DNA from: Halomonas elongata
Lineage (GTDB): Bacteria > Pseudomonadota > Gammaproteobacteria > Pseudomonadales > Halomonadaceae
Length of the DNA stretch: 64,000 nucleotides
Direction: 5' to 3'
Assembly (NCBI RefSeq): GCF_029081005.1
Contig: NZ_JAJQTQ010000004.1
Span: forward strand, 1 to 64,000
Shown here: positions 1 to 64,000 of the stretch, one piece after another
Layout: each line of letters opens with the position of its first letter
How positions within the stretch are numbered: the stretch's first letter is position 1
Position numbers and translations under genes: made by a program
The notes under the pieces: model-generated
What the model was told of the DNA's origin: nothing
Database searches by the model: none
What the model saw: only the letters and a program-made list of their open reading frames with translations

Positions 1-355
1 CTGTGCTCCGTGCGCCTTGCGTGACCCACATGGATGTGGGAAATGCGATGGCCCGTCGGGAACGGGCCTAGCCTTCGTTCCGCTCGTCGATTTGTTCAGC
101 GCTTCCCTAAGAAAGTCAGAATGTCTCGTTTTGCCGTGATCGCCTGGTGGCGGGGGGGACAATTCGGCCACATCCATGCCATCTCCGGTGCAGCGATCGT
201 GACAAGATGTCCTTTTATCTATCTGATAATAAAGGATTTTTGTTTGACGTCGGTGGGGCGGAGTCCCATTCTTCCGTGGATGTGACCGCTTGTCGCATCA
301 CGACTGCAAGCGCGCCCGGGCAGGACGCGCGGTCAACACGGGAGACATTACAACA
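1..355. other. Non-coding leader region before the OFA carrier
   Basis: No convincing gene. Bases 21 to about 105 are copy A of a dispersed repeat, listed separately. Bases 210-241 form a weak A/T-rich hairpin (TCCTTT pairing with AAAGGA) followed by a T run, possibly the terminator of a gene left of the window. The rest is presumably the 5' untranslated and promoter region of the carrier that starts at 356, but I could not pick a clear promoter. Confidence 0.5.
21..105 (+). repeat. Dispersed intergenic repeat, copy A
   Basis: This stretch matches 25244-25335 over most of its length (about 80 percent by eye), starting with GTGACCCACATGGA and ending in a CGCTCGTCGA block. It contains a perfect hairpin: GGCCCGT (50-56), loop CGGGA, ACGGGCC (62-68). 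In copy B the closing pair is C:G instead of T:A, so pairing is kept although both bases changed. A weaker third copy lies near 57265. Confidence 0.7.
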
Positions 356-2092
356 ATGAGCAACGCCAACTCTCGCGGCATGTTCTCCTTCCTGCTGAAG
401 GAGCACATTGTCGCCAAACCTGGGTTCAATCGCTGGCTTGTGCCGCTGGCCTCCATCGCGATCCATCTGTGCATCGGGTCGGTGTACGCCTGGTCCGTCT
501 TCAACCCCGCCCTGACCCGCCAGATCGGGGGGGTGGCGCCGGCCGCCGGCGACTGGAACCTGTCATCCGTCGTCTGGATCTTTTCCGTGGCCATCTTCAC
601 TCTCGGGCTCGCAGCGGCTTTTGGCGGCAAGTGGCTCGAGGAGGTCGGGCCGCGCATGGTCGGTGTGGTCTCCGCCTTCTGCTGGGGCGGTGGCTTCCTG
701 GTCGGCTCGTTGGGCATCGTCAGTCATCAACTGTGGCTGATCTATCTCGGCTATGGGGTCATCGGCGGCTGTGGGCTGGGGCTGGCCTACGTCTCGCCCG
801 TCTCGACCCTGATTCGCTGGTTTCCCGATCGTCGGGGCATGGCGACCGGCATGGCGATCATGGGTTTCGGAGGTGGCGCGATGATCGGTGCCCCGCTGAT
901 CGGCTATCTGCTCAACGCCTTCGCCGAGGCGCCGACCTATCTCGGCAGTGCGGAGACGGTAGAGCTGATGACCGAGGCGGGGCGGCGTTTCGCCGAGACG
1001 GCCAATGGCCAGGTCGAGGTGGTCGTCGCTTCGGCGGCCCAGGCCGCCGAGCTGCCGGGCGGAGGCGAAGCCGGCGTCTATGCGGTGGGCACGGGGAATA
1101 CCGGGGCCGCCGCGACCTTCGTGACCCTCGGGGTCGTCTATTTCGTCATCATGATGATCGCGTCCTTCAGCTATCGGGTGCCGCCGGCCGACTGGAAGCC
1201 GGAGGGTTGGACCCCGCCCGAGGCGCGGGAGAGCAAGTCGATGATTACCCGCCATCACGTGCATATCAATCAGTCGCTGAAGACACGGCAGTTCTGGCAG
1301 ATGTGGATCATGCTGTGCTTCAACGTGACCGCGGGGATCGGGGTCATCGGGGTGGCCAAGACCATGATGACCGAGATCTTCGGCTCCACGATGCCGGGCA
1401 TCGTCACCGCGGCCTTCGCCTCGACCTATGTGCTGATGATCTCGGTCTTCAACATGGTAGGGCGTTTCTTCTGGGCCTCGACATCGGACTATATCGGTCG
1501 CAAGAACACCTACCATTGCTTCTTTGTGCTGGGCACCCTGCTCTACATGTCGATTCCTTTCCTGGCCTCGGCCGTCAGCAGCAACCCGAATGTCATCTAT
1601 CTGGCGGGGTTCTATGCGGCGACGATGGTGATCTTCACCATGTACGGGGGCGGTTTTGCGACCATTCCGGCCTATCTGGCCGATGTCTTCGGCACCTTGC
1701 ATGTCGGGGGGATTCACGGCCGCATACTCACGGCTTGGTCGACTGCCGGCATCCTGGGGCCCTTCGCCATTACCTTCCTGCGCGACATGTCGCGTCACAA
1801 CGCCATCACCGAGCTGGTCGCCAAGGTCGATCCGGCGGCGTTCCGCGAGGCCTTCGGCGCGCCGGTGGCCCAACTGGATGCGCTGGTGGAGGCGAACACG
1901 GTCACCATCGCACGCTTGATGGAGATCGTGCCGCCCGACACGGTGGATCCGACGTCCAGCCTCTACAACACGACCATGTATGCCATGGCGGCGCTGCTGG
2001 TGATCGCCTTTTTCGCCAACCTGTTCATTCGTCCGGTGGGTGAGCGGCATCATGTGGAGAACACGCACCCCGAGGCGGCGCCGGCGAAATAG
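356..2092 (+). CDS. OFA-family MFS transporter (oxalate/formate antiporter-like)
   Basis: A 578-residue inner-membrane carrier. The N-terminal segment with IHLCIGSVYAWSVF is the hallmark of the oxalate/formate antiporter (OFA) family, and about 12 hydrophobic segments follow. A hydrophilic loop of roughly 60 residues (about 190-250) separates the two halves, and a second loop (about 285-315) precedes the C-terminal bundle. The start at 356 is chosen because GGGAGA lies 10 bases upstream and the conserved membrane domain follows; an in-frame codon at 290 would add 22 unlikely residues. Substrate is unknown: OFA members carry oxalate, formate, lactate or other monocarboxylates. It converges on the purine permease gene, with one hairpin between them. 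Confidence 0.85.
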   Translation: MSNANSRGMFSFLLKEHIVAKPGFNRWLVPLASIAIHLCIGSVYAWSVFNPALTRQIGGVAPAAGDWNLSSVVWIFSVAIFTLGLAAAFGGKWLEEVGPRMVGVVSAFCWGGGFLVGSLGIVSHQLWLIYLGYGVIGGCGLGLAYVSPVSTLIRWFPDRRGMATGMAIMGFGGGAMIGAPLIGYLLNAFAEAPTYLGSAETVELMTEAGRRFAETANGQVEVVVASAAQAAELPGGGEAGVYAVGTGNTGAAATFVTLGVVYFVIMMIASFSYRVPPADWKPEGWTPPEARESKSMITRHHVHINQSLKTRQFWQMWIMLCFNVTAGIGVIGVAKTMMTEIFGSTMPGIVTAAFASTYVLMISVFNMVGRFFWASTSDYIGRKNTYHCFFVLGTLLYMSIPFLASAVSSNPNVIYLAGFYAATMVIFTMYGGGFATIPAYLADVFGTLHVGGIHGRILTAWSTAGILGPFAITFLRDMSRHNAITELVAKVDPAAFREAFGAPVAQLDALVEANTVTIARLMEIVPPDTVDPTSSLYNTTMYAMAALLVIAFFANLFIRPVGERHHVENTHPEAAPAK

Positions 2093-2118
2093 CGGCGTTC
2101 GGGGCATGCCCACGAAAA

Positions 2119-2147
2119 ACGGGGCCTCGCTGCGCGCGAGGCCCCGT
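2119..2147 (-). terminator. Intrinsic terminator of the purine permease operon
   Basis: Perfect 12-base stem, ACGGGGCCTCGC pairing with GCGAGGCCCCGT, around a 5-base loop. On the minus strand it is followed at once by TTTTT, so it is a strong terminator for the permease gene. It may also stop the convergent carrier gene. Confidence 0.9.
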
Positions 2148-2171
2148 TGCGTCGAAGGGTAGAGACGTCGT

Positions 2172-3518
2172 TCAGACGTCGCTGCGGAAGGCACGATCCT
2201 GACGCGGCAGCACGAGATTGAGCACGATGGCGCACAGCGCGCCGGGGATCAGGCCCGACTCGATGATGGCCTGAACGTTCTCGCTGTAGGCGGCGTAGAT
2301 GCCTTCCTGGGCCGGCAGGCCGATGGCCGCCGACAGCGAGATCCCGATGATCACCATATTGCGCTTGTTGAAGTCGATATGGGACAGCATCTTGATACCG
2401 GCACTGGCGATCATGCCGAACATGATCAGCACCGTGCCGCCCAGCACGGCATTCGGGATGCCCGAGACCAGGCCACCCAGCTTGGGCAGCAGGCCGGCCA
2501 GCATCAGGAAGCCGCCGCCGATGGCCACCACATAGCGACTGACCACCCCGGTCAGGGCGACGATACCGACGTTCTGGCTGAAGCTGATCTGCGGATAGGC
2601 GTTGAAGATGGCGGCGAAGACGCTGGACAGGCCATCGGCCATCACCCCGCCGGACAGCTCCTTCTTGGTCGGCTCGCGGTCCATGCCGCCCGAGGTGGTG
2701 CCGACGATGTCGCCGATGGATTCGGCGCAGGTGACCACCGCCAGCAGGACTACCGGCACGATGGCGGCCAGGTGGAACTCGATGCCGATGGCGAAGGGCA
2801 CCGGGAGCGAGAACCAGTCTGCCTGGGCGACCGAGCCGAAGTCCACGTAGCCCAGGGCGGCGGCGACGATGAAGCCGATGACCAGCCCGATCAGGGGTGC
2901 GGTTTCGGACCAGATGCCTCGGCCGAACTGGTGCAGACCCAGGATGATCACCAGCACCAGGGCGGCGAGCAACAGGTTGTGGGCAGCCCCGAAGTCCTCG
3001 GCGCCGAAGCCGCCGGCGGCGTAGGCGAAGCCGACCGGCATCAGCAGGGTGCCGATCATGATCACGAAGGTACCGGTCACCACCGGCGGGAACAGGAAGC
3101 GTACCCAGGGCAGAAACAGGCCTACCAGGGCCATGGCGACCCCGCCACACAGCGCGGCACCGAGCGCCGCGGGTACGCCCATGCCCACGGCGATGGGGAT
3201 CAGGACCGGCACGAAACCGAAGCTGGTGCCCATCACGATGGGCAGGCGGGCGCCGATGGGACCGAGCCCCAGCGACTGCACCAGAGTGGCAACCCCGGCC
3301 ACGAACATCGCCGCCTGGATCATCAGCGTGGTCTGGGCGTCCGAGAGATCAGCGGCGCCGGCAATGATGATGGGCACGGTGACGTTGCTGACGAACATCG
3401 CCAGTACGTGCTGGATGCCCAGCGGGATGGCCCGTGCCAGGGGGGGCATGGCGTTGACGTCGTGGGTGCTGCGCACCTGCGTCTGGTTGGCCTCGGTGGC
3501 GACATCGGGTGTCGACAT
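2172..3518 (-). CDS. NCS2-family purine (xanthine/uracil-type) permease
   Basis: A 448-residue membrane protein of the nucleobase:cation symporter-2 family, expected to import a purine base with H+ or Na+. The family signature is present as SFSQNVGIVALTGVVSR in the C-terminal half, and the protein shows the alternating hydrophobic pattern of a 14-helix NCS2 carrier. The start at 3518 (MSTPDV) is preceded by AGGAGATA at good spacing; a longer reading frame upstream is rejected because it runs into the deaminase gene with non-family sequence. It is the second gene of a two-gene operon, 62 bases after the guanine/8-oxoguanine deaminase, so xanthine, guanine or an oxidised purine is the likely substrate. 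Confidence 0.9.
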   Translation of the reverse strand: MSTPDVATEANQTQVRSTHDVNAMPPLARAIPLGIQHVLAMFVSNVTVPIIIAGAADLSDAQTTLMIQAAMFVAGVATLVQSLGLGPIGARLPIVMGTSFGFVPVLIPIAVGMGVPAALGAALCGGVAMALVGLFLPWVRFLFPPVVTGTFVIMIGTLLMPVGFAYAAGGFGAEDFGAAHNLLLAALVLVIILGLHQFGRGIWSETAPLIGLVIGFIVAAALGYVDFGSVAQADWFSLPVPFAIGIEFHLAAIVPVVLLAVVTCAESIGDIVGTTSGGMDREPTKKELSGGVMADGLSSVFAAIFNAYPQISFSQNVGIVALTGVVSRYVVAIGGGFLMLAGLLPKLGGLVSGIPNAVLGGTVLIMFGMIASAGIKMLSHIDFNKRNMVIIGISLSAAIGLPAQEGIYAAYSENVQAIIESGLIPGALCAIVLNLVLPRQDRAFRSDV

Positions 3519-3580
3519 TGGGTATCTCCTGTTGTCGTTGTTGGGAACCCGTTGATGAGCCGCCGCGCGACGGCGCTGTC

Positions 3581-4936
3581 TCAGAGCGCTCGCCTGAGGG
3601 TGGCGGCGGCGGCGTCGTGCTGGGCCAGCAGGGCGTCGAGATCGACGCCCACCGGCCGGCCCTCGGTCACCCGCCATTGCCCGGCGACCATCACGCGGTC
3701 CGCGCGATGGGCACCGCACAGCAGCAGGGCGGCGATGGGGTTATCGGCACCGGAAAAGCGGGCCTCGTCCAGGGTGAACATTGCCAGGTCGGCCTGTTGG
3801 CCGGGGGCGAGACCACCGATGTCGGTGCGACCCAGGCAGGCGGCGGAGCCGCGGGTCGCCCAGCGGATCACATCGTCGTGGGTCACCCGGCTCGGCGAAT
3901 AGCGCAGTCGTCCGAGCAACAGTGCCTGGCGCATTTCTTCGGCGAGATTGGAATGATCGTTGGAAGCGGATCCGTCCACGGCCAGTCCCACCGGACAGCC
4001 GGCGGCTTCCAGATCCAGGGTGCGGCACATGCCGGAGCCCAGCACCATGTTCGACGAGGGGCAATGAGCGATGCCGGTACCGGCCTGGCCGAGGCGTGCC
4101 ACCTCATCGTCGTTGAAGTGGATGCCATGGGCCAGCCAGGTGCGGTCGCCAAGCCAGCCGGTCGCCTCGAGGTAGTCCAGCGGGCGCATGCCGAACAGGC
4201 GCTGGCAGTAGGCCGTTTCGTCCTCGGTCTCCGCCAGGTGGGTATGCAGTCGCACATCGCGCGTCTCGGCCAGGCGGGCGCTTTCCTGCATCAGTTCGCG
4301 ACTGACCGAAAAGGGGGAGCAGGGGGCCAGCGCCAGGGTGATCATGGCGCCATCACCACGCTCATGATAGGCGTCGATCAGGCGCGCGCTCTCGTCGAGG
4401 ATCGTCGCTTCGTCCTGTACCACCGACTGTGGCGGAAGGCCGCCATCGTCGCGGCCCACGCTCATCGAGCCGCGTGTCAGGGCGGCGCGCACGCCGAGGC
4501 GACGGGCGGTTTCTACCTGCACGTCGATGGCCCGGGTCAGGGCCCCGGAGAAGACGTAATGGTGGTCGGCCACCGTGGTGCAGCCGGACATCAGCAGCTC
4601 GACCATGGCCAGCTCGCTGGCCAGGGCCATCTGTGACTCGTCGAGGTTGGCCCAGACATCGTAGAGCGTGGTCAGCCAGGGAAAGAGTTCCTTGTTCAGG
4701 GCCGGCGAATAGGCCCGGGTCAAGGTCTGGTAGAAGTGATGATGGGTGTTGACCAGCCCCGGCAACAGGACATGACGCGAGGCATCGAAGGTGGCATCGA
4801 CCCGGCTCTCGGGGCGTCCTCCCGCCGGTACCGCCTCGACGATCCGTGAGCCCTGGACGACCACGCCGCCGGCGGCGCTTGCCTCGCTGCAGGCGAGTGG
4901 GTGCTGTATCCAGAGTGTCTGTTCATTCGAGTTCAT
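3581..4936 (-). CDS. 8-oxoguanine / guanine deaminase (amidohydrolase)
   Basis: A 451-residue cytosolic zinc amidohydrolase that should hydrolyse the amino group of 8-oxoguanine or guanine. Visible motifs are NTHHHFYQTLTRA (metal ligands), THLAETEDE, HGIHFND, CPSSNM and DGSASNDHSN (catalytic Asp). The HHHFYQ form is typical of 8-oxoguanine deaminases of the cog0402 group rather than of classical guanine deaminase or AtzB, but specificity cannot be proved from sequence. The start at 4936 is chosen because GAGGAGGACT lies just upstream. It heads the operon with the NCS2 permease, which fits purine salvage or catabolism. Confidence 0.85.
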   Translation of the reverse strand: MNSNEQTLWIQHPLACSEASAAGGVVVQGSRIVEAVPAGGRPESRVDATFDASRHVLLPGLVNTHHHFYQTLTRAYSPALNKELFPWLTTLYDVWANLDESQMALASELAMVELLMSGCTTVADHHYVFSGALTRAIDVQVETARRLGVRAALTRGSMSVGRDDGGLPPQSVVQDEATILDESARLIDAYHERGDGAMITLALAPCSPFSVSRELMQESARLAETRDVRLHTHLAETEDETAYCQRLFGMRPLDYLEATGWLGDRTWLAHGIHFNDDEVARLGQAGTGIAHCPSSNMVLGSGMCRTLDLEAAGCPVGLAVDGSASNDHSNLAEEMRQALLLGRLRYSPSRVTHDDVIRWATRGSAACLGRTDIGGLAPGQQADLAMFTLDEARFSGADNPIAALLLCGAHRADRVMVAGQWRVTEGRPVGVDLDALLAQHDAAAATLRRAL

Positions 4937-5359
4937 CAGTGGAGTCCTCCTCGGGTCCCGCGTGCACGCGGCCCCTGCCAGTGGCAAAGGGTTACCCAAG
5001 TCTCGCAACCGACCTGAGGCTTGGTTCAGGTGCCTTTGTGTTTGTGTGTACCCGTGGTTAAACAATTACGGGTAATTATTGTGTACAAAATGAGAGCCGA
5101 AGGCTCGACTGTCAAGTCATTCCGGCGAGGGCGGGCGTCAACGGGCATTGTCCATGCGTAACGTGATGAAAAGGTTTGGTTTACTCGGATCCTGCGGGAA
5201 ACCATGGGTATAGCATGAGTCGAAGTTAACCTTGACAGGTATGGAGTTTCTCACCATAGCTGAATTAACAATTACTAAATGGTTCATCATACGACACTGG
5301 TCCATGCCGGTAGTATCGGTTGGCGCATGAACCGAGTGCAGGAGACTGGAGGGAATGTC
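4937..5359. other. Divergent promoter region between purine cassette and pilus operon
   Basis: No gene seen. The left part must hold the promoter of the minus-strand purine cassette and includes the dyads at 5062-5090. The right part holds the presumed pilus promoter: TTGACA at 5232-5237, 17 bases, then a poor -10 (CATAGC, 5255-5260). A small inverted repeat, TATGG N9 CCATA (5240-5258), overlaps that promoter and could be an operator. Confidence 0.45.
5062..5090. promoter_or_regulatory. Two adjacent dyads upstream of the purine cassette (operator candidate)
   Basis: AATTAC GG GTAATT (5064-5077) is an inverted repeat. It sits next to TTGTGTACAA (5079-5088), a near-palindrome of GntR-site type. 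They lie 130-150 bases upstream of the deaminase start. No adjacent regulator gene is present, so the cognate protein is unknown. Confidence 0.4.
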
Positions 5360-5905
5360 ATGTCGAAATGGCAGCATGGTCGACTGTTCAAGAGCGGTTT
5401 TCTCATTCCATTCCTGGTGAGCGGTTCAGCGTTCGCTCAGAACGTCACCGGGACCATCGACGTATCGATCGAGTTGACGGCAGCCTGCGAGGTCAATGAG
5501 TCGACGTCCACCAGTGGCGTGGATTTCGGCAGCCTGGATTTCGGCAGCCACTCCACGCTGTTCGTCGATGCCGACGCCGAGGTGCTCAACGGTGGCTCTG
5601 CCATCGAAGTACTGTGCTCGCCCGGGGTCACGCCGTCCTTCCAGATTTCCGGCGGGGCGAACGACGGCGACAGTGGTTCGCAGAATCACGCCATGGCCGA
5701 TGGCGGCGGCAATTTCGTGCCTTATTCGATTTTCACCGATGCCGCGCGAACCAGCGTTCTCGATGCCGGCACGCCTCATGCGCTATCCGGCACGGCCGAT
5801 GGCATCACCCCCCAGACCCTGGCGCTGTATGGCCGGGCCTATGGTCAGCCGGGGCTGGCGGCGGGCAGCTACAGCGACACCCTGAACGTTGAACTGTCAT
5901 TTTGA
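5360..5905 (+). CDS. Spore coat U domain pilin (Csu-type major subunit candidate)
   Basis: A 181-residue secreted protein with a signal peptide ending near GSAFAQ and a spore coat protein U (SCPU) domain. SCPU domains are the pilin fold of archaic chaperone-usher pili such as Acinetobacter Csu. Visible traits are the paired Cys (AACEV and VLCSPG), the repeated DFGSLDFG block, and a C-terminal beta strand, YSDTLNVELSF, that would bind the chaperone. The start at 5360 has GGAGGGA 5 bases upstream; an earlier in-frame ATG at 5279 is less likely. As first gene of the operon it is the best candidate for the main rod subunit. Confidence 0.85.
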   Translation: MSKWQHGRLFKSGFLIPFLVSGSAFAQNVTGTIDVSIELTAACEVNESTSTSGVDFGSLDFGSHSTLFVDADAEVLNGGSAIEVLCSPGVTPSFQISGGANDGDSGSQNHAMADGGGNFVPYSIFTDAARTSVLDAGTPHALSGTADGITPQTLALYGRAYGQPGLAAGSYSDTLNVELSF

Positions 5906-6438
5906 GGCGCGGCGCGTCGTGGACAACGGCGCTGTTGGCAAGCCTGATGCCGGTTCAGGAGGGGGTGGCGCAGGCGGCACCCCAGGCCAGCTTTCAGGTC
6001 TCGGCCACCATCAGCGAGGGGTGCCTGGTCAACAGCGACATCCCTGAGGGGGTCGCATCACTGGGCGAGCTGGGGCGGCTGGACTTCGGCACTGCCTCCT
6101 CGCTGTCGCAGCAGACTCATGCCTCCGCGCTGGTCGATGCTACCGGTGTAACCCTGAGCTGCACGCCGGGGCTCGACCTGACCATGCGTATCAATGGTGG
6201 CCTCCATGCCAGCGGCGGCGTTCGCCACATGGAAAACGGCGAGGGGGCGGTTCTGGCCTATGCCCTGTTTGCCGATGCCGGTCATCAGCAGGCTATCGGC
6301 ATCGACTCGCCGCTCGCCGTCGATACCCTTGCCGACCCGAACGATATTGCCTTGCCGGTACATGGACGGCTGACACTGCCCGGCGCACGGCCTCCGGGCG
6401 TCTACACGGACCGTTTGACGGTGACTCTGGAGTGGTGA
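5902..6438 (+). CDS. Spore coat U domain minor pilin
   Basis: A 178-residue SCPU-domain protein with an N-terminal secretion signal, paired cysteines (EGCLVN and LSCTPG) and a terminal strand YTDRLTVTLEW. It begins with TTG at 5902, overlapping the stop of the preceding pilin by four bases, so translation is probably coupled. It is much less similar to the first pilin than a duplicate would be, which fits a minor subunit in the shaft or base of an archaic chaperone-usher pilus. Confidence 0.8.
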   Translation: MRRGASWTTALLASLMPVQEGVAQAAPQASFQVSATISEGCLVNSDIPEGVASLGELGRLDFGTASSLSQQTHASALVDATGVTLSCTPGLDLTMRINGGLHASGGVRHMENGEGAVLAYALFADAGHQQAIGIDSPLAVDTLADPNDIALPVHGRLTLPGARPPGVYTDRLTVTLEW

Positions 6439-7193
6439 TGGCGATGAGACGGCGATGGTTCCATGCGGTGAGAGGCCTTGTGGTGGCCGGCCTTCTGGCA
6501 GCGGCGCTGCCGGCCGGTGCCAGTGCCCTGATGATCTGGCCGATCCATCCGGTCATCGAGGATGGCCAGTCGGCAACGGCGTTGTGGCTGGAGAACCGTG
6601 GCAGCGAGCCGGTGCTGATTCAGTTGCGTATCTTCGGCTGGCAACAACGAGATGGCGAGGACCATTACCGGCGTCAGTCCGATCTCGTGGGCAGCCCCCC
6701 CATGATGGAGATAGCGCCAGGACAGCGTCAGCTGGTGCGTCTGATTCGTCGAGCACCGCCACCCTCGGAGGGGGAACGGGCCTGGCGCGTCATCCTGGAC
6801 GAGATTCCGACATCCTCTGCATCCGATGAGCCGGCCGGACAGCCTCGGGCCGGTGTCGCGTTGCAGATGCGCTACTCCTTGCCGTTGTTCGATCACGGCG
6901 CAGGTGTCGTGCCCGAGCACGGCGATGAGGCCGCGTCCATGCTCGACTGGCGTGTCATCAGCGAGAGTGGCCGTCGTTACCTGGAGGTGCGCAATCGTGG
7001 CGAGCGGCATGCGCGTCTCACCGAGGTGGCGTTCGATCGGCGAACCACCGTTACCGATGGGCTACTGGGGTACGTGCTGGCCGACAGCCATCGCCGTTGG
7101 CCGCTGGAGGGGGTGACCCCGGGTGACGCTCTGTTCGCCCGGGTCAATGGCGGGGAGCCGGTGCGTCTTGCGAGATGGTCATCGGTACCTTGA
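6438..7193 (+). CDS. Periplasmic pilus chaperone (PapD-like, archaic type)
   Basis: A 251-residue PapD-superfamily chaperone that holds pilins in the periplasm by donor-strand complementation. After a signal peptide ending at GASA, the first immunoglobulin-like domain starts with LMIWPIHPVIEDGQSA. The conserved basic strand LVRLIRRAPP, which anchors the pilin C-terminus, lies at about residues 98-107. The ATG at 6438 overlaps the upstream stop codon by one base; GTG codons at 6432 and 6435 are alternatives. It is placed between pilins and usher exactly as csuC is in csu operons. Confidence 0.88.
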   Translation: MAMRRRWFHAVRGLVVAGLLAAALPAGASALMIWPIHPVIEDGQSATALWLENRGSEPVLIQLRIFGWQQRDGEDHYRRQSDLVGSPPMMEIAPGQRQLVRLIRRAPPPSEGERAWRVILDEIPTSSASDEPAGQPRAGVALQMRYSLPLFDHGAGVVPEHGDEAASMLDWRVISESGRRYLEVRNRGERHARLTEVAFDRRTTVTDGLLGYVLADSHRRWPLEGVTPGDALFARVNGGEPVRLARWSSVP

Positions 7194-7212
7194 ACCCGGA
7201 TCCGGACAGGGT

Positions 7213-9576
7213 ATGCCGATGCGGAGTCTCCGACGACTGTGCCGAGAGGGTATCTGCCTGTGGTGGTTGGTCATGCCGCCGCTCGTCGAGGGCCAGGACC
7301 TGCCACCGCCGCCGGCCGCCGATGCCGCCCTGGAACGAGAGACCCCGCTGCACCTGGAACTGGTGCTCAACCAACGACCGACCGGACGGGTGGTCGCGGT
7401 GACTCGCCGTGGGACGGGGCTACTGATCGCGCCGGAGACGCTCGGTGCGATCAGACTGCCCGAGCAGCTGACGTCGGCGGAGCGCCTCGACCTGACACGG
7501 CTCGAATCGGTCGAGGCGCACTATGATGCGCCGCACCAGCGGCTGGAAGTGACGGTGCCTGCGGCATGGCTGCCTCGACAGCAGTTGGGCGGTCGGCGGG
7601 GGCGCGCGTCCTCCGAAGCGCTCAGCAGCCCCGGTGCACTGGTCAATTACGACCTGCATGTCAGCGAGGCGCGCCGCGGCACCACACGTGCTTCGCTATG
7701 GCATGAGGCTCGGCTGTTCGGACTGGGAGGCAGCTGGCGCAGTACCGGTGCCTGGCGCGAGCGGCTGGGATCGGCATCCGGCGACGCGGTCGACGAATCA
7801 GCCTATGTCCGCTTCGACACGACCTGGCGCCACGATGATCAGCGGCGCTTGTTGAGCTACGAGGCAGGGGATGTCGTCACTCGCCCCCTGAGCTGGACGC
7901 GGGCCGTGCGGCTGGGGGGCGTGCAGGTGTCGCGCGATTTCGCGATCCGCCCGGACCTGATCACCTATCCGTTGCCGAGCTTCTCCGGCGAGGCCGAGGT
8001 GCCCACCACCCTGGACCTGTTCGTCAATGGCAATCGGGTCGAGCGTCGTGAGCTCGAGCCCGGCCCCTTCACGCTGTCTGATGTGCCGAGCATCAACGGG
8101 GCCGGCGAGGCGAGACTGGTGACCGAGGATATCCAGGGACGTCGTCAGGTCAGGACCCTGCCCTTCTATGTGACCAATGAGCTGCTCAAGCCGGGGCTGG
8201 CCAGTTTCAGTGCCGGTGCCGGTGCCCTGCGGCGAGGCTATGGACAGCGCAGTTTCGACTACGGCGAAGCGGCGGTCAGTGCCTCTCAGCGCATCGGGAT
8301 CACCGAGACGCTGACGCTCGGTGGACACGCCGAACTGGCCGACTCCCTGACCCTGGGCGGTGCGGGCGTGACCCTCGGGCTCTGGCGTGCCGGCACCCTG
8401 GCGTTGGCGTATCAACACGCGGAGGGGGAGTTCGGCAAAGGGGCGGCCCATAGCCTGGGGTATCAGTATCGAGGCCGGCACCTCAGTCTCGGCGCTCGGC
8501 ATGAACGCCGGGAGGCGGGGTTCGCCGATCTGTCCGATGTCGTGGCTCGCCAGGCCCCCGAGCGTGCCCGCACGCGGACGCAGGTGACCGCTGGCGCCTC
8601 GCTGGGTGACTGGGGCAATGTCGCGGCCGGTTACTTCGAGGTCGATGACGGTGTGTCGACCCGGTTGCTGAACCTGTCCTATCAGCGTCCGCTGTGGCGC
8701 AAGGCACATCTGTCGCTGAGCGCCAACCGTGAGATCGGCGGGGATTGGGGCGGGCTCTTGCAGGTCACGCTAGCCCTCGGCCATGGCCAGGGTGTCGCGA
8801 GTGCCGGCATCCAGCACGATGCGGATGGCGAGCCGGCCCAGCAGCTGCAGTACTCGCGTGCCGCACCGCTGGAGGGTGGCTGGGGCTGGGACCTTGGGGT
8901 ACGCCGCCGTGAAGGCCAGGCGATCTATCGCCAGGTGGATGTCCGCCGCCGCGGTGACAGGGCCACCTGGCGGCTGGGGATGCAGGGGACCGGAGAGGAC
9001 GACACCTATTTCGGCGGTCTGAGCGGCTCGGCTGTCTTCATGGCCAGACGCGGCTTTCTAGCCAACGAGGTCAACGACAGTTTCGTGGTGGTGTCCACCG
9101 ATGGCGAGGCCGATGTGCCGGTGCGCTACGAGAACCAGACGGTCGGACGCACCGATGAGGAGGGTTACCTGCTGGTGCCCTGGGGGACGGCCTATTATCC
9201 CGGCAAGTATGAGATCGACCCACTCGCACTGCCCGCCGAGGTGGCGACACCGGAGGTCGAGCGACGCGTGGCCGTCGCGTCGCGTAGCGGCTATCTACTG
9301 TCGTTCGAGCTGCCGCGTCGCACGTCCGTCAGCCTGCGCCTGGTGGATGTCGATGGCGAGGAGCTTCCGCTCGGTGCGAGGGTGCACGCATCGAATGGCG
9401 AGCATGCGGTGGTTGGCTGGGACGGCATGACCTATCTCGAGACGGTATCGGCGGGAATGCGCCTGCGCGTGGCGCTGCCGGATGGTCGCCAGTGCCTGGC
9501 GACACCGTCGTTGCCCGATGATGCGGAGGGGCGCCTGGATCTGGCGCCCGTGACCTGCCATGACGAGGAGACGTGA
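7213..9576 (+). CDS. Outer-membrane usher of the chaperone-usher pilus
   Basis: A 787-residue usher (FimD/PapC/CsuD superfamily) that forms the outer-membrane pore and assembly platform. After a signal-like segment (about residues 1-26) comes an N-terminal chaperone-binding domain, then a 24-strand barrel region with typical motifs (DLFVNGNRVERRELEPGPF, LPFYVTNELLKPG), an interrupting plug and two C-terminal domains. The start is uncertain: 7213 and 7219 both give a plausible signal peptide, and the frame is open back to 7123 inside the chaperone gene. The gene ends overlapping the start of the tip adhesin gene by one base. Confidence 0.88.
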   Translation: MPMRSLRRLCREGICLWWLVMPPLVEGQDLPPPPAADAALERETPLHLELVLNQRPTGRVVAVTRRGTGLLIAPETLGAIRLPEQLTSAERLDLTRLESVEAHYDAPHQRLEVTVPAAWLPRQQLGGRRGRASSEALSSPGALVNYDLHVSEARRGTTRASLWHEARLFGLGGSWRSTGAWRERLGSASGDAVDESAYVRFDTTWRHDDQRRLLSYEAGDVVTRPLSWTRAVRLGGVQVSRDFAIRPDLITYPLPSFSGEAEVPTTLDLFVNGNRVERRELEPGPFTLSDVPSINGAGEARLVTEDIQGRRQVRTLPFYVTNELLKPGLASFSAGAGALRRGYGQRSFDYGEAAVSASQRIGITETLTLGGHAELADSLTLGGAGVTLGLWRAGTLALAYQHAEGEFGKGAAHSLGYQYRGRHLSLGARHERREAGFADLSDVVARQAPERARTRTQVTAGASLGDWGNVAAGYFEVDDGVSTRLLNLSYQRPLWRKAHLSLSANREIGGDWGGLLQVTLALGHGQGVASAGIQHDADGEPAQQLQYSRAAPLEGGWGWDLGVRRREGQAIYRQVDVRRRGDRATWRLGMQGTGEDDTYFGGLSGSAVFMARRGFLANEVNDSFVVVSTDGEADVPVRYENQTVGRTDEEGYLLVPWGTAYYPGKYEIDPLALPAEVATPEVERRVAVASRSGYLLSFELPRRTSVSLRLVDVDGEELPLGARVHASNGEHAVVGWDGMTYLETVSAGMRLRVALPDGRQCLATPSLPDDAEGRLDLAPVTCHDEET

Positions 9577-10580
9577 TGGGGACCTTCATCAACCCTGCCT
9601 GGCGGGGGAGCATTACCCTCTTCCTGCTGCTGGTCGTGGCGTTCGGTGCGACCTCCGCCCGAGCCTGCGATGTGGTGGCGCCGAATCCATTGGCGAGTTT
9701 CGGTAACGTGAGCTCGCTGACGGTGGCCAGCAGTGTCCAGCAGACATCGGCGCAGCCCAACGCCGGTGTGGAGTGCTCGGCACCGTTGCTGTCGGTACTC
9801 GATACCGACTACGTGAATGCAACGCTCTCCAGCGCCAGTGGCGGTCAGCTCGTGGCACCCACGGGGGATGCCATCGACTATGACATCTTTGCCGATCCCG
9901 GCGGTCAGGTGCCGCTGACGCTGGGCACCACCTACGATTACTACAACACCACCCTGCTGGATCTGCTCGGCCTGCTGGGGAGCAATGGCCCGATCGAGCT
10001 GCCGATGTATTACCGCACTCTGCCGGGCTCCGCCGGCAATGTCGCCGCCGGTCTCTATACCGATACCCTGACCGTCAGCTGGAATTGGTCCGTCTGCGAG
10101 GGACTCGGCATCGGGGGGCTCTGCCTCGGCCGGGACAACGGGAGCGGCACCAGCACCATCACCCTGCAGCTCGAGGTCCTGCCGGACTGCGTGATCGACG
10201 CCTCCGACCTGGATTTCGGCTCAGCGCCGCTGGTGGCGGGGTTCAGCCCGGTGACCCGGACGCTCTCGGTGCGCTGCACCAAGGGGCAGGCCTACAGCGT
10301 GGGGTTGAGCGATGGCCAGCATGCCGCCTCCGGCCAGCGGCGCATGGCGTCCTCGGGCGAGTATCTACGCTATGAGCTCTACAAGGGGGCCAGCGGGCTG
10401 TCACGCTGGGGAAGCCAGGGGGCGGAGCGACGCGATTCGACCCAGGCGGACAGTGCGCCGGGCAACCATGACGGCGTGACCGCCCAGGGATTCATCTATC
10501 GCGGCATTATCGACGAGAATCAGCCGACGCCATCGGCCGGCGTCTATACGGATTCGGTCGTCGTGGAGGTGGCGTTCTAG
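9576..10580 (+). CDS. Two-domain SCPU tip adhesin (CsuE-like)
   Basis: A 334-residue secreted protein with a signal peptide ending near TSARA and two successive SCPU domains. The first starts around ACDVVAPNPLASFGN, the second around DCVIDASDLDFGSAP. A two-domain SCPU protein encoded last in the operon is the layout of CsuE, the pilus tip adhesin. The N-terminal domain would contact a surface and the C-terminal domain connects to the shaft. The ATG at 9576 overlaps the usher stop codon. A Gly-rich link (GLGIGGLCLGRDNGSG) joins the domains. Confidence 0.83.
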   Translation: MGTFINPAWRGSITLFLLLVVAFGATSARACDVVAPNPLASFGNVSSLTVASSVQQTSAQPNAGVECSAPLLSVLDTDYVNATLSSASGGQLVAPTGDAIDYDIFADPGGQVPLTLGTTYDYYNTTLLDLLGLLGSNGPIELPMYYRTLPGSAGNVAAGLYTDTLTVSWNWSVCEGLGIGGLCLGRDNGSGTSTITLQLEVLPDCVIDASDLDFGSAPLVAGFSPVTRTLSVRCTKGQAYSVGLSDGQHAASGQRRMASSGEYLRYELYKGASGLSRWGSQGAERRDSTQADSAPGNHDGVTAQGFIYRGIIDENQPTPSAGVYTDSVVVEVAF

Positions 10581-10589
10581 GAGGGAGTG

Positions 10590-10616
10590 GCAGGCGCCGC
10601 CCGTGGCAGCGCCTGC
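10590..10616. terminator. Hairpin between pilus operon and serA
   Basis: GCAGGCGC pairs with GCGCCTGC around an 11-base loop, directly between the convergent stops of the tip adhesin and serA. There is no T run on either strand, so its role in termination is uncertain. Confidence 0.4.
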
Positions 10617-10622
10617 AACGGA

Positions 10623-11873
10623 TCAGCCTTCGAAGCTGGTTTCCGAGTAGAGTACCCGCACGCGCAGGGTATGCGTCACCTTGCTCAGTGCCTCCAGGGC
10701 GCGGGGGCCGTATTCCTTGTCCACGTCGATGACCACGTAGCCGATGCGCTCGTTGGTCTGCAGGTACTGGCCGAGGATATTGATGTCGTCCTCGGAGAGG
10801 ACCCGGTTGATCTCGGACATCACGCCGGGCACGTTCTCGTGGATGTGCAGCAGGCGGTGCTTGCCGGGGTGGGCCGGCAGGGCGACCTCGGGGAAGTTCA
10901 CCGAGGTGATGGTGGTGCCGTTGTCGGAGAAGGTCACCAGCTTTTCGGATACCTCGATGCCGATGTTCTCCTGGGCCTCCAGGGTGGAGCCACCGATGTG
11001 TGGGGTGAGGATGACGTTGTTCAGGCCGCGCAGCGGGCTGACGAACTCCTCGTTGTTGCCCTTGGGCTCGACCGGGAAGACATCGATGGCCGCCCCGTTG
11101 AGTCGGCCGGCCCGGAGGGCCTCCGCCAGTGCCTCGATCACCACCACGCTGCCGCGGGAGGCGTTGATCAGGATGCTGCCCGGCTTCATCAGGCCGATCT
11201 GCTCTTCACCGATCATCCAGCGGGTGGAGGGCAGGTCCGGAACGTGCAGGCTGACGATATCGGCACGCGCCAGCAATTCCTCGAGACTGCCCACCTGACG
11301 GGCATTGCCCATGCCGAGCTTGGTCACCACATCGTAGTAGATGACGTCGAAGCCCAGTGCCTCGGACAGCACCGAAAGCTGGGCGCCGATGCTGCCATAG
11401 CCGATGATGCCCAATGTCTTGCCCCGGGCCTCATGGGCGTTCCTGGCCGACTTCAGCCAGCCTCCCTGATGGGCGCTGGCGCTTTTCTCGGGGATACCGC
11501 GCAGCAGCATGATCGACTCGGCCAGCACCAGCTCGGCTACCGAACGGGTGTTGGAGTAGGGGGCATTGAAGACGGGGATACCCCGCACCAGGGCCGCATC
11601 GAGGTCGACCTGGTTGGTGCCGATGCAGAAACAGCCCACGGCCACGAGCTTCTCGGCGGCGGCGAAGACGCGCTCGTTGAGCTGGGTACGGGAACGGATG
11701 CCGATGAAGTGGACGTCACGGATCTTTTCGATCAGCGATTCCTCGTCCAGCGAGGTCGACAGGTGTTCGATGTTGGTGTACCCGGCATTCAGGAAATTGT
11801 CCACTGCGCTCTGGTGGACGCCCTCGAGCAGCAGGATCTTGATCTTGCTCTTGTCCAGGGACGTTTTGGCCAT
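10623..11873 (-). CDS. serA: D-3-phosphoglycerate dehydrogenase
   Basis: A 416-residue cytosolic enzyme that oxidises 3-phosphoglycerate to 3-phosphohydroxypyruvate, first step of serine synthesis. It has the E. coli-type layout: an N-terminal substrate-binding part with GCFCIGTNQVDL, a Rossmann NAD domain (GIIGYGSIGAQ), the catalytic-region motifs LHVPDLPSTR and TPHIGGSTLEAQ (catalytic His), and a C-terminal ACT domain (HRLLHIHENVPGVM) that in relatives binds serine for feedback inhibition. The start at 11873 (MAKTSLDK) gives a length close to the usual 410 residues. It is a single gene, with a MITE-like insertion upstream. Confidence 0.95.
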   Translation of the reverse strand: MAKTSLDKSKIKILLLEGVHQSAVDNFLNAGYTNIEHLSTSLDEESLIEKIRDVHFIGIRSRTQLNERVFAAAEKLVAVGCFCIGTNQVDLDAALVRGIPVFNAPYSNTRSVAELVLAESIMLLRGIPEKSASAHQGGWLKSARNAHEARGKTLGIIGYGSIGAQLSVLSEALGFDVIYYDVVTKLGMGNARQVGSLEELLARADIVSLHVPDLPSTRWMIGEEQIGLMKPGSILINASRGSVVVIEALAEALRAGRLNGAAIDVFPVEPKGNNEEFVSPLRGLNNVILTPHIGGSTLEAQENIGIEVSEKLVTFSDNGTTITSVNFPEVALPAHPGKHRLLHIHENVPGVMSEINRVLSEDDINILGQYLQTNERIGYVVIDVDKEYGPRALEALSKVTHTLRVRVLYSETSFEG

Positions 11874-11969
11874 GGTCGAATCAACCCCTTCTATGGTGCG
11901 CGCCGCATGCGTTTCAGGAAGGTGACGTCTGGGTTGTCGGGGCATCTGCCCGGCAACCTCAGGCGCTAA

Positions 11970-12112
11970 GGAAACGCTGAATAAATCGCCGAGCGTGATG
12001 AAGCGCAAGGCGCGCGGAGCACAGAAAGCGAGACATAACAGTCTGTTAGGCGAGCTTTCGAGCATCGCACAACACAGCGATTCACACGCGCAGGCATTTA
12101 AGCAGTGTTTAC
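11970..12112. mobile_element. 143-base MITE-like element with CTAA target duplication
   Basis: The left end GGAAACGCTGAATAAAT and the reverse complement of the right end, GTAAACACTGCTTAAAT, match at 13 of 17 bases. CTAA flanks the element directly on both sides (11966-11969 and 12113-12116), which is the target-site form (YTAR) known for the IS5 group. No transposase fits inside, so it is a non-autonomous or degraded element. It fills most of the 411-base gap between serA and xseB; the remainder holds their promoters, which I could not define. Confidence 0.65.
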
Positions 12113-12284
12113 CTAAACAAGGGCCGATATCTTACCACAGCACGACCCGCTGCGGATGAAAATGCCGCGTGGCCTGGATGAGCGGCTTGCATGATGGGGC
12201 GCGCGTCCGGGCGCGGGGCAGACGACCCCCGGGGGGGAGCGTGTATACTATCGCCCTCATGGTGAGATGGCGACGAGGGCAGCC

Positions 12285-12569
12285 ATGGCGGGACAGGACA
12301 AGCAGCGACAGGACACCGAGGAAACGGCACCGGCGGATTTTGCGGCGACCGTGGAGCGTCTGGAGGCGTTGGTGGAACAACTGGAATCCGGTGAGTTGTC
12401 GCTGGAGGCGTCGTTGACGGCCTTCGAGCAGGGCGTTCGCCTGACCCGTGATGCCCAGCGCCGACTCGACGAGGCCGAGCTCAAGGTTCGCACCCTGACC
12501 GAGGGCGAGGAAGGCGGCATCGATCTCAAGCCCTTCGCGTCACCCGAGGAGGATGACGGTGAACATTGA
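12285..12569 (+). CDS. xseB: Exodeoxyribonuclease VII small subunit
   Basis: A 94-residue protein made mainly of two helices (FAATVERLEALVEQLESGELSLEASLTAFEQG split over the first 60 residues), typical of XseB, which multimerises around XseA and helps degrade single-stranded DNA. The acidic tail (SPEEDDGEH) makes it slightly longer than the E. coli protein. The ATG at 12285 follows a GAGGG; an in-frame ATG at 12267 would add six residues. It overlaps ispA and forms the usual xseB-ispA-dxs operon. Confidence 0.9.
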   Translation: MAGQDKQRQDTEETAPADFAATVERLEALVEQLESGELSLEASLTAFEQGVRLTRDAQRRLDEAELKVRTLTEGEEGGIDLKPFASPEEDDGEH

Positions 12570-13437
12570 GCGCGTGATGATCGAGGATCGGCGCCGAGTG
12601 GACGAGCGTCTGGAAAGGCTCTTCGCGCGCGGCGAGGCGGCGCCCTCGGCGCGTCTGGACGCGGCCATGCGCCATGGCGTACTGGTCGGCGGCAAGCGCC
12701 TGCGGCCGGTGCTGGTCTATGCCGCGGGCCGTGCCCTGGGGGCCGGTGACGAGGCCCTCGATGGGCCGGCGATGGCCGTGGAACTGGTGCATGCCTACTC
12801 GCTGGTGCACGACGACCTGCCGGCCATGGATGACGATGACGTACGCCGTGGCCGGCCCACCGTGCATCGTGCCTATGACGAGGCCACCGCCATTCTGGCC
12901 GGCGATGCACTGCAGACCCTGGCCTTCGAAGTGCTGGCCGATACCGGTCATCCGCGTCTTTCGGCGATGGTCGGTACCCTGGCCCGTGCCGCCGGACGCG
13001 ATGGCATGGCGGCCGGCCAGGCACTGGACCTGGATGCGGTGGGAGGCCATCCCGACCTGACGGCGCTGGCGACCATGCATCGTCACAAGACCGGTGCGCT
13101 GATCCATGCCGCCGTGCGGCTGGGTGGGCTGGCTGCGGTGGCCGAGGGCGACGAGCGCCTGCTGGCGCTGGAACGCTACGCCGCCGCCATCGGGCTGGCG
13201 TTCCAGATTCGCGATGACGTGCTCGACGTGACCGGCGATACGACCGTTCTCGGCAAGGCCTCGGGGGCGGATGCCGCCCGTGACAAGCCGACCTATCCCA
13301 CTCTGCTGGGGCTGGAGGGGGCCGATGACAAGGCCCGATCCTTGGTGGACGAGGCCGTATCGGCCCTGGCGCCGCTGGGCGAGGCCGGCACCGTGCTGGC
13401 CACCCTGGCCCGATACATGATCGAGCGTGACCACTGA
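12559..13437 (+). CDS. ispA: Farnesyl diphosphate synthase (geranyltranstransferase)
   Basis: A 292-residue cytosolic prenyltransferase that condenses IPP with DMAPP and GPP to farnesyl diphosphate. Both Asp-rich motifs are present: [13 protein letters not shown] (first) and [11 protein letters not shown] (second), as well as GGKRLRP for substrate binding. The GTG at 12559 is preferred because AGGAGG ends 6 bases before it; the ATG at 12553 directly abuts that Shine-Dalgarno sequence and is less plausible. It overlaps xseB by 11 bases and is followed 14 bases later by dxs, so isoprenoid precursor supply and prenyl chain formation are co-expressed. Confidence 0.93.
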
Positions 13438-13451
13438 ACCACAGGGCCAAC

Positions 13452-15419
13452 ATGAAGCTGTTCGATGACATTCCGGTCGAGCGTCCGGCCACGCCGCTGC
13501 TCGACACCCTGGAAACACCGGCCGCGCTGCGTGCCATGGACGAGGCTCAGCTGGTGCAGGTGGCCGACGAGTTACGTGCCTATCTGCTCTACAGCGTGGG
13601 CGTCTCCGGTGGCCATTTCGGCGCTGGACTCGGCGTCGTGGAGCTGACGGTGGCACTGCACCATGCCCTGGAGACGCCCCATGACCGCCTCGTCTGGGAT
13701 GTGGGTCACCAGGCGTATCCGCACAAGATTCTCACCGGTCGCCGTGAAGCGATGCAGCATATTCGCCAGTTCGGTGGCCTGGCGGCGTTTCCGCGCCGCA
13801 GCGAATCGCCCTATGACACCTTCGGGGTAGGGCATTCCAGCACCTCCGTTTCCGCTGCTCTGGGCATGGCGCTGGCCGCCCGCACGCGAGACGAGAAGCG
13901 TCGGGTCTGCGCGGTGATCGGCGACGGCGCCCTGTCCGCCGGCATGGCCTTCGAGGCCCTGGCCCACGCCGGCCATGTGGATGCCAACCTGCTGGTGATC
14001 CTCAACGACAACGAGATGTCGATCTCCGAGAACGTCGGCGGCATGGCCAGCTACCTGGCTCGGATTCTGGCCAGCAAGCCCTACACCAGCATGCGCGAGG
14101 GCGGCAAGAAGGTGCTGTCGCACCTGCCCGGCGCCCTGGAGCTGGCCCGGCGAACCGAGGAGCACATGAAGGGCATGGTCAGCCCGGCGACGCTGTTCGA
14201 GGAAATGGGCTTCAACTATATCGGCCCGCTCGATGGTCATGATCTGCCGACCCTGGTCCAGACCCTGCGCAACATGCGCGATATGGACGGGCCCCAGTTC
14301 CTTCACGTGAAGACGCGCAAGGGGCGTGGTTTCCTGCCCGCCGAGGCCGACCCCATCGGCTATCACGCCATCACCAAACTGGAGAAGAACGGCGAAACGC
14401 CGCCGCCGCTCAAGCCGACTCAGCCGGCTGTCGCGCTCGGGGAGAAGAACGAGGCATCGCACTCGAAGCCGCGCAACGATTTATCGCGCCCGAAGCCGCG
14501 CAAGTATTGCAACGTCTTCGGCGACTGGCTGTGCGACATGGCGGCCGCCGACGAGCGGCTGGTCGGTATCACGCCGGCGATGCGCGAGGGTTCCGACCTG
14601 GTCCGGTTCTCCCAGGAGTACCCGGGGCGCTACTACGACGTGGCGATCGCCGAGCAGCATGCGGTGACCCTGGCCGCCGGCCTGGCCTGCGAGGCGATGA
14701 AGCCGGTCGTGGCCATCTATTCCACCTTCCTGCAGCGTGGTTACGATCAGCTCATCCATGACGTGGCGGTGCAGGCGCTGGACGTGACCTTCGCCATCGA
14801 TCGTGCCGGCGTGGTGGGTGAGGATGGCCCCACCCACCACGGGGCGCTGGATCTGAGTTACCTGCGCTGCGTGCCGGGCATGGTGGTGCTGGCGCCCGCC
14901 GACGAGGCCGAGTGCCGCGCGCTGCTCAGTGCCGCCTATCATCATCCCGGTCCGGCTGCCGTGCGCTACCCGCGGGGTACCGGTCCCGGTACGGTGATTC
15001 CCGAGCATCTCGAGGCGCTGCCCATCGGTGAGGCCGAGATGCGTCGTCGTGCCGATGGCGATGGCCCGAGGGTGGCGCTGCTGGCCTTCGGTAGCCTCAA
15101 TGGGCCAGCCGCCGAGGTGGCCGAGCGCCTCGATGCCACCCATCTCAACATGCGGTCGATCAAGCCGCTGGATCGTGAGGCGGTACTGGCGGCGGCCGAC
15201 GAGCATGACCTGCTGGTGACCCTGGAGGAAAACGTGGTGGCCGGTGGTGCCGGAAGTAGCGTCGGCGAGCTGTTGGCCGCAGAAGGGCGCCGGACGGCGC
15301 TGCTGCATCTCGGCCTGCCCGATGCCTTCGTCGAGCATGGCAAGCCGGCGGAGCTGCTCGCCGAGTGCGGGCTCGATGCCGAGGGGATCGAGGCCTCGAT
15401 CAGGCATCGCCTCGGCTGA
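13452..15419 (+). CDS. dxs: 1-deoxy-D-xylulose-5-phosphate synthase
   Basis: A 655-residue thiamine-diphosphate enzyme that makes DXP from pyruvate and glyceraldehyde 3-phosphate, entry to the MEP pathway. Motifs include [11 protein letters not shown], the ThDP-binding [14 protein letters not shown] with downstream NDNEMSIS, the second-domain AIAEQHAV with the catalytic Glu, and AVRYPRGTG. It is some 30 residues longer than E. coli Dxs because of an insertion at about residues 318-348, between [11 protein letters not shown] and [10 protein letters not shown], rich in Lys, Pro and Asn. The catalytic core is intact. Last gene of the xseB-ispA-dxs operon. Confidence 0.95.
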
Positions 15420-15554
15420 TTGCCGTGAGCTCTCCGACGGACGCCTGCCATCACCGTCGGGGGATCGGCGTCATGGGACAGCCGCATCGCGCCCGTCCTG
15501 CCCGGGGTGCTATGCTCCCCGCCATCTTTGCGAGACGTGTTTCAAGGAGTCGAC

Positions 15555-16325
15555 ATGCTGGCCATGGTGCTGATCGGTGGGTTGCTGGGATTTCTGGTCG
15601 GCGGCCCGGTGGGTCTGCTGATCGGGGGTGGCCTCGGCTACTGGCTCGTCCGGCGTCTGCGTCGGAGCATGCTGGGTCGATTGGCCGGGGTGCAGGCGCA
15701 GTTTCTCGAATCGACCTTCGCGGTCATGGGCTGCATGTGCAAGGCCGATGGCCAGGTCTCCGAGGCGGAACTCGATGCATCCCGGCAGTTGTGGGATCGC
15801 CTGCGGCTGAGCGAGGAGCAGCGTGCTAAGGCGCGGGCCGATTTCACCCGGGGCAAGGGTGCGGATTTCGACCTCGAGGCGGAGCTGGCCAAGATCCGGC
15901 AGATCGTGGGCACCCAGCCCGCTCTGCGGCAGGTGTTCCTGCAGGTGCAGCTCGCGGCCATCGCCGCCGATGGCGAGCTCCACCCCGCCGAGCGCGACAT
16001 GTTGATGCGAGTGGTGCGTGGACTGGGCTGTTCTGAGGCCGAGATCGCCCAGATCGAAGCCATGCTGCGGAGCTCTGCCGAGGGAGGTGCCACGACGCAT
16101 GAAATCTCGCTGGAGGATGCCTACCAGGTGCTGGGCGTGTCATCCGATGCCAGCGACGCCGAGATCAAACGCTGCTATCGGCGCCTGATGAGCGAGAACC
16201 ACCCCGACAAGCTGGCCGCCAAGGGCCTGCCGGAGAACATGCGCGAAGTGGCCAAGGAACGCACCAGCGAGATCGGCAACGCCTACGAGCGTATTCGCAA
16301 GGCGCGCTCCGCCGACGCGGCCTGA
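15555..16325 (+). CDS. djlA: DjlA-like membrane-anchored DnaJ co-chaperone
   Basis: A 256-residue protein with one Gly-rich N-terminal membrane segment (residues 3-28, GGLLGFLVGGPVGLLIGGGL) and a TerB-like helical domain (about 50-150, with MGCMCKADGQVSEAE and AIAADGELHPAERDML). It ends in a C-terminal J domain (about 188-256) that keeps the HPD tripeptide in ENHPDKL. This domain order is that of DjlA, which stimulates DnaK ATPase at the inner membrane and is linked to envelope stress. AAGGAG lies 6 bases before the start. It stands alone downstream of dxs. Confidence 0.9.
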   Translation: MLAMVLIGGLLGFLVGGPVGLLIGGGLGYWLVRRLRRSMLGRLAGVQAQFLESTFAVMGCMCKADGQVSEAELDASRQLWDRLRLSEEQRAKARADFTRGKGADFDLEAELAKIRQIVGTQPALRQVFLQVQLAAIAADGELHPAERDMLMRVVRGLGCSEAEIAQIEAMLRSSAEGGATTHEISLEDAYQVLGVSSDASDAEIKRCYRRLMSENHPDKLAAKGLPENMREVAKERTSEIGNAYERIRKARSADAA

Positions 16326-16521
16326 TTCCTGCGGCGGCATTCTTTCGTCACGACGGCCCGCGCTTTCCGGAATGTGACATGGTGGTTGCCGGGCCGCCTG
16401 GACCGGCCTAGGATGCGCGGCGACCCGCCGGCCCGGTGGGGACGACGCCTCTGCCTCGGTCCGGCCAAGCGATGCCGAGGCATTCTTGTGGTGATCGACA
16501 AGAATTCCAAGGAGACCCCTG

Positions 16522-18075
16522 ATGTCTTTCGGTCCGCTTTCCCTCCTGCCGCCCGTGCTGGCCATCGTGCTGGCGCTGGCGACGCGCAACGTGATACCGG
16601 CGCTGTTCTGCGGCGTCTGGCTGGGCGCCACCATGCTCAGTGGCGGCAATCCGGCCGCTGGCCTCTACGACAGTTTCAACGACTTCATCATCCCGAGCGT
16701 GGGGGATGAATGGAGCGTCACCGTCCTGATCTACTGCGGTCTTTTCGGCGTGTTGATCACGGTGCTCCAGCGCACCGGCGGTGCCCAGGCCATCGCCCGG
16801 GCCATTTCCGAGCGGGTCGCCTCGCGCCGTGGGGCCCAGGGAGCGACCCTGGGGCTCGGCATGCTGATCTTCTTCGAGGACTACTTCAATGCCCTGACGG
16901 TGGGCAGCGTGATGCGCCCGATCACCGATCGCATGAAGGTCTCCCGGGAGAAGCTGGCCTATATCGTCGATTCGACCTCGGCCCCCATGTGCCTGCTGGG
17001 CCCGGTATCCACCTGGGTGGTCTTCGTGATGGGGCTGATCGGCACGCAGTTGACCGAGATGGACATCAGTGGGTCCGAGTACCTGATCTATCTCTCCTCC
17101 ATCCCGCTGAATTTCTATGCCTGGCTGGCACTTGGACTGATCGCCTTCATCGTCATCACCCAGTGGGATTTCGGTCCCATGGCGCGCGCCGAGCATCGTG
17201 CCCGGACCACCGGCGAGGTGCTGGCCAAGGATGCCACGCCGCCTTCCGATCGGGAGGTCGCCGAGATGGACGTTATCCCGGAAGCCCAGGCGCGCAAGCG
17301 CAACATGCTGGTGCCGATCGCCGTGCTGGTGCTGATGATTCCCCCGATGTTCCTGTGGACCGGCAATTACCCCGAGAATGACCTGGTCACCGCCGTGGGC
17401 GAGGCCAATGGTGGCCTGTCGATCCTGATCGCCACCTTCGTGGCGGTGGTCGTCGGCCTGGTCATGGGGATGCAGCAGAAGCTCTTCGACTTCCGTGAGT
17501 CCATGGATATCGTCGTCTCCGGTATCAAGAGCATGACGCTGGTCTACATCATTCTGACGCTGGCCTGGTCGATCGGCAGCGTGACCTCGGAACTGGGGAC
17601 CGCCGATTATCTGGTGACCCTGGCGGAGGCGAACATCGCACCCAGCCTGGTACCGGTGCTGCTGTTCCTGATCGGCGCCCTGGTCGCCTTCACGACCGGG
17701 ACATCCTACGGCACCTTCGCGATCATGATCCCCATTGCCATGCCGGTGGCGATGGCAATGGATCTGTCATTGTCGCTGGCGATTGCCGCCGTTCTCAGTG
17801 GCGGCATCTTCGGCGACCACTGCTCGCCGATCTCCGATACCACCATTCTCTCCTCGGCGGGCTCCTCCTGCGATCATATCGACCATGTGCGCACCCAGCT
17901 GCCCTACGCGGTATGCGCCGGGTTGGCCGGCATCCTGGCCTTCTTCATCGCCGGCCTCGCCGACAGTGCGCTGGTCGGCGGCCTCGCCGGCGTCGTGGCG
18001 CTGGTGGTGATGGCGGTAGTGCTGCGTGCTCTCTGGGGCAGGACGACATCGCGCGACGAGGCATTCGTCGATTGA
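16522..18075 (+). CDS. NhaC-family Na+/H+ antiporter
   Basis: A 517-residue inner-membrane antiporter of the NhaC family, which exchanges Na+ for H+ or, in some members, malate plus H+ for lactate plus Na+. About 11-12 hydrophobic segments are visible, with family-type motifs FFEDYFNALTVGSVMRP, DSTSAPMCLLGPVSTW and ILSGGIFGDHCSPISDTTILSS, which contain conserved polar residues within membrane helices. A cytoplasmic loop at about 215-255 is charged. A strong AAGGAGA precedes the ATG. Sodium extrusion fits a halophilic or halotolerant host. Confidence 0.88.
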   Translation: MSFGPLSLLPPVLAIVLALATRNVIPALFCGVWLGATMLSGGNPAAGLYDSFNDFIIPSVGDEWSVTVLIYCGLFGVLITVLQRTGGAQAIARAISERVASRRGAQGATLGLGMLIFFEDYFNALTVGSVMRPITDRMKVSREKLAYIVDSTSAPMCLLGPVSTWVVFVMGLIGTQLTEMDISGSEYLIYLSSIPLNFYAWLALGLIAFIVITQWDFGPMARAEHRARTTGEVLAKDATPPSDREVAEMDVIPEAQARKRNMLVPIAVLVLMIPPMFLWTGNYPENDLVTAVGEANGGLSILIATFVAVVVGLVMGMQQKLFDFRESMDIVVSGIKSMTLVYIILTLAWSIGSVTSELGTADYLVTLAEANIAPSLVPVLLFLIGALVAFTTGTSYGTFAIMIPIAMPVAMAMDLSLSLAIAAVLSGGIFGDHCSPISDTTILSSAGSSCDHIDHVRTQLPYAVCAGLAGILAFFIAGLADSALVGGLAGVVALVVMAVVLRALWGRTTSRDEAFVD

Positions 18076-18109
18076 GAAGACGGCGCCGCCCTGTCCTGCG
18101 AGCATGAAA

Positions 18110-18134
18110 AAGGCCCCTTCTGGAGGGGCCTTCT
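18110..18134 (+). terminator. Intrinsic terminator after the NhaC-like gene
   Basis: AAGGCCCC pairs with GGGGCCTT around a 7-base loop and is followed by TTCTT on the plus strand; the minus side has a run of A's, so it probably works for both strands. Confidence 0.8.
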
Positions 18135-18166
18135 TGCGTCGAGGAGCCTGTCGGAAAACGGAGTTT

Positions 18167-18457
18167 TCAGGTAGTGGCTTCCCGAGCCGGCTTCAGCGGA
18201 TCCTCTGTCACGGCAATGTCTGTCTCATGCTGCTGCTGGGCACGCAGCTTGAGGCGGGCCTTGGCCATGGCGGCACTGCCGCTGCTGGCGACCAGATCGG
18301 CAGAGGCGTCCGCCTGGACCTGGGACGTCGGTGCATGCTGGCTGACGGCGGACAGCGGCTCGTTGAGCTGCAGGGCGCGCTCGGTGGCCGGGTCGGCCTG
18401 GGCGGCCAGGGGCAGGGCGGCGAGCAGCAGGCTGGCGGTCATCAGTTTGGTTTTCAT
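18167..18457 (-). CDS. Small secreted protein of unknown function
   Basis: A 96-residue protein with a clear signal peptide (MKTKLMTASLLLAALPLAAQA, cleaved near AQA-DP) and a mature part rich in Ala, Gln and Ser, with no cysteine. The mature part looks helical and mildly charged (AAMAKARLKLRAQQQHE). GAGGTA lies 6-10 bases before the ATG, and the upstream gap is A/T-rich with a likely promoter, so it is probably a real gene. I do not recognise a family. It lies between the NhaC terminator and ribA, both close by. Confidence 0.65.
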   Translation of the reverse strand: MKTKLMTASLLLAALPLAAQADPATERALQLNEPLSAVSQHAPTSQVQADASADLVASSGSAAMAKARLKLRAQQQHETDIAVTEDPLKPAREATT

Positions 18458-18580
18458 CTCGGGTACCTCGCTTGCGATGTTTTGATAACATGCATTTTAT
18501 TAGCGAGCTAAGTGTAAAGCCAGAGAAAACTATCGATCGATGCGATCGTTCCAGACTATTGATATCGTCGGGAAGCGGTG

Positions 18581-19216
18581 TCAGGGCTTTCGTTCTATAT
18601 CCACATCGCCGGCCGGAGTGAAATCGCCTAGCGCCATCATGTGGCCGAGCTTGCCGGCCTTGGTGGACAGGTAGTGCTCGTTGTGCGGGTTGAGGCCCGT
18701 GGTCAGACCCACTCGTTCGACCACGTCCACGCCGACCCGGGTCAGGGCTTCGACCTTGCGGGGGTTGTTGGTCATCAGCCGGAGCGAGTCGATGCCCAGG
18801 TGCTCGAGCATCGGCAGACAGAGGTCGTAGCGGCGCAGGTCGGCAGAGAAGCCAAGCTGCTCGTTGGCCTCGACAGTGTCGGCGCCCTGGTCCTGGAGAT
18901 GGTAGGCGCGGATCTTGTTGAGCAGGCCGATGCCGCGACCTTCCTGGCGCAGGTAGAGCAGCACGCCGCGTCCTGCCTCGGCGATGCGCTTGAGCGCCTC
19001 CTGGAGCTGGTAGCCGCAGTCGCAGCGCATCGAGAACAGGGCGTCGCCAGTGAGACATTCGGAATGCACGCGGCCGAGCACCGGCTGGCCATCGGCGACA
19101 TCGCCCAGGGTGAGGACGACATGATCCTTGCCGGTAGCTTCGTCTTCGAAGCCGTGCATGGTGAAGGTGGCCCATGGAGTGGGGAGCCGGGAGGCGGCGA
19201 TGTAGCGAATCGTCAC
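18581..19216 (-). CDS. ribA: GTP cyclohydrolase II
   Basis: A 211-residue stand-alone RibA that opens the imidazole ring of GTP to start riboflavin synthesis. Zinc ligands appear in [18 protein letters not shown] (three Cys), and the GTP-binding and catalytic motif [12 protein letters not shown] and the TNNPRK segment are intact. The start codon is GTG at 19216, preceded by GAGGTA. It is not fused to a RibB domain, as in E. coli RibA. No FMN riboswitch was recognised upstream. Confidence 0.95.
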
Positions 19217-19333
19217 GATGTACCTCGATGAAGGACCGGGCGTGGCCGTCGGGATGATGTCATTCTATCAGGAAGGCGAGTCGGGCTCACGGTCGAGCCT
19301 GATGGGTTACAATGGCGACCACATTTTCCGTGG

Positions 19334-20410
19334 ATGAGCGAACGCATGGAACTCGAGAACGACCGCCTGCTGCGCGCCCTGGCGCGTCAGCCCGTTGACC
19401 GCACACCGGTCTGGATGATGCGTCAGGCGGGCCGCTACCTGCCGGAGTATCGCGAAGTACGCGCCGAGGCGGGCAGCTTCATGGATCTCTGTCGTGATCG
19501 TGACAGGGCTTGTGAGGTGACGCTGCAGCCACTGGAGCGCTACCCGCTGGATGCCGCCATCCTGTTCTCGGATATCCTGACCATTCCTGATGCCATGGGG
19601 CTGGGACTGTACTTCGAGACCGGCGAGGGCCCGAAATTCCGCAAGCCGGTGCGCACGCCCGAGGCGGTAGAGGCGCTCACCGTCCCCGATGCCGAGCGTG
19701 ATCTGGACTACGTGATGAATGCCGTCACCACCATCCGTCGTGAGCTGAAGGGGCGCGTGCCCTTGATCGGCTTTTCCGGCAGTCCCTGGACGCTGGCCAC
19801 CTACATGGTGGAAGGCGCCTCGAGCAGGGATTTCCGTCATGTGAAGGCCATGCTCTATGACACGCCGGATACCATGCATCGACTGCTCGACCTTCTGGCC
19901 CGGGCGGTGACGGACTATCTCAATGCCCAGATTCGCGCCGGCGCCCAGGTCGTGCAGATCTTCGATACCTGGGGCGGTGCGCTGTCGACGCCGGCCTATG
20001 AGACTTTCTCGCTGCGCTACATGAAGCAGATCGTGGACGGCTTGATCCGTGAACGCGAGGGGCGGCGCGTGCCGGTGATCCTGTTCACCAAGAACGGTGG
20101 CCAGTGGCTCGAGGCGCAGGCGGCAACCGGTGCCGATGCCCTGGGGCTGGATTGGAGTACCGAACTGGCTGGCGCCCGGGAACGGGTTGGTCAGCGTGTC
20201 GCGCTGCAGGGCAACCTGGACCCCAATGTGCTGTTCGCCCGTCCTCGGGCGATCCGTGACGAAGTGGCGCGAATCCTCGACAGCTACGGCACGGGACCCG
20301 GCCATGTCTTCAACCTGGGCCATGGCATCAGCCAGTTTACCGATCCCGAGCGTGTCACGGCCTTCATCGAGGCCCTGCACGAGCTGAGCCCCGCCTATCA
20401 TCGGCAGTGA
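19334..20410 (+). CDS. hemE: Uroporphyrinogen decarboxylase
   Basis: A 358-residue cytosolic enzyme that decarboxylates uroporphyrinogen III to coproporphyrinogen III in haem synthesis. It carries the N-terminal signature [16 protein letters not shown], the [13 protein letters not shown] segment and the C-terminal [16 protein letters not shown] with the conserved His. Either the ATG at 19334 or the one at 19346 could be the true start; the second gives 354 residues, matching E. coli HemE exactly. It appears monocistronic. Confidence 0.95.
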
Positions 20411-20578
20411 CCGGCACGCGTCTCGGGAATCCCCGGGCTCGCGCTGGCCCCGGGCCAGCGGCAACAGGGCCCTGTATCGCCATGATCCCGGCATGAAGGC
20501 CCGCCGGGGTCGACCTATCCTGCGGGCCGCCGCGGACATGCGGGCGCGGCCTGCCGCCATTCGTTACCTCGAGGGTCC

Positions 20579-21442
20579 ATGATGAGCACGTCTCCTGATT
20601 CCGGCTGGTTCACCGAAGTCTTCGACAGCCAGGGCAGCGCCTTCGCGCTGAAGGTCACCGACAAGCTGCACGAGGTGCACAGCGACTACCAGCATCTCGA
20701 GGTCTACGCGACCGAGTCATTCGGCAACCTGCTGGTACTGGATGGCTGCGTGATGCTGACCGATCGCGACAATTTTCTTTATCACGAGATGATTGCGCAT
20801 CCGGCCTTGTTCACCCACGCCGATCCGAAGCGAGTGGTGATCATCGGTGGCGGTGATTGCGGAACCCTGCGCGAAGTACTGCGCCATCCCGGCGTGGAGA
20901 GGGTCACCCAGATCGATATCGACGAGGAAGTGACCCGGGCCGCCGAGCGTTTCTTCCCTTGCCTGACCGAGGCGAACGACGACCCTCGCGCCGAACTGGC
21001 CTTCACCGACGGTGTGCGCTGGGTCGACGAGGCAGAGGCCGGGAGCGTCGATGTGCTGATCATCGATTCCACCGATCCGGTGGGGCCAGCGGAAGGGCTG
21101 TTCACCACCGATTTCCTGCGCCGTTGTCATCGTATCCTGCGCCCCGGCGGGGTGATGGTGCAGCAGAGCGAGTCGCCGCTCTACCACAGCGGTTCGATCA
21201 TTCGGGAGCTGCGTCACGACATGTGCGAGGCTGGTTTCGGCAGCGTGGCGACCCTGCCGTTCCCGCAGCCCGTCTATCCGTCCGGCTGGTGGAGCGTCAC
21301 GCTGGCCGGCAAGGGATGCGACGTGAATGACTTCCGTGAGCGCGATGCGCGGGACGCCGGTCTGCCGCTCGACTACTACACCGCCGAGGTACACCGGGGC
21401 GCCCTGGCACTGCCACCCTTCATGCGCCGGGCGTTCGACTGA
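20579..21442 (+). CDS. speE: Polyamine aminopropyltransferase (spermidine synthase)
   Basis: A 287-residue enzyme that transfers the aminopropyl group of decarboxylated SAM to putrescine. The N-terminal beta domain is followed by the SAM-like Rossmann fold with VVIIGGGDCGTLREVL and the catalytic-acid loop LIIDSTDPVGPAEGLF. The position following GGG is Asp-Cys rather than the more common Asp-Gly, a minor variation. GAGGG precedes the ATG-ATG start. No speD is adjacent, so decarboxylated SAM must be made elsewhere. Confidence 0.9.
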   Translation: MMSTSPDSGWFTEVFDSQGSAFALKVTDKLHEVHSDYQHLEVYATESFGNLLVLDGCVMLTDRDNFLYHEMIAHPALFTHADPKRVVIIGGGDCGTLREVLRHPGVERVTQIDIDEEVTRAAERFFPCLTEANDDPRAELAFTDGVRWVDEAEAGSVDVLIIDSTDPVGPAEGLFTTDFLRRCHRILRPGGVMVQQSESPLYHSGSIIRELRHDMCEAGFGSVATLPFPQPVYPSGWWSVTLAGKGCDVNDFRERDARDAGLPLDYYTAEVHRGALALPPFMRRAFD

Positions 21443-21463
21443 GGCCCGGGACCGGCGGTGTCT

Positions 21464-21955
21464 TCACAGCCGGGGCTCGTGACGGGAAACGGGCTCCGCC
21501 TCGCCGTCGCTCGGGTTCCATGTCGGTTCGTCGCCACCCTGGCGTCGGGTCGACGTCGACTGGGCGACGCGGGCGCTGCCGATGACCTCATCGTCCATCG
21601 AGACCGGACGTGCCGAGGACGTCCAGGCGCGTTCGGTGTCGTGGACGGCCGGGCGCCGATCGAAGGAACGGGTCACCACATCGCCCGGTGCGAAGCCGGC
21701 GCGAAGGCTCGCCAGGTGGTAGGGCAACAGCCATAGTTCGGCGATCAAGCGAACGCCGACCATGGCCAGCAAGAGCACGCCGCCCCCGAGGGCAAGGCGT
21801 GGCCAGGCGGCTAGCCAGGTCGTGTCGGCGACCCAGGGGGTGTGCGGCGCCAGCCACAGGCCACCGGCCACCAGCAGGCCGAGCTGGATGACGGCGTGGC
21901 AGAACAGCAGGGTGCGTCGCGGCAGGGGGTGCCGGGGAAAGAAGAATTGCCGCAT
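21464..21955 (-). CDS. Small two-helix membrane protein (DUF4282-like)
   Basis: A 163-residue protein with two membrane helices (about residues 18-36 and 55-78: LLFCHAVIQLGLLVAGG and LALGGGVLLLAMVGVRL). The second helix leads into RLIAELWLLPYHL, which resembles the conserved end of DUF4282 proteins. The C-terminal half is hydrophilic and likely disordered. GGAGGA precedes the ATG at 21955; longer upstream reading is rejected as low-complexity Arg/Pro sequence. It converges with speE, stop to stop 21 bases apart. Function unknown. Confidence 0.6.
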   Translation of the reverse strand: MRQFFFPRHPLPRRTLLFCHAVIQLGLLVAGGLWLAPHTPWVADTTWLAAWPRLALGGGVLLLAMVGVRLIAELWLLPYHLASLRAGFAPGDVVTRSFDRRPAVHDTERAWTSSARPVSMDDEVIGSARVAQSTSTRRQGGDEPTWNPSDGEAEPVSRHEPRL

Positions 21956-22137
21956 GTCGAGTCCTCCGGATAGCGTCGGCGGTTGGGGGCCGAGGTTGCG
22001 CCGGCGCTCCTTGCCGGTGAGCCCGCATCCTACCCTAGACGGCGGCGGCCGGGCAGTGTCCGCGAAGACCGACGCCGGGTGTCGCCAGGTGCCGTCTCCC
22101 GTGTCGCCGGGCCGTGATGAGCGGCGCCGGACGTCCA

Positions 22138-23064
22138 TCAGGAGTAATAGGGCAGATCGATCTGATCGCTGCTGCGAATGCCCTCCGTCATGTGTCGGCA
22201 TTGCTTGAGAAATTCCCGCATGCCGGTGGCCAGATACTTGTGGCGGTGCCAGATGAAGGCGAACTGGCGACTCAGGTCCAGGTCGGGTGTCGGAATCTGC
22301 ACCAGGCTGCCGCGCCGGAAGGCATCACGCAGGGCCAGCTTGGAGACGCAGCCGATGCCCAGGCCCGATTCCACGGCCCGCTTGATGCCTTCGGTATGTT
22401 CCAGTTCGAGCAGGGTATTGAAACGCCCGCGGCGATGACGCGCGGCCTGTTCCAGTGTCAGTCGGGTGCCCGACCCCTGCTCGCGCATGATCCAGGCTTC
22501 CCGCAGCAGGCGATCCAGTTCCACCGGCCCCTGGTTCGCCAAGGGGTGGCGCGGTGAGCAGAATATCGCCAGTTCGTCCTCCACCCAGGGCTGGGTAATG
22601 ACGTCGTCCTCTTCGCACTGGCCTTCGATCAGCCCCAGGTCGAGTTCGTGCTGCCGAACCTCCTCGACGATGGTACGCGTGTTGCGGACCTGCAGACGCA
22701 CGCGGCTGCCGGGATGGCGCTGCATGAAGTCGCTGATCAGCAGGGTGGCGAGGTAATTGCCGATGGTCAGGGTGGCGCCCACGTCCAGGGTGCCGATGCC
22801 CTGCTGGCCGCGCAGCAGTTCCTCGACCTCCTCGGCTCGATCGAGCAACGCCACGGCCTTGGGCAGCAGCTGGAAGCCCAGGGCGTTCAGCTTGAGTCGT
22901 TTGCCGAGGCGGTCCAGCAATCGGCAGTCGAACTGCCGTTCGAGCTCGGCCAGGGCGGTACTGGCCGCCGACTGCGAGAGCGCCAGTGATCGGGCGGCTC
23001 GGGAGACACTCTCGTGCTGGGCCACGGCGACGAAGACCTCGAGCTGACGCAGGGTATAACGCAT
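22138..23064 (-). CDS. finR: LysR-type regulator, FinR-like
   Basis: A 308-residue LysR-type transcription factor: winged HTH in residues 1-60 (MRYTLRQLEVFVAVAQHESV and SQSAASTALAELERQF) and a two-subdomain effector region from about 90. It is divergent from fpr, the gene order of finR-fpr in pseudomonads, where FinR activates fpr under superoxide stress and sulfite. The name rests on this context and N-terminal resemblance. A dyad operator candidate lies in the 144-base gap. Confidence 0.75.
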   Translation of the reverse strand: MRYTLRQLEVFVAVAQHESVSRAARSLALSQSAASTALAELERQFDCRLLDRLGKRLKLNALGFQLLPKAVALLDRAEEVEELLRGQQGIGTLDVGATLTIGNYLATLLISDFMQRHPGSRVRLQVRNTRTIVEEVRQHELDLGLIEGQCEEDDVITQPWVEDELAIFCSPRHPLANQGPVELDRLLREAWIMREQGSGTRLTLEQAARHRRGRFNTLLELEHTEGIKRAVESGLGIGCVSKLALRDAFRRGSLVQIPTPDLDLSRQFAFIWHRHKYLATGMREFLKQCRHMTEGIRSSDQIDLPYYS

Positions 23065-23084
23065 CCGACGGGCTCCCGGACAGT

Positions 23085-23103
23085 TTATCCATAGTATAGA
23101 TAA
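23085..23103. promoter_or_regulatory. LysR-type operator between finR and fpr
   Basis: TTATC N9 GATAA is an exact dyad of the T-N11-A class in the intergenic gap between the divergent finR-like and fpr genes. A second TTATC half-site follows at 23107-23111. The position fits autoregulation and fpr activation. Confidence 0.6.
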
Positions 23104-23208
23104 GCTTTATCCATACAATTCATTTAACAGATATTCTGGCCTTCCTTAGAATCTGTTGCAAAGAGTAGATAGCCTATATATGCGTTTCCGGAATATAAGG
23201 GTGCCGAC

Positions 23209-23985
23209 ATGAGCAAGTTTGCCGAGGAAGAGGTCCTCAGCGTCCATCACTGGAATGACACGCTGTTCAGCTTCCGTACCACTCGTGAGCGCAGCCTGCG
23301 CTTCAAGAATGGTCAGTTCGTGATGATCGGCCTGGAGGTCGAGGGCAAGCCGCTGATGCGCGCCTACTCCGTCGCCAGCCCCAACTACGAGGACCACCTG
23401 GAATTCTTCAGCATCAAGGTGCCGGATGGCCCGCTGACCTCTCGGCTGCAGCACCTCCAGGTCGGCGACAAGATCATGGTCAGCCGCAAGCCTACCGGCA
23501 CGCTGGTCACCGACGATCTGCTGCCGGGCCGCAATCTTTACCTGCTGTCCACCGGCACCGGCCTGGCGCCGTTCATGAGCCTGATTCAGGACCCCGAGGC
23601 CTATGAGCGCTTCGAGAAGATCGTGCTGGTCCATGGCGTGCGCAGTGTCAGCGAGCTTGCCTACGCCGACTTCATCTCCAAGGAACTGCCGGCGCATGAG
23701 TACCTGGGCGAGGAGATCAGCGAGAAGCTGGTCTACTACCCGACGGTAACGCGGGAAGACTTCCACACCACCGGCCGTCTGACCGACCATATCCGGACGG
23801 GAAAGCTGTTCGAGGATACCGACCTGCCGACCATCGATCCCAAGCAGGATCGTGCCATGCTCTGCGGCAGCCCGGCGATGCTCGACGAGACCAGCTCCCT
23901 GCTCGACGAGCTGGGCTTCAATATCTCGCCGCGCATGGGCGACCCCGGCGACTACGTCATCGAGCGGGCCTTCGTCGAGAAATGA
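23209..23985 (+). CDS. fpr: Ferredoxin/flavodoxin-NADP+ reductase
   Basis: A 258-residue FAD enzyme that moves electrons between NADPH and ferredoxin or flavodoxin. The FAD-binding RAYSVASPNY, the NADP-binding LLSTGTGLAPFMS and the C-terminal PGDYVIERAFVEK (aromatic-poor bacterial subclass tail) are all present. It lies divergent from the finR-like regulator, which suggests induction under oxidative stress. It is also the last standard gene before the Rieske cassette, but that cassette brings its own reductase. Confidence 0.92.
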   Translation: MSKFAEEEVLSVHHWNDTLFSFRTTRERSLRFKNGQFVMIGLEVEGKPLMRAYSVASPNYEDHLEFFSIKVPDGPLTSRLQHLQVGDKIMVSRKPTGTLVTDDLLPGRNLYLLSTGTGLAPFMSLIQDPEAYERFEKIVLVHGVRSVSELAYADFISKELPAHEYLGEEISEKLVYYPTVTREDFHTTGRLTDHIRTGKLFEDTDLPTIDPKQDRAMLCGSPAMLDETSSLLDELGFNISPRMGDPGDYVIERAFVEK

Positions 23986-24018
23986 CCGTTGCCCGGGCTT
24001 CGTCCGGGAGCTTCCGAG

Positions 24019-24100
24019 AGCTGTAAGCCGTAAGCTTGAAGCTGGAAGAAAAAACCGCCCGTCTGCGCCGGGAGCTGGAAGTCATAAGCCTTAAGCTTGA
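24019..24100 (+). repeat. Two degenerate four-unit heptamer blocks
   Basis: Two blocks 54 bases apart each consist of four seven-base units of the form AGCYKDA (AGCTGTA, AGCCGTA, AGCTTGA, AGCTGGA at 24019-24046; AGCTGGA, AGTCATA, AGCCTTA, AGCTTGA at 24073-24100) and are each followed by AGAAAAA. The units resemble the reverse complement (AGCTCGA) of the perfect array at 24140, so the locus is an inverted arrangement of an old and a young array. Confidence 0.7.
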
Positions 24101-24139
24101 AGAAAAACCTTGACCCCATGTTGTCGGGGTTCATGCTGC

Positions 24140-24216
24140 CTTCGAGCTTCGAGCTTCGAGCTTCGAGCTTCGAGCTTCGAGCTTCGAGCTTCGAGCTTCG
24201 AGCTTCGAGCTTCGAG
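24140..24216 (+). repeat. Tandem array of exactly 11 CTTCGAG heptamers
   Basis: A perfect 77-base array of CTTCGAG, with no mismatch. It lies in the 335-base gap between fpr and the GntR regulator; apart from this array and the degenerate blocks, I see only unresolved promoter sequence there. The same array with the same copy number occurs at 45286-45362. Because seven is not a multiple of three, all frames read as a false repeat protein. Confidence 0.95.
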
Positions 24217-24320
24217 CAGGGAGTTGCCGCTCTGGAGGCGGTTGTCGGGGTTCGGATCTTGCATCTTGCTGCTCGTATGCTTTGGGTTTCGAGCTTACGC
24301 GCGGCGCCAACCTTGCTACC

Positions 24321-25139
24321 ATGTCTCTCCTTCATGTTCCCGGTCAGGACGTTGCCGTGTTGACGCTGCTTGCCGAGCGTGTCTCGCGACATCTCGAGCG
24401 CTTCCCCAAGTCCCCCAAGTATCTGTGCATGCGTGATGCGCTCATCGAGCTGATCGTCGAAGGGCGGTTGAGCGAGGGTACGCGCTTGCCCACCGAGCAG
24501 GCATTGGCCGAGGCACTTCCCCTCAGCCTCGGTACGGTGCAGAAAGCACTGCGGGACCTGGTGGATAGCGGCGAGCTGTATCGGCGCCGCCGCCTGGGCA
24601 CCTTCGTCGCCGGAGGCGACCATCGGCGCGAGATCACCACGCCGGCCTTCAGCTTCCTGCGCCCCGATGGCTCGCGGGTGCGCATGGTCTTCATTCGCCT
24701 GATGAAGCGTGAGCGGGTCAGGATGGACCGTCCCGGTAAGTGGTGCGAAGCGCTCGGGCCCTGTGAGGCAGGCTATATCCGCCTGGTGCGCCAGGACCGT
24801 ATCGATGGCGCCTTCGACTGCCACACCGAGATCTATCTGCGGGCGGATCAAGCCGAGGCCCTGCTCGAAGCGCCGGTCGAGGCATTCGAGCACGAGAGTG
24901 TCCTGCCCCTTTTGCAGGCGCGGACGCGTATGGTCGTCGACCATGCCGATAACCGAGTACGTATGGTGCGCCTCCCCAGAGCGGTAGCCAAGGCCATCGC
25001 ACCCGATGCGGGGCCGTCGGCACCAGGGCTGCGGCTCGACACCCTCTATCGCCTCCAGGATGGTTCGGCCGTCGCCTGGCAGGTCATGCATATCCCCGCC
25101 AACGATTACTCTCTCTCGCTGCACACCGAGCTGCGTTAG
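24321..25139 (+). CDS. GntR-family regulator with UTRA effector domain
   Basis: A 272-residue HutC-subfamily regulator. The N-terminal winged HTH (about residues 20-95) shows the GntR pattern (ALIELIVEGRLSEGTRLPTE, then LGTVQKALRDLVDSGEL and GTFVAG). A UTRA ligand-binding domain follows from about residue 110. The start is not certain; ATG at 24321 is chosen over an in-frame TTG at 24282. It is 342 bases upstream of, and on the same strand as, the Rieske operon. A 16-base perfect palindrome there overlaps the promoter -35, so it probably represses that operon. Confidence 0.82.
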   Translation: MSLLHVPGQDVAVLTLLAERVSRHLERFPKSPKYLCMRDALIELIVEGRLSEGTRLPTEQALAEALPLSLGTVQKALRDLVDSGELYRRRRLGTFVAGGDHRREITTPAFSFLRPDGSRVRMVFIRLMKRERVRMDRPGKWCEALGPCEAGYIRLVRQDRIDGAFDCHTEIYLRADQAEALLEAPVEAFEHESVLPLLQARTRMVVDHADNRVRMVRLPRAVAKAIAPDAGPSAPGLRLDTLYRLQDGSAVAWQVMHIPANDYSLSLHTELR

Positions 25140-25243
25140 ATCGTCGAGACAGCTCGGCTCTTTTGACTTGTGGCACCCGTATCACTCGCGCTTCGAGCAG
25201 CCCGGATCGTTCATCCTGACGATTTGTCGCCGATTGTTGCCTG

Positions 25244-25335
25244 GTGACCCACATGGAGGCGGGAAATGCGTTGGCCCGCCGGGAGCGGGCCTGGCCCCGG
25301 CCGTCGCTCGTCGACTGTTCGTACAGAGCTTAGGC
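25244..25335 (+). repeat. Dispersed intergenic repeat, copy B
   Basis: Matches copy A (21-105) across the whole length. Its hairpin is GGCCCGC (25273-25279), loop CGGGA, GCGGGCC (25285-25291), with a C:G closing pair where copy A has T:A. It lies between the GntR gene and the Rieske promoter. Confidence 0.7.
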
Positions 25336-25359
25336 GTCATGCTCGTTTCATGCACCATG

Positions 25360-25375
25360 AATACTATATAGTATT
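25360..25375. promoter_or_regulatory. Perfect 16-base palindrome overlapping the Rieske -35 box
   Basis: AATACTATATAGTATT reads identically on both strands and overlaps the first two bases of the -35 hexamer (25374-25379). This is the position of a classic repressor site. The neighbouring GntR/UTRA regulator is the most likely ligand. Confidence 0.6.
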
Positions 25376-25401
25376 GACAGGTGTGGCGACGCCTCTATAC
25401 T
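25374..25401 (+). promoter_or_regulatory. Sigma70 promoter of the Rieske oxygenase operon
   Basis: TTGACA (25374-25379), 16-base spacer, TATACT (25396-25401): five or six matches in each box. The spacer contains AGGTGT and ACGCCT half-sites in inverted order, which could be a further operator. The first gene starts 80 bases downstream of the -10. Confidence 0.75.
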
Positions 25402-25411
25402 GCCGTACAGG

Positions 25412-25441
25412 ATCATATAAAAAACAAGGTTCCATAATTGA
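25412..25441 (+). promoter_or_regulatory. Downstream 30-base operator element, copy 1 (Rieske operon)
   Basis: Starts 10 bases after the -10 box. It matches the element at 29444-29473 at 23 of 30 positions in an ungapped alignment, including ATCA at the left, AAACAA in the middle and TGA at the right. The element has imperfect dyad symmetry around an AAAC NNN GTT core. Confidence 0.55.
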
Positions 25442-25481
25442 TGCATTTTGACTGATGCATCCGACCGATGAGGACTACGTC

Positions 25482-25799
25482 ATGAGTTGGACAACCGTCT
25501 GCAAGACCGACCAGGTGCAGGAAGACTTTCCCTATTCCGCCAAGCTCGATGGCAAGGAAGTCGGTGTGTATGTGCTGGATGGCGAGTACTACGCCCTCGA
25601 GGACGTCTGTCCCCACGCCTATGCCCTTCTGTCCCAGGGGTTTGTCGAGGACGGTCAGGTGGAGTGCCCGCTGCACGAGGCGACCTTCGACATCAAGAGC
25701 GGCAAGTGCCTGCGCGAGCCCGCCGACCGCGACCTCCACGTCTACCCGGTGCGGATCATCGATGACGAAGTGCAACTCCAGACCAGCGAGGAGAGCTGA
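25482..25799 (+). CDS. Rieske-type [2Fe-2S] ferredoxin
   Basis: A 105-residue soluble electron carrier. The Rieske cluster ligands are C43-x-H45 and C62-x-x-H65 (CPHA and CPLHEA), the pattern of ferredoxins that feed ring-hydroxylating dioxygenases. GAGGA precedes the ATG at 25482; an in-frame ATG at 25455 would add nine residues. It is the first gene of a five-gene operon whose members together form a three-component oxygenase system, so it should shuttle electrons from the FAD reductase (27961) to the terminal oxygenase (26162). Confidence 0.9.
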   Translation: MSWTTVCKTDQVQEDFPYSAKLDGKEVGVYVLDGEYYALEDVCPHAYALLSQGFVEDGQVECPLHEATFDIKSGKCLREPADRDLHVYPVRIIDDEVQLQTSEES

Positions 25800-25802
25800 A
25801 CC

Positions 25803-26108
25803 ATGGCCCAGCAGGACTACAACCCCCAACTGAAGCAATGGCAACGCATCATCCCCTCCAGCGAACCTGGCCAGGGTTACATCGAGGCGCCCGGTGGCTT
25901 CGCCAATCCCGTCTGGCAGACCCGTGCCAGTGCGCCGGGCGCCTTCGAACACGCCCTGGTGGAAGCCCTCGAAGAGGTCTTCGCCGACGGCGCGACCGAG
26001 CTGGACGCCGTGGTCGAGGGCCTCAATGCTCGCCATCGTCACGATCGCAATGGCCAGTCCTGGACCCAGGAAAGTTTCCTTCAGGAGATGGCGGTGCTCG
26101 GACAGTGA
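25803..26108 (+). CDS. Unknown 101-residue protein of the Rieske operon
   Basis: A 101-residue soluble protein beginning three bases after the ferredoxin stop, with good codon use, so it is real. The first half is rich in Gly, Pro and aromatic residues (PGQGYIEAPGGFANPVW). The second half is helical (FEHALVEALEEVFADGATEL and WTQESFLQEMAVLG). Similar small proteins beside Rieske operons are sometimes annotated as recombinase-like helix-turn-helix proteins; I recall this only loosely. It is too small and unlike in sequence to be a typical dioxygenase beta subunit. Possible roles are assembly factor, small subunit or regulator. Confidence 0.6.
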   Translation: MAQQDYNPQLKQWQRIIPSSEPGQGYIEAPGGFANPVWQTRASAPGAFEHALVEALEEVFADGATELDAVVEGLNARHRHDRNGQSWTQESFLQEMAVLGQ

Positions 26109-26161
26109 ACCGCCTCGGGGCTACGCCCCTTTGCCAGTACAAGACATAACGAGGTCGAGAC

Positions 26162-27193
26162 ATGACTAGTGCATCCTCCGTCGATACCGCCGTCCAGGAC
26201 TATCTGGACAGCGGCCTGCGTTCCCTCTGGTATCCCGTCGCCGCCAGCTGGGAGGTCGGCAGCAACCCCGTCGGCATCACCCGGTTGGGCGAGAACCTGG
26301 TGCTGTGGCGCGGCTTCGACGGCACCCTGCATGCCGTCGAGGACCGCTGCCCCCACCGCGGCGCCCGCCTGTCCAAGGGCTGGAACCTGGGCGATCGCCT
26401 GGCCTGCTGGTATCACGGCGTCGAAGTCAACGGCGAGGGCGAGGTCTGCGACGTGCCGGCGATCAGCAACAGCCCGCTGGTCGGCCAGGCCTGCGTGCGT
26501 CGCTATCCGATCCAGGAGGCCCACGGCGCCATCTTCGTCTACTTCGGCACCACTCCGGACGAGGCGCCCGGCGAACTCAAACTGCCGGAACAACTGACCG
26601 ACGGCGAGACCTACGGTCATTTCCTGTGCACCGCCACCTGGAAGTGCAACTACCAGTACGCCATCGACAATGTCATGGACCCCATGCACGGCACCTACCT
26701 GCACTCGGACTCCCACTCCATGGCCGAGGGCGACCGCCAGGCCGAGATGGTGCTCGAGCCCACCGAGAGCGGTTTCATCTTCAAGAAGACCGGCCAGACC
26801 GGCGTCAACTTCGACTGGGTGGAGTTCGGCAACACCAACGCCCTCTGGCTGCGCCTGTCGATTCCCTACCAGCAGCGCTTCGGCCCGGGCGGGCCCTTCT
26901 GGATCGTCGGCATGGCGGTGCCCGAGGACAAGGAGCACACCCGGGTGTTCTTCTGGCGGGTGCGCAAGGTGGACGGCTGGCAGCGCCAGGTGTGGCGCTT
27001 CTTCTACCGCACCAAGCTCGAGCAGCTGCACTGGGACGTGCTGGAGCAGGATCGCATCATCCTCGAGAACCTGGCCCCGGACGCCCGCCTGCACGAGAAT
27101 CTCTACCAGCACGACGTGGGCCTCTCGCGGCTGCGTCGGGTGATGCTGAAGACGGCCAAGAAGCAGCTGGCCGAGCGCCAGCAGGCGGCCTGA
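26162..27193 (+). CDS. Aromatic ring-hydroxylating oxygenase, alpha subunit
   Basis: A 343-residue terminal oxygenase. The N-terminal Rieske domain has C63-x-H65 and C82-x-x-H85 (CPHRGARL, CWYHG). The catalytic domain has the mononuclear iron set with H176 and H181 in NVMDPMHGTYLH, and a downstream EQDRIILEN segment probably containing the third ligand region. The length and motif set resemble the phthalate/vanillate group of single-subunit oxygenases, but here it is combined with a separate ferredoxin and a glutathione-reductase-type reductase. Substrate unknown; an aromatic or heteroaromatic acid is the best guess. The upstream gap is 53 bases with a GAGGTC before the ATG. Confidence 0.92.
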   Translation: MTSASSVDTAVQDYLDSGLRSLWYPVAASWEVGSNPVGITRLGENLVLWRGFDGTLHAVEDRCPHRGARLSKGWNLGDRLACWYHGVEVNGEGEVCDVPAISNSPLVGQACVRRYPIQEAHGAIFVYFGTTPDEAPGELKLPEQLTDGETYGHFLCTATWKCNYQYAIDNVMDPMHGTYLHSDSHSMAEGDRQAEMVLEPTESGFIFKKTGQTGVNFDWVEFGNTNALWLRLSIPYQQRFGPGGPFWIVGMAVPEDKEHTRVFFWRVRKVDGWQRQVWRFFYRTKLEQLHWDVLEQDRIILENLAPDARLHENLYQHDVGLSRLRRVMLKTAKKQLAERQQAA

Positions 27194-27194
27194 C

Positions 27195-27950
27195 ATGACC
27201 CAGATGCTCAACGGCAAGCGCATCCTGGTGACCGGGGCCGCCCGTGGCCTGGGTCGCAGCGTCGCCGAGGCCGCCGCCGCCGAGGGCGCGCGGCTGGTGA
27301 TCAGCGACATCCTCGAGGCCGAGCTGGAAGCGACCGCTGCGGCACTGCGCGAGCGCGGCGCCGAGGTCGAGGCGCGAGTCATCGACCAGGCCGATCCCGC
27401 TTCCATCGAGGCGGGCATGGCCCGGGTCGCCGAGGGCGGAAGTCTGGATGGCCTGGTCAACAACGCGGCCATCGCCACCGGCGTCGGCGGCGAGACCCTG
27501 ATGGACTACGACATGGCCCTGTGGGACCGGGTGATGGCGGTCAACGTGCGCGGCACCTGGCTGATGACCCGGGCCGCCGTGCCGCTGCTCGAGGGCGATG
27601 GCGGCGGCCGGGTGGTCAACCTGGCCTCGGACACCGCCCTGTGGGGAGCCCCCAGGCTGATGGCCTACGTCGCCAGCAAGGGTGCGGTGATCTCCATGAC
27701 CCGCTCCATGGCCCGCGAGCTCGGCGAGCGTGGCATCGGCGTCAACGCCGTAGCCCCGGGGCTGACCCACTGCGAGGCCACCGAGTATGTCCCCCGGGAG
27801 CGCTACGACTTCTATGCCCAGGGCCGAGCCCTGAAACGCGAACAGCAGCCCGACGACGTGGACGGCACCATCCTCTACCTGCTGTCGGACTGGTCGACCT
27901 TCGTCACCGGGCAGGTGATTCCGGTCAATGGCGGTTTCGTCTTCAACTGA
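27195..27950 (+). CDS. SDR dehydrogenase of the Rieske operon (cis-diol dehydrogenase candidate)
   Basis: A 251-residue short-chain dehydrogenase. It has the cofactor motif TGAARGLG (residues 13-20), NNAA at 89-92, catalytic S145, Y158 and K162 (YVASK), and a C-terminal QVIPVNGGFVFN typical of classical SDRs. Its start lies one base after the stop of the oxygenase gene. In ring-hydroxylating pathways this place is usually taken by the enzyme that re-aromatises the cis-dihydrodiol, which is the most likely role here. An alternative is oxidation of a hydroxylated side chain. Confidence 0.88.
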   Translation: MTQMLNGKRILVTGAARGLGRSVAEAAAAEGARLVISDILEAELEATAAALRERGAEVEARVIDQADPASIEAGMARVAEGGSLDGLVNNAAIATGVGGETLMDYDMALWDRVMAVNVRGTWLMTRAAVPLLEGDGGGRVVNLASDTALWGAPRLMAYVASKGAVISMTRSMARELGERGIGVNAVAPGLTHCEATEYVPRERYDFYAQGRALKREQQPDDVDGTILYLLSDWSTFVTGQVIPVNGGFVFN

Positions 27951-27960
27951 GGTGGTGCAC

Positions 27961-29166
27961 ATGGCAAGCGATATCCAGCACATCGTGGTGATCGGTGGCG
28001 GCCAGGCCGGCGGCTATGCCTGCAAGGCGCTGCGCGGCGAGGGCTTCGAGGGCCGCCTGACCGTGGTCGCCGACGAGCCCCACGACTTCTACGAACGGCC
28101 GCCGCTGTCCAAGGGCGTGGTCACCGACAGCGAACCACTGCCACGGCTGTTCCCGGCGGACAGCCTGGCGGCCCTCGACATCGACTGGCGGCGCCCGCGT
28201 CGGGCCGTCGAGATCGACCGCGCGGCCGACGAAGTGGTGCTCGACGACGGCGAACGGCTGCCCTACGATCGCCTGTTGATCGCCACCGGCAGCCGGCCGA
28301 GGCTGCCGGTGGCCGACTGGGCGGAGATCGCCAACGTCATGACCCTGCGCACCTGGGACGATGCCGCCCGGCTCAAGGCCAAGCTCGAGCAGAGCCGCCG
28401 GATCGGCATCATCGGCGGCGGCTGGATCGGCCTCGAGGTGGCCTCCAGTGCCCGGAAGCTGGGCGTCGAGGTGGATGTCTTCGAGCGGGCCCCGGCGCTG
28501 TGCGGTCGCAGCGTGGGACCCGAGGTGGCCGAGGCGATCCGCGAGCTCCACGAGCGTCATGGCGTCGGCCTCGCGCTCGACCGTCAGGACATCGCGCTGA
28601 GCGAGGAGGGCGACGGCCGGGTGAGCGTCGTGGCCGACGGCGAGTCCCGCGAGCCCTACGACCTGGTGGTGGTGGGCGCGGGCGTCGAGATCAACCTGGA
28701 ACTGGCTCGTGAGGCGGGGCTCGCGACCGAGCAGGGCATCGTCATCGACGCCGCCGGGCACACCTCGGATCCGCGGATCTTCGCCGCCGGCGATGTGGCC
28801 CAGCATCCCCACCTGGGACTCTGCCTGCAGTCCTGGGCCTACGCCCAGAATCAGGCTCGGGTGGTGGCCGACGCCATGCTCGGCAAGGCGGCCCACTACG
28901 ACGAGCCGGCCTGGCTGTGGTCGGATCAGCACGGCGTCAACATCCAGATCCTCGGCGTGCCGAGCGGCGAGCTGCATTGCGTGGTGCGTCGCGATCCCCA
29001 GGGGCCGGTGTTCTTCTATCTGGATGGCGAGCAGCGGCTGGTACAGATGGTCGCCTTCGACCAGCCGCGTGCCATCAAGCTCGGCAAGCGCTGGTTGGCC
29101 GCCGAGCGGGTCCTCGACCCGGACGCCCTGGGGGATCCCGAATACAACCTGATGCAGCTGCGCTGA
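27961..29166 (+). CDS. FAD-dependent ferredoxin reductase
   Basis: A 401-residue flavoprotein of the BphA4/HcaD/rubredoxin-reductase type. It shows an FAD motif VVIGGGQAGGYACKAL near the N-terminus, an NAD motif IGIIGGGWIGLEVA at about 150, and the FAD-site IFAAGDVAQHP at about 275. A reductase C-terminal domain follows. GAGGTGG precedes the ATG at 27961. As last gene of the operon it should pass NADH electrons to the Rieske ferredoxin. Confidence 0.9.
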   Translation: MASDIQHIVVIGGGQAGGYACKALRGEGFEGRLTVVADEPHDFYERPPLSKGVVTDSEPLPRLFPADSLAALDIDWRRPRRAVEIDRAADEVVLDDGERLPYDRLLIATGSRPRLPVADWAEIANVMTLRTWDDAARLKAKLEQSRRIGIIGGGWIGLEVASSARKLGVEVDVFERAPALCGRSVGPEVAEAIRELHERHGVGLALDRQDIALSEEGDGRVSVVADGESREPYDLVVVGAGVEINLELAREAGLATEQGIVIDAAGHTSDPRIFAAGDVAQHPHLGLCLQSWAYAQNQARVVADAMLGKAAHYDEPAWLWSDQHGVNIQILGVPSGELHCVVRRDPQGPVFFYLDGEQRLVQMVAFDQPRAIKLGKRWLAAERVLDPDALGDPEYNLMQLR

Positions 29167-29407
29167 GCCTGGCCCGGCGCCGCGTGCCAGGGTCACGAGT
29201 TGCCCGATTCCACCACCCCGGCCTCTGATCCCGGTACTGCTCTGTTGCCCTCCGTCTTCCCCGGCGACATGTTCGTCGACGTCATGGGGGCCGGCGTGCC
29301 CCTTCCCTTGCTCATCATTACCGGGCTGTACCCCTGCCGGCGCTCCGCCGGTATGCCTGACCATGTTCCAGCAGGGTGTCGAGCCTGCTTCGTGTCGAAA
29401 CCGCCGT

Positions 29408-29436
29408 TTGACAACGGAGGTAGGGCGACTTATCTT
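29408..29436 (+). promoter_or_regulatory. Sigma70 promoter of the flavin hydroxylase/TRAP operon
   Basis: TTGACA (29408-29413), 17-base spacer, TATCTT (29431-29436). The ten bases TTGACAACGG are identical to those at the iclR promoter. The rest of the 342-base gap before the hydroxylase gene (29167-29400) shows no gene, only a short CCTGGC/GCCAGG hairpin just after the reductase stop. Confidence 0.75.
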
Positions 29437-29443
29437 CACGTTA

Positions 29444-29473
29444 ATCAAATAATAAACAAAGTTTCAAATATGA
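29444..29473 (+). promoter_or_regulatory. Downstream 30-base operator element, copy 2 (hydroxylase/TRAP operon)
   Basis: Identical at 26 of 30 positions to the element at 35375-35404 and placed 7 bases after the -10 box. Around the central AAA, the arms TCAAATAATAAAC and GTTTCAAATATGA agree as an inverted repeat at 9 of 13 positions, ending in AAAC/GTTT. This is the shape expected of an IclR-type operator. Confidence 0.7.
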
Positions 29474-29508
29474 GTTATCAGTCCGCATTCGTGGATAGGA
29501 ACAAGAAC

Positions 29509-30636
29509 ATGACAAATCTGAAGATCGGAATATGTGGTGGTGGTATCGGTGGGCTTTGTGCGGCGCTGGCGCTACGCCAGCAGGGCCATGAGGCTGTCGT
29601 CTTCGAACGCGCCAAGCAGTTCCTGCGCATCGGTGCCGACGTGAATCTCACGCCCAATGCCGTGCGCGCCCTGGATCGCTTGGGCGTCGGCGAAATCCTG
29701 CGCGAGACGGCGGCGCGTCCGACCCATCGCATCAGTCGTACCTGGGACACCGGCGAGGAAACCTCGCGTCTGCCCATGAGCGAGGCCGCCGAGCAGCGTT
29801 ATGGCGCTCCGCAGCTGACGATCCACCGTGGTGATCTGCTCCGGGCCCTCGAGGAAGCGCTCCCGAAGGAGAGCATCCGGCTGGGCAAGCAGGCCGAGCG
29901 TATCGAGCACGGCAAGCCGATGCGTATTCACTTCGCCGATGGCAGCCATGATGACGTCGACCTGGTGATCGGCGGCGATGGTATCCATTCGGCCGTGCGT
30001 CGTGAGCTGTTCGGCGAGGATCAGCCCGAGTTCACCGGTCTGGTGTCCTATCGGGCCGTGGTACCACGTACCGCGGTGCCCGAGGTCGAGAACCTGGATG
30101 CGTTCACCAAGTGGTGGGGGCCGACGCCCGACATCCAGGTGGTGGTCTTCCCCTTGACGCGTGGCGAGGAGGTCTTCGTCTTCGCGACCACCCCTCAGGA
30201 CGACTGGCGCGATGAATCCTGGACACTGCCCGGCGACGTCGAGGAGTTGAGGGGGGTCTACAAGGATTTCCATCCCGATGTCCGAGCCTTGCTGGCGGCC
30301 TGTGACAGCGTGACCAAATCGGCTCTTTACGTGCGCGAACCCATGGAGCGCTGGTCCTTGGGCGATGCGACCTTGCTCGGCGATGCCGCCCATCCCATGG
30401 TGCCTTTCATGGCCCAGGGCGCCTGCATGGCCATCGAGGATGCCGTGGTGTTGTCGCGTTGCCTGGAAGGTGCCGGTCGCGATGATCTGCCGGCGGCCCT
30501 GGAGCGCTATGAGCTGGCCAGGAAAGAGCGTACCGCCCAGGTGCAGCGCGGTTCACGTGCCAATGACTGGCTCAAGGGTGAAGGCAATGCCGACTGGGTC
30601 TATGGCTATGATGCCTGGGGCCTGGAACTGCCCTGA
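29509..30636 (+). CDS. FAD-dependent aromatic hydroxylase (NicC/salicylate hydroxylase-like)
   Basis: A 375-residue class A flavoprotein monooxygenase that hydroxylates an aromatic ring with NAD(P)H and O2. It has the GxGxxG motif (IGICGGGIGGLCAAL), the DG motif GGDGIHSAVR and the GD motif LGDAAHPMVPFMAQGACMAIED. The C-terminal ANDWLKGE and DWVYGYDAWG resemble 6-hydroxynicotinate 3-monooxygenase (NicC), so a hydroxylated pyridine or benzoate acid is a possible substrate. The start at 29509 follows AGGA. The frame is open for 300 bases upstream, but that stretch contains the promoter and operator. Confidence 0.85.
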   Translation: MTNLKIGICGGGIGGLCAALALRQQGHEAVVFERAKQFLRIGADVNLTPNAVRALDRLGVGEILRETAARPTHRISRTWDTGEETSRLPMSEAAEQRYGAPQLTIHRGDLLRALEEALPKESIRLGKQAERIEHGKPMRIHFADGSHDDVDLVIGGDGIHSAVRRELFGEDQPEFTGLVSYRAVVPRTAVPEVENLDAFTKWWGPTPDIQVVVFPLTRGEEVFVFATTPQDDWRDESWTLPGDVEELRGVYKDFHPDVRALLAACDSVTKSALYVREPMERWSLGDATLLGDAAHPMVPFMAQGACMAIEDAVVLSRCLEGAGRDDLPAALERYELARKERTAQVQRGSRANDWLKGEGNADWVYGYDAWGLELP

Positions 30637-30694
30637 TGCTACCGGGGCGTTCGATTCATCGAATTCAATAACAACACGCGAGGAAAGACCGACC

Positions 30695-31672
30695 ATGACC
30701 AAGCAGCTCCTGCTCAAGTCCCTGTTGAGCCTGTCCCTGATCGGGGCGACCAGTGTCGTTCAGGCCGAGGAGATAAGACTCAACGCCATCTCCTTCACCC
30801 CCAAGACGGCGGTGGTCTCCCATGGCTTCGAAGAGTTCGTCGCGGCCATCAACGAGAAGTTCGATGGCGAGCTCGAGATCAACTGGCGTGGTGGCCCCGA
30901 GGTGATGCCGCCCTTCCGGCTGGCCGATGCCGTGCGCAACGGTTCCATCGACATGGCGCTGACCAGCCCCAGTTACTATTCAGGACTCGTGCCATCGGCC
31001 ACGGCGTCCAACCTTTCCTTCAAGACCTACGAGGAAATTGCCGAAACCGACTACCTGGAGCGCATGACCCAGGTGCATGCAGAGCGTGGCTTGCATTTCC
31101 TCGGCGAGATTCCGGCCAGTCCGGTGAAGTTCTTCCTGTTCTTCAAGGATGAAGTCGCCGGCATCGATGATCTGGAGGGCAAGCGCATTCGTGTCTTCCC
31201 GACCATCCTGCCGTTCGTGGAATCGCTGGGTGCCGAGCCCCTGGTGATGCCCATGGGCGAGATCTATACCGCCATGGAGCGTGGTGTCATCGATGGCTTC
31301 GCCCAGAGCAATCTTGGCTGGGTCGATCAGTTCAAGGATGTGGTGAACTATTACATCACCCCGCGTTTCTATCGTGCCGGGTTCAATGTGCTGGTCAATC
31401 CCGAGGCCTGGGAAGAGCTTCCCGAGGGGCTGCGCGAACGTGTGCAGGCCTATCTGCGCGAGGAGCTGGCGCCGCAGATCGATCGGAGCTGGGAGGAGAC
31501 GATGGCCACGGCCCAGACACAGATGGAGGATGCCGGGTTCCAGGAGGTCAGGCTGAGCGGGGAAGCCGCCGATGAGTACCTGGATACCGCGATCGAGGCC
31601 GCCTGGCAGCATCTCGCCGAAGATGTCGACCCTGATCTGCACGCCGAGCTCAAGGCCATGCTGGTCGACTGA
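30695..31672 (+). CDS. TRAP transporter substrate-binding protein (DctP-type)
   Basis: A 325-residue periplasmic binding protein with a signal peptide cleaved after VQA (residue 24). The DctP fold is recognisable from EIRLNAISF, the ligand-carboxylate Arg region in LEGKRIRVFPT, and the FAQSNLGW loop. TRAP receptors typically bind organic acids via a conserved Arg, so a carboxylated aromatic or its fragment is a likely ligand. GAGGAAAG precedes the start. It is followed by its two membrane subunits, and it lies directly after the flavin hydroxylase gene. Confidence 0.9.
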   Translation: MTKQLLLKSLLSLSLIGATSVVQAEEIRLNAISFTPKTAVVSHGFEEFVAAINEKFDGELEINWRGGPEVMPPFRLADAVRNGSIDMALTSPSYYSGLVPSATASNLSFKTYEEIAETDYLERMTQVHAERGLHFLGEIPASPVKFFLFFKDEVAGIDDLEGKRIRVFPTILPFVESLGAEPLVMPMGEIYTAMERGVIDGFAQSNLGWVDQFKDVVNYYITPRFYRAGFNVLVNPEAWEELPEGLRERVQAYLREELAPQIDRSWEETMATAQTQMEDAGFQEVRLSGEAADEYLDTAIEAAWQHLAEDVDPDLHAELKAMLVD

Positions 31673-31738
31673 ACGTGACCCGATACCGGTGTCAGTCGTC
31701 GTGGCGCCGGTATTCATCCACCTCCCGGGGCTTTCGCT

Positions 31739-32251
31739 ATGGATGACTCTCTCTCCGTCGAGCATGCGACGTCCAACGCCTTCATGCGTGGCGTCAGCCG
31801 ACTCAACCTGTGGTTGGCCTGGCTCAGTGGCCTGGTGCTGGTGATCGCGACCGGGCTGGTATTCCTGGAGATCCTGTCACGACTGATCTTCGATCGCTCC
31901 CTGGTCTGGGTCGTCGAGCTCAGTGAGTATGCGTTGCTCTACATGACCTTCCTCGGTGCCCCCTACCTGCTCGAAAAGCATCGACATGTGGCCATTGACC
32001 TGGTGACCGATGCCCTGCCGGCGTGGCCGCGGCGTCTGCTGGTCGCGGCACTGAGTGCGCTGGCGGCGGTGGCCTGTGGCTACTGCGCCTGGGTCGGCGG
32101 TGTGGTGACACTCGACCAGCTCGAGCACGGGATGCGCGAGACCACCCTGATGCGACCGCCGAGCTATCTGATCACCCTGGTCTTCCCCCTCGGCATGCTG
32201 CTGCTCGCGATCCAGTTCGTGGCGCAGACGCTCGACAGTTTCAAGCGCTGA
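31739..32251 (+). CDS. TRAP transporter small membrane subunit (DctQ-type)
   Basis: A 170-residue protein with four membrane segments and the family motif RLIFDRSLVWVVELSEYALLY. It would pair with the large subunit encoded at 32299. The ribosome-binding site is weak, only a G-rich stretch, which may keep its expression in step with its neighbours. Part of the P-Q-M TRAP cassette. Confidence 0.9.
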   Translation: MDDSLSVEHATSNAFMRGVSRLNLWLAWLSGLVLVIATGLVFLEILSRLIFDRSLVWVVELSEYALLYMTFLGAPYLLEKHRHVAIDLVTDALPAWPRRLLVAALSALAAVACGYCAWVGGVVTLDQLEHGMRETTLMRPPSYLITLVFPLGMLLLAIQFVAQTLDSFKR

Positions 32252-32298
32252 GCCCCGAGTGGCTCGCGCAAAGACAATAATCTCCCCTGGAGGCTGAT

Positions 32299-33615
32299 AT
32301 GGACTGGTGGCTGACGCTGCTCCTGCTCATGGGACCGCTCCTGCTACTGATGATGCTTGGCATGCCGGTGGCATTCGCCTTCCTGGTCGTCAACCTGGTA
32401 GGCGCCTATGTGCTGCTGGGTGGCATGTCGGGGGTCGAACAGCTGGTGATCAACACCACCGGTGCGCTGACCAGTTTCACGCTGGTGCCCATCGCCATGT
32501 TCATGATCATGGGCGAGGTGATGTTCCGATCGGGTATCGCCAATGATCTGCTGGACACGCTCGACAAGTGGTTCGGCAAGCTTCGCGGTCGCCTGGCCTT
32601 CATGGCCGTGGGCGGCGGGGTGCTGTTCTCCACCCTGACCGGTAACAGCATGGGCTCGATCGCGCTGCTGGGTTCCAGCCTGGTGCCGGAAATGGAGAAA
32701 CGTGGCTACCAGAAACCCATGTCGCTGGGGCCGATCCTCGGTTCCGCCGGCCTGGCGATCATGATTCCGCCGAGTTCACTGGCCGTCGTGCTGGGCGTTG
32801 TGGCTGAATTGCCGATCGGTCGGCTATTGATTGCCATCATCCTGCCCGGCTTGTTGATGGCGGTGCTCTATACCGCCTACATTCTCGGTCGCTGTACCCT
32901 GCAGCCGGAGGTGGCGCCGTCCTTCGACGTCGCACCCACCTCGGTACGGGTCAAGCTCGAGGCCGGGGCGCGCAACATCCTGCCCATCGGCATCATCGTC
33001 TTCGCCGTGGTCGGCGTGATCTTCCTGGGCCTGGCTACACCCACCGAGGCGGCCGCCTCGGGCGCCGTGGCGACGGTGCTGCTGGCACTGTTCAAGCGTC
33101 GTCTGAGCTTCGATATCTTCAAGAGCTCGATGTTCGAGAGTGCTGCCATCTCGGTGATGGTACTGCTGATCGTCGCCGGTGCCATCGCCTTCACCCAGTT
33201 GCTGTCCTTCACCGGGGCGACCTTCGGCCTGATGGATGCCGTGCTCGGGTTGCCCTTCGACGACAAGACCATCGTGCTGGCCATGGTGCTGACCATCGTG
33301 GTGCTCGGCATGTTCATGGGGCCATTGCCGATCATGATGATTACCCTGCCGATCTTCGTGCCGGTGGTGGAGCAGTTCGGCTTCGATCCCCTCTGGTTTT
33401 CCGTGCTCTTCCTGATCGCCATCGAGACCGGCTCCACCTCACCGCCGCTGGGTGCCGCATTGTTCGTGATGAAGGCCGTGGCGCCCGAGGGAACCCGCAT
33501 GGGCAGCATCTACAAGTCGGCGTTGCCCTTTCTGGTCTGTGACTTCCTGGCCATCGGTATCGTTTTCGCCTTTCCCGAGATCGTCACCTGGCCGGTTGGC
33601 CTGATGTTCGACTGA
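32299..33615 (+). CDS. TRAP transporter large permease subunit (DctM-type)
   Basis: A 438-residue, roughly 12-helix secondary transporter of the IT superfamily, driven by Na+ in most TRAP systems. Motifs such as GNSMGSIALLGSSLVPEM, ATPTEAAASGA and ETGSTSPPLGAALFVMK match the large TRAP subunit. TGGAGG precedes the ATG. With the subunits at 30695 and 31739 it forms a complete import system inside the catabolic island. Confidence 0.92.
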   Translation: MDWWLTLLLLMGPLLLLMMLGMPVAFAFLVVNLVGAYVLLGGMSGVEQLVINTTGALTSFTLVPIAMFMIMGEVMFRSGIANDLLDTLDKWFGKLRGRLAFMAVGGGVLFSTLTGNSMGSIALLGSSLVPEMEKRGYQKPMSLGPILGSAGLAIMIPPSSLAVVLGVVAELPIGRLLIAIILPGLLMAVLYTAYILGRCTLQPEVAPSFDVAPTSVRVKLEAGARNILPIGIIVFAVVGVIFLGLATPTEAAASGAVATVLLALFKRRLSFDIFKSSMFESAAISVMVLLIVAGAIAFTQLLSFTGATFGLMDAVLGLPFDDKTIVLAMVLTIVVLGMFMGPLPIMMITLPIFVPVVEQFGFDPLWFSVLFLIAIETGSTSPPLGAALFVMKAVAPEGTRMGSIYKSALPFLVCDFLAIGIVFAFPEIVTWPVGLMFD

Positions 33616-33662
33616 ATCGATGCCCGGTGGGCGACGCCGGACATATGTCTGAGGAAGCTATC

Positions 33663-35237
33663 ATGCGACGTCCCAACTTCGTCATCTTCGTCACCGACCA
33701 GCAGCGTGCCGAGCACCTGGGCTGCTATGGCGATCCGACCGTGCGGACGCCTAACCTGGATGGCCTGGCCGCCGACGGTGTGTGCTTCGAACGTTTCCAT
33801 GTCGCTACACCAATCTGTCAGCCCAATCGGGCCTGCCTGGTCACCGGGCAGCAACCGTCGGTCAATGGCGTGCGTCAGAACGGGATTCCGCTGGATCTGG
33901 ACAGCGTCACCTTTGCCGATGTGTTGCGCGATGCCGGCTATAACACCGGTTATATCGGCAAGGCCCACTTTCAGAACGTCACCGACATTCCGGCGCCCGA
34001 GCGGCGCCAGGGAGGGCAGGGGGAGACCCTGCCCGACGAGCTCGGTCATAGTCTGCGTCGACAGCGCACGGGCGATGCCTATCGTTGGGAAGTGCGTCGA
34101 CGCTGGGCTGACCGTCCCGATCTGGAACTGCCGACGCCTTATTACGGCTTCGATCATGTGCGCCTGTGCATCGGCCACGGCGACCAGGTGGAGGGGCACT
34201 ATACCGCCTGGCTGCGCGAGCGCCATGCCGACCCGGATGCGCTGCGCGGCCCGGCCAACGCCCTGCCCGACGAGCGCGTCACGGCGCCACAATGCTGGCG
34301 CACGGCACTGCCGGAGGCCGACTACCCGACTCGCTACGTCGCCGAGCAGGCGTGTGATTTCCTGGGAGAGCAGGATGGCGAGACGCCCTTCGTGCTCGTG
34401 GTGTCCTTTCCCGACCCTCATCATCCCTTCACGCCGCCGGGGCGTTACTGGTCCATGTACGACCCCGATGACGTCGTGTTGCCCCCTAACGCCGACGAGT
34501 CCGTCGATGGTATCCCGGGTCTGCCCGCCTCGGCGCTGACGGCCTACCGCTGGGGGGAGGTCGAGCCGGAAAGTCATTGGCCGCTGACGTTATCCGAGCG
34601 TCAGATCCGCGAAATCATCGCCCTCAACTACGGCAGTATCAGCATGATCGATGATGCCGTGGGTGAGGTGATGGGGCGTCTCGAGGCCCTGGGGTTGAAC
34701 GAGGATACCGTAGTGGCCTTCACGTCCGACCATGGCGATTACATGGGGGATCACGGCACCGTGCTCAAGCTCGGCCTGCACTTTCAGAGTGTCGTGCGCG
34801 TGCCCTTGATCTGGCGTGATCCCCGAACCGTCGAGTCGAGGGGGAGCAGGTCCTCTCGGCTGGGCAGTGCCATCGATCTGGCCCCGACCCTGCTGCAGCG
34901 AGCCGGACTGCGCATCCCGGTCGGCATGCAGGGGCGCGATCTCTTCGGTGAGGCGCCGGCTGCCCCGGTGCTCATCGAGGATGCCGGTATCGAGGTGTTT
35001 CGTGATGGAGATGCCGGCAGTGGCATCTCCACGCTGGTGACGGATGGCTGGCGACTCAGCCTCTTCGAGGGCGAGGCGGGCGGAGAGCTCTACGACCTGG
35101 CCGAGGACCCGCATGAGACGCGCAACCTCTGGACGGATCCGGGCTGTCAGGCGCAGAAGGCATTACTGCTCGAGTGCCTGGCACGACGCATGGCTGAGCT
35201 TCGAGACAAGCGACTCTCGGCATCGGCCAGAGCCTGA
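33663..35237 (+). CDS. Type I sulfatase / phosphonate monoester hydrolase family enzyme
   Basis: A 524-residue alkaline-phosphatase-superfamily hydrolase. The formylglycine motif is C52-Q-P-N-R56 (C-x-P-x-R), so Cys must be matured by a formylglycine-generating enzyme, which is not encoded in this window. The metal-binding FVTDQQR and the FTSDHGDYMGDHG segments are intact. There is no signal peptide, so it acts in the cytosol. The start at 33663 is set by GAGGAAG; ATG at 33645 is an alternative. It follows the TRAP cassette by 47 bases, which suggests that the imported compound may be a sulfate ester, or that an ester is a pathway side-substrate. Confidence 0.85.
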   Translation: MRRPNFVIFVTDQQRAEHLGCYGDPTVRTPNLDGLAADGVCFERFHVATPICQPNRACLVTGQQPSVNGVRQNGIPLDLDSVTFADVLRDAGYNTGYIGKAHFQNVTDIPAPERRQGGQGETLPDELGHSLRRQRTGDAYRWEVRRRWADRPDLELPTPYYGFDHVRLCIGHGDQVEGHYTAWLRERHADPDALRGPANALPDERVTAPQCWRTALPEADYPTRYVAEQACDFLGEQDGETPFVLVVSFPDPHHPFTPPGRYWSMYDPDDVVLPPNADESVDGIPGLPASALTAYRWGEVEPESHWPLTLSERQIREIIALNYGSISMIDDAVGEVMGRLEALGLNEDTVVAFTSDHGDYMGDHGTVLKLGLHFQSVVRVPLIWRDPRTVESRGSRSSRLGSAIDLAPTLLQRAGLRIPVGMQGRDLFGEAPAAPVLIEDAGIEVFRDGDAGSGISTLVTDGWRLSLFEGEAGGELYDLAEDPHETRNLWTDPGCQAQKALLLECLARRMAELRDKRLSASARA

Positions 35238-35337
35238 TGGGATCACGGGAGAACCGACCCGTGACCGGGCCCTTGCCTTCTGCAAAATCTCTTTAATTTC
35301 ATGCGGTTACAGTTATTCCGGCGAAGATGAACACACC

Positions 35338-35366
35338 TTGACAACGGGGCTTTAGAAGGCTATTTT
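35338..35366 (+). promoter_or_regulatory. Sigma70 promoter of iclR-type gene
   Basis: TTGACA (35338-35343), 17-base spacer, TATTTT (35361-35366). TTGACAACGG is shared with the 29408 promoter. It lies in a 306-base gap after the sulfatase gene that otherwise holds A/T-rich sequence and no gene. Confidence 0.7.
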
Positions 35367-35374
35367 TAGGTTGT

Positions 35375-35404
35375 ATCAAATAAGAAATATAGTTTTAAAT
35401 ATGA
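35375..35404 (+). promoter_or_regulatory. Downstream 30-base operator element, copy 3 (iclR)
   Basis: Matches the 29444 element at 26 of 30 positions and begins 8 bases after the -10 box. It precedes the IclR-family gene by 140 bases, as expected for an autoregulatory site. Confidence 0.7.
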
Positions 35405-35543
35405 ACCATGAAGGATCGGCATCGACCAGGGTGCATCGGCTCGCAGGTTGCAATCCGGTATCTTGGGTTCAGGAGCGCCACATGCGATGTGAGAACAGTA
35501 AGGTCGGCGCGAACGGATTCCGACACCAAGTGACGAGGACGCC

Positions 35544-36356
35544 ATGAACGGTAGCGAAAAGGATGCACGCAAATACATGATTCCGGGCCTGGAGCGCGGC
35601 TTGATCATCCTGATGGAGCTGAGCCGCAACCATCGGGAGATGAGCTTCGCCGAGATCGTCAAGCGTGTCGATATTCCCAAGGCCACGGCCTATCGTGCGA
35701 TCCAGACCCTCGAGTACATGGGGTTCATCCGGCGTCATCCCTCCACTGGGCTGTATACGCTCGGTGTCAATGTTCTTCGTCTGGGGTTCGAATACGTCGC
35801 GTCCCTGGATGTCGTCCAGGTCGGTCAGCCGGTGATCGAGTCGTTGCGCGACAAGACCGGTTGCTCGAGCCACATCGCCATTCGGGATGGGCAGGATGTC
35901 ATCTACGTGGCCAGGGTCAGTGCAGCCAACGCCACGATTCGGCGGGTCAGCGTGGGGACTCGGCTGCCGGTGCATCGTACCTCCCTCGGGCGTGTGCTGT
36001 TGACCGGCATGAGTCGCGAGGCATTCGAGGCGCTCTATCCAGAGGAGGCGCTGCCGGACAATGAGCCTGGTGCGCCTGAGGACCGGGAGACGCTCTGGCA
36101 GCTGGTTCAGGAGGACCGCCAGCGCGGCTATGTAATCGGCGAATCCTTCTTCCAGTTCGGTATCTCCTCCATCGTCTATCCGCTGTTCAACCATGACGGC
36201 GAGGTCGAGGGCGTGGTCAGCATCATGGTCCCGGTGCACGAGATTCCGGAAAGTGATCGCGACCGCCTGCGCCACGATGTTGCCGAGGCGGCCGACAACA
36301 TATCGAACCTGCTGGGATATCAGTGCCATCCCGGGGAGCACTACAAGATGAGATGA
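35544..36356 (+). CDS. IclR-family transcriptional regulator
   Basis: A 270-residue regulator: N-terminal winged HTH (about residues 10-72, with GLERGLIILMELSRN and VDIPKATAYRAIQTLEYMGF) and a C-terminal IclR effector domain (about 85-255, with CSSHIAIRDGQDVIYVARV and HRTSLGRVLLTGM). IclR proteins often control aromatic catabolism and sense pathway acids. Its own promoter carries the 30-base dyad element also found before the hydroxylase/TRAP operon and, less exactly, the Rieske operon. It is therefore the prime candidate for master regulator of the island. GAGGA precedes the ATG. Confidence 0.9.
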   Translation: MNGSEKDARKYMIPGLERGLIILMELSRNHREMSFAEIVKRVDIPKATAYRAIQTLEYMGFIRRHPSTGLYTLGVNVLRLGFEYVASLDVVQVGQPVIESLRDKTGCSSHIAIRDGQDVIYVARVSAANATIRRVSVGTRLPVHRTSLGRVLLTGMSREAFEALYPEEALPDNEPGAPEDRETLWQLVQEDRQRGYVIGESFFQFGISSIVYPLFNHDGEVEGVVSIMVPVHEIPESDRDRLRHDVAEAADNISNLLGYQCHPGEHYKMR

Positions 36357-36431
36357 CCCCGGGCTGATTCAATCCGCCGGGTGCTTCACCTGGAGCGCAT
36401 CCGGTCATCACCACAGATCACCGCGCAGTCG

Positions 36432-36453
36432 TCGCGATGCTCATGCATCGCGA
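36432..36453. promoter_or_regulatory. Perfect 9-bp hairpin upstream of the extradiol dioxygenase operon
   Basis: TCGCGATGC, loop TCAT, GCATCGCGA. No T run follows, so it is not a normal terminator. It lies 79 bases after the iclR stop and 70 bases before the VOC gene, and may be an operator, an mRNA-stabilising structure or a processing site. Confidence 0.4.
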
Positions 36454-36522
36454 AGAGGGGCTTCGTGTGTCTGAAACGTCCAACAAGAGTGACGGTCGAG
36501 GTCACATTAGCAGGAGATCGAC

Positions 36523-37452
36523 ATGAGTATCGTGGGTATCGAAGCGCTGGAGTTCGGCGCCGAGGACATCGAGACCGGCAAGCGGTTCGCCGAGGATTTC
36601 GGGCTGGCCAGTATCGAGGAAGAGGCCGAGAGCGCGACCTTCGAAGCGCTCAACGGAGGGCAATTGGTGATCCGTGGCATTGATGACCCGGCGTTGCCCG
36701 AGGCATTCGAGTCAGGATCGACCCTGCGCCGCATGACCTGGGGCGTGGCCGATGTGGCGGCGCTGGCGGAATTGCGCGAGCGGCTGCGCGATCAGCCGGG
36801 CTTTGTCGACAATGGCGACAGTCTCGAGTGTCGCGACCCCAATGGGCTGACCGTACGCATTCAGCCTACGTCGCTGCGCGATGTCGAGCTGGAAGTGACA
36901 CCGATCAACCAATGGGGTGACATGCGCCGGGTCGATCAGCCGAGTCCGGTGTACGAACGGGCTACGCCGGCCAGCATCGGCCATGCGGTCTTCTTCGTCG
37001 ATGACCTGGAGGCGAGCGAGCGATTTTACCGTGAGCTGCTGGGGTTCTCGGTCTCCGACCGCTATATCGACCGCGCCGTCTTTCTGCGCATGCAGGCACG
37101 CGGGGGGCATCACAACCTCTTCCTCCTCAAACTGCCGCATCGGGGGGCGGGCTTGAACCACGTGGCCTTCACGGTGCGCGACATTCATGAGGTGATCGGG
37201 GGCGGCCTGGCCATGAACCGACGCCAGTGGAGCACCTTCATCGGGCCCGGACGGCACCCCGTTTCCTCGGCCTACTTCTGGTACTTCAACAGCCCGTTGG
37301 GCGGCGCTTTCGAGTATTACACCAACGAGGACTATCTGACCGAAGCCTGGGAGCCGAGAGAGATGCAGCATTCGCTGGAATCCTTTACCGAATGGGCCAT
37401 CGAGGGCGGTATCGACGCCGATACCCGGCGCCAGAAGCAGCCCGAAGCCTGA
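36523..37452 (+). CDS. Two-domain VOC extradiol ring-cleavage dioxygenase
   Basis: A 309-residue vicinal-oxygen-chelate protein with two repeated modules, the layout of type I extradiol dioxygenases. The iron ligands appear as H154 (SIGHAVFF), H213 (LNHVAFTV) and E264 (GGAFEYY) in the C-terminal module, the complete 2-His-1-carboxylate set. It should cleave a catechol-like or hydroxypyridine-like ring next to the hydroxyl pair. AGGAG precedes the start. It opens a run of seven co-directional catabolic genes and logically follows the two hydroxylating systems encoded upstream. Confidence 0.85.
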   Translation: MSIVGIEALEFGAEDIETGKRFAEDFGLASIEEEAESATFEALNGGQLVIRGIDDPALPEAFESGSTLRRMTWGVADVAALAELRERLRDQPGFVDNGDSLECRDPNGLTVRIQPTSLRDVELEVTPINQWGDMRRVDQPSPVYERATPASIGHAVFFVDDLEASERFYRELLGFSVSDRYIDRAVFLRMQARGGHHNLFLLKLPHRGAGLNHVAFTVRDIHEVIGGGLAMNRRQWSTFIGPGRHPVSSAYFWYFNSPLGGAFEYYTNEDYLTEAWEPREMQHSLESFTEWAIEGGIDADTRRQKQPEA

Positions 37453-37611
37453 ATCCGGTCGGGCACCTGACGGCCCGATAATCGACAGACAAGAATCAGA
37501 GCCGGTCGCCCGTGGGCGGCCGGTCCGGGGAACCTTTGTTCCGACATTCGGCGTGCAGGAAGGTATTTCCCGGACACCGACGAGAACCGCGCCATCCCGA
37601 GGAGACACAGC

Positions 37612-38136
37612 ATGTCCGCACAGTTTGAAACCTGGAAAAAGCCCGACGATCTGTCTTTTGCCGACTGGATCGAATCGCGCGTTGCGCGTTTCAAGGGCCG
37701 CAAGTATGACTGGAACGCCCTGAAGTTCCAGGCCGACTACGACCCCAAGTACCGCCGGGCCCAGATGCGTTACATCGGCACCGGCGCCACCGGCGTGGCC
37801 GATGACACCAACACCATCCCGGCCGAGCACTTCACCTTCTCGACCATGGTGCTGCCGTCAAGGTGCGAGGGCCCGCTGCACGTGCATGACGACGTGGAGG
37901 AAGTGTTCTTCGTGCTCAAGGGCTCCATCCGCCTTTTCCTCAAGGACGGCGATCACTACACCGAGACCGTGCTCGAGGAGCGTGACGTGGTCTCCGTACC
38001 CCCGGGCATCTATCGCGGCCTGCTCAACGAGAGCGAGGAAGAGGCCCTGATGTGCGTGATGCTGGGCACGCCCAGGCCGCAGATCCCGACCTATCCGGAC
38101 GATCACCCGCTGTCCAAGGTCAAGCGCGACGGATGA
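37612..38136 (+). CDS. Cupin-domain protein
   Basis: A 174-residue protein with one cupin barrel. Probable metal ligands are H90, H92 and E97 (GPLHVHDDVEEVFFVLKGS), with a second motif around VSVPPGIYRGLLNES where the usual His is replaced. Such cupins can be dioxygenases, isomerases or binding proteins; no specific role can be assigned. GAGGAGA lies upstream. It sits between the ring-cleavage dioxygenase and the hydrolase, so it may act on the ring-opened product or assist ring cleavage. Confidence 0.75.
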   Translation: MSAQFETWKKPDDLSFADWIESRVARFKGRKYDWNALKFQADYDPKYRRAQMRYIGTGATGVADDTNTIPAEHFTFSTMVLPSRCEGPLHVHDDVEEVFFVLKGSIRLFLKDGDHYTETVLEERDVVSVPPGIYRGLLNESEEEALMCVMLGTPRPQIPTYPDDHPLSKVKRDG

Positions 38137-38147
38137 GGGAGCCGGCC

Positions 38148-38978
38148 ATGCCACCCCAGGCCATGACATCCAGGCAGCTGACGCTCGATGCCGGCCGCCA
38201 GGCCTATCGCGAGACGGGCGAGGGCCCCGCCATCGTGCTGCTCCACGGCATCAGCTCCGGGGCCGCCTCCTGGGCACCGCTGGCCGCGCCCCTGGCCGGC
38301 TATCGGCTGCTGGCCTGGGACGCCCCGGGCTACGGCGATAGCCAGCCGCTGGCCGCGGTCGAGCCCACGGCGGCCGACTATGCCGCGCGCCTCGAGGCCT
38401 GGCTCGACGCCCTGGGCATCGCGCGCTGCGTGCTGGTCGGCCACTCGCTGGGGGCGATGATGGCCGGCGCCTTTGCCGCCCGCCAGCCCGAGCGGCTGGC
38501 CGGGGTGATCCTGGCCGACCCGGCGCTCGGGTATCGCGATGCCGACGACGCCAAACGTGACCAGGTCTACCGCAGCCGCTGGACGATGCTTGTCGAGCAG
38601 GGTCATGACGCCTATGCCGCGGCGCGCGCACCGCGGCTGTTGCGTGATGGCGCCGATGAGGCCGACGTCGCCCGGGTGCGCGAGGGCATGCAGCGCCTGC
38701 ACGTCGCGGGCTTCGCCCAGGCCAGTTGGATGCTGGCCAACGACGATCTGGAGGGCTATCTGCCCAAGGGCCTGTCGGTGCCGGCCACGGTGCTGTGCGG
38801 CGACGAAGACGCCATCACCACGCCGCAGGCCTCCCGGGCCCTGGCCGAGCGCCTGGGATTGCCCTATCGCGACATTCCGCACGCCGGGCATGCCAGCTAT
38901 ATCGATGCGCCCGAGGCCTTCGCCGCGGCTGTCGAGGCCTTCGCCGGGCCGCTGTCGGCACCATCTACCCGGAACTGA
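38148..38978 (+). CDS. Alpha/beta hydrolase (ring-fission product hydrolase candidate)
   Basis: A 276-residue alpha/beta-hydrolase with oxyanion segment LLHGISSGAASW, nucleophile S100 in VGHSLGAM, a late acid in CGDEDAIT and catalytic His in PHAGHASYID. This resembles meta-cleavage product hydrolases and 3-oxoadipate enol-lactonases, which would fit directly after extradiol cleavage. GAGGGAG precedes the ATG at 38148; an ATG at 38133 overlapping the cupin stop is possible. Confidence 0.82.
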   Translation: MPPQAMTSRQLTLDAGRQAYRETGEGPAIVLLHGISSGAASWAPLAAPLAGYRLLAWDAPGYGDSQPLAAVEPTAADYAARLEAWLDALGIARCVLVGHSLGAMMAGAFAARQPERLAGVILADPALGYRDADDAKRDQVYRSRWTMLVEQGHDAYAAARAPRLLRDGADEADVARVREGMQRLHVAGFAQASWMLANDDLEGYLPKGLSVPATVLCGDEDAITTPQASRALAERLGLPYRDIPHAGHASYIDAPEAFAAAVEAFAGPLSAPSTRN

Positions 38979-38993
38979 GACGAGGACGACACC

Positions 38994-39788
38994 ATGAGCT
39001 TTATGATCGAAGGCCGGGTGGCGGTGGTCACCGGCGGATCCTCCGGGATCGGTCTCGAGACCGTGCGCCTGCTGCTGACTCATGGCGCCCGGGTGGCGCT
39101 GTGTGGCCGCAACGCCGAGCGCCTCGAAGCGGCCCGTGCCGCTCTCCAGGAGGAATTTTCCGCCGCCGAGCTGCTGGCCGAGACTTGCGACGTGCTCGAT
39201 GAGGCGTCCTGCGCGGCCTTCGCCGAGGCGGTGCGTGGCCGATTCGGCGGCGCCGACATGCTGATCGCCAACGCCGGCCAGGGCTATGTGGCCCATTTCG
39301 ATGACACCCCGCGCGATGCCTGGCTGTCCGAGGCCAACCTCAAGCTGTTCGGGGTCATCAATCCGCTGGGTGCCTTCCGCGACCAGCTGGCGGCCTCCGA
39401 TATCGGGTCGTTGACCTGCGTCAACTCGCTGCTGGCACTGCAGCCCGAGCCGCACATGATCGCCACCTCGGCGGCCCGGGCGGCGCTGCTCAACATGACC
39501 CACTCGCTGTCCCACGAGCTGATCGATGATGGCATCCGGGTCAACTCCATCCTGCTGGGGATGGTCGAGTCCGGCCAGTGGCGGCGCCGCTTCGAGCAGC
39601 GCGACGATCCGGCCCAGAGCTGGGAGGAGTGGGTCGGTGCCATCGCCGCCAAGCGCGGCATCCCCATGGGCCGCCTGGGTCGCCCGCAGGAGCCGGCCCG
39701 CGCGCTGGTCTTCCTGGCCTCCCCGATGGCTTCCTTCACCACCGGCGCCGCCCTGGACGTCTCCGGTGGCTTCAGCCGCCACCTGTGA
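38994..39788 (+). CDS. SDR-fold protein lacking the catalytic Tyr and Lys
   Basis: A 264-residue short-chain dehydrogenase fold protein with an intact cofactor motif (TGGSSGIG, residues 13-20), NAG at 93-95 and S145. At the YxxxK position it reads T158-S-A-A-R162, so both the proton donor Tyr and the Lys are replaced. The C-terminal GAALDVSGGF is normal. The alignment is simple because the SDR at 27195 has Y158 and K162 at the same numbers. It may use another mechanism, bind cofactor without redox turnover, or act as a partner. Spacing of 15 bases from the hydrolase shows it is in the operon. Confidence 0.82.
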   Translation: MSFMIEGRVAVVTGGSSGIGLETVRLLLTHGARVALCGRNAERLEAARAALQEEFSAAELLAETCDVLDEASCAAFAEAVRGRFGGADMLIANAGQGYVAHFDDTPRDAWLSEANLKLFGVINPLGAFRDQLAASDIGSLTCVNSLLALQPEPHMIATSAARAALLNMTHSLSHELIDDGIRVNSILLGMVESGQWRRRFEQRDDPAQSWEEWVGAIAAKRGIPMGRLGRPQEPARALVFLASPMASFTTGAALDVSGGFSRHL

Positions 39789-39804
39789 CGACATGGAGAA
39801 CCCC

Positions 39805-40599
39805 ATGACTCAACGACTGATGATGATCGGCTACGGCGCCATGGGCAGCGAGGTGCATCGCCTGCTGCCCGAGGGCCTGGAGCTGGCCTGGGTAGTGGTG
39901 CCGGAGGCCTTCGCCGTCGGGGTGCGCGACCGCCTGGCCGGCCAGGCCGAGGTCCTGACCGCCATCGATCAATGCGCCGAACGCCCCGACCTGGTGGTGG
40001 AGTGTGCCGGCCAACCGGGGCTCGCCGAGCATGGCGAGGCGGTATTGCGCCGTGGCCTGACCCTGGCGGTGGTGGCCACCGGCGCCCTGGCCGACGAGGC
40101 CCTGTATGAGCGGCTCGCCGCTGCGGCCCGCGAGGGCGGCGGGCGCATGCAGCTGCTGTCGGGGGCCATCGCCGGCATGGATGGCCTGGCAGCGGCCCGC
40201 GAGGGTGGCCTGGACGAGGTCACCTACGAGGCTTGCAAGGCGCCGCGCAGCTGGAAGGGCAGCCACGCCGAGCAACTCGTCGACCTGGACGCCATCGTCG
40301 AGAAGACGGTGTTCTTCGAGGGCGACGCCGGCGAGGCCGCGCGACTGTTCCCGGCCAACTCCAACGTCGCGGCCACCATCGCCCTGGCCGGGGTTGGCAT
40401 GCGCGCCACCCGGGTGAAGCTGACCGTCGATCCGGCGACCACGCGCAACACCCATCGCATTCACGCCAGGGGGCGCTTCGGCGAGTTCACCATCGAGCTC
40501 AACGGCCATCCCCTGGAAAGCAATCCCAAGACCTCGACCCTCGCCGCCCTGTCGGTGGTGCGCGCCTGTCGCCAGGCGCTCGAGCCGGTCTCGTTCTAA
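39805..40599 (+). CDS. L-aspartate dehydrogenase-like NAD(P) enzyme
   Basis: A 264-residue protein matching the aspartate dehydrogenase (NadX/AspDH) family in length and layout: Rossmann motif MIGYGAMGSEV, VVECAGQPGLAEHG, SGAIAGMDGL, and the C-terminal catalytic domain with NSNVAATIALAGVG and the His-containing NTHRIHARG. Known members reversibly convert L-aspartate to iminoaspartate or oxaloacetate. Its place in an aromatic operon suggests that it handles an amino or imino acid derived from the substrate nitrogen, or supplies NAD precursor. GGAG precedes the start. Confidence 0.82.
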   Translation: MTQRLMMIGYGAMGSEVHRLLPEGLELAWVVVPEAFAVGVRDRLAGQAEVLTAIDQCAERPDLVVECAGQPGLAEHGEAVLRRGLTLAVVATGALADEALYERLAAAAREGGGRMQLLSGAIAGMDGLAAAREGGLDEVTYEACKAPRSWKGSHAEQLVDLDAIVEKTVFFEGDAGEAARLFPANSNVAATIALAGVGMRATRVKLTVDPATTRNTHRIHARGRFGEFTIELNGHPLESNPKTSTLAALSVVRACRQALEPVSF

Positions 40600-40613
40600 G
40601 GGAGGTGTCCGAG

Positions 40614-42080
40614 ATGACCCTGAAGATTTTCGTTGCCGGCGAATGGCGCGAGGGCCGCGGCGACCCCATGGTGTCGCGCTTCCCCGCCGACGGCTCGATC
40701 AATGCCGAACTCAATGCCGCTGGCCTCGACGACGTCGAGGAGGCGATCGCCGCCGCCGACGCGGCCTGGCGCGCTCCTGCCTGGCGGGACCGCATGCCCC
40801 ACGAGCGGGCCGAGGTGCTGTATCGCGTCAGCGACTTGATCCGCGAGCGCCTCGACGAACTCGCCGCCCTGCAGACCCGCGACAACGGCAAGCCGTTGGC
40901 CGAAGCCCGGGGCCTGGTCGCCAGCGCCGCCGGCACCGCCCGATACTTCGCGGCGGCCTGCGAGACCCTGGAGGGCGAGCTGCCCACCCAGCGCAATGTC
41001 GACTTCATGACCCTGAGCCAGTACGAGCCGCTCGGGGTGATCGCCGCCATCACACCCTGGAACTCGCCGATCGCCAGCGAGATGCAGAAGGTCGCCCCGG
41101 CGCTGGCCGGCGGCAACGCCGTGGTGCTCAAGCCCGCTGAGGCCACCCCGCTGATGGCGCTGAAGCTCGCCGAGCTGTTCGAGGAAGCCGGCCTGCCCAA
41201 GGGGCTGCTCAGCGTGCTGCCGGGCCGCGGCAGCGTGATCGGCGAGGCCCTCGTGCGCCATCCCAAGGTGCGCAAAATCTCCTTCACCGGCGGCACCAGC
41301 ACCGGCCGTCACCTGGCCCACGTGGCCGCCGACAAGCTGATCGGCACCTCCCTGGAGCTGGGTGGCAAGTCGCCGACCATCATCTGCGAGGATGCCGATC
41401 TGGAACAGGCGACCAAGGGCGTGGCGTACGGCATCTTCAGCTCCGCCGGCCAGGCCTGCATCGCCGGCTCGCGGCTGTTCATCCACCGCCGCCGCTACGA
41501 CGAGGTCATGGCGCGCCTGGAGACCATCGCCCGCGAGCTGCGCGTCGGCCACCCCGAGACTCCCGGCGTGCACCTGGGCCCGCTGATCAGCGAGGCGCAC
41601 CGCGACGGTGTGGCGGCCTACGTCGAGCGGGCCCGCGAGGAAGGCGGCCGCATCCGCTGCGGTGGCGTGATCCCCTCCGAGGGCGAGCTGGCCGCGGGGA
41701 GCTTCTATCCGCCGACCCTGATCGAGGGCCTGCCCCACGACAGCGCGGTCTGCCAGGAGGAGATCTTCGGCCCGGTGCTGGTGGCGCTGCCCTATGACGA
41801 CGAGGACGAGCTGGTAGGCCTGGCCAATGACAACGTCTACGGCCTGGCGGCCGGCATCTGGAGCGCCGACTATCGACGCGCCCTGCGTCTGGCCGGCCGG
41901 CTCGAGGCCGGCACGGTGTGGATCAATACCTACAAGAAGTTTTCCATTTCGACGCCATTCGGTGGCTACAAGGAGAGCGGTCTGGGCCGCGAGAAGGGCC
42001 GCCAGGGCATTCAGGCCTACATGCAGCAGAAGAGCCTGTACCTGGGGCTCGACCACGAGCCCATCGCCTGGAGCGACTGA
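40614..42080 (+). CDS. Aldehyde dehydrogenase
   Basis: A 488-residue NAD(P)-dependent aldehyde dehydrogenase. The catalytic E248 lies in LELGGKSP and nucleophile C282 in SAGQACIAGSR; the cofactor-binding PWNSP and FTGGTSTGR motifs are intact. GGAGGT precedes the ATG. It is likely to oxidise an aldehyde released by ring-fission or decarboxylation, perhaps one made by the ThDP enzyme encoded next. Close families include betaine-aldehyde, hydroxymuconic-semialdehyde and vanillin dehydrogenases; sequence alone does not choose among them. Confidence 0.92.
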   Translation: MTLKIFVAGEWREGRGDPMVSRFPADGSINAELNAAGLDDVEEAIAAADAAWRAPAWRDRMPHERAEVLYRVSDLIRERLDELAALQTRDNGKPLAEARGLVASAAGTARYFAAACETLEGELPTQRNVDFMTLSQYEPLGVIAAITPWNSPIASEMQKVAPALAGGNAVVLKPAEATPLMALKLAELFEEAGLPKGLLSVLPGRGSVIGEALVRHPKVRKISFTGGTSTGRHLAHVAADKLIGTSLELGGKSPTIICEDADLEQATKGVAYGIFSSAGQACIAGSRLFIHRRRYDEVMARLETIARELRVGHPETPGVHLGPLISEAHRDGVAAYVERAREEGGRIRCGGVIPSEGELAAGSFYPPTLIEGLPHDSAVCQEEIFGPVLVALPYDDEDELVGLANDNVYGLAAGIWSADYRRALRLAGRLEAGTVWINTYKKFSISTPFGGYKESGLGREKGRQGIQAYMQQKSLYLGLDHEPIAWSD

Positions 42081-42107
42081 GCGCCAACGGCCAACAAGGA
42101 ATCGAAC

Positions 42108-43742
42108 ATGACCACTATGACCGTGGGCGACGCCGTCGCCCGCACACTGGAAGCCTATGCGGTATCGGCCGTTTATGGCGTGATTTCCATCCACAACCTG
42201 CCGATCGCCGACGCCATCGGTCAGCGTGGGCAACTGCGTTTCGTACCGACACGCGGCGAGGCAGGCGCCGTGACGATGGCCGACGGACACACCCGCGTAG
42301 GGAGCCTGGGCGTGGCGCTGACCAGCACCGGCGCCGGTGCCGGCAATGCCGTGGGCGCCATGCTCGAGGCGCTCAACGCCGGCACCCCGCTGCTGCACAT
42401 CACTGGCCAGGTCGAGAAGGCCTACCTGGATCGCGACGCCGGCTTCATCCACGAGACCCGCGACCAGATGGGCTTCCTTCAGGCTTGCTCCAAGCGTGCC
42501 TATCGGGCCTGTACCCCAGAGCAGGTGGTGCCGCTGCTGCACCGCGCCATCCAGGAGGCCATGACCCTGCCCCGGGGGCCGGTGAGCCTGGAGATTCCGA
42601 TCGATATCCAGGCCAGCCAGGTCGAGTGGGTAGAGACACCTCCCGCCGAGCCCGCCGCCCCAGCCCGGGTCGCCGATGTCGAGATCGAGGCGCTTGCCGA
42701 GCGTGTCCTGTCGGCCGAGCGCCCGGTTCTGTGGATCGGCGGTGGCTGCCTGGAGGCGGGCGACGCCGTGCGTCGCCTGGCCGACGCCGGCATCCCGGTG
42801 GTCTCTAGCACCCATGCCCGCGGCGTGCTGCCCGACAGCCATCCGCGCAGCCTGCGCGCCTTCCACAGCGCCCCGGCGGTGGAGGAGCTGTTCGCCGCCA
42901 GCGACCTGATGCTGGTAGCCGGCTCGCGGCTGCGCAGCAACGAGACCCGCACCTACTCGGTGGCCCTGCCGCGGCCGCTGGTGCAGATCGACGTCGACCC
43001 GGCGGCGGCTCACCGCAACTACCCGGCCGACGCCTTCTTGTGCGGCGAGTGCGGCGACGTGCTATCGCGCCTGGCCGATCGCCTGGAAGGCAAGCGTGCC
43101 CCCGACGCCGCGCTCGATCGCGACGTCGCCCAGGCCGTGGCGGCCGCTGAGCGGGCGTTGCGCGACCAGGTCGGCGAGTATGCCAGGCTCAGTGACGCGG
43201 TGCGCGAGGCGCTGCCCGACGACGGTATCTTCGTGCGCGACATTACTGTCTCCGGCAGCACCTGGGGCAGCCGGCTGCTGCCGATCGAACGGCCCTTGAC
43301 CAATATCCATTCACTCGCGGGCGCCATCGGTCAGGGACTGGCCACCGGCATTGGCTGTGCCGTGGGTGCGCAGGGGCGAAAGGTGGTCACCCTGGTCGGC
43401 GATGGCGGTCTGATGCTGATGGTCGGCGAGCTGGCCACGCTGGCCCAGGAAAACATCGACATGACGCTGCTCGTCATGAACGACGGTGGCTACGGCGTGA
43501 TGCGCGGCATCCAGGACAAGTATTTCGAGGGTCGCCAGTACTACAACGACCTCGAGACACCGGACTTCCAGGCCTTTGCGGAATCTCTGGCGTTACCGCA
43601 CTGGAAGGTAGAGAGGGGCGAGGATTTTCACGCTGTGCTGGCCGAAGCCGTGGGGAAAAGCGGGCCGGCACTGGTCGAGGTGGACATGGGCCGTGTGGGG
43701 CCGCTCGAGTTCTCCGGGCCTCCACAGAAGACGCTTTACTGA
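42108..43742 (+). CDS. Thiamine-diphosphate enzyme (acetolactate synthase/decarboxylase superfamily)
   Basis: A 544-residue three-domain ThDP enzyme. The cofactor-activating Glu is E51 (TRGEAGAVTMADG), the middle Rossmann-like domain runs from about 185 to 320, and the ThDP-Mg site is GDGGLMLMVGELAT with downstream MNDGGYGVM. Without FAD-type or substrate-specific signatures it could be a 2-oxo acid decarboxylase, a carboligase or a C-C lyase. Paired with an aldehyde dehydrogenase, decarboxylation of a 2-oxo acid to an aldehyde followed by oxidation is a coherent proposal. It is the last gene of the seven-gene run. Confidence 0.85.
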   Translation: MTTMTVGDAVARTLEAYAVSAVYGVISIHNLPIADAIGQRGQLRFVPTRGEAGAVTMADGHTRVGSLGVALTSTGAGAGNAVGAMLEALNAGTPLLHITGQVEKAYLDRDAGFIHETRDQMGFLQACSKRAYRACTPEQVVPLLHRAIQEAMTLPRGPVSLEIPIDIQASQVEWVETPPAEPAAPARVADVEIEALAERVLSAERPVLWIGGGCLEAGDAVRRLADAGIPVVSSTHARGVLPDSHPRSLRAFHSAPAVEELFAASDLMLVAGSRLRSNETRTYSVALPRPLVQIDVDPAAAHRNYPADAFLCGECGDVLSRLADRLEGKRAPDAALDRDVAQAVAAAERALRDQVGEYARLSDAVREALPDDGIFVRDITVSGSTWGSRLLPIERPLTNIHSLAGAIGQGLATGIGCAVGAQGRKVVTLVGDGGLMLMVGELATLAQENIDMTLLVMNDGGYGVMRGIQDKYFEGRQYYNDLETPDFQAFAESLALPHWKVERGEDFHAVLAEAVGKSGPALVEVDMGRVGPLEFSGPPQKTLY

Positions 43743-43909
43743 ACAGGCGGACATGCGTCGTGGCTTTTGATGAGCCAGCGGCGTTGTCCTTTCGTTCATC
43801 GGACAAGAGGAGGCCACGAGACACCCGAGTGTCCAGAGAGAGTTTCTAGCGACTGCATCCCACGTCACATTGCCAACGACGTACAAACACAACAAACGAG
43901 AGTTGTCCC

Positions 43910-45124
43910 ATGATGTATAAAAAGACGCTGATGCTGGCAGCTATATTGCCGGCAGGGCTGACTAGTGCCATGACATCCCAGGCCTTCGATGTGGTACCGG
44001 CTGGCGAGCCCGTTGTCACGGGCGAGCCGAGCCGTGTCGGAGCGCCCTGGAACCATCGAAGCACCTTCAACATTCCCGGCACGAACACCGACATTGCCTT
44101 CGGCGGTTACGTCAAGTTCGATGCGCTTTATGACTTCGATTACAACCTGGGCGAAATCACCGATCCCCTGGCGGTTGCCAGTGAGGACAATGCCACCGAC
44201 GGCAAGACCACCTTCACCGCTCAGGAAACGCGCCTGAACTTCCGTACCCAGACGCAGACCGGTCTCGGGATGCTGAAAACCTACTTCGAAGGCCATTTCG
44301 CCCCCGACAACACGTTCAACCTGCGCCACGCTTACGGTGAGTACAACGGCTTCCTGGCGGGTCAGTCCTGGACCAACTTCATGCACTTCCTCGGTACACC
44401 GCGCATCCTCAAGCTGGGCGGGCCGATCGGCTATGCCACCGGGCGCCCCGAGCAGGTGCGTTATACCCATGAGTCGGGTGGCAACACCTTTGCGGTGGCC
44501 CTCGAGAACCCCGAATATTCGGTGTCCGATCTGGGCCCCGGCGGTGCTGTCGACGAGAACACGGAGCTGCCGGACCTGACGCTGCGTTACCGCTACAAGC
44601 GCAATGTCGGTTTTTCCGGTGTGGTGCGTCAGGTTTCCAGCGATTCGGCCGTCAGTGGACAGGACGAGAGTGTGACCGGCTATGGGGTGGCCGCACAGGC
44701 TGCCTTGCCCATGGGCAACACGACGCTCAAGGGCAACCTGATGGTAGGCAGTGGCCTGGGGAGCTATCTGGACTATGTGCCGGCGTCCGGAGCCAAGTTC
44801 CGTACGCCCGATGCCTATCTGGCCGCCGATGGATCTCTCGAAACCGTCGACATGCGCAGCTATGGCGTTTCCCTGGAGCATCGCTGGAACAGCGACTGGT
44901 CGAGCTCCATCGGGACCTCGTTGGTTCACCAGGACCTGCCGGACGACGCCCCAGCCTTCCAGGGCATGGCAGACACTGTCCAGTTTTCCCATGCGAATCT
45001 GATCTGGGACGTGACCGAGCGTCTGGCCGTGGGCATGGAATACCAGTACGTCGATCTCGAAAGGGTCAGTGGCGAGACGGTGGACGCCAGTCGCCTTCAG
45101 GCTAGTGCAAAGTTCCAGTTCTAG
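43910..45124 (+). CDS. DcaP-like outer-membrane porin
   Basis: A 404-residue outer-membrane protein with a signal peptide cleaved near SQA-FD. It has an N-terminal region before the first barrel strand (TDIAFGGYVKFDALYDFDYN), many alternating strands, and a terminal Phe (ASAKFQF). The GYVKFDALYD opening and RLNFRTQTQT are typical of DcaP-type trimeric porins, which in Acinetobacter admit dicarboxylates such as phthalates. It probably lets the island substrate through the outer membrane, ahead of the TRAP importer. A 167-base gap with a GACAC/GTGTC dyad separates it from the ThDP gene. Confidence 0.85.
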   Translation: MMYKKTLMLAAILPAGLTSAMTSQAFDVVPAGEPVVTGEPSRVGAPWNHRSTFNIPGTNTDIAFGGYVKFDALYDFDYNLGEITDPLAVASEDNATDGKTTFTAQETRLNFRTQTQTGLGMLKTYFEGHFAPDNTFNLRHAYGEYNGFLAGQSWTNFMHFLGTPRILKLGGPIGYATGRPEQVRYTHESGGNTFAVALENPEYSVSDLGPGGAVDENTELPDLTLRYRYKRNVGFSGVVRQVSSDSAVSGQDESVTGYGVAAQAALPMGNTTLKGNLMVGSGLGSYLDYVPASGAKFRTPDAYLAADGSLETVDMRSYGVSLEHRWNSDWSSSIGTSLVHQDLPDDAPAFQGMADTVQFSHANLIWDVTERLAVGMEYQYVDLERVSGETVDASRLQASAKFQF

Positions 45125-45161
45125 ACGTCACGGCAAGACGTTCCGTTGACCAGCTTGCTTT

Positions 45162-45191
45162 GTGCCGACTCCTGAGGGGGCGGCACTTTTT
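45162..45191 (+). terminator. Intrinsic terminator of the porin gene
   Basis: GTGCCG pairs with CGGCAC and is followed by TTTTT, about 40 bases after the porin stop codon. Confidence 0.85.
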
Positions 45192-45221
45192 CGTCGTCAT
45201 CACACCGGGGCAGAGGGCAAG

Positions 45222-45254
45222 AAAAACCCTCCGAGGCAGCACCTCGGAGGGTTT
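45222..45254 (-). terminator. Intrinsic terminator of the second PII gene
   Basis: A 13-bp perfect stem, AAACCCTCCGAGG with CCTCGGAGGGTTT, around a 5-base loop, followed on the minus strand by TTCTT. The heptamer array lies between it and the PII stop codon, so the array is transcribed as 3' UTR. Confidence 0.88.
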
Positions 45255-45285
45255 GATGTCTGGGTGGCAAGGGTCGTTATACTGC

Positions 45286-45362
45286 CTTCGAGCTTCGAGC
45301 TTCGAGCTTCGAGCTTCGAGCTTCGAGCTTCGAGCTTCGAGCTTCGAGCTTCGAGCTTCGAG
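45286..45362 (+). repeat. Second tandem array of exactly 11 CTTCGAG heptamers
   Basis: A perfect 77-base array identical in unit and copy number to 24140-24216. Both arrays are preceded by CTGC. On the minus strand it begins one base after the TAA of the PII gene and ends before that gene's terminator. Confidence 0.95.
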
Positions 45363-45363
45363 C

Positions 45364-45759
<396 letters not shown>

Positions 45760-45802
45760 TCATTGTGACAGAGCATACACCCGCTGCGAACAGAATAAAA
45801 AA

Positions 45803-45824
45803 GGCCCCCTTGCGGGGGCCAGTG
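45803..45824 (-). terminator. Intrinsic terminator between amtB and the downstream PII gene
   Basis: GGCCCCC pairs with GGGGGCC around a short TTGC loop. On the minus strand a run of T's (the AAAAAA at 45797-45802) follows. It implies partial or full separation of the last PII gene from amtB. Confidence 0.8.
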
Positions 45825-45852
45825 GGAGCACGCCAGCTCACTCGGGGTCGCT

Positions 45853-47094
<1,242 letters not shown>

Positions 47095-47139
47095 GACGAA
47101 GGTCTCCGTATCGGGAACAGGCAGGAAGGCGGTCGGCGA

Positions 47140-47574
<435 letters not shown>

Positions 47575-47645
47575 TTATTTTCATGCTTCTGGGTCAGGGG
47601 GAAGCCGGTAACCATCGGAGGTGATGCACGGTGATACGGGCGTTG

Positions 47646-47662
47646 TGCACTTGTTTGGTGCT
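47646..47662. promoter_or_regulatory. NtrC-type enhancer site
   Basis: TGCACT N5 GGTGCT matches the NtrC dyad TGCACC N5 GGTGCA at all but the outermost or innermost base. It lies about 90 bases upstream of the sigma54 element, a usual distance for an enhancer. Confidence 0.7.
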
Positions 47663-47770
47663 TCGATGGCGCGGCCGTGCCCCAGAAGGTGGCGGGTGGG
47701 AGGAATGCGGTGAGAGGACGCCTTGCGTATCCTGTTGTGAGGTTCCCTACTATCGTTCAGGAGAAGCAGC

Positions 47771-48112
47771 ATGGTCAGCCAGGATCGCATCGGCCGCTTG
47801 GCCCAACAGATCGGTGAGCGCCTTCAGGGTGCCTCCCAGGCTCCGGAGGACGTGCAGAAAGGCGTGCAGCAGGTGGTGAAGGGGGCCTTCGACCGTCTCG
47901 AGCTCGTGTCGCGGGAGGATTTCGACATCCTGATGGATGTCCTGCAGCGTACACGGGGGCGAGTCGAGGCCCTCGAGAAGCAGGTCGCCGCCCTGGAAGA
48001 CGCGCTGGATGCCTCCGCCGCCGCCGACGAGGACGCCGAAGAAGTCCGGGAAACTGCGGCGGACGCCAACTCCCCCGAGGAAGATGCCGGTGCCGGCGAG
48101 ACAGGCCGTTGA
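47771..48112 (+). CDS. ubiK: UbiK-like ubiquinone biosynthesis accessory factor (BMFP domain)
   Basis: A 113-residue protein with an N-terminal amphipathic helix (DRIGRLAQQIGERLQGA), the BMFP core SREDFDILMDVLQRTRGRVEALEKQVAALED forming a C-terminal coiled coil, and an acidic tail. UbiK (YqiC) binds UbiJ and is needed for efficient aerobic ubiquinone synthesis. AGGAGAAG precedes the ATG. It lies upstream of comM, as in many gammaproteobacteria. Confidence 0.85.
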   Translation: MVSQDRIGRLAQQIGERLQGASQAPEDVQKGVQQVVKGAFDRLELVSREDFDILMDVLQRTRGRVEALEKQVAALEDALDASAAADEDAEEVRETAADANSPEEDAGAGETGR

Positions 48113-48203
48113 AACCCCGGGCGTGTGTTGTGTCACTGGTCTAGCCTGAGATAGCGAGACAAGGACGTCGCACTCAGGACAACAGTGGCGCGAGGGAACG
48201 CCG

Positions 48204-49709
48204 ATGACGCTGGCGATCATTCGCACCCGGGCGAGCCTCGGCCTTGAGGCGCCCGAGGTGCTTGTCGAGGTACACCTGGCCAACGGCCTGCCCGGCATCA
48301 CCCTGGTCGGCTTGCCGGAAACCGCCGTGAAGGAAAGCCGTGAACGGGTGCGCAGCGCCCTGGTCAATGCCGGCTTCGAGTTTCCGTTGCGGCGTATCAC
48401 CCTGAATCTGGCGCCCGCCGACCTGCCCAAGGACGGCGGGCGTTTCGACCTCCCCATCGCCCTGGGGCTGCTGGTCGCTTCGGGGCAGATTCCTCCCGAG
48501 GCTCTGGCGGAGGTGGAGTGCGTGGGTGAACTGGCACTGGACGGCGGCCTGCGCCCGGCGAGCGGGGTACTACCGCTGGCCATGGCCACGCGGCGAGCGG
48601 GACGGCACTTGATCGTGCCCCGCGCCAACGCCGACGAAGCGGCCCTGGCCGGTGAGCTGGAGGTCCTGCCCGCCGAGCATCTGCTGGAGGTGGTGGCGCA
48701 TCTTCTCGGTCAGGCGCCCATCGTCGCCCACCGGTTACAGGCGCCGCCACGGCGAGATACCGCGGAGCCGGACCTGCGCGAAGTCAGAGGGCAGCACCAG
48801 GCGCGCCGGGCCCTGGAGGTCGCGGCGGCGGGCGGGCATAACCTGTTGTTTGCCGGTCCACCCGGCACCGGCAAGACCATGCTGGCCAGTCGCCTGCCCG
48901 GTATCCTGCCGCCGCTCGGCGAGGACGAAGCCCTCGACGTGGCGGCGGTGCGCTCGGTCAGTGGCTTGCCGCTGGCCGAACAGTGGGGACGTCGCCCCTT
49001 TCGAGCGCCGCATCATACCGCGAGCGCCGTGGCCCTGGTCGGAGGCGGCTCACGCCCCAAGCCGGGGGAAATCTCCCTGGCGCACCATGGTGTGCTGTTT
49101 CTCGACGAGCTGCCGGAATTTTCGCGGCACGTGCTGGAGGTGATGCGCGAGCCCATGGAGTCCGGGCAGATCCATATCGCCCGGGCGAGCCACGAGCGGC
49201 GCTATCCGGCACGCTTCCAGCTGGTGGCGGCGATGAATCCCTGTCCCTGCGGACACCTCGGCGATCCTCGCCAGGCCTGCCATTGCACGGCCGCTCAGAT
49301 CCAGCGCTATCAGGCGCGGTTGTCGGGGCCGCTTCTGGATCGCATCGACCTGCAGGTGGAAGTGCCGGCGTTGCCGGCGGAACAACTGACCTCGCGGGAG
49401 TCGGGGGAGGATTCGGCGACGGTACGCCAAAGGGTCCTGGCGGCGCGCGAGCGCCAATGGGCGAGGGGGGCACTCAACGCTCACCTGGCGGGCCCCGACC
49501 TGGAGGCCGCTTGTGCACTGGGTGCCGAGGATCGCGCCTGGCTCGCTGAAGTGCTGGAACGGCTGCAGCTTTCGGCGCGTGCCTTTCACCGGGTGCTGCG
49601 GGTGGCCCTGACCCTCGCCGACCTGGCCGGGGCACCGCGGCCCGCCCGTGAACACCTGATCGAGGCCATCGGGTACCGCCAGCTCGACCGGCTGCTCAAG
49701 GGGGGCTGA
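48204..49709 (+). CDS. comM: ComM/YifB-type AAA+ helicase (Mg-chelatase-like)
   Basis: A 501-residue protein with an N-terminal Lon-like domain (VEVHLANGLPGITLVGLPE), the ATPase core with Walker A GPPGTGKTMLASRLPG, Walker B GVLFLDELPEFSR, and a C-terminal Mg-chelatase-type segment (LSARAFHRVLRVALTLADLAG). ComM is a hexameric branch-migration helicase that extends heteroduplex DNA during natural transformation. GAGGGAA precedes the start. No other competence genes are near. Confidence 0.92.
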   Translation: MTLAIIRTRASLGLEAPEVLVEVHLANGLPGITLVGLPETAVKESRERVRSALVNAGFEFPLRRITLNLAPADLPKDGGRFDLPIALGLLVASGQIPPEALAEVECVGELALDGGLRPASGVLPLAMATRRAGRHLIVPRANADEAALAGELEVLPAEHLLEVVAHLLGQAPIVAHRLQAPPRRDTAEPDLREVRGQHQARRALEVAAAGGHNLLFAGPPGTGKTMLASRLPGILPPLGEDEALDVAAVRSVSGLPLAEQWGRRPFRAPHHTASAVALVGGGSRPKPGEISLAHHGVLFLDELPEFSRHVLEVMREPMESGQIHIARASHERRYPARFQLVAAMNPCPCGHLGDPRQACHCTAAQIQRYQARLSGPLLDRIDLQVEVPALPAEQLTSRESGEDSATVRQRVLAARERQWARGALNAHLAGPDLEAACALGAEDRAWLAEVLERLQLSARAFHRVLRVALTLADLAGAPRPAREHLIEAIGYRQLDRLLKGG

Positions 49710-49744
49710 GGTGCTGCCCCGGTGCTTGCTCCCCGGCGATGGGT

Positions 49745-50686
49745 TCAAGCCTGCCGGCTGACCAGGACGAGGCCACCCAGAAGGATACCGCCCCCGAACA
49801 GGAAGGGCAGTGTCAGTGGTTCGTCGAGCAGCAGGGCGCCGAAGAGCACACCGAAGATCGGTGACAGGAAGGAGAACACGCCCAGCTGCGATGCCCAGTA
49901 ACGGCGTAGTAACGTGAACCAGAGCAGCAGGGCACCGACGGAGATCACCAGCGCCTGGAAACCCAGGCTCGCCAGGGCCAGCGGTGTGGCCTCGAGGGCA
50001 CCCAGGTCCCCGCTCAGGGCCGTGATGGGCAACAGCAACAGGCCAGCGGTTGCCAATTGATATGTCAATGTCTGCAGCGGCGGGGCTTCGGAAAGCGAGG
50101 AGCGGCGCAGCACCAGCGTGGTGGCCGCCCAGCACAGTCCTGCCAGCAGACCCAGTGCGTCGCCCAGTAGCAGCGCCGACGTATTGGCTTGCCCCGATTC
50201 GGGTGACATGGCGATGACCATGCCGGTGAATGCCAGGGCGATGCCCAGCCACTGTCGACGGGCCAGCTGTTCCCCGGGGACCAGCCAATGCAGGCCGAGG
50301 GCGGCAAAGACCGGCGCCGTATAGAGGAACACCGACATGTGGGAGGCCAATGTGTAGTTCAGGCCCAGTGCCACGAACACGAATTCCCCGGTGAAGCCGA
50401 GCCCGACCAGCAGGCCCGGGCCGAGCCGGTCACGAAAATCGGTGAGTCTCGTGCCCCGCCAATAGGCCAGTGCGCCTACCAGTATCGCCGCCAGGGATGA
50501 GCGCAAGGCGATCTGGGCGAGCGGGGAAATATCCTCGGCCACGCCCTTGATGGCGACCTGCTGCAGGCCGAGGGCCAGGCAGAAGAGGATCATGGCCAGG
50601 CCGGCGAAGAGGTCGATGGAGCGACGAGGATCAGTCGAACTCAATGCTGCAGGAGCGTCGACGGGCGCGGTCCGAGGGCTGTTCAT
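49745..50686 (-). CDS. DMT/EamA-family transporter
   Basis: A 313-residue inner-membrane protein with ten hydrophobic segments in two EamA repeats (first half to about residue 155, second from about 170). Such carriers export amino acids or other small metabolites. GGAAAG precedes the ATG. It is divergent from a LysR-type gene, which probably controls it; a small dyad lies between them. Confidence 0.85.
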   Translation of the reverse strand: MNSPRTAPVDAPAALSSTDPRRSIDLFAGLAMILFCLALGLQQVAIKGVAEDISPLAQIALRSSLAAILVGALAYWRGTRLTDFRDRLGPGLLVGLGFTGEFVFVALGLNYTLASHMSVFLYTAPVFAALGLHWLVPGEQLARRQWLGIALAFTGMVIAMSPESGQANTSALLLGDALGLLAGLCWAATTLVLRRSSLSEAPPLQTLTYQLATAGLLLLPITALSGDLGALEATPLALASLGFQALVISVGALLLWFTLLRRYWASQLGVFSFLSPIFGVLFGALLLDEPLTLPFLFGGGILLGGLVLVSRQA

Positions 50687-50720
50687 GGCGTCTTTCCTCT
50701 TGATGGATAGCGCTCAGTTC

Positions 50721-50735
50721 AGCATTTGCGATGCT
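50721..50735. promoter_or_regulatory. Possible LysR operator between EamA and LysR genes
   Basis: AGCAT TTGCG ATGCT is a 5-bp dyad with 5-base spacer, of the T-N11-A class, in the 98-base gap between the divergent genes. Confidence 0.4.
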
Positions 50736-50784
50736 CGGGACCAAACGATTATTCTGCCGCTCTAGGCTCAGGAAAACTCACGTC

Positions 50785-51714
50785 ATGGCGATCGAGCGAC
50801 TCCCACTCAATGCCCTGCGCGCCTTCGCGGAAGCGGCGCGGGAGGGCAGCTTCAAGTCCGCCGCCGACCGGCTCGGGGTGACGCCCGGCGCCGTCAGCCG
50901 ACAGGTCAGGCAGCTCGAGGAGCGGTTGGGCACCGTGTTGTTCGAGCGCCATGCCAATGGCGTGAGTGTCAACGCCGCCGGGCGTCGTCTGGCCGACGAT
51001 GTCGATGTCGGTCTGGAGCGTATCGCGGCCGGTGTCACGGCCGTGGGGCAGCAGGCGCATGCCGCGACCACGCTGCTGCTCAGCGCGCCGCCATCGTTTG
51101 CCCAGCTCTGGTTGTTGCCGCGACTGGCGGCGTTCGAGGCACGCGAAACCCGCGTGGAAATTTCTCTGGATGCCAGCCAGGCATTGACCTTGCCCGCCTG
51201 GCAGCATGACGGTGCACGGCTCGCGCTCCGCTATGGCCGAGGCCCCTGGCCTGGCTCGCGGTCCGTCAAACTGTTCGAGGACACCCTCGTCCCGGTTTGC
51301 GCTCCCGGCCTGATGGAGCACGCCTCCATCGAGACTCCCGCTGATCTGCTCGATCAGACCCTGTTCGAGGTGGGCTGGTGCTCGAGACAGGCAGGCGATT
51401 TCCCGGGTTGGCGAGGTTGGTTCGATGCCGCCGGCCTGTCAGGCATCGAGATGCCGCGCCAACGGCATTATTCCCTCTATAGCCTGGCCCTGGATCAGGC
51501 CATTGCGGGGCGCGGCGTGATGCTGGCCAGCTATCCGGTGGTGGCGGACCGTCTCGCCAGTGGTGTGCTGACGCGCCCCTTCGGTGACCACTATAGGCTC
51601 GACTCTCCCTTCGCCTATGAGCTGATCCTGCCCGCCACAGGCGAGGCGCCGCCCAGGGTGCAGCGATTCATCGACTGGTTGCTTGGGGAGGCGGCTCGGT
51701 TCCGGCAAGGCTAG
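50785..51714 (+). CDS. LysR-type regulator (GcvA-like)
   Basis: A 309-residue regulator. The HTH (residues 1-65; LPLNALRAFAEAAREGSFKSAADRLGV and VSRQVRQLEERL) is of the GcvA/AmpR subgroup. AGGAAA precedes the ATG at 50785; an earlier in-frame start at 50731 is inside the likely promoter. Divergent from an EamA exporter gene, its likely target. Confidence 0.85.
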   Translation: MAIERLPLNALRAFAEAAREGSFKSAADRLGVTPGAVSRQVRQLEERLGTVLFERHANGVSVNAAGRRLADDVDVGLERIAAGVTAVGQQAHAATTLLLSAPPSFAQLWLLPRLAAFEARETRVEISLDASQALTLPAWQHDGARLALRYGRGPWPGSRSVKLFEDTLVPVCAPGLMEHASIETPADLLDQTLFEVGWCSRQAGDFPGWRGWFDAAGLSGIEMPRQRHYSLYSLALDQAIAGRGVMLASYPVVADRLASGVLTRPFGDHYRLDSPFAYELILPATGEAPPRVQRFIDWLLGEAARFRQG

Positions 51715-51820
51715 GTCTCTGTTTCGGAGGTTCGTTGAAGAGATGGTGGCCCAGGGGGCCGCCAGGGTTCTCCGGTCGACGTCCGATACAGGACGGTGGT
51801 CGGCCTTGCGGTCGGCGAGG

Positions 51821-52309
51821 CTACAGCGCGGTAGCGTCGAGAGCGCCGTCGATATGGGTCTGCCAGAGTGCCTGGTCATGGCCGGGGCGGCGCAGGGTCA
51901 GGGTCAGGCGGTAGGGCAGCAGTTCTCGGTCGGAGAGTTGCAGGCGTGGCGCCGAGGCACTCAATCGGCTGTCGAGGCGCCACTGATTGCGTCCCGCGCC
52001 GTCGGCGAGGGAGGGGCGCCAGTCGAGTACCTGGGGACCGTCATCGAGCCCCAGCAGGGCGCGGGTCAGACTTTCCATCAGGCGTTCGTCGGAGAGGCCC
52101 AGGTCGGGGTCGATCTCCGGCATGGCCAGTAACAGTACCTGGTCGGTAGCCGGTCTGGGCAGGGTCGGTGAGGCGGCCACCTGCTCGGCGACGCGTTCGC
52201 TCAACCCGAACAGCGCCTGGCGCATGGTCTCGGGGCGCTCCGGGGCGGCGGCGCAACCGGTGAGGGCGAGCAGCAACAGCACCAGGAGTGTCCGTCGGCG
52301 CGTGTTCAT
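51821..52309 (-). CDS. Small lipoprotein of unknown function
   Basis: A 162-residue lipoprotein: signal sequence MNTRRRTLLVLLLLALTGC with lipobox LTGC, lipidated Cys 19. The mature part is predicted to be alpha/beta with conserved-looking stretches (LLAMPEIDPDLGLSDERLMESLTR, LPYRLTLTLRRP). The ATG overlaps the stop of the upstream hydrolase gene by four bases, so translation is coupled. I do not recognise the family; residues after Cys 19 suggest an outer-membrane location (not Asp at +2). Confidence 0.75.
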   Translation of the reverse strand: MNTRRRTLLVLLLLALTGCAAAPERPETMRQALFGLSERVAEQVAASPTLPRPATDQVLLLAMPEIDPDLGLSDERLMESLTRALLGLDDGPQVLDWRPSLADGAGRNQWRLDSRLSASAPRLQLSDRELLPYRLTLTLRRPGHDQALWQTHIDGALDATAL

Positions 52310-53286
52310 GAGCAGCGGCGCCTTTCGGGAGGCAGGGCCTCGAAACTTTCCTCCAGGTCGGCGAGGAAGCGCGCCAGATCCGCGAACAGTGTGCGGCGTA
52401 TCGGTTCGGCCTCGTTGACCAGGTGATGTCGGGCTTCGGGGTGGCGACAGATTTCGGCATTGGGGAACTTGCGGTCGAGCACGTCGAGGTTCCATTCCCA
52501 GTCCACGGTCGAATCCTGTTCGCCCTGCAGGATGAGGGTGGGCACTCGGCTTGGGGGCAAGGCCAGCAGGCGGGGCATCCAGCGACGCATGGCATCGACC
52601 CATTCCATGGTCAGGCGTTCCGGCTGCAGCGGGTCGCCTTCCCTCAGAAAGGTGGAGAAGTCGCTGTCGGTGGAATTGTCGCGGAAGCGACGCGGTACCG
52701 AGCGCACGAAGGGGCCTACCAGCCGGTGCAGCCAGCTGGACTGCGGCCAGCCCCAGGGGCGTACCAGCGGGGCCAGCAGGGCGAGGCCATGCCAGTGGCC
52801 GTCGTTGCCTCGTGTCAGGGCATCGGTGGCCAGTATGGCGGCGCCGGTGCTCTGGCCGATTCCGACCCAGGGAGGCGCGGCCAGGTCGCGGGCCTCGAGT
52901 TCCTGGCGCAGGTCGATCAGGCAGGCGCCGTATTCGTCGAAGTCGCCGATGGACGCGCGGGGGCCGCTGGAGAGGCCGTGCCCGGGGAGGTCCCAGAGCA
53001 CGACGCGCCAGTTGCGTTCCAGCAGGCATTCGAGCAGGTGGCGATAGAGTCCCAGGTGGTCATAATAACCATGCACGACCCAGACCGTGCCGATGGGCTC
53101 CCTGGGCGTCCATACCTGGGTCCATAGCCGGAAGCCGTGGGTATCCACGTAGCCCACGTGGAGGCCCATCGTCTCGGCGAGCAACGGACTCAGGCCATAA
53201 TGGTCGAGGTAGTGCTCCAGCGCCTGGCCGGCATGCTTGGCCGGCGCGAGGGGGCCGAGTTCCTGTAAGGGAGTGAAGTCGCTCAT
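52306..53286 (-). CDS. Alpha/beta hydrolase, lysophospholipase/monoacylglycerol-lipase type
   Basis: A 326-residue serine hydrolase of the S33/lysophospholipase L2 type. Landmarks are VVHGYYDHLGLYR (oxyanion region), LWDLPGHGLSSGPR, nucleophile GQSTGA, acid in LQGEQDSTVDW and the His in PEARHHLVNE. No signal peptide is evident. It lies head-on divergent to glcB and is co-translated with the downstream lipoprotein. The substrate is likely a lipid ester. Confidence 0.82.
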   Translation of the reverse strand: MSDFTPLQELGPLAPAKHAGQALEHYLDHYGLSPLLAETMGLHVGYVDTHGFRLWTQVWTPREPIGTVWVVHGYYDHLGLYRHLLECLLERNWRVVLWDLPGHGLSSGPRASIGDFDEYGACLIDLRQELEARDLAAPPWVGIGQSTGAAILATDALTRGNDGHWHGLALLAPLVRPWGWPQSSWLHRLVGPFVRSVPRRFRDNSTDSDFSTFLREGDPLQPERLTMEWVDAMRRWMPRLLALPPSRVPTLILQGEQDSTVDWEWNLDVLDRKFPNAEICRHPEARHHLVNEAEPIRRTLFADLARFLADLEESFEALPPERRRCS

Positions 53287-53422
53287 CGCATCCTCTGCTG
53301 TGCCCGCCCATGCTAGCGTCATGCCGGCGGCGGAGCCAGCCATGATATCGAAGTGAAGGCGGGTGGCCACGTCTCGTCATTTGGTCGATATCGAGGCGTG
53401 GCACGTTTTCCTCGGCTTTACA

Positions 53423-53441
53423 TGTGGAATAATTTTCCACA
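53423..53441. promoter_or_regulatory. Palindrome in the glcB promoter region resembling an IclR/glyoxylate operator
   Basis: TGTGGAATAATTTTCCACA has 7-bp arms. Its TGGAA N5 TTCCA core matches the known operator form for the E. coli glyoxylate repressor IclR, TGGAAAT N ATTTCCA, at nearly all arm positions. It lies 86 bases before glcB. Confidence 0.55.
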
Positions 53442-53526
53442 AAATTATTCGCGAGCAGTCACCCTTCGCTGTCCGGCCGCTCGGTGCCAGGGGGCGCCGA
53501 ACCGCCACGCATAAGGAGAACGACCC

Positions 53527-55713
53527 ATGACCCAACGCATTACCCGCCATCGCCTTCAGGTGGCCGCCGAGCTGGACCGTTTCATCAATGAACAGGCTCT
53601 GCCGGGAACCGGTGTCGACCCCGAAGCCTTCTGGACCGGCGTGGATGCCCTCTTTCACGATCTGACACCAGAGAACCGCGAATTGCTCGCCGAGCGTGAT
53701 CGCCTGCAGGCCGAGCTGGATGCCTGGCACCGTGATCATGCGGGGCCGGTACGTGACATGACGGCGTATCGTGCCTTCCTCGAGGAGATCGGTTATCTGG
53801 TGGAGGCGCCGAAGAATGTCGAGGTCACCACCACCAACGTCGATCGCGAGATCGCCGTGCAGGCCGGGCCGCAACTGGTGGTGCCGGTCAACAATGCCCG
53901 CTATGCCCTGAACGCCGCCAACGCGCGCTGGGGCAGCCTCTACGACGCTCTGTATGGCACCGATGCCATCGCCGATACGGAGGGTGCCGAGCGGGGCGAG
54001 AGCTTCAACCCCAGGCGTGCCGAGATGGTCGTCGCCTATGCCCGGGGTGTGCTGGATCGTGCCGCCCCACTGGCCACCGGCTCTCATCGCGAGGCGATCA
54101 AGTATGCGCTGCGCGATGGCCATCTCGTCGTGACCCTGGAAGGTGGCCGCGAGACCGGGCTCGAGGACCCCGGCAAGCTGGTGGGCTTCCAGGGGGAGGC
54201 CGAGGCACCCGATGCGGTGCTGCTGGCCAATCACGACCTGCATCTGGAGATCCGGATCGATGCCGGCCATCCTATCGGCAAGACTGACCCCGCCGGCGTC
54301 AAGGACGTGGTCGTGGAGGCGGCGCTGACCTCCATCATGGACTGCGAGGACTCCGTGGCCGCGGTGGATGCTGAAGACAAGGTCGAGGTCTACGCCAACT
54401 GGCTGGGCCTGATGAAGGGCGACCTGGAAACCCAGATCGAGAAGGGCGGCAAGACCTACACCCGTCGACTCAACGGCGATCGCACCTGGCGCAATCCCGA
54501 GGGTGGCGAGGTGACCCTGCCAGGGCGTTCCCTGCTGTTCGTGCGCAACGTTGGCCACCTCATGACCACGCCGGCGGTACTCGATGCCGACAGCAACGAA
54601 TTGCCGGAGGGTATCCTCGATGCCGTCGTCACCAGCCTGATCGCCCTGCATGATCTGGCCAAGGGCGAGGGGGAACCGCGCAACTCCCGTGAGGGCTCGG
54701 TGTATATCGTCAAGCCCAAGATGCACGGTCCGCGGGAAGTGGCCTTCGCCGATGCGCTCTTCGCGCGTGTCGAGGACCTGCTGGGCATGGCCCGCGATAC
54801 CCTGAAGATGGGCATCATGGACGAGGAGCGCCGGACCTCGGTCAATCTCAAGGCGTGTATCGCCGAGGCCACCTCGCGGGTGGTGTTCATCAATACCGGC
54901 TTCCTCGATCGCACCGGCGACGAGATGCACTCCGCCATGGAGGCCGGCCCGATGATTCGCAAGGGCGACATGAAGAACAGCGCCTGGATCGGTGCCTATG
55001 AGCGCAGCAATGTGCAGACCGGCCTGGCCTGCGGTCTGCGTGGCCATGCCCAGATCGGCAAGGGGATGTGGGCCATGCCGGACCTGATGGCGGCCATGCT
55101 CGAGCAGAAGGTCGGCCATCCCGAGGCCGGTGCCAACACCGCCTGGGTGCCATCCCCCACGGCGGCCACCCTGCATGCCTTGCACTATCATCAGGTCAGC
55201 GTGGCCGAGGTGCAGCGCGGGCTCGAAGCCAAGGGTGATCCCGACCTGCACGACACCTTCCTGGATGATCTGCTGACCGTGCCGGTGGCCGAGCGTCCGG
55301 ACTGGAGCGATGACGATATTCAGCAGGAGCTCGACAACAACTGCCAGGGGATCCTCGGCTATGTGGTGCGCTGGGTCGAGCACGGCGTGGGATGCTCCAA
55401 GGTGCTGGACATCCATGATGTCGGCTTGATGGAGGATCGCGCGACCCTGCGGATCTCCAGCCAGCATGTGGCCAACTGGCTGCACCACGGCGTGGTGGAC
55501 GAAGCCCGGGTGCGGGACGCCCTGGAGCGCATGGCGAAGATCGTCGACGAGCAGAACGCTGGCGATCCGGCCTATACGGCGATGAGTGCCGATTTCTCGG
55601 CCTCGCATGCTTTCCAGGCCGCCTCCGACCTGATCTTCAAGGGGCTCGAGCAGCCGGCTGGCTACACGGAGCCGCTGTTGCACCACTGGCGAGCGGTCCA
55701 CAAGGGCGCCTGA
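53527..55713 (+). CDS. glcB: Malate synthase G
   Basis: A 728-residue enzyme that condenses glyoxylate and acetyl-CoA to malate. It is of the long single-chain type (E. coli 723 residues) with the TIM-barrel segments [44 protein letters not shown] (catalytic Arg/Glu region) and the C-terminal plug. AAGGAGA precedes the ATG. No glc oxidase genes or aceA are adjacent; the operator-like palindrome upstream suggests control by acetate or glyoxylate metabolism. Confidence 0.96.
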
Positions 55714-55733
55714 TCGGCTGCGAGATACGGGCG

Positions 55734-55873
55734 ACGAGATACGAGATACGAGATACGAGATGATGAGGGTTGCGACCTTCGGGTAGCGGGATACCCTGAT
55801 GCTCGTCGCTCGTCGCTCGTCGCTCGTCGCTCGTCGCTCGTCGCTCGTCGCTCGTCGCTCGTCGCTCGTCGCT
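55734..55873 (+). repeat. Heptamer arrays of a second family, in inverted order
   Basis: Four copies of ACGAGAT (55734-55761) are followed after 39 bases by ten perfect copies of GCTCGTC plus a partial (55801-55873). The reverse complement of the second unit, GACGAGC, shares ACGAG with the first, so the arrays face each other. They lie between glcB and a thioesterase gene, inside the frame that falsely extends the latter. Confidence 0.93.
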
Positions 55874-55921
55874 GGGCTATCTTTGGGGCCAATGCTTGAT
55901 CAACCGCCGCAGGAGAGCCCC

Positions 55922-56335
55922 ATGACCGTGATGACCGCCACCGCCATCGAGGAGTTTCTCGACGAGGTCTTTCCGCAACGGGCTGGCACCATCGAGGGCG
56001 TCGATGAGATGCGCGCCACCATGAGTCTGGCCATCGAGGACGAGCACCTGCGGCCCGGGGCCTGCGTCTCCGGGCCGACCATGATGGGGCTGGCCGATGT
56101 CTGTCTCTATGTGGCGATCCTGGCGCAGATCGGGCCGGAGCCGATGGCGGTCACCAGTGACCTGCATTGCCGCTTCCTGCGGCGGGCTCGAGGCGATCGT
56201 GACCTCATTGCCAATGCGCGGCTCGTAAAGCTGGGCAGTCGCCTGGCCGTCGGCGAGGTACAATTGTTCTCCGCCGGGGACGAGGCGCCGGTGGCGCTGG
56301 TGACGGCGACCTATGCGTTGCCCGACGGCGACTGA
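55922..56335 (+). CDS. PaaI-type hotdog thioesterase
   Basis: A 137-residue single-hotdog protein. RPGACVSGPTMMGLADVCLYVAI carries the pattern in which the Asp/Gly segment caps the central helix, as in PaaI/YbgC-like acyl-CoA thioesterases. It is likely homotetrameric and cytosolic, with an unknown acyl-CoA substrate. AGGAGAG precedes the ATG at 55922; the longer frame upstream is only the heptamer array. Confidence 0.78.
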   Translation: MTVMTATAIEEFLDEVFPQRAGTIEGVDEMRATMSLAIEDEHLRPGACVSGPTMMGLADVCLYVAILAQIGPEPMAVTSDLHCRFLRRARGDRDLIANARLVKLGSRLAVGEVQLFSAGDEAPVALVTATYALPDGD

Positions 56336-56353
56336 CGCCTGTCGCGAGCGCCA

Positions 56354-56737
56354 TCAGACACGGGACCGGGTTCGCAGCACGATACCGGCCAGGGCCAGCC
56401 ATCCCAGTATCAGCAACAGACCACCCAGCGGGGTGAGCGGGCCGAGCCAGTCCAGGCCGGAGAGTGCCAGGCCGTATAGTGATCCGCTGAACAGCAGCAT
56501 GCCGGCCGCCCAGAGGGCCAGTGCCAGGCGCTGGCCGGGCAAGGGCACGACCGAGCGCCAGGCCAGCACGCCGAGCATCGCCAGGGTGTGCCAGGCCTGA
56601 TAGCGCACGCCGGTCTCGAAGGCGGTCATCAAGCGCGGTGTCAGCTCGTTGGTCAGGACATGGGCGCCGAAGGCACCGATCATCACCATCAGGGCGCCGG
56701 ACAGCGCCGTCGTCAACCACCAGGGTCGGTCGTGCAT
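56354..56737 (-). CDS. DUF423 family membrane protein (YgdD-like)
   Basis: A 127-residue protein with four membrane helices. The motifs GAFGAHVL near the N-terminus and ETGVRYQAWHTLAML in the middle define DUF423 (YgdD). GGAGGACC precedes the ATG. Function is unknown. It is convergent with the thioesterase gene and ends 18 bases after it. Confidence 0.88.
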   Translation of the reverse strand: MHDRPWWLTTALSGALMVMIGAFGAHVLTNELTPRLMTAFETGVRYQAWHTLAMLGVLAWRSVVPLPGQRLALALWAAGMLLFSGSLYGLALSGLDWLGPLTPLGGLLLILGWLALAGIVLRTRSRV

Positions 56738-57034
56738 CGTGGGTCCTCCATCGGTGACGCGCATACCGTACCCGGCGCGAGGCTGAGGCGCTACAATAGT
56801 GTCCGCAAGGGAAGCGCCGAACAGATCGACGAGCGGCGCAGAGGCGGGGCCCTTTCCGACGACGGGCCATCCATGTCCTGCTTCCATGTGGGGCACACAA
56901 GGTGCCGGGAGCACGGAGACCGGAGCCAAGGGTGTCGGCGAGAGGGTCGAGCACCGGGCAACGCAGTGGTTTGCCCGCGGAGACATTTGTACAGTGACTC
57001 CCCAATGCCATAGTCGAAGATGCAAGAGGATGCC

Positions 57035-57235
57035 ATGCAGATCCATCTCAATGGCGAAGCGAAACACCTGGACGGCGAAATGTCGGTGGCCAGGCTGGTC
57101 GAGACCCTCGGCCTGACCGGTCGCCGTATCGCCGTGGAGATCAACGAGGAGATCGTGCCGAAGAGTGTCCATGGTGATACGCGCCTGGCCGATGGGGATC
57201 GGGTGGAGATTGTTCATGCGATCGGCGGCGGCTGA
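57035..57235 (+). CDS. thiS: Sulfur carrier protein ThiS
   Basis: A 66-residue ubiquitin-fold protein that carries sulfur as a C-terminal thiocarboxylate for thiazole synthesis. It begins MQIHLNGEAK and ends HAIGGG; the usual ThiS end is Gly-Gly, so there is one extra Gly. GAGGATG lies before the ATG; an upstream in-frame ATG at 57020 is possible. It precedes thiG as expected, but 281 bases of repeat-containing DNA separate them. No TPP riboswitch was recognised upstream. Confidence 0.88.
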   Translation: MQIHLNGEAKHLDGEMSVARLVETLGLTGRRIAVEINEEIVPKSVHGDTRLADGDRVEIVHAIGGG

Positions 57236-57264
57236 AGGAAAACACGACGTTATCGCTGCGCTCG

Positions 57265-57345
57265 ACGACCCGGGGGATGCGGGAAGTGCGTTGGTCCGTC
57301 TGGAGCGATCCTGGCGGGCGGCGGTACTGGTGCGCGCTCGGTCAA
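57265..57345 (+). repeat. Dispersed intergenic repeat, copy C (diverged)
   Basis: GATGCGGGAAGTGCGTTGG and following bases match copies A and B (about 70 percent), but the hairpin pairs are broken. It lies between thiS and thiG; the remaining gap to 57516 holds a C/G-rich stretch with a CGTCC/GGACG hairpin and no gene. Confidence 0.5.
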
Positions 57346-57516
57346 TATCCTCATTGGCTGGCGTGTAAACGCCGGTATTGACGCGAAGCCGGCGGCTCTC
57401 GCTCCCGGGGGGCCGTCCTTCGGACGTTCTCTCCGCCGCGCTCCGGCGGCACCCGACCCATCTTCGCTCGCCATACACATCAGCGCTTTCCTCTGAGCCA
57501 TAGGAGAAATACACGC

Positions 57517-58314
57517 ATGACCGATTTCACCCAGGATACGCCGCTGCGGGTCGCCGGCCGTGAATTCAGCTCGCGGTTGCTGGTGGGCACCGGCAAGTAT
57601 CGCGACTTCGACGAGGCCGGCGCGGCGATCGCCGCCAGCGGCACCGAGGTGGTGACCTTCGCGGTCCGTCGCACCAATCTGGGGCAGGATGCGTCGGCGC
57701 CCAATCTGCTCGATGTGGTGTCCCCGGAACGTTATACCCTGTTGCCCAATACCGCCGGCTGCTTCACCGCCAAGGATGCGGTGCGTACCTGCCGCCTGGC
57801 CAGGGAACTGCTCGATGGCCACAACCTGGTCAAGCTCGAGGTGCTGGGCGATGAGTCGACCCTCTATCCCAATGTCGTGGAGACCCTGTCCGCCGCCGAG
57901 ACGCTGGTCAACGATGGCTTCGACGTCATGGTGTACACCAGCGACGATCCCATCGTCGCACGCGAGCTCGAGCGTCTGGGCTGCTGTGCCGTGATGCCGC
58001 TCGGCTCGCTGATCGGTTCCGGCCATGGTATCCAGAACCCTTACAACACTCGCTTGATCATCGAGCAGGCCGGCGTGCCGGTGCTGATCGATGCCGGTAT
58101 CGGCACAGCCTCCGAAGCGGCCCAGGCCATGGAACTGGGGTGCGACGGTGTGCTGATGAATTCCGCCATCGCCCATGCCCGTCAGCCGGTGCTGATGGCC
58201 AGTGCCATGCGGCAGGCGGTGAGTGCCGGGCGCGAGGCCTTCCTGGCCGGTCGCATGCCGCGCCGCCAGGAAGCCGAAGCGTCGTCGCCCATGGCGGGCC
58301 GTATCAACGTCTGA
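57517..58314 (+). CDS. thiG: Thiazole synthase ThiG
   Basis: A 265-residue TIM-barrel enzyme that builds the thiazole phosphate of thiamine from DXP, dehydroglycine and ThiS thiocarboxylate. The substrate-binding Lys is in [11 protein letters not shown], and the phosphate site is [30 protein letters not shown] precedes the ATG. DXP is also the product of Dxs encoded at 13452. Confidence 0.95.
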
Positions 58315-58392
58315 CCCCCGTTCCCTTTCCCGATCCGGTGTTCGGTCTTCCGACACCGTTTCCCGATTCAGCGACCCGATAGTGAACCACGC

Positions 58393-59124
58393 ATGAACGA
58401 ACCCGATACCACAGGCCCCGAACGTCCGGACGCCCCGCTGCATCGTCGCGGCATCAAGAGTTATGTGTTGCGCGCTGGTCGCATGACCACCGCCCAGACC
58501 CGTGGCCTCGATGAGGTCTGGCCGCGTCTGGGGATGACGCTCGACGCGGGGCGTCAGGATCTGGATGCCCTGTTCGGGCGCCGAGCACCTCGCGTGGTGG
58601 AGGTCGGCTTCGGCATGGGAGCGTCGCTGATCGAACAGGCAGCGTCACATCCCGATACCGACTTCATCGGCATCGAAGTGCACGCGCCCGGCGTCGGCAA
58701 ATTGCTCGACGAGGCCGACAAGCGGGGCCTCGCCAACCTGCGGGTCTATCGCGAGGATGCCCTGGCGGTGCTCGAACGTTGCCTGCCCGAGGCCAGTCTG
58801 GATACCGTTCAACTGTTCTTTCCCGATCCCTGGCCGAAGAAGAAGCATCACAAGCGGCGGATCGTCCAGCCGGCCTTCGTCGAACTGGTACGTACGCGTC
58901 TCAAGCCGGGTGGCACCCTGCATATGGCCACCGACTGGGAAGCCTATGCCGAGTGGATGGCCGAGGTCATGGCGGACGCGCCGGGCTATGCCAATATCGC
59001 CGATGCGGACACCGCGCCCTATGTGCCGCGTCCCGCCTATCGGCCGCTCACCAAGTTCGAGGCCCGCGGGGAGCGCCTGGGACATGGTGTCTGGGATCTG
59101 ATTCATTGTCGCGACGACGGCTGA
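58393..59124 (+). CDS. trmB: tRNA (guanine-N7-)-methyltransferase
   Basis: A 243-residue SAM-dependent enzyme that methylates G46 of tRNA. Motifs include [14 protein letters not shown] (SAM binding), the HAPG segment, and the TrmB signature [22 protein letters not shown]. The C-terminal [16 protein letters not shown] is standard. It begins 78 bases after thiG. Its 3' end overlaps the tail of the minus-strand exporter gene. Confidence 0.95.
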
Positions 59125-60175
59125 CGCCACCGCGGTCGAGAGTCGATGCCGGGGCGCCGGGCCGAATGGCAGGGCGCTCGCTCCGGCGGCCGGCCGGACT
59201 CGCCGTGTCGTCATGACCGCCGGCGCCGCGTCCCTGACGGCGGCCGGCATACAGGGCGACGCCGGCACCCATGAGCCCGAGCAGCATGCCGATGGCTCCC
59301 ATCGAGTCCGGGAGTTCGCCGAACATCAGTGCCGTCCAGGCGAGCGTCATGGCCGGTGTCAGCGCGACCAGGCCGGCGCTGTGTCCCACACCGAAGCGCC
59401 GCAGGCTCTCCACGAAGAAACCGTAACCGCCGAAGGTGGCCAGCACGATCAGCCAGGCCAGGGCCGTCAGGGTCTCCGGGCTCGGCGCCGGTGGCGCCAG
59501 GGAGCTTCCCATGCCGAGGGCGGCGAGGAAGAAGACGCCGGTGGCGGCCGTCAGCTGTGCGGTCAGGCGGGCCTCCAGGGGAAGCGTCACCGGCTGTCGC
59601 GTCGTGAGGGCGCTGCCCAGGGTCACACAGGCCACGGCCATCAACGGCAGGCCATAGGCCCAGAACGGTGCGCCGCCGACGTTTCGCAGGTCGCCCAGCA
59701 CGCTCAATGCGGCGCCTAGAGTGGCCACCGTCATGCCCAGCCACTGGAGAGGGCGGGTGCGCTCGCCGAGCCACCCGCTGGCCAGGGTAATGGCAGCCAG
59801 CGGCTGTAGCGCGCCGATCAGTGCCGCCACCTCGGCGCTGACCCCCGCCTTGATGGCCAGCAGCATGGTCAGCAGGTAGCCGCCCACGGTCAGGCTGCCG
59901 ACCAGGGCCTCGTGTGCCAGTGCTCGATGATTCAGGCCGCGTACGGTGCATGGCCGGGACCGCCACCACCACCAGCCGCCTGCCAGCAATGTGGCCAGGG
60001 CGAAACGCCAGGCGTAGAGCGCCAGTACCGGCGTGTCGATGGCGACCGCCAGTCGACTTCCCACGAAACCGCTGCTCCAGCACATCACGAAGCCGATGGC
60101 CACGGCCAGGCCGCCCAGGGCCGGTGAAAAGCGTGATAGCGCGATATGTCGTAGCCGATGGGTGGTGCCCGTCAT
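59048..60175 (-). CDS. DMT/EamA-family transporter with antisense-overlapping tail
   Basis: A 375-residue inner-membrane exporter with ten hydrophobic segments in two EamA repeats (membrane domain to about residue 315). The last 50 or so residues ([20 protein letters not shown] and onwards) are hydrophilic and extend 77 bases into trmB on the opposite strand. The tail is unusual, and the possibility of a recent loss of a nearer stop codon must be kept in mind. The start at 60175 (MTGTTHR) lies in frame after a promoter region shared with a LysR gene. Confidence 0.78.
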
Positions 60176-60226
60176 GGCGCCTCCGGACCTTGGGGGGTGG
60201 TCTGGATAGACTGACGGGTCTAGAGT

Positions 60227-60243
60227 GTTTCGTGAATCGAAAC
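60227..60243. promoter_or_regulatory. LysR operator between exporter and LysR regulator
   Basis: GTTTCGTGAATCGAAAC is a perfect dyad of 6-bp arms and 5-base spacer in the 89-base gap between the divergent genes. Confidence 0.6.
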
Positions 60244-60264
60244 TTATTGGACCGAGCATTCAAT

Positions 60265-61149
60265 ATGGCTGAAGTCTTGTCGGACTCGCTGGATCTCGAG
60301 GCGCTGCGCAGCTTCGTGGCGGTCGTGCGCTTGGGTAGCCTGGCCGCGGCGGCCGAGCAACGCCATCGCACCGTCAGCGCGTTGAGCATGCAGATCAAGC
60401 GACTGGAGGCGCGACTGGATACCACGCTGTTGATACGCGGTGCACGAGGCGTGAGCCCGACCCCCAATGGCGAGGCCTTGCTGGGTGAAGCACGGGAGCT
60501 GTTGCGTCGGCACGATGGCCTGGTGGCAAGGATCAGTGGGCGGGGACTGAGCGGGCAGGTGCGTTTCGGCATGCCGGAAGATTACGCCAGTCGCCTGGTC
60601 GGGCGTCTGCTGCCGGATTTCCTGGCGCGGCATCCGGACGTGGTCATGGAAGCGGTCACGGCACCCAGCGGCGAGCTGGCGCGTCGCCTCGAGAGGGGGG
60701 AACTGTCACTGATCGTGGCCCTGGACCGTCCCCATCGGCTCAGCGGCGGCGAGCCGCTGTGGCGCTCCACGCCGGTCTGGGCCGGGGCCCGGGAACTCGT
60801 GTTGACGGCGGATCATCCCTTGCCATTGGCGCTGCATCCCGAGGATTGTCCTTACCGCCAGTTGGGCGTCGAGGCGCTGGGCACGATCGATCGCCCCTGG
60901 CACGCGGTCTTCACCAGTACCAGTATCCATGCGGTGGAAACCGCGGTGGAGTCGGGGCTGGCGGTGAGCATTCTCGAGCGTGATCGCCTGACGCCGGCCA
61001 TGAGGGAGCTCGGTGCAGCGGAAGGCCTGCCCGTGCTGCGGGGCTGCGAGGCACAGCTGCACTACGGGCGCCGGGTCTCCGCCGCGTCCTGGCCGGCGGT
61101 GGAAGCGCTGGGCGAACTGGTCAAGCGCCAGCTCGGGCAGCGGGAATGA
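60265..61149 (+). CDS. LysR-type regulator
   Basis: A 294-residue LysR-family regulator with HTH in residues 5-65 (LDLEALRSFVAVVRLGSL and SALSMQIKRLEARL) and an effector domain from about 90. It is divergent from the EamA exporter and a dyad sits between them, so it probably controls export of its inducer. The ATG at 60265 has a weak Shine-Dalgarno. Confidence 0.85.
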   Translation: MAEVLSDSLDLEALRSFVAVVRLGSLAAAAEQRHRTVSALSMQIKRLEARLDTTLLIRGARGVSPTPNGEALLGEARELLRRHDGLVARISGRGLSGQVRFGMPEDYASRLVGRLLPDFLARHPDVVMEAVTAPSGELARRLERGELSLIVALDRPHRLSGGEPLWRSTPVWAGARELVLTADHPLPLALHPEDCPYRQLGVEALGTIDRPWHAVFTSTSIHAVETAVESGLAVSILERDRLTPAMRELGAAEGLPVLRGCEAQLHYGRRVSAASWPAVEALGELVKRQLGQRE

Positions 61150-61182
61150 CGATAGTTAGAGGGCTGTGAAAGGCGTGGGACC

Positions 61183-61214
61183 AAAAAAAAGAAAGCCGCC
61201 CTGGGCGGGGCGGC
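61183..61214 (-). terminator. Intrinsic terminator of the small RNA candidate
   Basis: A 7-bp perfect G/C stem (GCCGCCC at 61195-61201 with GGGCGGC at 61208-61214) followed on the minus strand by TTTCTTTTTTTT. Confidence 0.88.
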
Positions 61215-61304
61215 AAAAGACCGTGACTAGCAATGAGGAGGAGAAACCTGGGCAAGAAACTGGCAGGAACCTTGCCCAGGCATGGCGCCTCATCAACGCC
61301 ATGG
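61183..61304 (-). ncRNA. Candidate Fur-regulated small RNA (RyhB/PrrF-like layout)
   Basis: Predicted transcript of about 120 bases on the minus strand. From its 5' end: a 7-bp hairpin (CATGGCG at 61281-61287 with CGCCATG at 61297-61303), a 10-bp hairpin (CCTGGGCAAG at 61247-61256 with CTTGCCCAGG at 61271-61280), a single-stranded CTCCTCCTCATTG stretch complementary to Shine-Dalgarno sequences, and an intrinsic terminator. Its promoter overlaps a Fur-box-like sequence. It lies downstream of an AEC carrier gene; a 3'-UTR-derived role is the main alternative. The overlapping 60-codon frame begins inside the promoter and has no ribosome-binding site. Confidence 0.6.
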
Positions 61305-61310
61305 GTGTAG

Positions 61311-61338
61311 AGTAAATCATTCTCATTTGTTCCGTCAA
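61311..61338 (-). promoter_or_regulatory. Sigma70 promoter with Fur-box-like spacer
   Basis: On the minus strand TTGACG (61338-61333), 16-base spacer and TTTACT (61316-61311). The spacer and flanks read AAATGAGAATGATTT, close to half of the GATAATGAT Fur consensus. A related AATTCTCGTTTGCGTT copy in inverted order lies just upstream, around 61338-61353. Confidence 0.6.
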
Positions 61339-61383
61339 CGCAAACGAGAATTTTTTTTATTAAGTTTCGGTGGCCGAGCATGA

Positions 61384-62298
61384 TCAGCCGACCAGACGTA
61401 GCCAGAGGGGCAGTGAGGCCATGGCGATCAGGGTCTGGCCGGTAATCAGGGCGGCCATCAGTTCGGCATCGCCTCCGAGCTGGCGGGCCAGAATATAGGC
61501 GGAAGTCGCGGTGGGCAGGGCGGCGAACAACAGGGCGATGTCGCGACTCACCGGATCCAGGTGGAGCACCAGGGATAGGCCGAGCACCAGGGCCGGCATC
61601 AGGATCAACTTGGCCAGGTTGGCGGTCCAGACGCCGGGGTCGAGTCGCAATAGCGCCCGTGGTCGCAGGGCGACGCCCACGGCCACCAGACCGAGCGGCA
61701 AGGCGGCCCGGCCGAGCAGCTCCGTCATGGGAGCGCTCCAGCCGGGCAGGCCGATACCGCTGAGATTCAGGCCGATGCCCAGCAGGCAGGCCAGGATCAG
61801 GGGATTGCGTATCAGGGCGGCAAGGCTGGCGCGCATGCCGCCGGTGCCGAGCGTGCCGGCGGCGATGAAGCTGGCCACGCACAGGACGTTCACGATCGGC
61901 ACCATCAATGCCACGGCCACCGCCGCGACGGTGGCGCCGGCCTCGCCATGCAACGCGGCGGCGCCGGCCACACCGACGTAGGTATTGAAACGCAGCGCAC
62001 CCTGAAACACCGAGGTGAAGGCCGCTGCCGTCAGGCCCAGCCGACGGTTCGCGAGCCAGAGAGCCACGCCGAGCAAGCCCATGGCGCCGAGCAGTGCGAG
62101 GGCCATGCGTCCCACCGGCACTTGCTGAATATCGGCATCGGCCAGGGTCGAGACCAGCATGGCGGGAAACAGCAGGAAATAGATCAGCCGTTCCATCCGC
62201 GGCCAGAAATCTCCTCCCGGCTGGTCGAGACGGCCGAGCAACGCGCCCAGCAGGATCAACAGGAAGAGGGGCCCCAGGGCTCCCGCCACGCCTTCCAT
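61384..62298 (-). CDS. Auxin efflux carrier (AEC)-family transporter
   Basis: A 304-residue membrane protein with about ten helices in two five-helix halves, typical of the bacterial AEC family (bile/arsenite/riboflavin transporter fold). GALLGRLDQPGGDFWPRMERLIYFLLFPAML is the characteristic start. GAGGAGGTG precedes the ATG. Known relatives move malonate, malate or other acids; the substrate here is unknown. Confidence 0.85.
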   Translation of the reverse strand: MEGVAGALGPLFLLILLGALLGRLDQPGGDFWPRMERLIYFLLFPAMLVSTLADADIQQVPVGRMALALLGAMGLLGVALWLANRRLGLTAAAFTSVFQGALRFNTYVGVAGAAALHGEAGATVAAVAVALMVPIVNVLCVASFIAAGTLGTGGMRASLAALIRNPLILACLLGIGLNLSGIGLPGWSAPMTELLGRAALPLGLVAVGVALRPRALLRLDPGVWTANLAKLILMPALVLGLSLVLHLDPVSRDIALLFAALPTATSAYILARQLGGDAELMAALITGQTLIAMASLPLWLRLVG

Positions 62299-62467
62299 GA
62301 CACCTCCTCATTTCCATGGCGGCAATGCCGGATACGCTCGGGAATCGCTTGGATTCGCTGCCGCTGAAGAACTATCTTGCCATCATCGGCGGCGTGACTG
62401 CATCGTCACGCTCGAGCCGGAGACCGATCATGACGCCGGTCTGGCGTCGAGGAGACAGGGAGTAGCC

Positions 62468-63067
62468 ATGATGACACGGCGTTGGCGATATCTGGCGGCA
62501 GGGAGCGTCGTGCTGCTGGCGGCATGTGTTCTGCTGGCCTATCAGTGGTGGAGTGCCGGGGAAAAGGAGGCTGAACTGGAGGGCGGGCCAATTTCGCTGT
62601 CGTCGACCCATGGCGAGTTTTCGCTCTCGCAACTGGACGAGGGTCAGCTCGCGGTGATTTTCTTCGGCTATACTTGGTGCCCGGATGTCTGTCCCATGAG
62701 CCTGGCGGTGGTTCGCCAGGCACGCCAGCAGCTGTCCGCCCAGCGTCGTGACAAGGTGGTGCCGGTGTTGATTTCCGTCGATCCCGAGCGCGATACCCTG
62801 GCGAGGCTCGAGACGTACCTCGCGTCCTTCGGCGACGATTTCATCGGTGCGACCGGCAGTGCCGAGCAGCTCGAGGACATCGCCGAGCGTTATGGGGTGG
62901 TGTGGCGCAAGGTCGAGGCGCCGGACTCGGCCATGGACTATACCGTTGACCATACCGCGTCGCTCTATCTGGTGGACCGCCATGGCGAGATTCGTCGGCG
63001 TGTCCTCCACTCGCCGACGTCGGGCCCGCTCGAGGCTGCCCTGGACGAGACGCTCGGCGCCATGTGA
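62468..63067 (+). CDS. SCO1/SenC-type copper chaperone
   Basis: A 199-residue thioredoxin-fold protein anchored by an N-terminal membrane segment (about residues 8-26; Cys 20 in LLAAC could also be a lipidation site). The copper ligands C71 and C75 (CPDVC) and H162 (DHTASLYL) are all present. SCO proteins deliver copper to the CuA site of cytochrome c oxidase or act as redox sensors. The ATG-ATG start follows GGGAG. No oxidase genes are in view. Confidence 0.9.
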   Translation: MMTRRWRYLAAGSVVLLAACVLLAYQWWSAGEKEAELEGGPISLSSTHGEFSLSQLDEGQLAVIFFGYTWCPDVCPMSLAVVRQARQQLSAQRRDKVVPVLISVDPERDTLARLETYLASFGDDFIGATGSAEQLEDIAERYGVVWRKVEAPDSAMDYTVDHTASLYLVDRHGEIRRRVLHSPTSGPLEAALDETLGAM

Positions 63068-63094
63068 GATGTTTTTTGATCCGCAGAACGACGA

Positions 63095-63118
63095 CGGCCG
63101 GCTCATGGGAGCCGGCCG
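63095..63118. terminator. Hairpin between the SCO gene and the FKBP gene
   Basis: A 10-bp perfect stem, CGGCCGGCTC with GAGCCGGCCG, around ATGG. There is no T run on either side, but its place between convergent genes suggests a termination role. Confidence 0.5.
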
Positions 63119-63147
63119 CGCGAGGCGTGATCACTTACGAGGGATGA

Positions 63148-63897
63148 TCACTCGGATGCAGCGGTGCTTCCAGCGTCACCGCTCTGTCCGGCGTCGGCAT
63201 TTTCTGCCTCGTCCGCGGAGGTGACGTCGAGCAGCTCGACCTCGAAGATCAGTGTCTCATGGGGGCCGATGGGGCCCTGACCCTGGGCGCCGTAGGCCAG
63301 GTCGGAGGGAATGGCGACTTCCCAGGTGTCGCCCACGCTCATCAGTTGCAGGGCTTCCTGCCAGCCGTCGATGACCTGCCCGACACGAAAGCTCACCGGC
63401 TCGCCGCGCTCGTAGGAACTGTCGAAGACGGTGCCGTCGATCAGCTTGCCTTCATAGTTGACCTGGACGGTGTCTTCGGCACTCGGCGTGGCGCCATCGC
63501 CGGACTCCAGCTCACGATACTGCAGGCCTGAGTCGGTGACCGTGACGCCATCCTTCTCGGCGTTCTCTTCCAGGAAGGCCTCGCCTTCGGCTTGATTGGC
63601 CTCGGCACGCTTCTCTGCTTCGGCGGCGCGCTTCTGCTGAGCCTGTTGCTGGAACTGAGCCAGGGTGTCGGCCATTTCCTGATCGCTCATGGCCAGCTCA
63701 TCGTCGGCGTAGACATCGCGGATAGCCTGGGTGAAGGCGTCGATGTCGAGATCGGAGACGTCTTGCTGGATGCTCTGGCCCAGGGTCACACCGAGGCTGT
63801 AGCCCAGGCGCTCCTGGTCGGATTCGGGGGCGGCAAGTGCCAAGGGAGCGGCGGTCAACAGGGCCGCCAGTGACGCGGAAGTCAGCAGTGTCTTCAT
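63148..63897 (-). CDS. FKBP-type peptidyl-prolyl isomerase (periplasmic, FkpA/Mip-like)
   Basis: A 249-residue protein with a signal peptide ending at ALA-AP, an N-terminal helical dimerisation domain (about 25-120: QERLGYSLGVTLGQSIQQD and the coiled FQQQAQQKRAAEAEKRAE) and a C-terminal FKBP domain (about 125-225: VQVNYEGKLIDGTVFDSSYERGEP, IPSDLAYGAQGQGPIGPHETLIFEVELLDV). It ends in an acidic low-complexity tail. It folds proteins in the periplasm. The start at 63897 follows AAGG; a further upstream start is rejected because the signal peptide begins here. Confidence 0.92.
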   Translation of the reverse strand: MKTLLTSASLAALLTAAPLALAAPESDQERLGYSLGVTLGQSIQQDVSDLDIDAFTQAIRDVYADDELAMSDQEMADTLAQFQQQAQQKRAAEAEKRAEANQAEGEAFLEENAEKDGVTVTDSGLQYRELESGDGATPSAEDTVQVNYEGKLIDGTVFDSSYERGEPVSFRVGQVIDGWQEALQLMSVGDTWEVAIPSDLAYGAQGQGPIGPHETLIFEVELLDVTSADEAENADAGQSGDAGSTAASE

Positions 63898-64000
63898 GAA
63901 AAAGCCTTGTGGTCCGGCGCCTTGGCGCCAAGAGTGTATGGAACCCATGGGACTCTAACAGGGCCGGCCCGGTTCCGCATCCACCCACCTGGTAGGGCCT

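Follow-up and report, generated by a model that had tools for sequence, protein, structure and literature searches.

The closest described systems to the locus analysed here are the PrrF1 and PrrF2 RNAs of Pseudomonas (Rfam family RF00444), and, in the portions of the sources available, PrrF of P. aeruginosa is reported to affect sdhCDAB, acnA and acnB (PMC2851614) as well as sodB (PMC13104616). Other RNAs can be likened to the Halomonas RNA by description. For example, ArrF of Azotobacter is presented as an iron-repressed PrrF homologue in the available text (PMC2851614), and RyhB of Enterobacteria follows the same logic, being described there as Fur-regulated and as binding target transcripts that encode superoxide dismutase and enzymes of the TCA cycle (PMC7377471, PMC2851614). 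NrrF of Neisseria is described as an iron-starvation small RNA tied to sdhC, and so is BrrF of Burkholderia, which differs in having no Fur box of its own and, within the available part of that account, is reported only from Burkholderiales (PMC7377471). Halomonas is used in biotechnology, and P. aeruginosa PrrF has already served as a synthetic scaffold in this host, according to the accessible text of three reports (PMC12164125, PMC13414033, PMC13101641), and no description of a native PrrF in this genus was found in the literature searched, most subscription journals lying outside the scope of that search.

A stretch of 64,000 nucleotides of Halomonas elongata DNA (the window) probably carries on its minus strand a short gene for a PrrF-like iron-starvation regulatory RNA. 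Judged by all comparative tests this is a real gene, and its product is very likely the PrrF homologue of Halomonas, a small RNA that acts in trans and spares iron, with its expression, iron response and repressive action deduced from sequence comparison. The order of parts proposed in an initial annotation (promoter, two hairpins, core and terminator, on the minus strand) is present with some corrections, and the features are as follows, with the proportions of alignment cells that are paired and the base pairs changed on both sides taken from the covariation analysis described below.

60256 to 61149, plus strand: convergent gene for a LysR-family regulator (Pfam PF00126, PF03466), with a start chosen by us
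61183 to 61302, minus strand: predicted small RNA transcript of ~120 nt, its 5' end placed from the -10 box
61183 to 61214, minus strand: intrinsic terminator, stem 61214-61195 plus U-run (helix 4, 99.4% of cells paired, 6/7 pairs double-changed)
61221 to 61246, minus strand: 26-nt core for pairing, TTTCTCCTCCTCATTGCTAGTCACGG, which aligns with that of PrrF from a Pseudomonas-like genome
61247 to 61280, minus strand: hairpin 2, 11 bp (helices 2 and 3, 94.4% and 78.1% of cells paired, 7/9 pairs double-changed)
61282 to 61302, minus strand: hairpin 1, with loop UUGAUGAG (96.9% of cells paired, double changes in 6/6 modelled pairs)
61309 to 61314, minus strand: -10 box TACTCT (3/6 to TATAAT)
61312 to 61329, minus strand: Fur-box-like spacer CAAATGAGAATGATTTAC with the downstream arm CAAATGAGAAT (61329-61319)
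61333 to 61338, minus strand: -35 box TTGACG, conserved in copies
61341 to 61351, minus strand: ATTCTCGTTTG, the upstream one of the two Fur-type inverted arms, read from the sequence
61384 to 62298, minus strand: upstream neighbour on the same strand, a gene for a Mem_trans (auxin-efflux-type) permease (Pfam PF03547)

Copies of this unit are common among relatives. Searching with the DNA itself gave a match in 35 of 58 genomes, comprising the window's own, 34 of the 36 others of the genus and none of the 21 from other families; the two same-genus genomes without a match are 79% and 85% complete, and the copy in genome G018 is 96% identical to that of the window. A pattern with 23 fixed bases retrieved 116 stretches from a named genome collection, and the 80 of these among the matches listed belong to Halomonas, Vreelandella, Billgrantia and, in one case, Halovibrio. 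Scanning with an expression for the core gave 164 copies, 143 of them unique, which are not independent since some genomes occur in both sets. The copies are held in 138 loci, 24 of which contain two or three on one strand, 183-356 bases apart except at two loci where the distance is about 1330; the window's genome has a single copy. The covariance search for homologues that the initial annotation had proposed as a check was made with a model built from 36 Halomonadaceae copies (R1), which matches 61184-61320 with 135.6 bits (the window being among the sequences from which R1 was built) and found 46 of the 390 genomes of the order, including all 18 of the window's family. Tandem PrrF-like arrays were also observed elsewhere in the order, with five matches at G294:C3 (family f38) and three each at G138:C8 and G401:C9, and two genomes (G292 and G072, loci L341 and L342) have a second PrrF-like locus with the core CTCCTCATCATCAGG, which is without the GCTA.TCACGG half.

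The -35 box TTGACG (61338-61333) is separated by 18 nt from the -10 box TACTCT (61314-61309). No promoter-like site in 61000-61500 emerged from a consensus scan, so support for the promoter is its conservation: a TTGAC-like box followed at 16-18 nt by TAnnnT occurs in 138 of 143 unique copies (many closely related), the -10 box being TACATT in 31 and TATATT in 30. The sigma70 promoter that had been proposed is conserved in its boxes and weak by consensus. Its 'Fur-like spacer' belongs to a pair of inverted arms (61351-61341 and 61329-61319) that flank TTGACG, and 126 of the 143 unique copies have both arms, in degenerate form, in this order. When scored against the E. coli Fur consensus, the window has 12/19 identities (shuffle mean 10.3), which is unexceptional for a single sequence, and the mean over the 143 unique copies is 12.6/19 versus 10.3 for shuffled sequence. 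At two loci (L337 in G025 and L338 in G021) there is a separate second copy in which core and terminator are present and the downstream Fur-type arm, in the -35/-10 interval, is degenerate; such a copy is perhaps a paralogue freed from iron control.

The same conservation bears on whether the spot is a 3' untranslated or terminator region of the permease gene with no small RNA gene of its own. Only 45 bases lie between the end of that gene, which is upstream on the same strand, and the -35 box, and 112 of 158 copies are preceded by a motif like the permease C-terminus; this explanation is nonetheless very improbable, since the promoter is kept in 138 of the 143 unique copies, the unit is repeated on one strand at 24 of 138 loci, and 46 of 158 copies, some of them second tandem copies, have no permease motif upstream. 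On the other side, the initial annotation held that transcription from the convergent LysR gene ends before the small RNA, and that claim finds no support here, no plus-strand terminator having been found in 61000-61500. The sole terminator-like site in this interval (two nested matches, minus strand) is that of the small RNA, with 7 G-C pairs in its stem (61214-61195) followed by the U-run TTTCTTTTTTTT, in agreement with the strong terminator claimed for it.

The interval was also considered as a gene for a short protein, either the 60-aa open frame at 61156-61338, which exists in the window's genome, or a shorter one. This candidate was rejected and its probability is minimal: the 60-aa frame has no Pfam match, the three frames are open over 115 nt in 29, 0 and 23 of 49 representatives with none open in all 49, and substitutions follow base pairing. 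The earlier statement that no conserved open frame is present holds.

Folding and covariation argue for a structured RNA. The 156-nt stretch folds at -56.7 kcal/mol (z -3.35) with none of 200 shuffles equally stable, and both of the hairpins that had been claimed, at 7 and 10 bp, form in this fold, with hairpin 2 having 11 bp here. When 99 matches (96 distinct) were aligned to the covariance model, 93.1% of 2052 cells were in standard pairs, a figure biased towards the structure because the alignment was structure-fitted; the number and spread of the double changes, seen in 19 of 22 pairs, are the stronger part of this evidence. None of 500 shuffles attained any of five measures, and pairing fell to 30.5-46.6% when the partner was shifted by 1-3 columns. 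The hairpins are thus conserved in homologous regions, the absence of which the initial annotation had named as grounds for giving up the proposal. Unsupervised analysis of a MAFFT alignment with RNAalifold recovered only 7 pairs (6 with double changes) because hairpin 2 was misaligned, and this consensus was superseded by a hand-set structure and the covariance model. The alignment took in 36 of the 49 representatives, and across the 36 aligned copies the pairing core is mostly invariant.

The relationship of this RNA to PrrF is less evident from the window than from its relatives. RF00444 matches the locus end to end with 37.7 bits (E 4.5e-5), far below the gathering score of 90, a threshold set by the family's curators, so that it is to be regarded as a homologue and not as a member called by Rfam; at gathering scores an Rfam scan of the whole window gave nothing, RF00444 scans of the order and the class gave no match in the window's own genome, and the RyhB model is absent from the nine Rfam matches to 61100-61420 at E <=10. 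Without the promoter, to which 20 bits are due, the transcript scores 17.6 bits (E 0.44) with RF00444, which then takes third place by bits while four other families have better E-values, the best being ncS54 (19.2 bits, E 0.019, under its own cut-off of 43). Since this transcript-only score is no better than those of several unrelated families, the window alone would not settle homology, and one could suppose an unrelated Fur-controlled small RNA that came to resemble PrrF by convergence on the promoter type, the terminator and a core complementary to Shine-Dalgarno sequences. BrrF of Burkholderia would be a parallel case, an analogue and not a homologue, having, in the available text, no sequence similarity to known Fur-regulated small RNAs, yet similar predicted targets (PMC7377471).

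Searches beyond the window make such convergence improbable. RF00444 found 58 of the 390 genomes of the order at E <=1e-3, of which 17 pass the cut-off and 41 lie below it (sub-threshold matches as scored); a class-wide search matched 2 of 369 genomes, each belonging to the window's order, its sensitivity being limited since it also passed over the genome of the window. The 17 genomes above the gathering score all fall in one family, f21, which is for this reason inferred to be Pseudomonadaceae. In the reciprocal direction R1 detected 7 of these 17 at E 5e-8 to 2.4e-7 and, with the strict filters applied there, missed the other 10, an incomplete recovery that would also fit convergence, but at one f21 locus from which the promoter had been removed R1 still scored 30.2 bits (E 1.2e-9 for the 234 bases searched, a rough value given the short calibration). 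In addition, nine genomes from other genera of the window's family have RF00444 scores of 50.6-65.2 bits, and 9 of 11 relatives' loci rescanned with RF00444 match at E <=0.01, the other 2 not matching. The core in other genera, CTCCTCATCAAGCTAGTCACGG or TCTCCTCATCAAGCTAGTCACGG, is intermediate between the Halomonas form and the Pseudomonas-like TCTCCTCATCAGGCTAATCACGG, and TCA-GCTA-TCACGG is common to these graded intermediates in other genera and families. The reciprocal R1 matches, the RF00444 scores in other genera and the intermediate cores together settle homology, and on profile and intermediates the minus-strand RNA is a divergent PrrF homologue whose transcript is homologous beyond the promoter.

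As a PrrF homologue, the Halomonas RNA shares with PrrF1 and PrrF2 the order of parts (two hairpins, core and terminator behind a promoter with a Fur-box-like spacer), which also speaks against convergence, as well as the core TCTCC..TCA..GCTA.TCACGG, the tandem copies that occur in some relatives, and complementarity to the starts of sdhC and acnA and, less strongly, sodB. It differs in that the Halomonas core is shortened, with CATTGC for CATCAGGC, in that the hairpin 1 loop is UUGAUGAG where PrrF has the CGCGAG type, and in its score of 37.7 bits against a gathering score of 90, its single copy in this genome and its position beside a permease gene.

Candidate target genes were picked from known PrrF and RyhB targets, sod and sdh first and aconitases once these two had been looked at, with gene starts called crudely by script and with superoxide dismutase types and target gene names that we presume from protein sequence. 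Among Sdh_cyt places, 14 sdhC of 28 were read and, in a later set, 18 sdhC of 38; 19 of 25 superoxide dismutase places (9 sodB-type, 10 sodA-type) and 30 loci of 36 aconitase-family places, eight of them acnB stretches, were scored. The sdhC start region is CCGTGAATAGCAA, with a GTG start codon, in 14 of 14 Halomonas genomes, and 12 of 13 positions complement the core of the window (TTGCTAGTCACGG); of 18 further genomes, 13 carry CCGTGAATAGC without a change and all retain CCGTGAA, a conservation that may be partly coding. A pattern scan of the window's genome found CCGTGAMTAGCAA exactly only at the small RNA locus and at sdhC, and allowing up to one mismatch gave 4 sites versus 11 for a reversed control. 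One of the one-mismatch sites falls within a urease gene region and seems to be on the other strand, and another lies just before the likely start of a membrane-protein open frame that we take to be YeiH-like.

The acnA start in the window's genome and in G014 reads CCGTGAC-AGGAGGA-TAGCAATGAG, so that the halves of a core complement flank the Shine-Dalgarno sequence; across 8 genomes CCGTGAC is present in 5 and the full second half in 2. The acnB ribosome-binding site contains CAATGAGGG in 7 of 8 genomes (the start in the eighth, G031, was not resolved), and the Fe-type sodB is complementary at 18 of 20 positions in G025 and less so in the other 8 scored. Six loci of a third aconitase type have no notable complementarity.

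RNAduplex energies did not set sdhC apart from background, although sodB of G025 stood out (0/47), and complementarity scores with shuffled-core controls were adopted for this reason. With a gapped score, acnA was equalled by 0, sdhC by 1, sodB by 15 and acnB by 90 of 212 background starts, and the controls sodA and leuC by 52 and 42; with an ungapped score the background was as good in 0.9% of cases for sdhC, 3.3% for acnA and for sodA, 12.7% for sodB and for leuC, and 14.6% for acnB. When sdhC, acnA, sodB and acnB were taken jointly, shuffled cores (mononucleotide shuffles) did as well in none of 400 trials by the gapped score and in one of 400 by the ungapped score, compared with 40 and 8 of 400 for the control pair of sodA and leuC. 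Since leuC encodes an Fe-S enzyme it is not a clean control, and it may itself be a target. The best background start (38.3, versus 38.6 for acnA) belongs to a spore-coat-U-domain gene at 9531-9605 of the window (plus strand) and is probably a chance match. Complementarity of the core to the starts of sdh, aconitase and sodB genes, as known for PrrF, is therefore found here with controls that are not wholly clean, and these background and shuffled-core scores grade the predicted targets as well supported for sdhC and acnA, plausible for sodB and weak for acnB.

Two further observations were made at gene starts. The ribosome-binding site of the permease gene (62303-62312, minus strand) contains AATGAGGAGG, which complements part of the core perfectly, a match that may be due to chance. 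At loci L189, L185 and L188, a sequence resembling a Fur box, TGATAATCATTTT, lies upstream of a second superoxide dismutase gene, presumably of the sodA type; the pattern looks as if Fur represses the sodA-type gene while the small RNA spares iron on the other.

PrrF homology, together with complementarity to the starts of classical PrrF targets, agrees with the Fur-regulated, RyhB- or PrrF-like role initially suggested, and the promoter arms, homology and targets fit a Fur-repressed, Hfq-assisted RNA that occludes the starts of iron-enzyme genes. The window's genome encodes Hfq and two Fur-family proteins. In the presence of iron, Fur-Fe2+ would bind the inverted arms over the promoter and block transcription, and in its absence the RNA of ~120 nt would be made. 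Its core, presumably helped by Hfq, would pair with translation starts of iron-enzyme mRNAs, at the GTG start codon of sdhC, at the start and Shine-Dalgarno region of acnA and, less strongly, at sodB and acnB. By analogy with PrrF and RyhB, translation would be blocked and the mRNAs marked for decay, so that iron is saved.

The core had been described as an accessible stretch complementary to Shine-Dalgarno sequences, and the complementarity is present, but the predicted minimum-energy fold of the 120-nt transcript has part of the core paired with hairpin 1, whose loop UUGAUGAG is complementary to core CUCAUUG. For the window the fold with an open core lies 5.5 kcal/mol above this minimum (-46.1 vs -51.6 kcal/mol), and over 143 unique copies the mean advantage of the minimum-energy fold is 4.9 kcal/mol. 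This pairing may come from modelling the RNA without Hfq, as an artefact, or it may be a derived lock with a regulatory role. We regard it as unlikely, though worth stating, that PrrF acquired an internal lock in much of the Halomonas branch, by which the RNA passes between a closed inactive form and an open form held by Hfq; a lock would not be universal, because the loop differs in some copies (e.g. L011 and L079). If the lock were real, folding as well as Fur would regulate PrrF, perhaps with salt or temperature in these halophiles.

RF00444 does not call the PrrF-like RNA of Halomonas, of which near copies are frequent in the genus and its relatives. That only 17 of the 58 genomes of the order with an RF00444 match pass the cut-off suggests that the family threshold misses PrrF outside the Pseudomonas-like family. 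For Halomonas itself, the finding would add what is probably a native RNA for sparing iron, belonging to the same family as the synthetic scaffold already in use in this host, and an introduced PrrF scaffold could interfere with the native RNA.
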